A stretch of 48,053 nucleotides of DNA, from the NCBI GenBank assembly GCA_913030945.1, contig CAJWEP010000003.1:1-48053 (forward strand). Direction: 5' to 3'. A program made the translations under genes and the position numbers. The notes under the pieces were generated by a model. It was given only the letters and a program-made list of their open reading frames with translations. It was not told the origin of the DNA and ran no database searches. This DNA comes from an uncultured Verrucomicrobiota bacterium (GTDB lineage: Bacteria > Verrucomicrobiota > Verrucomicrobiia > Limisphaerales > UBA1096). The first letter of the stretch is position 1. Each line of letters starts with the position of its first letter. Positions 1 to 48,053 of this stretch are shown one piece after another.

Positions 1-2
1 GG

Positions 3-608
3 TGGGCGACTGAGTTCCGCCACCTCCAGCGCACCGAGGTGCTCGAGGCCGAGGAGTTTTTTGCCAAGGGCCAAAAAGGCTCCAGCGCCATGCCGCACAA
101 GCGCAACCCGATCACCGGCGAACGCCTCACCGGCCTGGCCCGCGTGCTGCGTGGCAACGCGCTGGCCGCGATGGAAAACGTCGCCCTGTGGCACGAACGC
201 GATATCAGCCACAGCTCTGTCGAGCGCGTCATCTTCCCTGACTCCTGCACGCTGCTCAACTACATGCTCCACAAGTTGACCGACCTCACCAAGGGGCTGA
301 TCGTATACCCCAAGAACATGACCAAGAACCTCGGTCAATCGCTCGGCATGTGGAACTCGCAGTCGGTGCTGCTCGCACTCATCCGCAAGGGACTTACCCG
401 TGAGGAGTCGTATGCACTCGTCCAACGCAATGCCATGGAGACGTGGAAAACCAAGCACGCCGGCCGCGACGACGCCGACTTCCTCACGCAACTGCAGTCC
501 GACCCTGCCGTCGCGAAGCATTTCAAAAAAGGCGAACTCGAGGCCATCTGCTCCACCGACTTCCACTACAAACACATCGAGTCGCGCTTTAAAAAACTGG
601 GGCTGTGA
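3..608 (+). CDS. purB: Adenylosuccinate lyase, C-terminal part (5' end outside window)
   Basis: Open frame from base 3 reads WATEFRHLQRTEVLEAEEFFAKGQKGSSAMPHKRNP; GSSAMPHKRNP is the fumarase/aspartase superfamily signature and the following NVALWHERDISHSSVER fits PurB. Confidence 0.93.
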   Translation, partial: WATEFRHLQRTEVLEAEEFFAKGQKGSSAMPHKRNPITGERLTGLARVLRGNALAAMENVALWHERDISHSSVERVIFPDSCTLLNYMLHKLTDLTKGLIVYPKNMTKNLGQSLGMWNSQSVLLALIRKGLTREESYALVQRNAMETWKTKHAGRDDADFLTQLQSDPAVAKHFKKGELEAICSTDFHYKHIESRFKKLGL

Positions 609-1393
609 ATCAAGCCCTGGATAACAAGACTATCGTCATCGTCGGCGGGACGACCGGGCTGGGCCTGTCCGCCGCCAAGGCGTTCGTCAGCGAGGGGGCG
701 CAGATTGTCGTGGTGGGACGCAACGCCGACAGCGTGGCCAAGGCGGAGTCGCCGCTTGGCCAAGCGGCGCGCGGCTTGGCCGGCGATGCGACGGATCCGC
801 AGACCACACTCGAGGCAATCGGCTTGGCCAAGCGGGAATTCGGCGGATTCGACGGCCTTTACCACGTCGCCGGCGGCAGTGGACGAGCGATGGGCGATGG
901 ACCGCTGCACGAGATCAGCGACGACGGTTGGCGGCAGACGATCGACCTGAATCTCACCTCGGTTTTCAACTCAAACCGCGCCGCGCTGCGGGAGTTTGCC
1001 GCGCTTGGCCAAGGCGGCGTAATTCTCAACATGACCTCGGTACTGGCCGACTCCCCCGCCCCGAGCCATTTCGCGACGCACGCCTACGCGGCGGCCAAGG
1101 CCGGGATCGTTGGCCTCACGAAGTCGGCGGCGGCGCAGTACGCCACGCAAAACATCCGGGTGAACGCCATCGCACCGGCGCTCGTCGCCACGCCGATGTC
1201 CGGCCGCGCACAGGCGAGCGACGAAATCATGAGCTTCATCAAACAGAAGCAACCGCTGGACGGAGGCCGGATCGGCATGCCGGAAGATTTGGATGGCGCA
1301 GCGGTTTTCCTGATGTCCGCCGCCGCCAGTTTTATCACCGGCCAAGTGCTGGCCGTCGATGGCGGCTGGAACGTCAGCGAGGGGGAGGGATGA
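605..1393 (+). CDS. SDR family NAD(P)-dependent oxidoreductase
   Basis: GGTTGLGLSAAKAF Rossmann motif, YAAAKAG catalytic motif, C-terminal ITGQVLAVDGGW; GTG start overlaps purB stop (GTGA). Confidence 0.9.
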   Translation: MNQALDNKTIVIVGGTTGLGLSAAKAFVSEGAQIVVVGRNADSVAKAESPLGQAARGLAGDATDPQTTLEAIGLAKREFGGFDGLYHVAGGSGRAMGDGPLHEISDDGWRQTIDLNLTSVFNSNRAALREFAALGQGGVILNMTSVLADSPAPSHFATHAYAAAKAGIVGLTKSAAAQYATQNIRVNAIAPALVATPMSGRAQASDEIMSFIKQKQPLDGGRIGMPEDLDGAAVFLMSAAASFITGQVLAVDGGWNVSEGEG

Positions 1394-2277
1394 ACTACAC
1401 GATTGGGATCGACCTCGGCGGCTCATGCGTCAAGGCAGTCGTCGTCACGCCGGACGGCGAAACGTTGGCAAGGCACAACCTGCCCTTCGACGCCGAGGCG
1501 GACATGGAGTGGGCCAATCGCCTCCGCGAACTCGTTCAATCAATCGAGGAGGAACAGGGCGGCAAGCCGGACAACATGGGTTTTTCGGCCCCGGGGCTGG
1601 CGGCGCTAGACGGCAGTTGCATCATGCACATGCCGGTACGGCTCGAGGGATTGGTTGGGTTGAATTGGCAAAAGTTTTTTGATTTCGACAAGGCGATCCC
1701 GGTGTTGAACGACGGCCACGCCGCCCTCCTCGGCGAAGCCTGGCTCGGGGCGGCGCGGGGATTCCAGACCGTCATTCTGCTGACTCTTGGCACCGGCGTG
1801 GGCGGCGCGGCGCTCGTCGAGGGCAAGCTGCTGCGCGGCCGCACCGGCAAAGCCGGCCACTTTGCCCACACCAGCCTTGGCCCGGATGGCCCGCCGGATG
1901 ATTGCGGATGCCCGAGCAGCCTCGAGTTGGCCATCGGAAACTGCACCCTCCAACGCCGCTCAAACGGACGTTTCACGGATACTGGCGGAATGATCGAGGC
2001 GATCGAGAGCGGCGACGCCGAGGCGGAGGCCGTCTGGCTCAAGTCGGTCAAAGGGCTTGCCGCAGCGATCTGTTCGTTCACCAACATCCTCGATCCGGAG
2101 GCGGTCATTCTCGGCGGCGGCATCGCCAACGCAGGCGACCGGTTGTTCGGCCCGCTTCGCGAGTACCTCGACCCGCTGCTTTGGAAGACGGATGACTACG
2201 AGATTAAGCTGCTCTCCGCGCAACTGGGCGATCTCGCCGGTGCCTACGGAGCCGCAGCCAACGCGCTGGGCGTTTAG
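1390..2277 (+). CDS. ROK family sugar kinase
   Basis: MNYTIGIDLGGSCVKA, LGTGVGGAALVEGKLLRG, CGCPSSLE zinc-like motif, AVILGGGIA; ATGA overlap with the SDR stop. Confidence 0.88.
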   Translation: MNYTIGIDLGGSCVKAVVVTPDGETLARHNLPFDAEADMEWANRLRELVQSIEEEQGGKPDNMGFSAPGLAALDGSCIMHMPVRLEGLVGLNWQKFFDFDKAIPVLNDGHAALLGEAWLGAARGFQTVILLTLGTGVGGAALVEGKLLRGRTGKAGHFAHTSLGPDGPPDDCGCPSSLELAIGNCTLQRRSNGRFTDTGGMIEAIESGDAEAEAVWLKSVKGLAAAICSFTNILDPEAVILGGGIANAGDRLFGPLREYLDPLLWKTDDYEIKLLSAQLGDLAGAYGAAANALGV

Positions 2278-2888
2278 ACGCCGAGCAACGCCTCAGCCGC
2301 AGCCACCGATGCAGCCTCACCGTCCTGCAGGATGGTTTGCCATCCCCTGCCCCTGCCGGTCCCGATGTTTTCCGGGCGGTCATCGATGTAAAGGATGGCC
2401 GCGCCGGACTCGCCGGTGCACTGCTCGACCACGTCATAAATCGGTTCGTCCGGTTTCATCGTCCCCACCTCAAACGACAGCACGTAATAGTCGAAGCGGC
2501 TGTAAAACGGAAACCGCTCGCGGATGTGCCCGATGGCGATCTCGTTGGTGTTGGAAAAAACGCAGGTGGGAAAACCGAGTGACTTGAGCCGCTCGAAGAA
2601 GGCGATCATCGTTTCCATCGGCGAAAAAATATCGGCGAAGATGCTGACGAACTCCGCGCGGTCGCCGCGAAACCCAGCCCCATCCCGGATCGCCGCAAAA
2701 AACTCATCGGTCGTGATTTTCCCGGACTCGTACTCGACTTGGATCGGCGAATCAACCGAATCAACCAGTTGCTGAATTTGCTCGATGCCAGCCTCGCTAC
2801 GCTCGGCAAACCGGCGGATAGCGATGCCGTAGTCGAAATCCACCAGCACCTTGCCGAGATCAAAAACAACGATGCTTGGCTGGCTCAT
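2274..2888 (-). CDS. HAD family hydrolase
   Basis: MSQPSIVVFDLGKVLVDFD N-terminus, VFSNTNEIAIGHI, ILYIDDRPENI; start moved to internal Met. Confidence 0.8.
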   Translation of the reverse strand: MSQPSIVVFDLGKVLVDFDYGIAIRRFAERSEAGIEQIQQLVDSVDSPIQVEYESGKITTDEFFAAIRDGAGFRGDRAEFVSIFADIFSPMETMIAFFERLKSLGFPTCVFSNTNEIAIGHIRERFPFYSRFDYYVLSFEVGTMKPDEPIYDVVEQCTGESGAAILYIDDRPENIGTGRGRGWQTILQDGEAASVAAAEALLGV

Positions 2889-2892
2889 CGGG

Positions 2893-3510
2893 CTACTTTG
2901 CTTCCAGTTCGCGGCGACCATCGAGCGCCTGGGTCAGGGTCAACTCGTCGGCAAATTCCAACCCGCTGCCGGCCGGCAGGCCGTGGGCAATGCGAGTGAC
3001 CTTCACGCCACGCTTGACCAAGCGCTTGGCCAGGTAGTGCCCGGTGGCGTCGCCCTCCACATCGGTGCCAAGCGCGATGATGACCTCGTCCGCCGCGCCG
3101 TCGGCCAGGCGCTGCTCGAGTTGTGCCACCCGCAGTTCCTCCGGACCAACGCCGTTGATCGGCGAGATTTTGCCGCCGAGCACGTGGTAGTGGCCGCGAA
3201 ACGCGCCGGATTTCTCGACGTTCAAAATATCGACCGCGCGCTCGACAACGCAGACGGTGCGCTCGTCCCGCGCCGGGTTGGCGCAAATGCTGCACGGCGA
3301 TTTCTCGGCAAGCCCGCCGCACTGGGCGCACTCGATGATTTTGTCGCGGGACGTGACGAGCACGTCGGCCAGGCGCCGGGCCACAGCGGTGTCAGCTTGA
3401 ATCAGGTGAAGGGCGAGCCGCTCGGCGGATCGCGGGCCGATGCCCGGCAGGCGGTTGAGTTCCGCCACCAAAGCCGCAAGCGGTTCGGGGAGCGAGGCCA
3501 CGGGCAACAA
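2893..3510 (-). CDS. recR: Recombination mediator RecR
   Basis: LNRLPGIGPRSAERLALHL, four-Cys zinc finger CAQCGGLAEKSPCSIC, Toprim VVERAVDIL; downstream of dnaX-ybaB. Confidence 0.95.
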   Translation of the reverse strand: MLPVASLPEPLAALVAELNRLPGIGPRSAERLALHLIQADTAVARRLADVLVTSRDKIIECAQCGGLAEKSPCSICANPARDERTVCVVERAVDILNVEKSGAFRGHYHVLGGKISPINGVGPEELRVAQLEQRLADGAADEVIIALGTDVEGDATGHYLAKRLVKRGVKVTRIAHGLPAGSGLEFADELTLTQALDGRRELEAK

Positions 3511-3831
3511 TCAGAGCCCCGGCAGACCCATGCCGCCGCCCATGCCGCCGGTGAGTTTGCCCATCTCGGCGGACTGCGTTTCGCGCCCCTTGTCGAGCGC
3601 CTGGTTGACCGCGCCGAGTACCATGTCCTCGAGCATGGAGATGTCTTCCGTGTCCACGGCGTCGGGATCGATGCTGATCGACTTGACCACGCCGTCACAG
3701 CTTGCCGTGACCTTGACCGCGCCGCCGCCGCTTGAGGCCTCGACGATTTGTTCGGCCAACTGGGCCTGCGCCTCCTGCATTTGCCGCTGCATCTTGGCGG
3801 CCTGCTTCATGAGTTTACCAATGCTTGCCAT
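3511..3831 (-). CDS. YbaB/EbfC family nucleoid-associated protein
   Basis: MASIGKLMKQAAKMQRQMQEAQAQLAEQIVEASSGGGAVKVTASCDG; conserved position between dnaX and recR. Confidence 0.93.
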   Translation of the reverse strand: MASIGKLMKQAAKMQRQMQEAQAQLAEQIVEASSGGGAVKVTASCDGVVKSISIDPDAVDTEDISMLEDMVLGAVNQALDKGRETQSAEMGKLTGGMGGGMGLPGL

Positions 3832-3846
3832 GTTGAAATTATCGGC

Positions 3847-5535
3847 TCACTTCCGCACCTCGACGATCCGGCCCCGGAACAGTTCCAGCGCCTTTTGAAT
3901 GAGCGGGTCGTTCTTGAATTCTTCCGGGTCGATCTTCTCCGGCTGGGTAACGGCCTTCGTCTTCCCCGGCTTCGCACGGCCAGCAGCGGACGGCTCGTCG
4001 ATCGGCTCCAGCGGGGGGGCCGGTGCCCGGCCCTCAGACGGCGGCTCGCTGGTGAAACGGAACTGCACATCCGCATGGCCAAGCGCAGCTAGTTGCTCCG
4101 CGAGCATCTTGTGGTTCCGCTGGTTGTCCACCAACGCGAGATGCTCCTCGGTGACACCGATCTCGAAGATGCCGTTTGAAAACGACACGGCGTGCGCCTG
4201 CTGAAAATAGGCCTGCATGAACGGGCTGGCCTTGCTCGCAGCGGCGGCGAGCTGCGACCAGAGCGCCTGCAAATCGACCGGCTTCGCCGACGCTGGGGGC
4301 GGCTCGGCCTCGGGAGCCGACTTGGCCGGTTCGCTTGCCTTGGGCGCCGGTTTGGGAGCGGCAGCCGAGGACGCTTGGCCCGCTGATGGCGGCTCGTTGT
4401 CGCGCAGTTTTTCCAGTTGCCCAAGCACCTCGTCGATGCCCAGCGCCGCCTTGGCCTGCGCCGCCTTGAGCAGTGACACCTCGATCAGGATTTTCTTCGA
4501 CGTGGCCATGCGCAGGCGGCCTTCGCACTCGGTCAGAACATCGAGCACGCGCGTCAACGCCTGCTCGTCGGCCAGTTGAATGCCGGCCTGCAGGGCGGCC
4601 GCTTCCGCTTCGCTGACCTCCAGCAAGGAGAGGTCGCCCTTGGACACGACATACACCAGCCGGTTGCGAATGTGCGTCAGCAGATCGCCGACCAGCCGGC
4701 CCAAGTCCTTGCCCTGGCTGGCGAGGGCGTTTAGCTCGGTCAGCGTCCGGGTGGAGTCGCCGCTGAGCACCGCCTCGGCCAGCGCGAACAACTGCCCCTG
4801 CGCTGTCAACCCGAACATCGAGAGCACGTCCGGCTCGGTGATGGTGTTGCCGCAAAAACTGATGAGCTGATCGAGCGCTGACTCGGCGTCGCGCATGCAG
4901 CCTTCCGCGCCGCGCGCGATGGCAAACAGCGCCCCCTCGTCAATCGTCACCTTCTCCTCGCCGCAAATGTACTTGAGATGCCCGGCGATGAGGTTCACCG
5001 GGATGCGCCGGAGATCGAAGCGTTGGCAGCGGGACATGATGGTCGGCAGCACCTTCTCCGGTTCGGTGGTGGCGAACATGAACTTCACGTGCGCCGGCGG
5101 CTCCTCGAGCGTCTTGAGCAGGGCGTTGAACGCCGCCGTGGTGAGCATGTGCACCTCGTCGATGATGTAGATCTTGAACTTCGACGAGGCCGGCGCATAA
5201 AGGCAGGTCTCGCGCAACTCACGCACCTGCTCGACACCGTTATTGCTGGCACCGTCGACCTCGAGCACATCGATCGAGCGGCTCTCGGCGATCTCGATGC
5301 ACTTAGTGTCGTCGTCTGGGAAATCGACCTTTGGCCCGTCGGTGCAGTTTAGGCACTTGGCAAAAATCCGCGCCAGGGTCGTCTTACCTGTTCCCCTTGG
5401 CCCGCAAAACAGATAGGCATGCGCGATGCGCTCACCGCTGATGGCGTTGACCAACGTCTGACTGACGTGATCCTGACCGACGACATCGCTGAAGCGTTGC
5501 GGACGGTACTTGCGGGCTATGACCTGGTAGGACAC
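3847..5535 (-). CDS. dnaX: DNA polymerase III subunit gamma/tau
   Basis: VSYQVIARKYRPQRFSDVVGQDHVSQTLVNAI, FCGPRGTGKTTLARIFAKCLNC, IDEVHMLTTAAFNALLKTLEEPP; GTG start at 5535 proposed. Confidence 0.94.
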   Translation of the reverse strand: MSYQVIARKYRPQRFSDVVGQDHVSQTLVNAISGERIAHAYLFCGPRGTGKTTLARIFAKCLNCTDGPKVDFPDDDTKCIEIAESRSIDVLEVDGASNNGVEQVRELRETCLYAPASSKFKIYIIDEVHMLTTAAFNALLKTLEEPPAHVKFMFATTEPEKVLPTIMSRCQRFDLRRIPVNLIAGHLKYICGEEKVTIDEGALFAIARGAEGCMRDAESALDQLISFCGNTITEPDVLSMFGLTAQGQLFALAEAVLSGDSTRTLTELNALASQGKDLGRLVGDLLTHIRNRLVYVVSKGDLSLLEVSEAEAAALQAGIQLADEQALTRVLDVLTECEGRLRMATSKKILIEVSLLKAAQAKAALGIDEVLGQLEKLRDNEPPSAGQASSAAAPKPAPKASEPAKSAPEAEPPPASAKPVDLQALWSQLAAAASKASPFMQAYFQQAHAVSFSNGIFEIGVTEEHLALVDNQRNHKMLAEQLAALGHADVQFRFTSEPPSEGRAPAPPLEPIDEPSAAGRAKPGKTKAVTQPEKIDPEEFKNDPLIQKALELFRGRIVEVRK

Positions 5536-5578
5536 CGGCAGCAGCCTAACCGCTCGGCGCAGCCCAGAAAAGCGCAAT

Positions 5579-5602
5579 GCGCTTGGCCAAGCGCTTGGCA
5601 GC
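5579..5602. repeat. Composite TTGGCCAA palindrome GCGCTTGGCCAAGCGCTTGGCAGC, dnaX/TIM-barrel gap
   Basis: Direct reading; second exact core at 5636-5643 in the same gap. Confidence 0.9.
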
Positions 5603-5669
5603 AAAAACTTGTCAGACCCGCCGAAATCCGGATACTTGGCCAAGCGCAAGTTCAGCATTCCTCCACAAA

Positions 5670-6497
5670 ATGGCACACGACATCGAATCCCGACTAGCCG
5701 TTTGCAGTTGGTCGCTGCGGCCGAAAACCTCCGAGGCGCTCGTCGCTAACCTCCGCGAAATCGATATCCCGCGTGTCCAACTCGCACTCGATCCACTCCG
5801 CGAAAACCCTGAGGCATGGGGCAAAACCGCTGAGCTATTCGCCGCCGAAGGCATCGAGATCGTCTCCGGTATGTTCGGCACCATCGGCGAGGATTACTCG
5901 TCGCTCGATGCCATCAAGGAAACTGGCGGCGTCGTGCCGGACGAGCATTGGGACGCTAACTGGGCCAACATCCGGTCCGTCGCCCGCATCGCCGCCGGGC
6001 TTGGCCTGAAACTGGTCACCTTCCATGCTGGCTTCCTGCCGCACGAGGAGAGCGACTCCGGCTTTGCCAAGCTGCTTGGCCGCATCACGCAGATCGCTGA
6101 CGTGTTTGATACCTACGACATCGACCTTGGCTTCGAGACTGGACAAGAAACCGCCGACACACTGCGATTGTTTCTCGAGAAACTCGATCGGCCCAGCATC
6201 GGCGTCAACTTCGACCCGGCGAACATGATCCTGTACGACAAGGGCGACCCAATCGAGGCGCTCGAGACCCTCGCGCCGTTCCTCAAGCAGTGCCATATCA
6301 AGGACGCCACCCTCACCAGGGAGCCGGGCACATGGGGCGCCGAGGTCACCGTCGGCACTGGCGAGGTCGATTGGCCGGCGTTCTTCGCCACCCTGGCCAA
6401 GCTCGACTACAGGGGCGACTGCTGCATCGAGCGCGAAGCCGACGACCAGCGCGTGGCTGACATCCGCACCGCCCGCGAATTCGTCACCCAGCTTTAA
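5670..6497 (+). CDS. Sugar phosphate isomerase/epimerase family TIM-barrel protein
   Basis: GLKLVTFHAGF, IGVNFDPANMILYDKGDPIEAL, CHIKDATLT, VGTGEVDWPAFFATL; ATG at 5670. Confidence 0.85.
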   Translation: MAHDIESRLAVCSWSLRPKTSEALVANLREIDIPRVQLALDPLRENPEAWGKTAELFAAEGIEIVSGMFGTIGEDYSSLDAIKETGGVVPDEHWDANWANIRSVARIAAGLGLKLVTFHAGFLPHEESDSGFAKLLGRITQIADVFDTYDIDLGFETGQETADTLRLFLEKLDRPSIGVNFDPANMILYDKGDPIEALETLAPFLKQCHIKDATLTREPGTWGAEVTVGTGEVDWPAFFATLAKLDYRGDCCIEREADDQRVADIRTAREFVTQL

Positions 6498-6501
6498 CAA
6501 T

Positions 6502-7536
6502 ATGGCCAGCGACAACATCAACATCGGCATCGTCGGGCTTGGCTTCATGGCCGCGATGCACATCCGCGCGTACCGCCAAATCGACGGTGCAAACGTCGGC
6601 GCAATCTGCGACCTTGATCCCGAACGACTCAAGGGCGACTTCAGTAAAGTGCTCGGCAACATCGACTCCGGCGACCCGGTCAAGCTCGACATGAGCCAAG
6701 TCAAAGCCTATCAGAATTTCAACGAACTCCTTGCCGACGAGTCCATCGATGTCATCGACATCTGCACCCCCACGCGCACGCATCTGCGAATGGCCCAGCC
6801 GGCACTCGCCTCAGGCAAACATGTGATCTGCGAAAAACCGCTCGCCCGGACAGTCGACGAGGCCAGGGAACTCGCCGCTGCCGCCGAGCAGGCCAAGGGC
6901 CGGTTCATGGTCGCCATGTGCCTTCGCTTTTGGCCGCAATGGGCGTGGGTCAAGGAGGCGGTCGACAGCAACCGCTACGGCAAGGTGCAGGCCGCGCATT
7001 TTCAGCGCATCGCCGAGCCGCCGGCCTGGGGGCAGGCCATCTACTTCGACGGCGCAACGTCCGGCGGCGCGTTGTTCGACCTGCACGTGCACGACACTGA
7101 CTTCGTGCAACACGTCTTCGGAAGGCCGAAATCCGTTTACTCGACCGGCTTCACCAAGGTCAGCGGGGCGATCGACCATGTGCTGACGCAGTACGAGGTC
7201 GAATGCGGGGCCAAGGTCAGCGCCGAGGGCAGTTGGGCAATGACACCCGGCTGGGGCTTCAACATGTCATACCGCGTCATCTTCGAGCGGGCCACTGCCG
7301 ACTACGACATCGGCCGCGAGGACGAACCGCTACGGCTGTTCGAAGAGGGCAAGGAAAAGCAGGTAATCGAGTGCGAAGGCACGGATGGCTATGCCGGGGA
7401 ACTGGCCCACTTCATCGACAGCATTCGCTCCGGCCAGGCGCCCAGCGTGTCCGCTGACGACGGTCTATGCACGGTGGAAATCTGCGCCGCCGAGGAGCAG
7501 TCCGTCCAGACCGGCCAACCCGTAACTCTTCGCTGA
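6502..7536 (+). CDS. Gfo/Idh/MocA family oxidoreductase (no obvious signal peptide)
   Basis: IGIVGLGFMAAMHIRAY nucleotide-binding motif, VIDICTPTRTHLRMAQPALASGKHVICEKPLARTVDEA. Confidence 0.92.
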   Translation: MASDNINIGIVGLGFMAAMHIRAYRQIDGANVGAICDLDPERLKGDFSKVLGNIDSGDPVKLDMSQVKAYQNFNELLADESIDVIDICTPTRTHLRMAQPALASGKHVICEKPLARTVDEARELAAAAEQAKGRFMVAMCLRFWPQWAWVKEAVDSNRYGKVQAAHFQRIAEPPAWGQAIYFDGATSGGALFDLHVHDTDFVQHVFGRPKSVYSTGFTKVSGAIDHVLTQYEVECGAKVSAEGSWAMTPGWGFNMSYRVIFERATADYDIGREDEPLRLFEEGKEKQVIECEGTDGYAGELAHFIDSIRSGQAPSVSADDGLCTVEICAAEEQSVQTGQPVTLR

Positions 7537-7547
7537 AGGCAGACACG

Positions 7548-10500
7548 CTACTCACTCCCTTTCAGCACCCGTTGGCACAGCGCCGGCAGCACCACCAACG
7601 TCAGCGCGGTGGCGGTGAGGATGCCGCCGATGACGACGGTGGCCAGCGGTCGCTGAACCTCCGCGCCGGTGCCGGTGGCCAACGCCATCGGAACGAAGCC
7701 GAGCGATGCAACCAACGCGGTCATCAGCACGGGGCGCAGACGTGTGAGCGCTCCCTCGCGGATGGCTTCCCCGAGCGGCCTGCCCTGATCGCGCAACTGG
7801 TTGATGAACGTGACCAGCACCAGGCCGTTCAGCACCGCCACACCCGACAACGCGATGAAACCAACCGCCGCCGAGATGGAGAACGGCAGCCCGCGCAACG
7901 CCAGCGCCGCCACGCCGCCGGTCAGCGCCAGCGGCACGGCGGTGAAGACGAGCAGCGCCGGGCGCACCGCGCCGAAGGTCGCGTGGAGCAGCAGAAAGAT
8001 CAGCACAAAACAAACCGGCACAACGACGGCTAGGCGCTGCCGGGCAGCGGTAAGATTCTCAAATTGCCCACCCCAGTCCAGCCACACTCCGGCGGGAAGT
8101 TCCACGTCCGAGTTCACCCGCTCGCGCACTTCGCTGACGAATCCAGCCAAGTCGCGCCCGCGCACGTTGCACTGCGCCACCACGCGGCGTTTGCTGTTTT
8201 CTCGGCTGACCTGAAACGGCCCCTCGGTCTGCACCACCTCCGCCAACTCGCCAAGCGGCAACACCGGCGGGAGAGCGGCACTTTCATTTGCGCCACCCGG
8301 CAAAAGGATCGGCAACGCCGCCAGCGTGGCTGCCTGCTTCCGCTTGGCCTCGGGCAATCGGACGACAATGTCGAACCGCCGGTCGCCATCGAACACCTGC
8401 CCCGCCGCGCGGCCGCCGATGGCGATGTTGACGCTCGCCACCACGGCGGCGGCATCCAGCCCGTAGCGCGCCAATATTCCGGGCCGAGGTCGCACAGTCA
8501 GTTCCGGAAGGCCGGTTGTTTGCTCAACTTTCACGTCGGCCGCGCCGGGCACGTCATTCATCACAGCGGCGATTTTTTCCGCAGTGCGCCGCAGTTCAGC
8601 CGGATTTTCGCCGAAAACCTTCACCGCAAGATCGCCCCGCACCCCGGCTATGAGTTCGTGAAACCGCATCTCGATCGGCTGGGAAAATTCGTACTTGTTG
8701 CCGACCAAGGGGGCCACGGCGTCGCGCACTTTTGACTCGATGGAAATCTCACCCTCGGGTGCACGCTTGGCCAAGCGCGGCTCCGGCCACTCGGCACGCG
8801 GCTTGAAGATGATAAGCGTGTCCGAGACACTCGGCGGCATCGTGTCGGCCGCCAGGTCGGCAGTGCCGGTTTTCGAAAAAACCAGCTCGACCTCCGGCAA
8901 CTCCGGCAGCATGGCCACGGCGCGCTCGACCTCAAGTTGCATCCGAGTGGACTGTTCGATGCCGGTGCCGGGGATGCGCATCGCGTGCATGGCGATGTCG
9001 CCCTCGTCCAACTGCGGCACGAACACCTGCCCAAGGTTCGCGAACACCACGCCCGCGCCAAGCAGTATCGCCGACGCCGCGCCGAGCACCACACCCCGGC
9101 GGCGCAGTGCAAACTCCAGCACCGGTGCGTACCCCCGCCGCGCCGTTCGCATGAGGGCGTTGTCACTCTCCGCTACGCGCCCGTTTATGGCCAGAGCCAC
9201 CATCGCCGGCACGAACGTCAGCGACAACACGAACGCCCCAGCGAGCGCGAAGATCACCGTGAGCGCCATCGGGTGAAACAGCTTCCCCTCGATGCCGGTG
9301 AGCGCGAGAACCGGCAGATAAACCACCGTGATAATGCCGACGCCGAACACGAATGGACGGCGCACTTCATGGCTGGCGGCGCGGACAACGCCGAGCCGTT
9401 CGCTGAGCGTTAGCAACCGGCCCAGTTCGCGCTGGCGGTCGGCCAAGCGGCGCAGGCAGTTCTCCACAATGATGACCGAGCCATCGATGATAATCCCGAA
9501 GTCAATCGCGCCGAGGCTCATCAGGTTGCCGCTGATGCCGGCGCGATGCATCCCAGCTGCCGCGAGCAGCATCGAGAGCGGGATGGTCAGCGCGGTGAGA
9601 AACGCGGCGCGAAGGTTGCCGAGCAGCCCGAAGAGCACGGCGATCACCAGCGCCGCGCCGTAAAACAAATTGTGCGCCACGGTGTCGATGGTGGCGTTCA
9701 CCAGCCGCGAGCGGTCGAGCACGGGCCGAACGGCAATACCCGGTGGAAGACTGCGACGCACCTCCTCCAACTGCTCCGCCGCCGCCTTGGCCACGTCGCG
9801 ACTGTTCGCGCCGGTGAGCATCATCGCCGTGCCGACCACTGCCTCATGCCCGTCGACGCTGGCGCTGCCGAGCCGCATTTCGCCGCCGAGCGTGACGTCC
9901 GCCACGTCGCCAACGCGAACTGGTGTGCCGTTACTCTGCTTCACCAAGACGTCCGCAATGGCCGCCGAGCCCCCGAGTCGGCTGCTGGCCCGTACAAGCG
10001 CCGCCGAGCCATCACGTTCAATGTAACCCGCGCCGAGACTGAGATTGTTCCGCTCCAACGCGGCGGCGAGGTCGTTGAGTGTCAGGCCATGCGCGCTCAA
10101 CGGCCCAAGCCGAGGCAGCACGTGATATTGTTTCACATAACCGCCGATGGCATCGACGTCGGCCACGAGCGGGACGGTCTTAATCTGTGGCCGGATGATC
10201 CAGTCCTGCACCGTGCGCAGATAGGCCAAGCGTTGAACCTCGTTGGTGAGCCGCTCGCCACCGGGCGTGACGAAGCCGCCCGCTTGGCCAAGCGCAGGCG
10301 GATCGAACTCCACCGCCCACATGAGCACCTCGCCAAGCCCGGTGGTGATCGGCCCCATCCTAGGCTTGATCCCCGCCGGCAATGACTCCCGCGCAGCAGT
10401 CAGCCGCTCGTTGATTTGCTGTCGAGCAAAGTAAATGTCCACCGCGTCATCAAACACCGCCGTCACCTGGCAGAAACCGTTGCGCGATATCGACCGCGTA

Positions 10501-10742
10501 TGTTCCAGCCCCGGGATGCCGGCGAGCGCCGTCTCGAGCGGGAACGTCACCAACCGCTCGATGTCGCTCGTCGAAAACGCCGCGTGCTCGACGTTGATTT
10601 GCACCTGCTTGTTCGTGATGTCCGGCACGGCATCGATCGGCAGTTGCGACAACGACCACGCACCGAACACCGCCGCCACGAGCGTCAACGCCACCACCCA
10701 GTGACGCTGCTCGACAGAATATTTCAGGATTCGTTCAATCAT
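7548..10742 (-). CDS. czcA: CzcA/HME-type heavy-metal efflux RND transporter
   Basis: 1064 aa; [39 protein letters not shown] (HME-RND TM4 motif), [38 protein letters not shown]. Confidence 0.93.
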   Translation of the reverse strand: [1064 protein letters not shown]

Positions 10743-10754
10743 GAAGACTCCCTT

Positions 10755-11996
10755 TTAGTGCGAGTGGTCGTGCCCAGCCATGGCCTTGCCCAACTCGGCC
10801 TTGAGCAGGAAACCGCCTCGAACGACGAGCGCCTCGCCGTCCACCAAGCCACGCTTCACCGGCCTCCAGTCGTCGACCTCGGGGCCAACCGCCACCTCTC
10901 GCGCCTCGAACGTGTTCGCCTCGCCCGGCACCGGCACGAACACCACCGGCTGCCCGCCGATGTCCTGCACGGCCTTGGCCGGGACGGCGACCGATCGCTC
11001 AGCAGCGGCACCCGCCGGCAGCTTGGCCGCGACAAACATTCCGGGTCGCCATGAACCATCCCGATTGGCCACGACCGCCCGCGCCCGAACCGTGCGCGCG
11101 CCCGGCGTAGCCACCGGACTGACGTAATCGAGCGCGGCCGTGGCACTCCGACCGGTCGCCGGATCAGTCAGCGTCACGGACTGGCCCGCTTTCAACGCGG
11201 CGGCCCGCGCGGGCGACACCTCCGCAATCAGCCAGAGTTCACCCAGCCCGGCCACGACGAAAAGGTGCGACTGCTCCGGGCTAACCGTTTCGCCCAACGT
11301 GACGCCGCGCTCGACCACCGTGCCGCCGATCGGCGCGCGCACCTCGGCTTGAGGACGGATCACCCCGGTCTCCTCGAGCCGCGCGATGTCGGGCTGGGTC
11401 ATGCCGAACAATTGCAGCCGATTGCGTCCGCCGGCTTGGGTGGCCCGGGCCGACTTGAGCCGGGCCTCAGCAGCACTAAGGACGACCTCCCGTTGTTGTA
11501 CATCCGCCCGCGAGACCGCCTCGGCGGCGGCCAGTTCCCTGCCGGATTGAAAATACTGCTCCGCAGTTTGAAACCCTGTCGTGGCGGCGGCCAGTTCGGC
11601 GAGTTTGGCCAAATGATCGTTCTGCGCCGCGCCAAGCTCGGCGCTCTCGATGACGAACAACAATTCGCCCGCAGCAACCGAATCGCCGACGCCCTTGGCC
11701 AAGCGCGACACGCGGCCGCTCACCAGTGTGCCGACGTGCGCCAAGGCGTCCTCGTTGTAAGCCAGCCGCGCCGGGGCTGAAAACGTCTCACGCAACGCGC
11801 GCTGTTCCGCTTGGCCAAGCGCGATGCCGTGATGCTCGATGGCGGCGGCAGAGAGGACGATCTCATCCATGTGCGGCTCATCGGGTGAATCATGGCCGTG
11901 GCCGTGATCGCCGTGTGAATGGTCGTGTGCGTCGCCGCAGCCAACCAGCCAAAAAGCCAGCGCGCCGATGGTTGAAAAGGTGAAGATGGATTTCAT
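10755..11996 (-). CDS. czcB: CzcB-like efflux RND periplasmic adaptor subunit
   Basis: Signal peptide/lipoprotein-like N-terminus FWLVGCGDAHDHSHGDHGHGHDSPDEPH with His-rich tract; HlyD/MFP features EVRAPIGGTVVERGVTLGETV; C-terminal His motif AGHDHSH. Confidence 0.9.
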   Translation of the reverse strand: MKSIFTFSTIGALAFWLVGCGDAHDHSHGDHGHGHDSPDEPHMDEIVLSAAAIEHHGIALGQAEQRALRETFSAPARLAYNEDALAHVGTLVSGRVSRLAKGVGDSVAAGELLFVIESAELGAAQNDHLAKLAELAAATTGFQTAEQYFQSGRELAAAEAVSRADVQQREVVLSAAEARLKSARATQAGGRNRLQLFGMTQPDIARLEETGVIRPQAEVRAPIGGTVVERGVTLGETVSPEQSHLFVVAGLGELWLIAEVSPARAAALKAGQSVTLTDPATGRSATAALDYVSPVATPGARTVRARAVVANRDGSWRPGMFVAAKLPAGAAAERSVAVPAKAVQDIGGQPVVFVPVPGEANTFEAREVAVGPEVDDWRPVKRGLVDGEALVVRGGFLLKAELGKAMAGHDHSH

Positions 11997-13336
11997 TGTT
12001 TTTCTTTTGTTGTTTTTGTTTTGAAAATGGCCGCCGCACCTCCCGAGGCACGGCGGAGTTCGGTCGAGGCGTGTGCCGCCCGGAGCTCCAGTTGGACAGC
12101 CCGTAATTGAGCTTTTTGCAGGTCGAGCTCGGCCAGCAGCAGCGGCGTGATTCCCGACTGGCCGCTCTCGTAAATAGTGCGGGCCAGGTCCACCCGCTGC
12201 TGCTGAAGCGGCGTCAACTGCCCGCGAGCCTGCGCGGCGACAGCGGCGAGCTTGGCCTGCGCAGCGTGCGCCTGCCGGACTTCCTGCACGGTTTGCCGCA
12301 CGGTTTGCGTGAGCCGATGCCGCGCGGCGAGCGCCAAGGCGCGGGCCTTGCCACGGCGCGCCTGCCCCCAGTCGAACAACGGCAGCGGCACGGCCAATGA
12401 CGGGCCAAGCGACCAGTCGCCTTCCCGCTCAGCGTCCAGGCCGGCAGCGCTACTCTCGATCAACGCCAAGCGGGCGAGCGCGCGGCCGTCCTCGAGCGCG
12501 GCCAGTTGCCAGCGGTCGGCCAGAATCTCCGGTCGGTTTCGGAGAGCAGCAGCCAGCCACTGCGCTTCCGACCCGGCGTGTGCGGCAACCGGCAACGGCG
12601 TAGTTTGCGGCCAATCCGCGTCGCCGGAGGGCTGGCCAAGCAATCGGGCGAGAGTGAGTCGTTCGCGAGTCAGACTCAGGCGGCGATCCTGCAAATCGAT
12701 GCGGGTTTCGGCGCGGCGCGCCTCGAGTGCGGCGACGTCCAGCCGTGTGCCCTCGCCGGCGGTGAGTCGGTGTCGGGCGATTTGCAACAGCCGGTCGATG
12801 TGGCTGTCGCCCTGTTCAAGCAGCGCCACCTCCCGCCGAAGCGCATTGGCGGTGTGGTAACTTTTTTCCATGTCGGCAATGACGTTGAGCGCCGCGGCGA
12901 CCGCCCGGGCGCCGGCGGCGCGGAGCCGGTTGTCGGCGGCGCGAATGCGGCGGGGCGCCAGCAGCGCAGCGGCAAGGTCCGCTGCCAAGCCGGTTTCCGT
13001 CACGGGGCTGCCGCCACCCTTCGGGTAGCGGAACACTATACTCAACACCGGATTGGGAGGGAGCCTCGACTGCCGCGCATCGGCCTGCGCAGCGCGAACT
13101 TCGGCCAAGGCGGCCTGCAGCGTCGGCGATTGGCGCACCGCCCGCTCAATGGCAGCGGGAAGGTCGAGCGCATTGCCGATCGGCGGCGCGTCCGTCGGGA
13201 GCGCCTCGGCGCGGAACTGGACGGCGTTGGCCAAGCCGGCGGCGGCACGGATATCCGGCCCCGGGGGAGTGGCGCAACTCACGCCCAGCCCGAGGCCAAG
13301 CGCGCAAAAAAAGTAACGAGTTTTCTTGAACAACAT
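11993..13336 (-). CDS. czcC: TolC/CzcC-like outer membrane efflux protein
   Basis: Lipoprotein-like N-terminus LGLGVSCATPPGPD, NPVLSIVFRYP, GPSLAVPLPLFDWGQARRGKARA, YESGQSGITPLLLAELDLQKAQL; ATGA overlap with czcB. Confidence 0.85.
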   Translation of the reverse strand: MLFKKTRYFFCALGLGLGVSCATPPGPDIRAAAGLANAVQFRAEALPTDAPPIGNALDLPAAIERAVRQSPTLQAALAEVRAAQADARQSRLPPNPVLSIVFRYPKGGGSPVTETGLAADLAAALLAPRRIRAADNRLRAAGARAVAAALNVIADMEKSYHTANALRREVALLEQGDSHIDRLLQIARHRLTAGEGTRLDVAALEARRAETRIDLQDRRLSLTRERLTLARLLGQPSGDADWPQTTPLPVAAHAGSEAQWLAAALRNRPEILADRWQLAALEDGRALARLALIESSAAGLDAEREGDWSLGPSLAVPLPLFDWGQARRGKARALALAARHRLTQTVRQTVQEVRQAHAAQAKLAAVAAQARGQLTPLQQQRVDLARTIYESGQSGITPLLLAELDLQKAQLRAVQLELRAAHASTELRRASGGAAAIFKTKTTKEKQ

Positions 13337-13407
13337 ATTTTTGAGATAAAAAAGGACACAGCACGACTGCGGACAGTCGCCAAAACGAAGTGGAGCCGGA
13401 CGGCTCT

Positions 13408-13827
13408 TTAAGCGAGAAGTGAGGGGGCGCGGCCAGGGATGGCGGCGCGCGTGATGAAGGCCCAGCGCTTGGCCAAGCCCGGAGGGGCGCGACTGCTCAT
13501 CGGGATGCAGCGTTCCGTCGATGCGGGGATGGTGAGGCGAAAGACATGCTCCCAGGCGAGAGCCGCGTCGAAGTTGAAATCGTAATCAACCGGCTTGCTG
13601 AAGTTGTAGTCGCCGGACTCGATAGCCGTGCATACATCGCACTCGTTGTGCTCGTCACGGGATTGCTGATCACCGTCGTGCTGATGCTCCGATTCGCAGC
13701 AGAATTCCGGGAGCCAGCCCGCGGTGCCCAGCAGGCAATGGGAGGTCGCCGGCAGCCAGATGGCCGCCAGAAACCATACCACGATGAGCCGAAATAACTT
13801 CACCAGGTGGCGAAACAACTCCACGTA
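13408..13827 (-). CDS. Small membrane-anchored Cys/His-rich protein upstream of the czcCBA-like operon
   Basis: VELFRHLVKLFRLIVVWFLAAIW hydrophobic N-terminus then CCESEHQHDGDQQSRDEHNECDVC; start approximate (GTG near 13827; ORF track begins at TTG 13869). Confidence 0.65.
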   Translation of the reverse strand, partial: YVELFRHLVKLFRLIVVWFLAAIWLPATSHCLLGTAGWLPEFCCESEHQHDGDQQSRDEHNECDVCTAIESGDYNFSKPVDYDFNFDAALAWEHVFRLTIPASTERCIPMSSRAPPGLAKRWAFITRAAIPGRAPSLLA

Positions 13828-13908
13828 ACCGCGCCTGTCAAGGACGTAACACTTTGATGGTGCAAACAAGCTCTGTGAGATAAATTGTGCATTTACAGGA
13901 AAAAGCCC

Positions 13909-13936
13909 TTGTCATGCAAATTTTTCTTGGTAATTT
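13909..13936 (+). promoter_or_regulatory. Possible sigma70-like promoter for rpmE
   Basis: TTGTCA (13909-13914), 16-nt spacer, TAATTT (13931-13936), just upstream of ATG 13951. Confidence 0.3.
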
Positions 13937-13950
13937 GCTCGCCCTTTTTG

Positions 13951-14199
13951 ATGAAGGCAGACTTACATCCGGAATATGTGGAATCGACGATTCGTTGCGC
14001 CTGTGGCAATGAAATCAAGACGCGATCCACCAAGCCCACCATGCTCATCGGCATTTGCAACGAGTGCCATCCGTTCTACACCGGCCAGCAGAAATTCGTC
14101 GACACCGCCGGTCGGGTCGACAAGTTCCAGCAGCGCATGGCGAAGACCAAGGCCGCCAGGGAGGCTGCCGACAAGAAGCGTAAAAAGAAGAGCCTTTAG
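13951..14199 (+). CDS. rpmE: Ribosomal protein bL31, Cys-containing type
   Basis: [62 protein letters not shown]. Confidence 0.95.
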
Positions 14200-14215
14200 G
14201 CAGCTTTCAGCAGTT

Positions 14216-14251
14216 CGCCCGCGGCAGAGAAACGGTTTTCTCCCGCGGGCG
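14216..14251 (+). terminator. Strong hairpin between rpmE and prfA (terminator or attenuator, no T-tract)
   Basis: CGCCCGCGG-CA-GAGAAACCG-type arm pairs with GTTTTCTC-CCGCGGGCG over nearly the whole 36 nt. Confidence 0.55.
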
Positions 14252-14268
14252 TTCGCTGTATTTGGAGT

Positions 14269-15345
14269 GTGAATCTTCAACCCCACATCAAGCAGTTCTG
14301 CAAACGCCAGGACGAACTGGAAAGCGCCCTCAGCACCCCCGCTGTGGCCAGCGACAACAGGCAGCTCCTCGAGTTAACCCGCGAATACTCGCGGATGAAG
14401 AAACTGGCCGAATTGGGCAAGCGCTACCTCAAGCTGCTTGCCGACATCGACGCCAGCAGGCAGTTGATCCAGGCCGAGCCGGCCGACTCGGAACTGGCAG
14501 AACTGGCCAAGGAGGAACTGCCCGCGCTCGAGGCGGAGCAGGCCAAGCTCGGGCTCGAGTTGCAGTATGGCATCATCCCGCCGAATCCGACCGACTCGCG
14601 CGACACGATCGTTGAGATTCGCGCCGGCGCCGGGGGCGCGGAGTCGGCCCTGTTCTGCGCCGACCTGCACCGCATGTACGTCCGTTTTGCCGAGTCGCAG
14701 GGCTGGAAGGTCGAGTCGATGGATGCCAGCGCGTCCGACCTCGGCGGCTTCAAGGAGGTCATTTTCGGTATCAAGGGACAGGACGTGTTCAGGAAGCTGA
14801 AATTCGAGAGCGGCGTCCACCGTGTGCAGCGCGTACCGGCCACCGAGACGCAAGGCCGCGTGCACACAAGCACCGTCACCGTCGCCGTGCTGCCCGAGGC
14901 GGAGGATGTCGACATCGAGATCAAGCCGGACGATTTGGAGATCAACGTCTGCCGCGCCTCCGGCCCCGGTGGCCAGGGGGTGAACACCACCGACTCCGCG
15001 GTACAGATCCAGCACAAGCCAAGCGGCATGATTGTCCGCTGCATGGACGGGCGTTCACAGCAGAAAAACAAGGAACAGGCGATGAAGGTACTGCGGTCTC
15101 GGTTGCTCGAGCAAAAGATCGCCGAGGAACACGCCAAGTACGCCGCCGAGCGCAAGTCGCAGATTGGCACCGGCGAACGTAACGAGCGCATCCGCACCTA
15201 CAATTTCTCGCAGAACCGCGTGACCGACCACCGCATCGACCTCACGCTGTACAATCTGCCAACGTTCATCGAGGGCGAAATCGATGAGGTCGTTTCAGCC
15301 CTCCTCGCCAACGACCTCCAAGAGCGCTTGGCCGACCTCGAGTGA
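14269..15345 (+). CDS. prfA: Peptide chain release factor 1
   Basis: EIRAGAGGAESALFCADLHRMY and RASGPGGQGVNTTDSAVQIQHKPSGM (GGQ motif); GTG start. Confidence 0.95.
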   Translation: MNLQPHIKQFCKRQDELESALSTPAVASDNRQLLELTREYSRMKKLAELGKRYLKLLADIDASRQLIQAEPADSELAELAKEELPALEAEQAKLGLELQYGIIPPNPTDSRDTIVEIRAGAGGAESALFCADLHRMYVRFAESQGWKVESMDASASDLGGFKEVIFGIKGQDVFRKLKFESGVHRVQRVPATETQGRVHTSTVTVAVLPEAEDVDIEIKPDDLEINVCRASGPGGQGVNTTDSAVQIQHKPSGMIVRCMDGRSQQKNKEQAMKVLRSRLLEQKIAEEHAKYAAERKSQIGTGERNERIRTYNFSQNRVTDHRIDLTLYNLPTFIEGEIDEVVSALLANDLQERLADLE

Positions 15346-15355
15346 CCAAAATTTT

Positions 15356-15934
15356 ATGCAACCTGAAGGACTGATATTCGACTGTGACGGAACGATCGTC
15401 GACACCATGCCGATCCACTACGCGGCCTGGTGCACCACCACGTCCAAGCATGGGCTCGTGTTTCCCGAGGACCGGTTTTATGCGCTCGGCGGCGTCTCAC
15501 CGTTCGAGGTGCTTCGAATGCTCTCCCAGGAGCAAGGCATCGAGATCGACGCCAAGGCGGTGACGCACGAGAAGGAGGCCAAGTACATGGAACTGATCAG
15601 CGACGCCAAGGAGATTCCCGAGATCATGCAGATCGTCCGCGAGAGCCACGGCAACATCCCGATGGCCATCGCCTCCGGCGGCACGCACGAGACCGTCGAG
15701 GGCATCCTGCAACACTGCGGCATCCGGCACTACTTCGACGCCATCGTCACCAGCCAGGATGTGGAAAATCCTAAGCCGGCGCCGGACACGTTTCTCGAGG
15801 CCGCGCGGCGGATCAATGTTGCACCGGAAAAGTGCCGGGCGTATGAAGACGCGGACATGGGCATCAAGGCGATCCTCGCCGCCAGCATGGAGCCGGTCGA
15901 TGTCCGCGACATACTCGCCGCCGCCAGACGCTGA
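15356..15934 (+). CDS. HAD family phosphatase / beta-phosphoglucomutase-like
   Basis: MQPEGLIFDCDGTIVDTMPIHYAAW, AIASGGTHETVEGIL, ENPKPAPDTFLEAA, AYEDADMGIKA. Confidence 0.87.
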   Translation: MQPEGLIFDCDGTIVDTMPIHYAAWCTTTSKHGLVFPEDRFYALGGVSPFEVLRMLSQEQGIEIDAKAVTHEKEAKYMELISDAKEIPEIMQIVRESHGNIPMAIASGGTHETVEGILQHCGIRHYFDAIVTSQDVENPKPAPDTFLEAARRINVAPEKCRAYEDADMGIKAILAASMEPVDVRDILAAARR

Positions 15935-15965
15935 CCCAGCGCTTGGCCAAGCAGCCTAATGATCC

Positions 15966-17207
15966 ATGAAAGGACTCCCCGGCTTTCGCGATTTTTACCC
16001 GGAACCGATTCCCACCGCGGACTCGTGGAGCCTCGATCTGCGCCGACATATCTTCGACACCTGGCGCGGCACCGCCGAGCGCTACGGCTTCCGCGAATAC
16101 GACGGCCCGCCGATCGAGGAACTCGAGCTTTACACCAAGAAGAGCGGCGACGAGATCGTCGGACAGCTGTACAACTTCACCGACAAGGGCAGCCGCAACG
16201 TCTCGCTGCGGCCGGAGATGACCCCCACCCTTGCTCGGATGGCCGCCGCGCATACGCGTAACTACAAGAAACCGATCAAGTGGTTCTCCATCCCCCAACT
16301 CTTTCGCTACGAGCGGCAGCAGAAGGGGCGACTGCGTGAACACTTCCAACTCAACGCCGACATCATCGGCGAGGAAAACCTGGCCGCCGACGCCGAGTTG
16401 ATCGCCCTGCTCATCGACACCCTGCGCAACCTCAAACTGACGAGCGACGACTTCGTCGTACGCCTCAGCAGCCGCCACGCCTGGCAGGACTTTTTCGAAA
16501 ACAGCAGCGCACATGAAAAGGATGTGTGTGACTTTTACCAGATCATCGACAAGCTCGACCGCGAAGACCCGATCGTCTCCGGCGAAAAGTTGGCCAAGCT
16601 CGGTTTCTCCCTCGAGCAGGTGAACGACTTCATCGAGAGCGGCCAAGCGACCGACGAACTCGCCGCCATCATCGGCAACATCGAGGCACGCGGCTTGGGC
16701 GACTTCATCAAGGTCGACTACCAGATCATCCGCGGCCTGGCGTACTACACCGGGCCGGTGTACGAGGCGTTCGACAAGCGGGGCAAATTCCGAGCCATAG
16801 CCGGCGGAGGCCGCTACGATCACCTCGTCAAGCTCGTCTCCGGTGGAAAAACGGATTTACCCGCGCTTGGTTTCGGCATGGGCGATGTCGTGCTTGCCGA
16901 GCTACTCAAGGATCGCGGCCTCGTTCCTCCCCTTGGCCAAGCGCTCGACGCCTTCGTGCAAATCACCGACGAGTCGCTGCGCAACGCCTCGCTTAGCCTC
17001 GTCCAGCAACTTCGCCAAGCCGGACAAGCCACCGAGTATCCACTGCTCAGGGCCAAGCCGGACAAGCAACTCAAGCGCGCCCTTGAGCTAAAAGCCAAGT
17101 GGCTCGTCACCCTCGACAACGCCAACCAAGCCCACATCAAAAACCTAGGAACCCGCGAGGAACAAACCGTCCCATTGGTTGACGTAGCCTCCGCTTTGCA
17201 GGACTAA
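15966..17207 (+). CDS. hisS: Histidine--tRNA ligase
   Basis: KGLPGFRDFYPE, LRPEMTPTLARM, IRGLAYYTGPVYEAFD, AGGGRYDHLV. Confidence 0.94.
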   Translation: MKGLPGFRDFYPEPIPTADSWSLDLRRHIFDTWRGTAERYGFREYDGPPIEELELYTKKSGDEIVGQLYNFTDKGSRNVSLRPEMTPTLARMAAAHTRNYKKPIKWFSIPQLFRYERQQKGRLREHFQLNADIIGEENLAADAELIALLIDTLRNLKLTSDDFVVRLSSRHAWQDFFENSSAHEKDVCDFYQIIDKLDREDPIVSGEKLAKLGFSLEQVNDFIESGQATDELAAIIGNIEARGLGDFIKVDYQIIRGLAYYTGPVYEAFDKRGKFRAIAGGGRYDHLVKLVSGGKTDLPALGFGMGDVVLAELLKDRGLVPPLGQALDAFVQITDESLRNASLSLVQQLRQAGQATEYPLLRAKPDKQLKRALELKAKWLVTLDNANQAHIKNLGTREEQTVPLVDVASALQD

Positions 17208-17277
17208 TCCACCGCGAATTCTGCTCTGGACATTTGCAAGGTGTGGGGCAATATTCTTCCCACCAATCGTTGTACCG

Positions 17278-17709
17278 ATGAATGCCCGGGAAATACTCAA
17301 GGACCGTCAGGGAATCGTCCGATCCATCGCGCCCGATGCCACGGTGTTCGAAGCTGTGGAAGCGATGGACAAATTCAAAGTGGGCGCACTGATGGTGATC
17401 GATAAGAGCAAACTGGTAGGCATCATCTCCGAGCGAGACTATACGCGAAAAGTCATGCTCAAGGATCGTTCCTCCAAGTCCACCAAGGTCTCACACATCA
17501 TGACGCACAAGTTGGCCCAAGTGGGGCCGGAAGCCAGCATCGAAAAATGCATGGACATCATGGGCAAAAGCCGGATTCGCCATCTGCCGGTGGTTGAGAA
17601 AGGGAAAGTGCTAGGCGTCATTTCATCCACCGACCTGCTGCTGCTGACGGTTTCGGAAAAGGACCACATCATCGAGCAGCTCGAGCGCTACATCGCGCCC
17701 GGGTTTTAG
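17278..17709 (+). CDS. Tandem CBS domain protein
   Basis: VFEAVEAMDKFKVGALMVIDKSKLVGIISERDYTRKV and CMDIMGKSRIRHLPVVEKGKVLGVISSTDLL. Confidence 0.9.
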   Translation: MNAREILKDRQGIVRSIAPDATVFEAVEAMDKFKVGALMVIDKSKLVGIISERDYTRKVMLKDRSSKSTKVSHIMTHKLAQVGPEASIEKCMDIMGKSRIRHLPVVEKGKVLGVISSTDLLLLTVSEKDHIIEQLERYIAPGF

Positions 17710-17727
17710 CAACCGCTGGGCCAAGCG

Positions 17728-18162
17728 CTACCTGCTGCGCTTGGCCTTGGGTGACTTGGTCTTTTTTTCTGGCCTAGCCTTGGGCTCGTAATGGGCTGTA
17801 AATGCCTCATCAAAATCGTAACCGCCAACAAAGTCCTCCCGGGTGTCCTTCTCGGTCTTGGCTAGGAGATTGTTCTCGACGAGGTTGAACACGATCTCGC
17901 CGAAATCCTCGGTGGAATGGATGCCCCACTCGTTGAGCAGCAGCTTGGCCATCGGCCCGTAGGTCTCAATCGCAAACTGACGCATGCCGTCGGTCAACTC
18001 CCGCCCGGTGACATGCCGCGGCTCCTTCGCGCCGGACATCTTGGCCATCTTGTGCTGGGTGAAATCGAGTCCCTCGCGCACAAAATGGTAGGCCTCATGC
18101 GGATACCGGTTGTCCTTCGCCAGGATCGTCTCCAGCACTTCGTTGTAGTCGAACTGTTGCAT
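17728..18162 (-). CDS. Minf_1886 family-like conserved protein
   Basis: FDYNEVLETILAKDNRYPHEAYHFVREGLDFTQHKM...REDFVGGYDFDEAF; family recalled from memory. Confidence 0.75.
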   Translation of the reverse strand: MQQFDYNEVLETILAKDNRYPHEAYHFVREGLDFTQHKMAKMSGAKEPRHVTGRELTDGMRQFAIETYGPMAKLLLNEWGIHSTEDFGEIVFNLVENNLLAKTEKDTREDFVGGYDFDEAFTAHYEPKARPEKKTKSPKAKRSR

Positions 18163-18317
18163 CAGTTTTCAGACCGTCCGGGCGACGGTTCGGTTGGCTT
18201 GAGTATGCATGATTTCACTCCCCACCCGATAAGCAGGAGCAATGCCACCGCGCAGATCATTTTCTGCTCCTTCGGTGTGAGGTGATTCCGGGCGATGTTG
18301 GAGGGCGAAAATTTCAC
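18162..18317 (-). CDS. Unlisted 51-aa single-TM small protein between leuS and the Minf_1886-like gene
   Basis: My translation: (V)[53 protein letters not shown] overlaps leuS TGA (GTGA); its TGA overlaps the next ATG (TGATG). Confidence 0.7.
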
Positions 18318-20977
18318 ACCGCGACGATATTCACCAGTTTGCCGGGAATGACGATCACTTTTTTCACGCTTTTGCCGTCAGTGTGGCGCCGGACGTTTTC
18401 GCTCTCCTGCGCGATTCGCTCAATTTCAACCTTGTCGAAGTTTGCTGGAATCTGGATGCGGTCGCGCAGCTTGCCGTTGACCTGCACTGCCATCTCGATG
18501 GTGGACTCTACGAGGTGCGCCTCATCGTGGCTAGGCCAAGGCTTGTACGCCAGCGTCGAACCGGCTCCGTTGGCCTTGGCATACAGTTCCTCGGCAATGT
18601 GCGGCGCGAACGGCGCGAGCAGCAGCAGGAAATCATTCATCACCGACAGCGGCCGAATGTCCCAGTTTGACGCCTCGTTGGTGAACACCATCAGCGCGGA
18701 GATGGCGGTATTGAAGCGCAGATGTTCCATGTCCTCGGTCACTTTTTTGATGCAGGTGTGCAGCACCTTGAGCTGCCCGGGCGTGGCCTCCGCCTGCCCC
18801 ACCGTTTCGTTCAGTTTCAGCGCGGCGAGCAGCTCCGGTCCCGCATCCGGATTCGCCGTCAGTTGCTGTTCGAACTCCTTTTCGCTCTGCTCGTCGATGA
18901 ACATCCGCCACACGCGGCCGAGGAACCGGTACACACCCTCAACGCCCTTCGTGTTCCACGGTTTCACCATCTCGAGCGGCCCCATGAACATTTCGTACAG
19001 GCGAAAGGCATCCGAACCAAACTCCGCAAGGATGTCATCCGGATTGACGACGTTGCCGCGCGACTTGGACATCTTCTGGCCGTCCGAGCCAAGGATCAGC
19101 CCCTGATTGACCAGCTTGTAAAACGGCTCCGGCGAACTCACCTGGCCAAGGTCAAACAACACCTTGTGCCAAAAGCGCGCGTATAGCAGATGCAACACCG
19201 CGTGCTCAGTGCCGCCGACATACAGGTCGACGCCCGGCGTGGCGTTGTCGTTGGCCGATCCCATCCAGTAGCGTTCTGCCCCGTCGGCGACGAAGCGGTC
19301 GCTGTTTTGCGCATCGAGAAAGCGCAGGTAATACCAGCAACTGCCGGCCCATTGCGGCATGGTGTTTGTCTCCCGCTTGAGGCCGTCGTCGGCCTGGCAC
19401 CACTCTTCGGCACGGGCCAACGGCGGGTCGCCGGAACCGGTTGGCTTGAAGTCGGTGAGATCCGGCGGCGTGAGCGGCAACTCATCTTCCTCCAGCCCAA
19501 GGTGGCCGCCCTCGTCCCAAACGATCGGGAACGGCTCGCCCCAGTAGCGTTGCCGGCTGAACAGCCAGTCACGCAGCTTGTAATTGATCATCCCTTGGCC
19601 AAGCGCTTTCTCCTCGAGCCAGGCGGTGATTTTGCGCTTAGCCTCGGATGTCGGCAGGCCGTCGAGCAAACCGGAATTCACCGCCGTGCCAACGCCGGTG
19701 AAACCAACCGACTCTTCCCCTTCGGGCGCCTGGACGACCACCTCGATCGGCAGCTTGAATTTTTGCGCGAACTCCAGATCGCGCGTATCGTGTGCCGGCA
19801 CCGCCATGATCGCGCCAGTGCCATACCCGGCCAGAACGTAGTCGGCCGTCCAGATCGGCACCGGCCGGCCATTGGCCGGGTTGATCGCGAACGCGCCTGT
19901 AAACACGCCGCTTTTGTCCTTGGCCAAGTCGGTCCGCTCCAAGTCGCTCTTCCTCGCCGCCTCGGCTTGATACGCTTCGACCTCGGCTTGTTGTTCGGCT
20001 GAGACGACTTCGTCCAGCAACCCGCTCTCCGGCGAGAGGACCATGTACGTCGCGCCAAACAGCGTGTCCGGGCGCGTGGTGAAAACGGCAATCTCGACGT
20101 CGGAATCCTCGACGCGGAAAAGCACCTCGGCCCCATCGGAGCGTCCGATCCAGTTGCGCTGCATTTCCTTGAGAGAGTCGCTCCAGTCGATGCCGTCGAG
20201 ATCGTCGAGCAGGCGCTGTGCGTAGGCGGTGATGCGCAGCATCCATTGGCGCATCGGTTTGCGCTCCACCGGAAAACCACCGACCTCGCTCACGCCCTCC
20301 TTGACCTCCTCGTTAGCTAACACGGTGCCAAGCTTAGGGCACCAATTCACCGGCGCCTTGGATACGAAAGCCAAGCGATAGTTATCGCGCCAAGCGCGGC
20401 GTTGTTCGTCGGTGGTCGCGTCCGGCGGATAGGCCAGCGTGTCGATCGGCTCCGCCTTGTTGGTCGTCGGGTTGAACCACGAGTTATAAAGCTGCAGGAA
20501 GATCCACTGCGTCCAGCGGTAGTAACCGGGGTCGGTGGTGTTGAGTTCGCGACTCCAGTCGTAGCTGAAGCCAAGCGACTGGATCTGCCGCTTGAAGTTG
20601 GCCACGTTCGCCTCGGTGGTGATCCGCGGGTGCTGGCCGGTCGTGATGGCGTACTGCTCCGCCGGCAGGCCGAACGCGTCCCAGCCCATCGGGTGCAGCA
20701 CGTTGAAGCCGCGCATGCGCCTGTAACGGGCGAGGATGTCGGTGGCGGTGTAGCCCTCCGGGTGGCCGACGTGCAGCCCGGCGCCGGACGGGTACGGGAA
20801 CATGTCAAGGATGTAATACTTCGGCACGTCGCCGGGATTCGCGTCGGCATGACGCTCGCGGAATGGATGGCCATCGGGGACACTTTCACCCGGGTTCCAT
20901 GCCCGAAATGTTTCGTTCTCCTGCCAATGCTGCTGCCATTTGGGCTCAAAAATCTGGAACGGATATTGTCTGCGCAT
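18314..20977 (-). CDS. leuS: Leucine--tRNA ligase
   Basis: [45 protein letters not shown], 887 aa. Confidence 0.96.
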
Positions 20978-21008
20978 TCTCGCGGATAAACAGGTTCAGT
21001 TGGGTTGT

Positions 21009-21030
21009 CGCTTGGCCAAGCGCTTGGCTT
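21009..21030. repeat. Composite TTGGCCAA palindrome CGCTTGGCCAAGCGCTTGGCTT, leuS/ilvD gap
   Basis: Direct reading; another core at 21092-21099 inside ilvD. Confidence 0.9.
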
Positions 21031-22753
21031 ATACCTCGAGGTTGTGATCGGTCACCGCACCCAGCGACGCCGACGTCACGGCGCTGGCGTACTTGGCCAA
21101 GACGCCCTTGATGTAGCGTGGCCTGGGCTTGCGCCACGCCTTGCGGCGCTTAGCCAATTCCTTCGCCGGCACGTCGAGCACGAGTTGCCGCCGCTCGGCG
21201 TCGATGGTGATCGAGTCTCCGCGCTTCACCATGCCCAACGCACCGCCTGCATACGCCTCCGGTGTGATGTGGCCCACGACGAAGCCGTGCGTCCCTCCGG
21301 AGAATCGGCCGTCGGTAATCAGCGCCACGTCGTTGCCCAGGCCTGCTCCCATGATGGCGGCTGTCGGGCCCAGCATCTCGCGCATGCCCGGGCCGCCTTT
21401 CGGCCCCTCGTAGCGGATGACGATCACATCGCCTTTTTTGATTCTGCCACCGAGGATCGCCTTCATCGCCTTCTCCTCGGAGTCGAACGGCTTGGCCGTG
21501 CCGGTGAAGCTCATGCCCTCCTTGCCGGTGATCTTGGCCACGCCGCCCTCCGGCGCGAGGTTGCCGTACATCACCACGAGGTGGCTGTCCTTCTTGATCG
21601 GCCGGGACAGCGGCTGGACGATTTTCTGTCCTTTGCGGTACGGTTTCGCCTTGGCCAGGTTCTGCGCCATTGTCTTGCCGGTGACCGTCATGCAGTCGCC
21701 ATGGAGCAGCCCGGCACGGAGCAGTGTTTTCATCATCGGCTGGATGCCGCCTATGGCGACCAACTCGCTCATCAGGTATTTACCGCTTGGCTTGAGATCA
21801 GCAAGCACCGGCACTTTTTTTCCGATCCGCGTGAAGTCATCGATACTCAACTTGACGCCGGCTGCGTGCGCCATTGCCAGCAGATGCAGCACGGCATTCG
21901 TCGAGCCTCCAAGCGCGATGACGATGGTGATCGCATTCTCGAATGCCTTTTTCGTCATGATGTCGCGCGGCTTGATGCCTCGCTTGAGCAGGTTTAGCAC
22001 CGCGGCACCGGCCTCGCGGCAATCCTTCTTCTTGGCCGGACTGATCGCCGCCTGAGCGCTGCTGCCCGGCAGGCTCATGCCCATTGCCTCAATCGCGCTG
22101 GCCATCGTGTTGGCCGTGTACATCCCGCCGCAGGAACCGGCACCCGGGATGGCGCACGCGGTGATCTGTTCGAGGCCCTTGTCGGAAAGGTTGTCGTTGG
22201 CATGCGCGCCGACCGCCTCGAACACCGAGACGATGTCGAGTTTCTTCGTTTGACCCGTGATGCAGCCCGGCAAAATCGTGCCGCCATACACGAACACCGC
22301 CGGGCGGTTCATCCGCGCGATCGAGATCATGCAGCCCGGCATGTTCTTGTCGCAACCGCCGATGGCGACGAAGCCGTCCATGCACTCGCAGCCGACGACT
22401 GTCTCGATCGAGTCAGCAATAACCTCGCGCGACACGAGCGAATACTTCATCCCCTCCGTGCCCATCGAGATGCCGTCGGAGATCGTGATGGTGTTGAACA
22501 CGATCGCCTTGCCGCCGGCCCGGTTCGCGCCGTTCTCGGCCACGCGCGCCAACTCGTCGATGTGCATGTTGCATGGCGTGACATTGCTCCACGTGGAAGC
22601 CACGCCGATGATCGGCTTGGCAAAGTCGGCCGTCTTGAAGCCGGTCGGGTAAAGCATCGCCCGGCTCGGGGCGCGATCCGGCCCATCCAGCATAATCGCG
22701 GAGTGGGGACGCAGGTTCGGTTGGTCTTTCTTTTTACGGATGGTTTTCTTCAT
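21029..22753 (-). CDS. ilvD: Dihydroxy-acid dehydratase
   Basis: [77 protein letters not shown]. Confidence 0.95.
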
Positions 22754-22861
22754 CGCAAACTGACAGCCACGCAGTCTCAGCAAAGTACTCCAAAAAAACA
22801 AGTCGCTAGGCTTGATGACAATGTTTGACAAAAAAAATCTATCTGCCAAGCATTGCTGCGT

Positions 22862-23401
22862 ATGAAACCCTGCATGACACTACTCCTCTCCATCGGCTTG
22901 GCTGGAACGGTTTGCGCCGAGAAATCGACCCTCGACATCCCGTTGAAGGACATCGACGGCAAGAAAACTAACCTCGGCGCCCACAAGGGCAAAGTGATGC
23001 TGGTTGTCAACGTTGCTAGCAAGTGTGGCCTTACTCCGCAATACAAGCAACTACAGGCCGTCCACTCAAAGTACGGCAAAAAGGGCTTCACCGTGCTGGG
23101 TTTCCCCTGCAACCAGTTTGGCAAGCAGGAACCTGGCACTTCGTTGGAGATCAAAAAATTCTGCACCGACAACTACGAAGTCACCTTCCCTCTTCATTCC
23201 AAGATCGAAGTGAACGGCAACGGCGCCCATCCGCTCTACAAGCAGCTCAAGAAGGAATCAGGCGGCTCGGACAAGATACGCTGGAACTTCGAGAAGTTCC
23301 TGCTCGACAGCAACGGCAAAGTTATCAAGCGCTTCTCGCCCCGCACCAAGCCGAACGCCCCCGAGGTCATCGCGGCCATCGAAGCTGCATTGAAAGAATA
23401 G
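22862..23401 (+). CDS. Secreted glutathione peroxidase
   Basis: [18 protein letters not shown] (Cys-type active site), [26 protein letters not shown]-terminal signal peptide. Confidence 0.92.
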
Positions 23402-23419
23402 TACTCAAAACCCACCAGG

Positions 23420-24439
23420 CTACGGCAACTTGAGCCAGACGGTGTTGGCAAGGATAAGTTCGAGCAGCAGCAGCGCCAGGCCAGTGATGACGAGAAACGG
23501 AAACCACTCGTCGTAGTTGAAATAGCGCTCCACCTCCACCTCGGTTTTTTCCATCGTGTCGATTTTGTCGTAAATCTCCCGAAGCTCGCTTTGGCTGTCG
23601 GCGCGGAAGTACTGGCCGCCGGTTCGGTCGGCGATTTTTTGCAGCGTTTCCTCGTCGATGTTCACCTCGACGTTGCGGTAGCGCTTCCGACCAAACACGT
23701 CCGTGTACGGCATCGGCGCAACGCCGCGTGTGCCGACGCCGATGGTGTAGACCTTCACGTCCAGCAACTCGGCCGCCTCGGCGGCGGTCAGCGGCGCGAC
23801 GGTACCGGCGTTGTTCTGGCCGTCGGTCATCAGGATGATGATGCGACTCTCCGAGTCGAGGTCGCGCAGGCGGTTCAACCCGGCACTGATCGCCGAGCCG
23901 ATCGCGGTGCCGTCCTCGATCGACCGGCTCCCGGCCTCAAGTCGGTCGAGGTTGGCGAGCAGGAAGTCGTGGTCGAGTGTCAGCGGCGCGGCGATGTACG
24001 CCCGCCCGGCGAAAGCCACCAACCCGATTCGGTCCGCTGGCCGGTTGTCGACGAACCCCTTTAGCACCGCCTTGGCCACGGCGACGCGGTTGGCCCGTTT
24101 GCCTTTCAACTGAAAGTCCTCGGCTAGCATGCTGCCGGACAGGTCGAACGCCACGGCGATGTCGATGCCGCTGGCCCGGATTTTCTCGGTGCCCTCGCCC
24201 CATTGCGGCCGGGCCATGGCGAGTACGAACAGCAGCAGCGCTGTCCAGCGCAGAAACCCGAGCAGCGCCCCGGACTTCGGCTTGACCAAGCCCATGATGC
24301 CGCGCACGAGCTGCACCGAGGAAAACATCAACGCCGGCCGGCCGGCCAGCCAACGCCGTCGCGCCCATGCGACCAGCGGCAGCAGCAGCAGCAGCAGTAG
24401 CCACCACGGGCTGTCAATTCTCAGCTCGCCGAACGTCAT
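23420..24439 (-). CDS. VWA domain protein (BatA/BatB-like)
   Basis: AVAFDLSGSMLAEDF MIDAS motif, aerotolerance-type N-terminal TM, DVFGRKRYRNVEVNIDEETLQKIA. Confidence 0.88.
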   Translation of the reverse strand: MTFGELRIDSPWWLLLLLLLPLVAWARRRWLAGRPALMFSSVQLVRGIMGLVKPKSGALLGFLRWTALLLFVLAMARPQWGEGTEKIRASGIDIAVAFDLSGSMLAEDFQLKGKRANRVAVAKAVLKGFVDNRPADRIGLVAFAGRAYIAAPLTLDHDFLLANLDRLEAGSRSIEDGTAIGSAISAGLNRLRDLDSESRIIILMTDGQNNAGTVAPLTAAEAAELLDVKVYTIGVGTRGVAPMPYTDVFGRKRYRNVEVNIDEETLQKIADRTGGQYFRADSQSELREIYDKIDTMEKTEVEVERYFNYDEWFPFLVITGLALLLLELILANTVWLKLP

Positions 24440-25044
24440 GGCTCGGCCTCCGTCTCCTCGCGCAGGCTGGGCTGCGTCTCGCCAACCAGCCGACTGGCAG
24501 CCTCGTGCAGATCGCGCAACTCCTGCTCAGGCGGTTCCGCCTTGGCGAATTTCACCATGTCGCACGCGCCGAGGAAGTCGGCGAGCAGTTGCTTGTGCTC
24601 CGTGGCCAGGCGCTGGCTCGACTGCAGTTCAAGCAAAAACTCCTCAGTTGTCCGATCCGGCGCGTGCAGGTCGAACCGTTCCTCAAGATACAGCCGAATG
24701 ATTTGTGACACCTCGACGCAGAACCGCTCCGCCTCGTGGACCAGGCCAAGCGCACGCTGCAGCCGCTCCCACGCCACAACGTGCGGGGGCGGAGGGGGCG
24801 GAGGTGCCAGTTCCTCGCTGCGCCTGGCCAAGCGGCGGCGGACAAACCAGGCAACGACCCCAGCAACCACCAGCGCCGCCGCCGTGACCAGCAGCCACCA
24901 CACCCACTCGTGGCCAGTGGGGATATCGACCACGTCCTTGAGCCCCCGGATGTCCGGGATTTCCTCCGAGCCAACTGCGTTGGTGGCATCGGCAGGATCC
25001 GGCAAAACAAGTGCCGCGGAGTTGGTGCTGGGAGTCGTCGGCAT
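24436..25044 (-). CDS. DUF4381-like membrane protein of Bat-type operon
   Basis: WVWWLLVTAAALVVAGVVAWFVRRR, then ICRLYLEERF-like segment IIRLYLEERFDLHAPDRTTEEFL; position between DUF58 and VWA genes. Confidence 0.65.
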   Translation of the reverse strand: MPTTPSTNSAALVLPDPADATNAVGSEEIPDIRGLKDVVDIPTGHEWVWWLLVTAAALVVAGVVAWFVRRRLARRSEELAPPPPPPPHVVAWERLQRALGLVHEAERFCVEVSQIIRLYLEERFDLHAPDRTTEEFLLELQSSQRLATEHKQLLADFLGACDMVKFAKAEPPEQELRDLHEAASRLVGETQPSLREETEAEP

Positions 25045-26003
25045 CAGGCAGCGAGGTGCCGGCGTTTCAGGCGCATCTCAAAAAATTTCTCGAGCGCCAT
25101 AATGTACGGCTCGTCGGTGCAAAGCTGGATCGAGTCGATCCCGGAGGTGCGAAAAAGCCGCAGGAGTTCCTCCTGCGCGTCGGCCTGTCGCTGGGTGTAG
25201 GCCTCGCGGCGGCGTTTCTCGCCGGTGTTGATCTCGGCGATCTGCCCCGTCTCGGCATCCTGCAACACCACCCAGCCGACGTTCGGCAACTCAAGTTCAC
25301 GCGGGTCGGTGATCTGCACCGCAACCACGTCGTGCCGTCGGTTGGCCTGCCGCAACGCCGTCGCGGAGGTCTTCGCCAACGTCTCCGACATGACGACCTG
25401 CCGTCGCAAATGCGCGTCCACAGACCGACGGGTGGGGTTCGTTTGCCCGAGGAAATCGGATACGCAGACGGTGATCGCCTTGCGTGGCACCACGCGGCCG
25501 AGAAACTCCAGCGCGCCGTTCAGGTCAGTGCCGCGGTGTTCCGGTTCGAAAAACAGAATCTCGCGGATCACCCGCAGCACGTGGAACCGGCCCTTTCGGG
25601 GCGGCACGTATTTCTCAACCTTGTCGGTGAACAGGATCAGCCCAACCTTGTCGTTGTTGCGGATGGCCGAGAAGGCCAGCACCGAGGCCAACTCGGCGGC
25701 GATCTCGCGCTTGGTTTGCTGAACCGAACCGAAGAAACCGGAGCCGCTCAGGTCCACCAGCAGCATCAGTGTCAGCTCGCGCTCCTCCGAGTACACCTTG
25801 ACGAACGGCTGGTTCATCCGGGCGGTGACGTTCCAGTCGATCGACCGGATCTCGTCACCCGGAAGGTACTCGCGCACCTCCTCGAAGTGCAGCCCCTGCC
25901 CCTTGAACGCACTGTGGTACTGCCCCGCCAACGTCTCGGTGACAAGTCGCTTGGTGCGAATCTCGATTTGCCGGATTTTTTTGAGAATCTCCCTCGGGAT
26001 CAT
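25044..26003 (-). CDS. DUF58 domain protein
   Basis: GQYHSAFKGQGLHFEEVREYLPGDEIRSIDWNVTARMNQPFVKVYSEERELTLMLLVDLSGS. Confidence 0.92.
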   Translation of the reverse strand: MIPREILKKIRQIEIRTKRLVTETLAGQYHSAFKGQGLHFEEVREYLPGDEIRSIDWNVTARMNQPFVKVYSEERELTLMLLVDLSGSGFFGSVQQTKREIAAELASVLAFSAIRNNDKVGLILFTDKVEKYVPPRKGRFHVLRVIREILFFEPEHRGTDLNGALEFLGRVVPRKAITVCVSDFLGQTNPTRRSVDAHLRRQVVMSETLAKTSATALRQANRRHDVVAVQITDPRELELPNVGWVVLQDAETGQIAEINTGEKRRREAYTQRQADAQEELLRLFRTSGIDSIQLCTDEPYIMALEKFFEMRLKRRHLAA

Positions 26004-26027
26004 AATGGCGCGAACGCGGAACGCAGC

Positions 26028-27640
26028 TTAGCCGATTCCCCCGCTGGTGTGTAGCCCCCGCTTGGCCCGAGCCGCTCCCGCGACAGCCACTGCCACGAGG
26101 AGACAGGCCCAACCGAAGACGTCGCCGTGCCGGTTGTACACCGTTTGGCCAAGCGCCTGGCCAAGCGGCACCTCGAACGACACAAATCCGGCCCCGTAAA
26201 TGTCGTCGGTCTCCTGCCCGTAAAACTGCCGTACTTGGCCAAGCGGATCGATCCAGCACGTGAGCCCGTTATTGGCGCAGCGGACCAGCGGCACGCCGTT
26301 CTCCACCGCACGAAAGACGGCGTTGGCCGCGTGCTGCCACTGCTCCGGCCCGGCGCCGAACCAGCCGTCGTTGGTCAGGTTCACCAGCAGGTCCGTCACC
26401 GCCGACACGTGCTCACGGCCCCCGTGCGGAAACGAGTCCTCGAAGCAGATCAACGGCGCGAGCACGTATTCGACGTCCTGCAGCGTGAACTGCACCGGCT
26501 CGATTCCCGCAGTGAAACTGCCGCCGATCGGGGAAAGGTATTTCATGAACGGCAGCGCCTTCTCGAACGGGATGTACTCGCCAAACATGACCAGTCGCCG
26601 CTTGCGGTAACTTGGCAACTGCGGGCCGTCCGCCGTCAATAAAACCGCGCTGTTGTAAAATCGAACCTCATCCGAGCCCTCCACCCGCTCGACGTCGTCC
26701 GCGCCAAAGAGCAGCGGCACGCCGTTGGTCTTCACCATGTCAAACACCTCCGGCCAACGCTCCGCCGAGATTGGCACGCAGGCCTCCGGCCATAGGAGCA
26801 AATCCGGCTTGGTGGCCAACGCCAGCCGCGACAACTCGAGCATCTTGGCCAACCGCTCATCACCGGTGCCGCCCTGCCAAATCAGCTGCTGCGGGATGCT
26901 CGGCTGGACCAAGGCAACAGTGAATTCATCTTTCCCGGAATGGCTTCCGGAATTAAAATGGGGAGTGATCCGCTTCACTATTCCCCAGCTGCAAACCAAG
27001 CCAAATGCCAGCAGCGGCAACGCCGTGTCCGCCCACCATGACAATGGGTTGGCTGGCGCGCGGCGGATTTGCAGCACGGCAAACAAAAGGCTCACCGACG
27101 CCCACACCACCAAGAACGACACGCCGTACACACCGGTCACCGACGCGATCTGGATCAGCGGCAGGTTCTCGAACTGGCTGACGCCGAGGAAGTTCCACGG
27201 GTAGCCGCCGAGCAACCGTGCCTGCACCATCTCCAAGGCCACCCAGGCCACCGCGGCAAACAGCCCAAAGCCGAGCCGCCGAAACCACGGCCACTCCAGC
27301 TTGGCCAAGCCGTCCCGCAGCCACCCGCCGCAAAACCACGCCCACGCCGCCGGATACAGCGCAGAGTACAGGCTCAACGCCAGCCAGCCGCCAACCGCCC
27401 CGGCCGCATGTGGCATATTCAGCAGGAATCGCAGCGAAACCAGACGGAAAACCAGCGCCGCGACAAAGGCCAATCCGAACAACCGCCAACGCCGCTCTCC
27501 TGCGACGACCGCCAACCAGGCGCCCGGCACCAGCCAGGCGAAGCCAAGCCAGCGTGGCTCCGGGAAAGCCAGAGCCAAGGCCAGCCCCACCAATACCGCC
27601 AGCAGCCACCGCACTTGGCCAAGTTTTTTAATCCCCAACA
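26028..27640 (-). CDS. lnt: Apolipoprotein N-acyltransferase (start approximate)
   Basis: Multi-TM N-terminus, nitrilase-type domain LLWPEACVPI, ICFEDSFPHGGRE, VNLTNDGWFGAGPEQWQHAANAVFRAVENGVPLVRCANNGLT. Confidence 0.9.
26145..26168. repeat. Two 12-bp units TTGGCCAAGCGC-CTGGCCAAGCGG inside lnt
   Basis: Direct reading; encodes PLGQALGQT on the minus strand. Confidence 0.85.
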
Positions 27641-27732
27641 ACGGCGGAAGATTGCCCGACGACAAAAGGCGAGTCGAGCGTCCGGCTTTTGGCTTGCGAA
27701 TCGTCCCCGCTGCCGTCACCGTCCGCGGCACG

Positions 27733-28692
27733 ATGTCTCGCGCAATTTTAACCGGAAAATGGATCGCCGTCGCACTGCTCTTCGTCGCTGCGGCAAATCC
27801 GACGTTTGCTGAAAAGATCAGTGTCTTGTACGTCGATGGACAAAACAACCACAACTGGAAAGCCATGACGCCTTACATGAAAGCGCAAATGGAGAAGACC
27901 GGATTGTTCCAAGTCGACGTGGTTACTTCCCCTCCTCGCGCCCCTCGCCCGCCGCGAAACCTGAGCGAGAGCCAAAAGGCCAAGGCGGCCGAAGCCGCCA
28001 GAAAAATCCGCGAGGAGTTTCAGGCCAAGTGGGACACCTTTCGCCCAGCGTTCAAAAAATATGATGTCATCGTGAGCAACTACAACGGCGAAGACTGGCC
28101 CGAGCCGGTCCAGCGCGCGTTTGAAAAACACATGAAGAGCGGCGGCCGCTTCATCGTCGTCCACGCCGCCGACAACTCATTCCCGAATTGGCCCGAGTAC
28201 AACCGGATGATCGGCCTTGGTGGCTGGGGCGGTCGCACCGAAAAACACGGGCCGTACGTCTACTACAACGACGAGGGCAACCTCGTCCGGAACACCCAGC
28301 CAGGTAGGGGCGGCAGCCACGGCCCGCAGCACGCCTTCAAGATCGTCGTGCGAGACGACTCCCACCCGGTCACCAACGGCATGCCGACCGAGTGGATGCA
28401 CGCTCAGGACGAGTTGTATGATTCCCTCCGGGGCCCGGCCGAGAACATGAAGATCCTCGCCACCGCCTACAGCGCCAAGAGCAAACGGCACGAGCCGATG
28501 ATGATGACAATCAACTACGGCAAGGGCATCATTTTCCACACGCCAATGGGCCACGAGAACGGGAAGTCGCTCCAATGCATCGGGTTCATCGCCACGTTGA
28601 ATCGTTCCGCCGAATGGCTGGCCACTGGCAAAGTCACCCAGGCGCTCCCAAAAAAATTCCCGACGGCCACACAGGTTTCATTGGCGGACTGA
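27733..28692 (+). CDS. ThuA-like domain protein with signal peptide
   Basis: ISVLYVDGQNNHNWKAMTPYMK, GGRFIVVHAADNSFPNWPEYNRMIGLGGWGGR, HEPMMMTINYGKGIIFHTPMGHE. Confidence 0.88.
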   Translation: MSRAILTGKWIAVALLFVAAANPTFAEKISVLYVDGQNNHNWKAMTPYMKAQMEKTGLFQVDVVTSPPRAPRPPRNLSESQKAKAAEAARKIREEFQAKWDTFRPAFKKYDVIVSNYNGEDWPEPVQRAFEKHMKSGGRFIVVHAADNSFPNWPEYNRMIGLGGWGGRTEKHGPYVYYNDEGNLVRNTQPGRGGSHGPQHAFKIVVRDDSHPVTNGMPTEWMHAQDELYDSLRGPAENMKILATAYSAKSKRHEPMMMTINYGKGIIFHTPMGHENGKSLQCIGFIATLNRSAEWLATGKVTQALPKKFPTATQVSLAD

Positions 28693-28705
28693 TACAGGCT
28701 TTCAC

Positions 28706-29215
28706 ATGAGCGAAAATGCAAATCCGACTGCGACTATCCAGACCACCAAGGGGGAAATGAGCATCGAGCTATGGCCCGATGCCGCCCCCGGCACGGTGGA
28801 AAACTTCACCAAACTCGCCAACGACGAGTTTTACGACGGCACCTGCTTTCACCGGATCATGGCTGGCTTCATGATCCAGGGCGGCGACCCGCAAACCAAG
28901 GACGAGTCGCTCGAGAATCTATGGGGCACCGGCGGGCCCGGCCATACGATCAAAGCCGAGTTCAATGACCGGCCGCACGTTCGCGGTGTCATCTCAATGG
29001 CCCGCTCGGCCGATCCCGACTCCGCCGGCAGCCAGTTTTTTGTCTGCCTGGGTAAAGCCGACTTCCTCGACGGCCAGTACACCGCCTTTGGCCAACTGAG
29101 CGCAGGCGACGACACGCTGAGCGACATCGGCGACACGTCGGTTGGACCAAGCAGCAGCGGCGAGAACAGCAAACCGCAGGAGCGCGTTGAGGTCACCAGC
29201 ATCCGCGTGGCCTGA
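28706..29215 (+). CDS. Cyclophilin-type peptidyl-prolyl isomerase
   Basis: MSIELWPDAAPGTVENFTKLANDEFYDGTCFHRIMAGFMIQGGDP...GSQFFVCL. Confidence 0.93.
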   Translation: MSENANPTATIQTTKGEMSIELWPDAAPGTVENFTKLANDEFYDGTCFHRIMAGFMIQGGDPQTKDESLENLWGTGGPGHTIKAEFNDRPHVRGVISMARSADPDSAGSQFFVCLGKADFLDGQYTAFGQLSAGDDTLSDIGDTSVGPSSSGENSKPQERVEVTSIRVA

Positions 29216-29422
29216 CTTGACCAAGCGCTACCTTGCCCCGCGTGAGCCAACCCGATGACAACGCCGGCGTGCCCAAGCTAGCTGACCACAATGGGTTGCT
29301 CCGAGGCCAGGGCTGGTGTGATGACCGCGCAGTTGGCTAAAGGCGAAACATCTCACACGACGAAGCCACGGCACACCTGCTGAACCTCATGTGACAGGGC
29401 TGGGCCACTAAGGAACAAATCG

Positions 29423-29986
29423 ATGCCGATTAAAAATCCAGAACTGACCCCCTGGCCGCTGAAGGAGAGCCGCTACGCTGACGACTACAAAATTTTCAAG
29501 GTGCGCTCGGACCGCCGCACCTCACCGCGCACCGGCGACGAGCACGAGTTTTTTGTGATCGAGTCGGTGGACTGGTGCAACATCATCGCCCTGACGCTGG
29601 ACGATCAACTGGTGATGGTTGAGCAATACCGGCAGGGAACCAACCTCATCGAACTGGAACTTCCCGGCGGAATGATCGATCCCGGCGAAAACCCGCTGGA
29701 AACAGCAGTGCGCGAGTTGCGCGAGGAAACCGGCTATGCCGGCGATGCGCCCGAGAGCGGCGGATTCGTTTACGCCAACCCAGCGATCATGAACAACAAG
29801 GTGCACACCGTCATCATCCGCAACGCCAGCAGCCAGCACGTCACCCAACTCGACGCCGGTGAGGACCTGATCACCCGACTCGTGCCGCTCGATGAGATTC
29901 CGAAATTGGTCGAGAACGGCACGATCGGCCACTCGCTGATGGTCGCCGCGCTCTTCCGGTTTCAGATTGCGGAAAACGCCAACTAA
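29423..29986 (+). CDS. NUDIX hydrolase (ADP-ribose pyrophosphatase-like)
   Basis: Nudix box GMIDPGENPLETAVRELREETGYAG. Confidence 0.92.
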   Translation: MPIKNPELTPWPLKESRYADDYKIFKVRSDRRTSPRTGDEHEFFVIESVDWCNIIALTLDDQLVMVEQYRQGTNLIELELPGGMIDPGENPLETAVRELREETGYAGDAPESGGFVYANPAIMNNKVHTVIIRNASSQHVTQLDAGEDLITRLVPLDEIPKLVENGTIGHSLMVAALFRFQIAENAN

Positions 29987-30255
29987 GGGCGAATCTCGTT
30001 TTTCTTCTGCTCGAGTTCCTCCTCGAGCACCTTCCGCTCGCTGGCCAACTGCTTGTTCAACTGCTCGACCTGCTCGATTTCGCCAGCCGCCTCGGCCTTC
30101 TCGATCTCACCGTTGAGGAACACCTCGCGGTCTGCGATCTTCGCCTCGTACACCTTGCTAATCTCGGCCAGCTTGGTCTTCAACTCATCACTCAATTCCT
30201 GGGTTGGAGACTCCTTTTCCAACCGTTCCATCGCCAGTTCGTATGCTGATTTCAT
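29983..30255 (-). CDS. Small coiled-coil hypothetical protein
   Basis: MKSAYELAMERLEKESPTQELSDELKTKLAEISKVYEAKIADREVFLNGEIEKAEAAGE; heptad-like charge pattern. Confidence 0.7.
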   Translation of the reverse strand: MKSAYELAMERLEKESPTQELSDELKTKLAEISKVYEAKIADREVFLNGEIEKAEAAGEIEQVEQLNKQLASERKVLEEELEQKKNEIRP

Positions 30256-30287
30256 TTTAAACTTATTAGGGAAGTTGGACGAATCCA

Positions 30288-30758
30288 TCACCCATCTCGG
30301 CCGCCCTCCGCTTGGCCTTTGTTACGATTCTTCCGCCACGGCATGTCCGGGAACTTGCCCGGCAGCTTAAACGACTCCGCTTTGGGCTTGGCCATTTGCA
30401 GTTCGTCATCGCCAGCGGCGCTTAAGGCCGCGTCCGCGCCGGGTTGTTTCCACGAAGCGATCTTCGACTGGAGCCCATGATGCTCGGCCGCCTCCTTGTT
30501 GCCTGTTTTCATGTAAAACAGCGAAAGGTTCGTGTGAACCAACTGGTCGTTGGGGCACAGTTTCTCGGCCTTGTGCCCTTCCTCAATCGCCCGCTCGTAT
30601 TGCTTCAGTCGGCACAACGCCATGCTGAGCGACATGCGGGCGTCGAAATAGTTTCTGTCCGCCGCGAGGATCGCCTCGAAGCCGTCGACCGCCTGCTCGT
30701 ACTCGCCTTGACTGAAGGCGAACGTGGCCTCATCAAATTGTTCCTGCAACTCGTCCAT
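30288..30758 (-). CDS. TPR-repeat protein
   Basis: FAFSQGEYEQAVDGFEAILAADRNYFDARMSLSMALCRLKQYERAIEEGHKAEKLCPND. Confidence 0.75.
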   Translation of the reverse strand: MDELQEQFDEATFAFSQGEYEQAVDGFEAILAADRNYFDARMSLSMALCRLKQYERAIEEGHKAEKLCPNDQLVHTNLSLFYMKTGNKEAAEHHGLQSKIASWKQPGADAALSAAGDDELQMAKPKAESFKLPGKFPDMPWRKNRNKGQAEGGRDG

Positions 30759-30826
30759 TGAAACCAGGCGCTTGGCCAACCTAACGGCGCCGGTGTCATG
30801 CGGCAAGCGCTTGACCAAGCGCAAAC

Positions 30827-30859
30827 AAAAAAAAGCCCCGGCAGCAACCCGCCGGGACC
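30827..30859 (-). terminator. Rho-independent terminator downstream of the LRR-cytochrome gene
   Basis: Minus-strand GTCCCGGCGGGTTGCTGCCGGGGCTTTTTTTT. Confidence 0.75.
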
Positions 30860-30881
30860 TCGAGAAAAATCGTTTACCTGT

Positions 30882-32213
30882 TTATTTTTTTACCTTGGCA
30901 ATGTGCTTGGCCGGTTCCTTGGTAAAGTCGCCAAGGCAGTTGTCGCAGCAGAAACCGATCACGAATTTCTTGGATGCATCGATGTCCTTGCCGCTGATCG
31001 GGCACTTATTATTGCCCGGCCCCTTGATTTTGGCGATGTGCTTGGCCGGTTCCTTGGTAAAGTCCCCGAGACAGTTGTCACAGCAGAAGTTAATGGCGAA
31101 GAGCTTGGCCGGATCGACGGCCTTGCCGCTGACCGGGCATTTCTTGTTGAAGCTGACCTGCTTCGCTTCCTCTTTCTTTACTTTCTTTTTTTCAGGTTTG
31201 GGCTCTTCTTTTTTGGGTTTGGGAGCTTCCTTCTTCTCCTCTTTCTTAGGCTCGACCTTGGCAAGTTTGAAGCCGAGGTTGACATCTATGTTAGGCAACG
31301 CCTTCTTCAGCTCAGCTGCACCTTTCTCGGTCACACCGCTTTGCCAGGCATAAAGCTTGTACAGGAATTTCATGTCCTTGAGGCTGGCCAAGCCGGCGTC
31401 GGTAACCTTGGTGTTGTAGAGGTTAAGCGACATCAGGTTAGTGAGCCCCTCGATCTGTTTCAGCGCCGCGTCATCGACCGATGTGTTGGCCAGGCTCAGC
31501 TTGGTCAAGTTCGTATTACCCTTGATGTAACCCAGACCTTTGGCGGTAATTTTCGTATTAGCCAAATCCAACTCGGACAGATTTGTGATGTCAGCCAGAG
31601 GAACGATGTTGTCATCATTGACATTTTTCCCGACCAAGCGGAAGTTGGCATAAATAAGTTTGGTGTTTTGCGCCAGTGCCATTACCAGTGGAGCAGAGGA
31701 TTTGTCCCCGATCCCCTCGCCGGAACTGAGCTTGGCGATGGCAGCCTTCTCAGCATCGGAAACGGGCGCCTCCTTGATTTTCGGCTCTGGCAACCTGTTG
31801 GCGGCAGCCTTGGCAGCAGCCCGATCCTTGGCGCTGATTAACACCAATCCTTCCGGCCAGTTAGCGCCCTCATCGATCCACTTCTTAATGGTTTCAATCT
31901 GCTCCTTGGTCAAAGGATCACCCTTGGACGGCATAATGTCGTCGTGATCTGCCGGAAGCGAAATGTGCTTGTAGATTCCACTCTCGGCGGATTTGCCTGG
32001 AACCAAGACTGGTTCCTCGCTTTCACCTCCCTTCAAGGTGGCCTCAAGAGTGTCCATCCGAAGTTCACCTTTCGGCTTTTTCAGACCATGACACTCGACG
32101 CAACGCGCCTCAAAAATACTTTGGATCGATTTAACAAAATCAACCTTATCCTCCGCCCAGCCATCCAGGGCAAAGGCGCCAACAGAAAGAATTATTGCAA
32201 TTGTTTTTCTCAT
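30882..32213 (-). CDS. Secreted protein: cytochrome c (CxxCH) + leucine-rich repeats + two YHS/TRASH-like Cys domains
   Basis: FEARCVECHGLKKPKGELRMDTLEATLKGG; LSELDLANTKITAKGLGYIKGNTNLTKLSLANTSV; CPVSGKAVDPAKLFAINFCCDNCLGDFTKEPAKHIAKIKG and CPISGKDIDASKKFVIGFCCDNCLGDFTKEPAKHIAKVKK. Confidence 0.8.
   Translation of the reverse strand: MRKTIAIILSVGAFALDGWAEDKVDFVKSIQSIFEARCVECHGLKKPKGELRMDTLEATLKGGESEEPVLVPGKSAESGIYKHISLPADHDDIMPSKGDPLTKEQIETIKKWIDEGANWPEGLVLISAKDRAAAKAAANRLPEPKIKEAPVSDAEKAAIAKLSSGEGIGDKSSAPLVMALAQNTKLIYANFRLVGKNVNDDNIVPLADITNLSELDLANTKITAKGLGYIKGNTNLTKLSLANTSVDDAALKQIEGLTNLMSLNLYNTKVTDAGLASLKDMKFLYKLYAWQSGVTEKGAAELKKALPNIDVNLGFKLAKVEPKKEEKKEAPKPKKEEPKPEKKKVKKEEAKQVSFNKKCPVSGKAVDPAKLFAINFCCDNCLGDFTKEPAKHIAKIKGPGNNKCPISGKDIDASKKFVIGFCCDNCLGDFTKEPAKHIAKVKK
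30901..31064. repeat. 29-nt identical direct repeat (30901-30929 and 31036-31064) encoding the duplicated Cys domain
   Basis: atgtgcttggccggttccttggtaaagtc appears twice, 135 nt (45 codons) apart. Confidence 0.95.
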
Positions 32214-32296
32214 TTTCGCGTGAATCCAGACGCAGATTATCCACGATGTATTTATCGATGGCAACCGGAAAATTGCGCTTTATTATAACAGAAAAT

Positions 32297-32707
32297 GTCC
32301 TCTTTGGGACTCGTGACCAGGCCAAGGGAACTCAACGAAGTCTTGAGTTCGAAGAGTCCCTAGTGGTGCAGAGAGACTGGACAGCGAAGGGACAGAACAA
32401 CCGCTATCAACTGGATCGATGACACGAAAGCCTGAGCTTGTTGGACAAAACGATCATCGTGCGGTTCTTACGCGATGAAAGCCTGCAGATGGTTTATCAG
32501 GGCAGGAAACTCAAATGGCAGCAGTTGCCCGAAGAAGCGCCGCAAGTCAAAGACGCAGAGAAACAGCCGAGCCCCACAAAACGCCAGATCCTGGGCAGAG
32601 CCGGCGCGAACAGCCCATGGAGAAAGAAGAAACAGCATAGAGCGAAGGCGCGTAAGCCTGTTGCCCCTCCACCCCCCTCATGCGACACATCGCGATCACG
32701 CTCCTGA
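32297..32707 (+). pseudogene. C-terminal remnant of an ISNCY-like transposase, in-frame TGA at 32420-32422
   Basis: Single frame: ...LVVQRDWTAKGQNNRYQLDR*HESLSLLDKTIIVRFLRDESLQMVYQGRKLKWQQLPEEAP; resembles the DW-VRW-NRYFQ...DGSLQLVYQGRKLKW tail of these transposases. Confidence 0.6.
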
Positions 32708-32764
32708 TCCCCGTCCATGAGGATATTTAAGAAAGTTTTGACACCCGCTTGGCCAAACGCCCGG

Positions 32765-33754
32765 TCACCTCGCGGAAATCTCGAGCATACGCTCGATCGG
32801 CTGCCGGGCGCGTTCGATGATGTCGCCGGGAAGCGTCAGCTCCGGGGAACGGTTGGCCATGCAGTCGTGCAGTTTTTCGAGCGTGTTCATTTTCATGAAG
32901 CGGCACTCGTTGCAGGCGCATTTATCAGTCGGCGCGGGGATGAACTGTTTCTCGGGGCATTCCTTCTGCAAGCGATGCAGCATGCCGAGCTCGGTGGCGA
33001 TGATCACCGCCTTGGCCCGTGAGTCGCGGCAGAAGTGAACCATTTTCTCAGTGGAGCAAACCTCGTCGGCGAGCATGCGCACGGCCTTGGTGCACTCGGG
33101 ATGCGCCACCAGCGGCGCGTCGGGGTGCTCTCGGCGAATCCGCGTGATGCTCTCGTGCGTCCACTCGACGTGCACGTAACAATCGCCCTGCCACATCGTC
33201 ATGGGCCGGCCGGTCTGCTCGGTCACCCACGAGCCGAGATTCTCATCCGGCACAAACAACAAATCGCGATCCGCCGGCGCGGCCTCGACGATTTTCTTCG
33301 CGTTGCCGCTGGTGCAGATCACGTCGCTCAGCGCCTTGACCTCCGCACTACAGTTGACGTAGGCGATGGTGTAAAAGTTGGGGTTCGTCGCCTGCAACTC
33401 GCGCAGCTTGTCCGGCGGACAGCTCTCCTCGAGCGAACAGCCGGCGTCGCGATCCGGCAGCAGCACGGTTTTTTTCGGCGACAGAATCTTCGCCGTCTCG
33501 GCCATGAAATGTACACCGCAAAACACGATGACCGCCGCATCGGTTTCGGCCGCCTGTCGCGAGAGGCCCAGCGAGTCACCCACGTAGTCCGCCAAGTCTT
33601 GAATCTCCGGCACTTGGTAATTGTGCGCGAGGATCACGGCGTTGAGATCCTCCTTGAGCTGGAGAATCTCCCGGGAAAGCACGTCAAGCTGCTCCGGCGG
33701 GGTCCGCCGCTCCACGCGGAAACCGGCGACGGCGCTCGGCTGGATCTCGGTCAT
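32765..33754 (-). CDS. nadA: Quinolinate synthase
   Basis: LNAVILAHNYQVPEIQDLADYVGDSLGLSRQAAE, FCGVHFMAETAKILSP, CACNECRFMKMNTLEKL. Confidence 0.95.
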   Translation of the reverse strand: MTEIQPSAVAGFRVERRTPPEQLDVLSREILQLKEDLNAVILAHNYQVPEIQDLADYVGDSLGLSRQAAETDAAVIVFCGVHFMAETAKILSPKKTVLLPDRDAGCSLEESCPPDKLRELQATNPNFYTIAYVNCSAEVKALSDVICTSGNAKKIVEAAPADRDLLFVPDENLGSWVTEQTGRPMTMWQGDCYVHVEWTHESITRIRREHPDAPLVAHPECTKAVRMLADEVCSTEKMVHFCRDSRAKAVIIATELGMLHRLQKECPEKQFIPAPTDKCACNECRFMKMNTLEKLHDCMANRSPELTLPGDIIERARQPIERMLEISAR

Positions 33755-33845
33755 GTCGATCACGGCAGAAACGGTACGGCTATCGCTGGGCCGGGTCAAC
33801 CGGGGCTTGCCTCGATTGGCCAAGCGGGTATTTTCCCGTAGCAAC

Positions 33846-35123
33846 ATGAGCACACAAATCACCCGCCGCCGTTTCGTCCAGCAAAGCGCGTTTACCCTCC
33901 TCGCTGCCGGAAGCGCGCGGACCTATGCCGCCAACGAGAAGCTCGACATCGGCATCGTTGGCGTGGCCAACCGGGCCAAGGCCAACCTCAACGGTGTCGC
34001 TGGCGAAAACATCGTCGCGCTGTGCGACGTGGACAGCAACTTCCTCGCTCGCGAGGCCGGGCGCTTCCCGCGGGCGCACCAGTACGCCGATTTCCGCCGG
34101 ATGATCGGGCGCGAAAAGCTCGACGCGCTCGTCGTAAGCACGCCGGACCACACCCACGCCGTCGCCACCACCGCCGGCCTGCACAATGGCCTGCACGTTT
34201 ACTGCGAAAAACCGCTGACGCGCACCGTCTCCGAGTGCCGCGCCGTCACCGAACTAGCCCGGCGCAACAAGCTCGTCACGCAAATGGGCACACAAATCCA
34301 CGCCGAAGATAATTACCGTCGGGTTGTCGAGTTGCTGCGCGCCGGGGCAATCGGCACGGTGAAGGAAGTACACGTCTGGGTCGGCGGAAATTTCGGCGGT
34401 GGCTCCCGTGGAACCGGGAAACACAGAGTACCGGCCAATCTCAATTACAACCTCTGGCTGGGGCCGACTCGCTATCACATCCCGTATCACCCAACGCATC
34501 ATCCGTTCAAGTGGCGGCAGTGGTGGAACTTCGCCGGGGGCACGCTCGCCGACATGGGCTGCCACCACATCGACCTGAGCCACTGGGCGCTTGGCCTGCG
34601 GCACCCCAACCGGATCGAGGTCGTCAAGGGACCCAAGCCAGACGCCGAGGCCACGCCGTATTCGCTCGTGGTTGATTTCCATTACAAAGCACACGGCAAA
34701 CAACCCGCCACCAAGCTGCGCTGGTATCATGGCAATCACCGCCCGCCACACTTTGCCAATGGGCTACTCCCCGAGTGGGGCAACGGCAGCCTGTTCGTCG
34801 GCAGCAAGGGCATGCTGCTCGCCGACTACGGCAAACACGTGCTGCTGCCGGAAAAGGAATTCAAGGATTACGAGCGACCCAAGCCCAGCATCCCCCGCTC
34901 GCTTGGCCATCACCGAGAATGGATTCACGCCATCAAGACCGGCGGCACCACGACCTGCCACTTCGACTACGCCGGACCACTGACCGAGGTGGTGCTGCTC
35001 GGCAACATCGCCCACCGCACCGGCGCGCCCCTCGAGTGGGAACACGTGAAAATGAAACTCACCGGCCACCCGAAGGCCGCCGAGCTCATGCGGCACCTCT
35101 ATCGCGCCGGCTGGCACCTTTGA
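33846..35123 (+). CDS. TAT-signal Gfo/Idh/MocA oxidoreductase
   Basis: MSTQITRRRFVQQSAFTLLAAGSARTYA; LDALVVSTPDHTHAVATTAGLHNGLHVYCEKPLTRTVSEC. Confidence 0.92.
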   Translation: MSTQITRRRFVQQSAFTLLAAGSARTYAANEKLDIGIVGVANRAKANLNGVAGENIVALCDVDSNFLAREAGRFPRAHQYADFRRMIGREKLDALVVSTPDHTHAVATTAGLHNGLHVYCEKPLTRTVSECRAVTELARRNKLVTQMGTQIHAEDNYRRVVELLRAGAIGTVKEVHVWVGGNFGGGSRGTGKHRVPANLNYNLWLGPTRYHIPYHPTHHPFKWRQWWNFAGGTLADMGCHHIDLSHWALGLRHPNRIEVVKGPKPDAEATPYSLVVDFHYKAHGKQPATKLRWYHGNHRPPHFANGLLPEWGNGSLFVGSKGMLLADYGKHVLLPEKEFKDYERPKPSIPRSLGHHREWIHAIKTGGTTTCHFDYAGPLTEVVLLGNIAHRTGAPLEWEHVKMKLTGHPKAAELMRHLYRAGWHL

Positions 35124-35126
35124 CCG

Positions 35127-35160
35127 GCGCTTGGCCAAGCGCACGAAAGACTGGCCAAGC
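35127..35160. repeat. GCGCTTGGCCAAGCGC plus nearby CTGGCCAAGCCGGCC-type copy upstream of frr
   Basis: Perfect 16-bp palindrome at 35127-35142 and degenerate copy beginning near 35151. Confidence 0.9.
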
Positions 35161-35187
35161 CGGCCAGCCGCATGCTAGATTTCTGCC

Positions 35188-35748
35188 ATGCCAATCGACC
35201 AAGTAATCAAGGAAACCGAGGAAAAGATGGCCAAGTCCGAGGCGGCCATGATGCACGAGTTCGAGGGAGTCCGCACCGGCAAAGCCAACCCGGCGCTGGT
35301 GGAGAACCTCATGGTGGACGCCTACGGCTCGACCATGCGCCTCCGTGACATGGCCGGCATCACCGCCCCTGAGACACGAATGATCCTCATCCAGCCATGG
35401 GACGCCGGCACGGCGGAGGCCATCGCCAAGGCCATCCAGGCTGCCAACCTCGGCCTCAACCCGGCCATCGACGGCAAGGTCATCCGCCTCGTCCTGCCGG
35501 AGCTCAGCCAGGAACGCCGCGAGGAACTGGTCAAGGTGGCCAGAAAGATCACAGAGGATGGCCGGGTGGCGGTGCGTCATGTCCGCCGCGATGCCAAGGA
35601 TGGCCTGAAGAAATCAGCCAAGGAAGTCGGCGTCTCCGAGGATGAAATCAAGGGTGCGGAAAAACAGGTGCAAAAACTGACCGACGACTTCATCAAAAAA
35701 CTCGACGGACACCTCGCTGACAAGGAAAAGGAAATCCTGACGGTGTAA
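35188..35748 (+). CDS. frr: Ribosome recycling factor
   Basis: KMAKSEAAMMHEFEGVRTGKANPALVENLMVDAYGS, LVLPELSQERREELVKVARKITEDGRVAVRHVRRDA. Confidence 0.95.
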   Translation: MPIDQVIKETEEKMAKSEAAMMHEFEGVRTGKANPALVENLMVDAYGSTMRLRDMAGITAPETRMILIQPWDAGTAEAIAKAIQAANLGLNPAIDGKVIRLVLPELSQERREELVKVARKITEDGRVAVRHVRRDAKDGLKKSAKEVGVSEDEIKGAEKQVQKLTDDFIKKLDGHLADKEKEILTV

Positions 35749-35774
35749 GGGGTCGATACTCCGAATTTCAGACC

Positions 35775-35960
35775 TCACTTTGCCCGGTTCCGGCAAGTTC
35801 GCAAACGACTCCCTCTCACGGCCTCGAGTGAGCGAATGGACTCCTGGAGCCGTTGGGCATTCGCAGGGACTCGCAGGAGATAAGCCGTCTCTTCAACAGC
35901 CACCTCATTCTCAAGAAAACTTACGTCCACTGGCTGTTTTTCTTTTCCACTGATATTCAT
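35775..35960 (-). pseudogene. Truncated YefM/Phd-family antitoxin (C-terminal half only)
   Basis: [29 protein letters not shown] closely matches the recalled E. coli YefM segment [29 protein letters not shown]; no N-terminal DNA-binding part and no toxin ORF adjacent. Confidence 0.75.
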
Positions 35961-38900
35961 TTTGCTACAGCTACTTTGTTCGCCTCCCGATTTGTCGGGG
36001 TGAATTTGTGGATCAGCTTGCCGGTGTTGACGTTCCAGAGCCGGAGGATGCCGTCGAAGCCCCCGCCGACAGCCAACCTACCGTCCGGTGTCACGTCGCT
36101 GGTGTGCATGTAGGCACTAGTGTCCGGCAGGCGGCGCACCTCGCCACCGTCCTCTTTCACAACTTTCACGACATGATCACCGGCTGAGACGACTGCCTGC
36201 GTGCCGATGCCAAGGAAGTGCACCGAGGTGACTTCTTTGTCGAATCCGCTGAATGATTTCTTTTGTTCGCCGTTTAATAGGTTCCAGATTTTCACCGCCT
36301 TGTCGGCGCCGACGGTGGCCAGCACGCGGCCGTTTTGCTGCCAACTCACACCCAGCACGTGGCCGGTGTGCCCTTCGAGCGCCCGGAGTTCCCTGCCCCG
36401 GCTGGTCTCGAACACACGAGCAAAGCGGTCGGTGCCGCCCGTGGCCAAGCGACTGCCGCTCGGAGAGAAGGCCAGCGAGCAGACCGTGTCGCTGTGTGCC
36501 ATGGGGATTCGCAATTCCTCGGAGCCGTCCTCCATGCTCCAGATGAAAATCTCCCCGCCGCGCGACGGGAATCCGCCGCCGGTGGCGAGCCATTGGCCGT
36601 CGGGGCTAAAGTCTAGTGCGATCACACGGTCCTCGAACGGCGATTCATCGTTGCCGCCGATGGATCGTGCCAAAGCCCACATCGGCTCGACGGCGAGCAT
36701 CAACATCTCCGGAGAATCGCCGGTCAATGCCAACCGCCCGTTGCTCAACGGCTGCATAAACCGTGCCGACCGAGCGGACGAGTCAACGGCATGCGAACGG
36801 ATGCCGGTGGCGCTGGCCCAAGCCTGAACCCGCCCATCGACGGACAGCGTGTAAACCAGCAATCCGTCGTCCGAGTATGTAGTATCGATCCAATCCTGCA
36901 TCCCCGCGGCCGCCACCGACTTGGCCTCGGCGAGCGCTGCTTCGTGCCGGACGGGCAGTTTGTCGGCTTCGGCCTGCGCTGCCCTGGTTTGCTCCAGGTT
37001 CGCCTCGGCAGTTTGGATGTTTTTGCTGGTGAACCCAACTTCCGACTTGGCCAAGTCAACCTCACGCTTGGCTTTCTTGATCGCATTGCCGGCATCGGCT
37101 GTTTTTTTATCGAGCGCTTTTTTCTCCTCCGGCGTTTTCTTTTTGCGTTCCTCGAGTGCGGCCAGGGCTTTCACTTTTCCTTCGAACTCCTCCTGTGCCG
37201 GCTTCACTTTGGCCTCGGCCGAGGCGAACGAGCGGGCAGCAGCTTGTGCCCCGGTTTCCGTCTTGGCCAGTTGCTGCCTGGCCGGGGCGAACCGGTCGAG
37301 CGCAGACTCGAATTGGTCGGCCTTGCGCTTGGCCAAGGCAGCGGCGACATCGGCCTGCATGGCCAACGCCTCGTCTCCCTTGGCCTTGTCGGCCGAGGTG
37401 CGCACGTCTGCGGCCAGCTGCCGGGCGTTCTGAGCAGCCGAGCCAAGTTCCATCAACTCGGCGGTCAGTTTCGCTTTGACGGTGGCGGCTTGGGCCTTGG
37501 CCTCGCGGGCCTTGGCCAGGGCATCCTTGGATTCGGCGGTCCGCGCCTGCGCCGCCTTCAACGCTGCGTCGGCACCGGACTTGGCTTTTGTCGCGGTCTC
37601 GATTTTTTTCGGCAGTGCGGCGATTTCGTCGGTCAGTTTTTTCAGGCTGGCTTCGCTGTCATTTTTCTCCTTGGTTTTGTCGGCCACGGTTTTTTCATGC
37701 TTGGCCAAGGCCTCTGTCGCCTTCTTCGCGGCTTCCCTGTCCTTTTTGAGTTCCTTCTCTTTGCTCTCGACGTTGGCCTTGTGGTAGCCGGTCTCGGCCT
37801 TCACAAATGCCAGCGCCTGCTCTGCCCGTGCCACCGACTCGGCGGCGAGCGGGTTGCCTTCCAGTTGGGCTGTCATCGCCCACTTGTTTGTTGACCAAAG
37901 TTTCGCCGTCGGCCCTCCGAGGGTGGCGAGTTGTTCGCCGTCGGCCCGAATCCGTAGTCCGGTTACAGGCGCGCCGTGGTCGAGTGCCCCGATCTGCCTG
38001 CCGTCCTCGACACTCAGGACCATCACCGTGTTGTCGGCACGGCCGGCAAGCACTGTGTCTCCCCCCGGCAATGCCGCCAGCGCGGTGATGTCACCGCCCG
38101 GTTTCCATTCGTGCACATCTTGTCCGGGGTTGATCGCAGCCCAGATTTTGATAATGCCGCCGGGATGCGCTGACACGAGCTGTTCGTCGTCCAGCCAAAC
38201 GACGGCTTGGACCGCCGGTGGCGATGATTCGCGCGTGACGCGCTCCCCGGTCACTGTTTCCCAGACACGCACTTTTCCATCGGTAAACGACACGGCGACC
38301 CGGTTGCCGTTGGGCGACACGGCCAATTGTCCGGCTGCCTGGCCCGGGACTTGGTCGCTCCAGAGCGGCATCATGCTTTGCAGATTGATCGCCTGGACTG
38401 CCCCGGCCGAGCCGGCAACGAGCACACGCCCCCGGCCAGGAGCGGCGCCGAATGCTGTGACTGACTCGCCGCCGGACAGCAAGGTCAGCGGGCGGGCCGC
38501 CGACGCCGTTTGCCGCCGCCAAAGCTTGGCCACGCGATAACCTCCCGAAGCCAGCATTTGGCCGTCGGGGCTGAACGCGAGCGACTGCACGACATCCCGA
38601 TGCGCCACGGCGACCGCGGCGGGGTTACCCTTGGCCAAGGCAGGATCGAAAAGCCGGGCGGCAAGGCGGCGGGTCGGCAAGTGGTAGACAAACACCTGAT
38701 TGCCACGGCCACAGGCGGCGTACTGGCCGTCCGGCGAAATGGCAGCGGTGTAAATCGGCTTAAGGGCGAAAGGAAGCGGACGCCAGTTCAATTCCTGCGT
38801 CACCCGTGGCACTTCGCCCTTGGCACCTTCATCGATCCAAAGCTTGAGGAGGCCAAGCTGGTGGGGCGTAAGCTTGCCGGCGCTGACCTTGTTACGCCGC

Positions 38901-39229
38901 GGCGGCATGAACGGTTTCTCGATCTGCCGGGTGTGGGCCATCAACAGGCTCTTGTTGGCGTCCCCCGGCACGACCATCTGGCCGTTTTCGCCGCCCTTGG
39001 CGATGGTTGCGGGTGTCTCGAGGTTCAGTTCTCCCTCGGCATCCCGGGTGTTGTGGCAGGCGAGGCAGTTTTTGCGCAGGATCGGCAGAATCTCGCGGGC
39101 GAAATCGACCGGCTTATCGCGACTCAAGTCGGTGACATCAAGCCCGGCCGGCGGCTCTGCTACAAGGAGGGGCGGCGCGGCCAGAACCAGGCTTCCGGCC
39201 ATCATCGTGCTCAGGATTGCGTACTTCAT
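35957..39229 (-). CDS. Planctomycete-type cytochrome c + WD40 repeats + long coiled coil + WD40 repeats, 1090 aa
   Basis: CLACHNTRDAEGELNLETPATIAKGG; VQSLAFSPDGQMLASGGYRVAKLW; central KEKELKKDREAAKKATEALAKHEKT coiled coil; VIALDFSPDGQWLATGGGFP and VCSLAFSPSGSRLATGGTDRFARVF. Confidence 0.85.
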   Translation of the reverse strand: MKYAILSTMMAGSLVLAAPPLLVAEPPAGLDVTDLSRDKPVDFAREILPILRKNCLACHNTRDAEGELNLETPATIAKGGENGQMVVPGDANKSLLMAHTRQIEKPFMPPRRNKVSAGKLTPHQLGLLKLWIDEGAKGEVPRVTQELNWRPLPFALKPIYTAAISPDGQYAACGRGNQVFVYHLPTRRLAARLFDPALAKGNPAAVAVAHRDVVQSLAFSPDGQMLASGGYRVAKLWRRQTASAARPLTLLSGGESVTAFGAAPGRGRVLVAGSAGAVQAINLQSMMPLWSDQVPGQAAGQLAVSPNGNRVAVSFTDGKVRVWETVTGERVTRESSPPAVQAVVWLDDEQLVSAHPGGIIKIWAAINPGQDVHEWKPGGDITALAALPGGDTVLAGRADNTVMVLSVEDGRQIGALDHGAPVTGLRIRADGEQLATLGGPTAKLWSTNKWAMTAQLEGNPLAAESVARAEQALAFVKAETGYHKANVESKEKELKKDREAAKKATEALAKHEKTVADKTKEKNDSEASLKKLTDEIAALPKKIETATKAKSGADAALKAAQARTAESKDALAKAREAKAQAATVKAKLTAELMELGSAAQNARQLAADVRTSADKAKGDEALAMQADVAAALAKRKADQFESALDRFAPARQQLAKTETGAQAAARSFASAEAKVKPAQEEFEGKVKALAALEERKKKTPEEKKALDKKTADAGNAIKKAKREVDLAKSEVGFTSKNIQTAEANLEQTRAAQAEADKLPVRHEAALAEAKSVAAAGMQDWIDTTYSDDGLLVYTLSVDGRVQAWASATGIRSHAVDSSARSARFMQPLSNGRLALTGDSPEMLMLAVEPMWALARSIGGNDESPFEDRVIALDFSPDGQWLATGGGFPSRGGEIFIWSMEDGSEELRIPMAHSDTVCSLAFSPSGSRLATGGTDRFARVFETSRGRELRALEGHTGHVLGVSWQQNGRVLATVGADKAVKIWNLLNGEQKKSFSGFDKEVTSVHFLGIGTQAVVSAGDHVVKVVKEDGGEVRRLPDTSAYMHTSDVTPDGRLAVGGGFDGILRLWNVNTGKLIHKFTPTNREANKVAVAK

Positions 39230-39411
39230 GACAGGGTGGGGAGAGGCTCCCCTTTTGTCGGCCGGAATGAAAGCAGTATTGCTGCAGGCGCATGAGTTGC
39301 CCCGGGGGCGTTCCCGTCCGTCATCGACGAAAAAATGGCCCTTTAATTCATCCCCAGCTTTGACTTGCCGGAAAAAAAGTCTAGAGTGGGGTAAGACAGT
39401 AGGAGAATATC

Positions 39412-40752
39412 ATGAGCCAGCATCAAGGCAAATCCGCGACAGGCAGCAACCGCAGAACGTTCATTAAGCAGGCTGCCGCGGTCACGGCCGTAGCCGGAGC
39501 GGGCAACATCATCAAGACACCGGTTTACGGCCAGAGCAAGGCACCCTCAACCGGCCGGGTGATCGGGGCCAACGACCGCGTGAACGTCGGCTTCGTCGGC
39601 GTGGGTAACCAGGGGTTCAACACCCACGTCCGCCAGATCAAGAACAACACCGGCAAGCACAACGCCCGGCCTGTCGCCGCGTGCGACGTGTTCTCCGAAT
39701 ACCGCGACCGCGCGAAGGAATTCATGGGCATCGGGTCGGGCGATGTTTACGACGACCACCGGCGACTGCTCGAGCGCAAGGACATCGACGCAGTGATCAT
39801 CGCCACAGTGGACCACTGGCACGCGCCGGTTGCCATCGACTCGATGAACGCCGGCAAGCACGTGCTGATCGAAAAGCCGATGACCCGCTACCTCAGCGAG
39901 GCGTTCGACGTGTACGACACCTGCAAGCGCACCAAGCGCGTGATGCAGATCGGCGCGGTGTTCTGCATCGAGAAAAAATGGCACCAGGCGGCGCAGCTCG
40001 TGCGCGACGGAATGATCGGCCCGCTCGTCCTCGGGCAATCCTCCTACTGCCGAAACAGCCCCAAGGGCGAGTGGAACTACACGATCAACCCAAAGCTCAC
40101 CGACAAGAGCATCGACTGGAGCCGCTGGCTTGGCCAAACCGGCAAGCGCCCGTTCAACGCCGACCACTTTTTCCGCTGGCGCAAATACCACCCGTACTGC
40201 TGCGGCATCCTCGGCGATTTGCTCGCGCAAAAGATTCATCCGCTGATGATCGCCAGCGGCAACCCGGAATTCCCAAACCGCGTTGCCTGCCTGGGCACGA
40301 AGGAGATCACCACCGACCGCGACGTGCCGGATAACACGCAGGTGCTGGCCAACTTCCCAAGCGGCTACACGCTGATGGTCGTCGGCAGCACGGTGAACCA
40401 GCAGGGTCTGCCGGAGATGCTGCGCGGCCACCACGGCACGCTCTACTTCGGCGACGACAAGGTGGACCTCAAGCCCGAGACCCCATTCGGCGACGAGATC
40501 GCCCCGGAGAGCTTCAGCGGCCTCAAGCCAAGTGGTGCGGACTTCTTCGCCGAGCACGCCGACTGGTTCAAAGTCATGCGTAACGGAGGCGAGACCCAGG
40601 GCAACATCGATCTGTCGATGCGCGCCCAAGTGGTCATCTCGCTGGCCGAGATGTCCGAGCGAATGAGCCTTACGCTATTATTCGACAAAAAGAGCCGGAA
40701 AATCACCACCGGCACCGGCCAGGAGGTGCAACCGCTCAACTACCCGGCATAA
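39412..40752 (+). CDS. TAT-signal Gfo/Idh/MocA oxidoreductase
   Basis: NRRTFIKQAAAVTAVAGAGNI; VNVGFVGVGNQGFNTHV; DAVIIATVDHWHAPVAIDSMNAGKHVLIEKPMTR. Confidence 0.93.
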   Translation: MSQHQGKSATGSNRRTFIKQAAAVTAVAGAGNIIKTPVYGQSKAPSTGRVIGANDRVNVGFVGVGNQGFNTHVRQIKNNTGKHNARPVAACDVFSEYRDRAKEFMGIGSGDVYDDHRRLLERKDIDAVIIATVDHWHAPVAIDSMNAGKHVLIEKPMTRYLSEAFDVYDTCKRTKRVMQIGAVFCIEKKWHQAAQLVRDGMIGPLVLGQSSYCRNSPKGEWNYTINPKLTDKSIDWSRWLGQTGKRPFNADHFFRWRKYHPYCCGILGDLLAQKIHPLMIASGNPEFPNRVACLGTKEITTDRDVPDNTQVLANFPSGYTLMVVGSTVNQQGLPEMLRGHHGTLYFGDDKVDLKPETPFGDEIAPESFSGLKPSGADFFAEHADWFKVMRNGGETQGNIDLSMRAQVVISLAEMSERMSLTLLFDKKSRKITTGTGQEVQPLNYPA

Positions 40753-40825
40753 GCCACTGGCTACAAGAGAATTACAAAGTCTCGCCAGCTGGGTGGGTGG
40801 GGGAGTTTGTGACTTGGCCAGGCGA

Positions 40826-40872
40826 TTGGCCAAGCTTCCGATGCAGAGACAGGTTCAACCCTGCTTGGCCAA
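40826..40872. repeat. Two TTGGCCAA cores in one intergenic gap
   Basis: Exact cores at 40826-40833 and 40865-40872. Confidence 0.9.
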
Positions 40873-40920
40873 GTTTTTCCTGTTGTTTCCGTCAAAGAGC
40901 CGGTAAGTTGTCCCCGACCT

Positions 40921-40943
40921 GAAGACATCATCGTGATGTTTTC
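40921..40943. promoter_or_regulatory. Imperfect 23-bp dyad, operator-like
   Basis: GAAGACATCA-TCG-TGATGTTTTC, 9/10 arm complementarity, about 33 nt upstream of ATG 40976. Confidence 0.45.
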
Positions 40944-40975
40944 TGGCGTTTTCATTTATCCAAAGAACAAAAACA

Positions 40976-42358
40976 ATGACAAAGACTCCATCGAACGAGC
41001 TGACTCGCCGCAAGTTTATTTCGCATTCCTCGGCGGCGTTGGGTGCCGCCGCGTTTGGCCCCTTCATCCTCCGTGGCCAAAACCTGAACAGCAAAATCAA
41101 TGCGGCCGCCATCGGTGCTGGCGGCAAGGGCAGCAGCGACACGGATAACAACGCCCGTTGCGGTGCCAACATTGTCGCACTGTGTGACGTGGACTTGAAC
41201 AGACTCCGGGAGCGAGGGGAAAAATATCCCGGGGCCGCAACCTATCAGGACTTCCGCAAGATGCTCGAGAAGGAGAAGTCCATCGATGCCGTCTCCGTGT
41301 CCACCCCGGACCACATGCACGCTGTCGCCGCCATCACGGCCATGAAGATGGGCAAACATGTGTACGTCCAGAAACCGCTCACCCAGTCGGTCTATGAGGC
41401 ACGGGTCATGCGCAAGGTGGCCAAGGAGCAAAAGGTGGCCACACAAATGGGGAACCAGGGGAGTGCCGGCAGCGGATTGCGGCGTGCCGTGCAGGTGATT
41501 CAGTCCGGCATCATCGGGGACGTCACGGAATTGCACGTGTGGTCTAACCGGCCGATCTGGCCGCAGGGTATTGATCGTCCCAAGGGCGCCGATCCGATCC
41601 CGGAACACATCAACTGGGACATCTGGCAGGGTCCGGCTGAGCACCGCCCGTACAAGGCGGGGGTTTATCACCCGTTCAAGTGGCGCGGCTGGCAAGCGTA
41701 CGGTACCGGGGCACTGGGCGACATGGCCTGCCACACCGTCAACATGCCTTTTCGCGCGCTCAAGATGGGGTACCCAGACGTGGTCGAGGCGGAGGACTTC
41801 TCCCCGATGAACGACGAGACGTATCCGCTCAACTCCCGTCTTCGTTTCGAGTTCCCCGCCCGTGAAGGCATGGTTCCGTTGAAATTCTGGTGGTACGACG
41901 GCAAGAAAGACGGCACACAGAACCAGCCCAACAAGGACACCGCCTCGAAAATAAGAAACACCTTCGGCAACATCCGGGGAAGCGGCTGTCTGCTCATTGG
42001 CTCCAAGGGCCAAATCTACACACCGGACGACTACGGTTCCCGCTACTACATCTCCCTGAACGACGAGAAAAAATTCAAGGACAGCAGAAAACATGGGGCG
42101 GACCAGGCGATCGCGGATGACTACTGGAAGTCGCCCGGCCATAACCAGGAATGGTTCGACATGATGAACGGCGGACGCGCTGCGTACTCAAACTTCGACA
42201 ACTCCGCCTACCTGACCGAGATCATCCTGCTCGGCTGTATCGCCCTGCGGATCGGCAAAAAGAGAATGGAATGGGACGGCCCGAACATGAAGTCGCCCAA
42301 CACCCCGGAGGCGGCGCAGTTCGTCAAGCGCGACTACCTCAACGGCTACACGCTGTAA
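40976..42358 (+). CDS. TAT-signal Gfo/Idh/MocA oxidoreductase
   Basis: LTRRKFISHSSAALGAAAFGPFIL; DAVSVSTPDHMHAVAAITAMKMGKHVYVQKPLTQSVYEA. Confidence 0.93.
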   Translation: MTKTPSNELTRRKFISHSSAALGAAAFGPFILRGQNLNSKINAAAIGAGGKGSSDTDNNARCGANIVALCDVDLNRLRERGEKYPGAATYQDFRKMLEKEKSIDAVSVSTPDHMHAVAAITAMKMGKHVYVQKPLTQSVYEARVMRKVAKEQKVATQMGNQGSAGSGLRRAVQVIQSGIIGDVTELHVWSNRPIWPQGIDRPKGADPIPEHINWDIWQGPAEHRPYKAGVYHPFKWRGWQAYGTGALGDMACHTVNMPFRALKMGYPDVVEAEDFSPMNDETYPLNSRLRFEFPAREGMVPLKFWWYDGKKDGTQNQPNKDTASKIRNTFGNIRGSGCLLIGSKGQIYTPDDYGSRYYISLNDEKKFKDSRKHGADQAIADDYWKSPGHNQEWFDMMNGGRAAYSNFDNSAYLTEIILLGCIALRIGKKRMEWDGPNMKSPNTPEAAQFVKRDYLNGYTL

Positions 42359-42387
42359 CAGAGGATTTTCCCCAACTTTCGGGAACC

Positions 42388-42420
42388 ACCCGGCCAGCCA
42401 GGCGCTGCGCCGGGTTTTTT
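42388..42420 (+). terminator. Rho-independent terminator
   Basis: CACCCGGCCAGCCAGGCGCTGCGCCGGGTTTTTT after the 42358 stop. Confidence 0.75.
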
Positions 42421-42494
42421 GTGATAACCGCGAAGCCCGGTTCTGGGATAACTGCTCACCCCTTACCGCTCACTTTTAACTCCCCTCGCTTGGC

Positions 42495-43871
42495 CTACAG
42501 CTTCCAGCCGGTGCGGTATGGCGGGTCAACCAGCTTGTTGGCCGCTTCGTCGTTGGTGAATTTCATCGCCTTGGCATCCCACTCCAATCGAATACCGGTC
42601 CGACCGGTGGAGTCTTCACCCCAGGTGCGCTGAATGGCAATCATGCCAAGCAGCCCGATCTCGCTAAGCGCCCCACCATACTCGAACGGCGAACCCGCTG
42701 GCTGATTGTTCCGCACGGCCTCAAGCCAATCCTTTTGGTGACCGCCCCGCACTCGCGGAATCTTCTGATCCGGCCTACCGAACTCCTTCATCTTCGCCTC
42801 GGGGATGATCCGGCAGCCCCCTGCCCCGTGTGAGCCGTGCATGATCTTGCCCTTGTCACCGATCACGACCGCGCCGGTACCAACCACTTTGCGGTTCTCG
42901 ACCTTGAGTTCGTCGGGCCGCGGGATGGAATAATCGCCGTCGTACCAGACGACCTTCACCGGACCACGCTCGCCCTTGGCCGGAAACTCGTAGGTGATCT
43001 TCGTGCCCTTGGGATAAAACTCTTTGTGCTTTATCGGGTCATAACCTTTCGTATCCGCAGTGATCGCCGTCGGCATTCCAAGATCCAGCGCCCAATAGGA
43101 CGGATCGAGCACATGGCAAATCCAGTCGCCGATGCAGCCGCTGCCGAAGGCGGAATAACCGCGCCAGTTGAACGGCAAATAAGCCGGGTGATAGGCACGC
43201 TCAGCGGCAGGGCCAAGCCACAAGTCCCAGTCCAATCCCTTCGGCACCTCGTGCTCCTCGGTTTGCAGGGCATGCTGTTTGTTGATCTGGCAGTAGACAT
43301 TCTTGAAGGCATCGCATCCCAAGTGCACCTCGGAGACGTTCCCGATCGCCCCCGCCCAGACCAGTTCACAAAAGAAGCGGATGTGATCTGAGGAATGTCC
43401 CTGGTTGCCAACCTGAGTGATCACCTTTTTATCCAGGGCCGCCTTGCGCAGTGTGCGCACCTCGGCGACCGAGTGAGCCAGAGGCTTTTCCGAGTACACA
43501 TGTTTTCCGCGCCCGATCGCGCCCATGATGGCAACCGCGTGCGTGTGGTCCGGGGTCGCCACCAGCACGGCATCAATCTGGTCGCCCACGGCATCGTACA
43601 TTTTCCTGAAATCCTTGAATCGCTTTGCCTTCGGGAATTTCTTGAACGAGTGAGCGGCATTACGGTCATCCACATCGCACAACGCCACGATATCCTCGCC
43701 CGCCATCGCGCCGAGGTCGGCTCCGCCCCGCCCGCCGCAGCCGATGGCGGCGATGCGTATCTTGTTGTTGGGTGTGTTCTGCCCCTCGGCTGCGCGCAGC
43801 ACGTGGCTGGACACGACCTGAAAACCAAAGGCAGTCGAGGCTGACTTGAGTAGAAAAGTACGGCGTTTCAT
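42495..43871 (-). CDS. Gfo/Idh/MocA oxidoreductase with signal-like N-terminus
   Basis: MKRRTFLLKSASTAFGFQVVSS; IRIAAIGCGGRGGADLGAMAGEDIVALCDVD; DAVLVATPDHTHAVAIMGAIGRGKHVYSEKPLAHSV. Confidence 0.93.
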   Translation of the reverse strand: MKRRTFLLKSASTAFGFQVVSSHVLRAAEGQNTPNNKIRIAAIGCGGRGGADLGAMAGEDIVALCDVDDRNAAHSFKKFPKAKRFKDFRKMYDAVGDQIDAVLVATPDHTHAVAIMGAIGRGKHVYSEKPLAHSVAEVRTLRKAALDKKVITQVGNQGHSSDHIRFFCELVWAGAIGNVSEVHLGCDAFKNVYCQINKQHALQTEEHEVPKGLDWDLWLGPAAERAYHPAYLPFNWRGYSAFGSGCIGDWICHVLDPSYWALDLGMPTAITADTKGYDPIKHKEFYPKGTKITYEFPAKGERGPVKVVWYDGDYSIPRPDELKVENRKVVGTGAVVIGDKGKIMHGSHGAGGCRIIPEAKMKEFGRPDQKIPRVRGGHQKDWLEAVRNNQPAGSPFEYGGALSEIGLLGMIAIQRTWGEDSTGRTGIRLEWDAKAMKFTNDEAANKLVDPPYRTGWKL

Positions 43872-44049
43872 GTTTATGGTAACGACTTCAAAACCTGCTG
43901 AATCGGGGGAACCCTATCCATACCGCCGTTCATGCGCAAGACAAAAAATGCGCTCCAACTAACCGGTTGACTCCCGCATTGCCGCGCCAACATACTGCCT
44001 GCCATCACGCTGCACCGCGGAAGCCGGGCCGGCACACCCAGACCATTTG

Positions 44050-44508
44050 ATGAACGAACTTCTCGCCCAGTCGACGCCGCTGCAAATCACGCTGTTCTGC
44101 CTGATCGGAGCCCTCAACACCCTGTTGGATTTCGTGATCTACAATTTGCTGACAAAAAAACTGTCGCGAATCCCCTCTAACATCCTGTCCACCAGCGTGG
44201 CGATGGCGTTCAGTTTCTCGGCCAATTTTTTTGTCTTTCAGCCCGAGGTCGTCCGCGCCCCTGAGCAGGCGGCGAAGTTCATCGCCGTGACGGCCCTTTC
44301 GCTTTACTTCATCCAGAATGTCGTCATTTATGTCACCTCCAACCTCTGGCTTCAGCCCGTGAGAACCGCGCAGGCTCTCTCGCGGAAATGCCGGTTCAGT
44401 CGCGGCTGGAGCGACGCCTTCATCAGCAAGAACACCGTCAAGCTCCTGGCCACGGTGTGCAGCATGATCTGGAATTTTCTCTGGTACAAATACTACGTTT
44501 ACCTTTGA
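44050..44508 (+). CDS. GtrA-like family membrane protein
   Basis: LQITLFCLIGALNTLLDFVIYNLL, four hydrophobic helices, AMAFSFSANFFVFQ. Confidence 0.8.
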   Translation: MNELLAQSTPLQITLFCLIGALNTLLDFVIYNLLTKKLSRIPSNILSTSVAMAFSFSANFFVFQPEVVRAPEQAAKFIAVTALSLYFIQNVVIYVTSNLWLQPVRTAQALSRKCRFSRGWSDAFISKNTVKLLATVCSMIWNFLWYKYYVYL

Positions 44509-44512
44509 CCGA

Positions 44513-44530
44513 TTGGCCAAGCGCTTGGCC
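44513..44530. repeat. Composite TTGGCCAAGCGCTTGGCC
   Basis: Direct reading immediately 3' of the GtrA-like stop. Confidence 0.9.
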
Positions 44531-44616
44531 TCCGATGCCGCCCCAGCCGGCACATAGGGGTTGTTTTTTGAATAATGGCCGGTAGCATCCGCGTCCGGAC
44601 ACACAGTTTTTAATCA

Positions 44617-46131
<1,515 letters not shown>

Positions 46132-46308
46132 ACCAGGCGCAAGATACTAGGCACTAGCCCATTATGACTTGCTACTAACGACTTGGGATTCAGGACTTGC
46201 GACCTTTTCGACGCGCTCTGGATTATCCAGCAATGCATCTGCAATCTTCATTTGTCTGGCTAAGCACGCACGCACATCATCGAGGCATATCGCCAGAGGA
46301 AACCGAGA

Positions 46309-47934
46309 ATGAATGGGCGAAATGAGAATCGACGATCGACAGAACGGCGTGGCTCTCGTCGTCAACTTTTAAAGAGCGCTGCCTGCCTCATTGCTGCCTA
46401 TTCAGCTCTTAGCCTAGTGTCCATAATAGCAGCTGACCTTGGCTCCACGCATGGAACGCAATGGTCGCCCTTTCTGCAATGGACTGTCGTCAATCCGACT
46501 TGGAGCGGCAATGCCTTCGACGTGCGGGCAACCGCCGAATTCACGCACCACCCAAGCGGGGATACGCGTCGAACGGGAATGTTCTTCATTGGCGGGAAAA
46601 CCTGGGCATTCCGGTTCACCGGCACGAGAACTGGAAAGTGGTTGTTCGTCACCTCCAGCGAAGACGAGGATCTTCGGGGGCATACCGGCAAAGTGCTGAT
46701 TTTGCCAAATTCTCGTGCTGACGCACACGGATTCCTCAGGAAGTTTGGGAATAAATGGGGCTGGGAGGGAACCGAAAACGTCATCGTCCCACAGTTGGTG
46801 ATGTGGGATTACATCGTTGGCAGCAGCAACCCACGTATGTTTCACAACAAGCCGGACCTGGTGAAACGCAAGATTGAGCAGTTCATCGTGGATCACGGCT
46901 TCGGCGGTTTCCACGTTCCAGTGATCGGCGGACGTTGGTTTGATTTCGACGCCACCAGCGATCGAGTCGAGTCGACGATGGCGAATCCTGCCATCCCCAC
47001 CTTTGAAGCCTTGGAGTTGCTGATCACCAAGACCCATAAAGCCGGTGGCCTAGTTCATATCTGGCCTTGGGGAGATCATTCCCGTTCACAGACACCCAAA
47101 AGTCTGACCGGCGGAATTGGCGGTGTGATTGACGAGCGTTTGCAACGCTACATTGCTGCGCGACTGGGTCCCGTGCCCGGCTGGAGCATGGGTTATGGAT
47201 TCGACCTGGATGAATGGGTTGTGGCAAGCCAGGTGAAGGCCTGGCGGGACTCGATACACGGCCACATGGGTTGGAGCCACTTTCTGGGTGGCCGACCTGT
47301 GGGACCAAACCACGGCACTGATCACGCCGATAACGTCGCATGGAACAAGGAACTAGACTACAGCAGCTATGAACACCACAGACCGACCTACGAGGTCTAC
47401 CTGGCCGCCTTGAAGGCAATCCCTGGTCAGCCGGTCATGTCGGAAGATCGTTTCCGCATCCGTAGTGTAGGTCGGTATAGGATGAAGGATTACAGCGAAG
47501 AGCTCACGCGCCGTGGCCTTTATCACTCGACCATGGCTGGCGGTGTGGCCAATATCTGGGGAACCCAACCAGAGCATAGCCCAGACGGCGTCTATTCCAA
47601 CAAAGACCAGATCAAGACCTATTCGGTCTTTTTTCATGGGAAGGACCGATTCCTGGCGGACATGGTACCCGCAAACCAAATGAGCGCTGATACCGACACG
47701 CGTATCCTCCTAAGTCGACGAACCCAAAGTCTTTGCCTATACCGTGAGACTGCTGCGACCATACACGTCGACCTTACGGATATGCTAGGCCCACAACCGG
47801 TGGTTGCAGTCGACACAAAAAAGCCGTACCGGGAAATCGATCTGGGCAACCTGCAACCGAAGGCCCAGACGATCAGGCTACCGATGGTTTCAGATTGGGT
47901 TCTGGCGGTGGGAAATTTCAAGATTGAGCGTTAG
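46309..47934 (+). CDS. Secreted DUF5060/DUF4038-like glycoside hydrolase-type protein
   Basis: SRRQLLKSAACLIAAYSALSLVSIIAA signal; QWSPFLQWTVVNPTWSGNAFDVRATAEFTHHPSGDTRRTGMFFIGGKTWAFRFTGTRTGKWLFVTSSED; ALELLITKTHKAGGLVHIWPWGDH. Confidence 0.65.
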   Translation: MNGRNENRRSTERRGSRRQLLKSAACLIAAYSALSLVSIIAADLGSTHGTQWSPFLQWTVVNPTWSGNAFDVRATAEFTHHPSGDTRRTGMFFIGGKTWAFRFTGTRTGKWLFVTSSEDEDLRGHTGKVLILPNSRADAHGFLRKFGNKWGWEGTENVIVPQLVMWDYIVGSSNPRMFHNKPDLVKRKIEQFIVDHGFGGFHVPVIGGRWFDFDATSDRVESTMANPAIPTFEALELLITKTHKAGGLVHIWPWGDHSRSQTPKSLTGGIGGVIDERLQRYIAARLGPVPGWSMGYGFDLDEWVVASQVKAWRDSIHGHMGWSHFLGGRPVGPNHGTDHADNVAWNKELDYSSYEHHRPTYEVYLAALKAIPGQPVMSEDRFRIRSVGRYRMKDYSEELTRRGLYHSTMAGGVANIWGTQPEHSPDGVYSNKDQIKTYSVFFHGKDRFLADMVPANQMSADTDTRILLSRRTQSLCLYRETAATIHVDLTDMLGPQPVVAVDTKKPYREIDLGNLQPKAQTIRLPMVSDWVLAVGNFKIER

Positions 47935-48053
47935 GTGAGGTAAAGAATTGAAAGCTGAAGGCAACTAAACCAACCCACTCCACCACCTGAACGCCTTGGG
48001 GTTTTGGTTCTACGGCAACGGAGTGATTTTCTCGTATATCGCTGACTCTTCCA

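Follow-up and report, generated by a model that had tools for sequence, protein, structure and literature searches.

A mono-heme cytochrome c domain of the PSCyt1 type, an LRR block, a disordered linker and two cysteine-containing modules related to the YHS/TRASH family are combined in a single protein of an uncultured marine Verrucomicrobiota bacterium. This architecture is real, recurs in two phyla in soluble as well as membrane forms and is undescribed in the searchable literature; a search made mostly outside subscription journals returned no reports on PSCyt1-LRR-YHS proteins or on DUF2231 cytochromes. At the level of sequence, the domain order, the presence of orthologs in most genomes of the genus, the conservation of ligands and cysteines, the homology to YHS and the recurrence in two phyla are established. 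With regard to function, we consider it about an even chance (probability roughly 0.5) that the protein acts as an exported heme-LRR scaffold that binds a partner through its LRR block and whose tethered thiol modules would take up or hand over metal in the vicinity of this partner, in a manner coupled to the heme. The fusion of a heme domain to a putative metal module in two phyla and two topologies provides a testable handle on the function of PSCyt proteins, and a heme-linked, tethered form would extend the YHS/TRASH family.

Domain organization, export and conservation

In the window, i.e. the whole analysed stretch of 48,053 nucleotides, the open reading frame at 30882-32213 was confirmed at exactly these ends. 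It lies on the minus strand, as do all further features of the gene given below, starts with ATG and encodes 443 amino acids, the stop codon being included in the coordinates. By sequence inspection, residues ~1-20 (MRKTIAIILSVGAFALDGWA; 32154-32213), which AlphaFold2 models with a pLDDT of ~33, form a putative Sec signal peptide. They are followed by the PSCyt1 mono-heme cytochrome c domain (residues ~22-120; 31854-32150), which matches PF07635 with 47.5 bits at residues 38-95 (cutoff 22) and is modelled with block-mean pLDDT values of 55-94, mostly above 69. The planctomycete-type cytochrome c proposed in the initial annotation on account of an N-terminal CxxCH segment was thereby confirmed. 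Both the heme attachment site, C38-V-E-C41-H42 (32088-32102), and Met94 of an IMPxKG motif (31932-31934), the putative distal heme ligand, are invariant in 17 orthologs; the role of Met94 as axial ligand is an assumption that we take over from class I cytochromes c. The nearest solved sequence relative of this part of the protein is the c-type cytochrome FoxE (5mab), a weak match (E 6.4e-04) from which no functional conclusion is drawn.

In a Pfam scan of the 443-residue protein the LRR block (residues ~171-316; 31266-31703) scores above the cutoffs of both LRR_4 (30.3 bits, cutoff 27) and LRR_6 (23.6 bits, cutoff 23.4). Its block-mean pLDDT exceeds 90, and in agreement with this model the Foldseek matches in the PDB are LRR proteins (best E 4.4e-07). 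The adjoining Lys/Glu/Pro-rich linker (residues ~317-355; 31149-31265) appears disordered, as judged from a pLDDT of ~31-35 at residues 321-350 and from the length of the region 317-364, which varies from 28 to 73 amino acids between orthologs. Two YHS-type modules, assigned by invariance and hhalign, form the C-terminus and share the motif CPxSGK...FCCxNC: module 1 comprises residues 356-398 with C359, C377, C378, C381 and H392 (31020-31148) and module 2 residues 401-443 with C404, C422, C423, C426 and H437 (30885-31013). They are 74% identical over 43 amino acids and have an identical 20-residue stretch, FCCDNCLGDFTKEPAKHIAK, in common. The LRR units, the Lys/Glu/Pro-rich linker and the two similar C-terminal cysteine domains had all been noticed in the initial annotation. 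The HlyD_D23 core is absent from the Pfam scan, so that the protein is by its domains not a CusB-type adaptor.

Export to the periplasm is probable for this protein, which would there be a c-type cytochrome with a single heme on an LRR scaffold. Heme attachment in c-type cytochromes is extracytoplasmic, and the host genome encodes two Cytochrom_C_asm proteins, so that the attachment machinery is probably present. Together with the signal-like N-terminus, which was recognized by eye, these points support the earlier suggestion of a secreted protein. An intrinsic-terminator-like hairpin with a 13-pair stem and a T tail (30832-30861), identified as a consensus match only, begins 20 bases past the stop codon, and the gene is therefore probably transcribed alone. 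Upstream of the ATG lies a weak sigma-70-like promoter candidate, TTGCCA-17-GATAAT (32236-32264), with a 10/12 consensus match.

Of the 20 other genomes of the genus, 16 encode a full-length ortholog with both modules, and the two-module architecture is thus not due to chance. The genomes in which no ortholog was found are incomplete assemblies (61-77% complete). In the 17 genus orthologs all ten cysteines as well as H42, M94, H392 and H437 are invariant. The mean pairwise identity among these 17 proteins is 0.79 for PSCyt1, 0.83 for the LRR block, 0.78 for module 1 and 0.88 for module 2; in their conservation the modules match the heme and LRR domains. Within a given protein, the C-terminal halves of module 1 and module 2 (positions 30885-31148 of the window and the orthologs) resemble each other more closely than across species. 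Their mean of 0.89 was reached by none of 20000 random pairings, which suggests gene conversion or correlated selection.

Relationship of the modules to the YHS/TRASH family

The assignment of the modules to YHS rests on homology via intermediates. The 443-residue protein itself reaches 20.5 bits against PF04945 (YHS) and lies below the cutoff of 30.3. This cutoff is exceeded by stand-alone modules of the genus (34.5 and 36.7 bits) and by modules of the DUF2231 form described below (up to 54.5 bits). When eight modules of the genus were compared by hhalign with eleven related modules, a probability of 99.0% (E 4.5e-18) was obtained. The proteins that contain the eleven modules exceed the YHS cutoff for the most part; L131, L140 and L111 are slightly below it, and L115 and L151 were included without a Pfam scan. 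The eleven-module profile also matches the YHS domain of phenol hydroxylase. As judged from these sequence comparisons, the modules genuinely belong to YHS/TRASH, in a shortened form and with a changed ligand set.

The likeness to the family consists in the short cysteine module, the F-C-x3-C motif and the downstream F...P helix. The four positions (D/C)-x2-C-...-C-x3-C given for YHS/TRASH (PMC4626032), in contrast, are not retained in full, as the second position is occupied by Ser, and an extra vicinal cysteine is found beside the third ligand position. Furthermore, the hairpin is shortened to C-x17-C, compared with C-x22-C in related YHS modules. By sequence, the modules are homologous to YHS but do not form a canonical metal site. 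The YHS/TRASH-type character claimed in the initial annotation is upheld by the homologs, but not by the protein's own PF04945 score or by its ligand set. AlphaFold2 predicts the module fold, for which a treble-clef-like structure would be expected from the family, with moderate confidence (pLDDT ~60-70, ~69 for the modules). A Foldseek search with the modules alone gave no significant match, and a phmmer search of the modules against PDB sequences gave none.

Distribution and history of the architecture

PSCyt1-LRR-YHS cannot be called unique, as such proteins also occur in other families and in the Planctomycetota. The initial annotation had called the combination unusual, and this remains appropriate with respect to the searchable literature but not with respect to its occurrence across two phyla. 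Its proposed search for the same domain order elsewhere located such proteins in four other families as well as in Planctomycetota. In the four other families of the order, the arrangement PSCyt1-LRR-YHS(1-3) occurs as a DUF2231 membrane form. These DUF2231-PSCyt1-LRR-YHS proteins (L103, L104, L110, L200, L209, L216 and others) show the same domain order with one to three YHS modules. They differ in carrying an N-terminal DUF2231 membrane anchor instead of the signal-like segment and in a longer YHS hairpin, and they constitute their own clade within Verrucomicrobiota (support 100/100). The soluble proteins of Planctomycetota (L178, L179, L185, L196, L208, L213) contain PSCyt1, LRR, linker and one to three YHS modules and no DUF2231; compared with the protein studied here, they have ~34-50% core identity and longer YHS hairpins. 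The soluble form was found in G727, G633, G761, G671, G737 and G739, to which the core search added G699 and G595. The DUF2231 form is present in G711, G650, G544 and G748 and likely also in G586, G696 and G644; these counts are minimum values among the best matches, and the assignments derive from sequence patterns and reading rather than per-protein Pfam scans.

Sampled proteins from other families of the order are of the PSCyt1-LRR type, mostly with a K/E tail devoid of modules (L026-L037, L046), and most of the nearest Verrucomicrobiota relatives that were checked likewise consist of cytochrome, LRR and K/E tail. As many close relatives lack the modules, these are not essential to the chassis. 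Related modules are also fused to DUF2231 membrane proteins (L130 and, by eye and without a Pfam match, L132). In CusB-type heavy-metal efflux adaptors (L120, L131, L140) a related YHS module is similarly located at the C-terminus of an envelope protein, but the core consists of HlyD_D23 and HMBD, and heme and LRR domains are missing. These three adaptors carry one or two C-terminal YHS modules. More distantly, the available sections of He et al. (PMC5615132) describe multidomain PSCyt1 (PF07635) cytochromes from Planctomycetota and Verrucomicrobiota, in which the same CxxCH mono-heme domain is accompanied by a repeat domain or an interaction domain; PSD, CBM, Big_2, WD40 and F5/F8 are named there as partners, and LRR and YHS do not appear in these sections.

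In a tree restricted to Verrucomicrobiota, the genus forms a clade among module-free proteins, with the DUF2231 form apart. When Planctomycetota were added, one state change sufficed, the added sequences being a biased sample obtained with a YHS query. A less biased tree, for which Planctomycetota and relatives were sampled by the core alone, requires five changes, four of them forced by well-supported branches, and places the genus as sister to a clade without modules (99/97). Judged from these trees, the YHS tail is evolutionarily labile, with at least four to five state changes. A simple genus-level addition of the tail was suggested by the tree of Verrucomicrobiota but weakened by the inclusion of Planctomycetota; a gain in the genus and a loss in the sister clade are both compatible with the core-sampled tree. 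Capture from the stand-alone triple-module gene of the genus was also considered, as both have the short C-x17-C spacing; both groupings are compatible with the AU test (p 0.365 and 0.316), the module tree having too few columns to discriminate between them. The stand-alone, exported-looking protein with three YHS modules (L005, 1498-2067, minus strand; G000:C118) is conserved in the genus, and its middle module has near-canonical spacing in this genome. In two Planctomycetota PSCyt1-LRR proteins, L230 and L220, other C-terminal domains replace or precede the YHS module; by their sequences, the tail is exchangeable.

Possible functions and genomic context

The most likely role appears to be the capture or delivery of metal within the envelope, given that a heme domain is accompanied by invariant thiols on a flexible tether. 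Metal handling is also made plausible by the fusion of YHS modules to CusB-type efflux adaptors in the phylum, and a YHS domain renders a mycobacterial adenylyl cyclase responsive to Cu2+ (PMC4626032). In such a mechanism, each module would coordinate a single thiophilic ion, with Cu(I)/Cu(II) as the most likely metal and Zn as a possible one. The candidate ligands are C359/C377/C378/C381 in module 1 and the cysteines 404/422/423/426 in module 2, perhaps together with His. The disordered tether would allow the modules to capture or deliver the metal near the partner held by the LRR block, and the heme may supply or remove electrons for the metal chemistry or for the partner. The serine at the canonical second ligand position counts against this reading, as do the moderate confidence of the predicted module fold, for which Foldseek gave no significant match, and the many close relatives that lack the modules. 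In the envelope, moreover, the vicinal cysteines may be no more than disulfide partners. The downstream neighbours that are conserved comprise genes for TPR, Rieske, NUDIX, PPIase and ThuA proteins and a coiled-coil-like ORF; no metal-efflux or copper gene adjoins the cytochrome-LRR-YHS gene in a conserved manner in the compared loci, and this absence is a real weakness of metal handling as an explanation.

It is possible, if clearly less probable, that the modules are structural, with permanently bound Zn or two disulfides each, and serve as docking knobs for an envelope partner; there would then be no metal transfer, and the heme would carry electrons in another pathway. The altered ligand set with Ser at the second position would fit such a role, as would the swapping of tails among relatives, which carry no module, one to three YHS modules or other domains, as in L230 and L220. 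In addition, the YHS domain of toluene-4-hydroxylase was solved without metal (PMC4626032). On the other hand, in four relatives the CPISGK motif of module 2 is changed to CIFQDK whereas the four module cysteines are retained, which argues for selection acting on the thiols themselves, and related modules are found on heavy-metal efflux adaptors. Going beyond the metal capture or delivery favoured above, the proteins might represent an undescribed class of the PVC bacteria, in which the PSCyt1 heme alters the redox state of Cu (or Fe) on the tethered YHS modules while the LRR block positions a client, i.e. a cytochrome-driven metal oxidase or chaperone with soluble and DUF2231 forms. We regard this proposal as speculative and rather improbable.

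According to the available sections of PMC5615132, the 'planctomycete-specific' cytochromes are abundant and of unknown function, and the context of their numerous genes connects them to sulfatases and carbohydrate-binding modules. The present protein might accordingly be part of the general machinery for oxidizing carbohydrates that has been proposed for PSCyt proteins, with the LRR block docking an enzyme and the YHS tail being incidental. More than 20 PSCyt1-like matches in G000 would be in line with this. However, no CBM, PSD or sulfatase was detected in the protein by Pfam scan or in the conserved neighbourhood, and the YHS tail recurs in separate branches of two phyla, so that we consider such a role unlikely, slightly more so than the metal oxidase or chaperone. 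That the modules are decaying remnants without present function, for which the PF04945 score below the cutoff and the shortened hairpin could be cited, is already disfavoured by the eight cysteines and two histidines that are invariant in 17 orthologs and by a module conservation similar to that of the core, and is highly improbable.

The Rieske gene encodes a 104-residue [2Fe-2S] protein. All sufficiently long loci of the genus (L010-L017, L019-L024, L038, L040-L045) carry it, with the TPR gene on one side and orf102 on the other. In the window it is missing: the TPR gene directly adjoins orf102 at a scar (30276-30295) that resembles the start of the Rieske gene, and a search of this genome gave no further copy. 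Either the gene was truly lost or the assembly is faulty here. Elsewhere in the window, a tripartite RND efflux operon with an AcrB-type pump, an HlyD_D23 adaptor and an outer-membrane channel is present at 7548-13336 (minus strand), and a second PSCyt1 protein, encoded at 35957-39229 (minus strand), has WD40 propellers and a long middle part rich in Lys, Ala and Glu.
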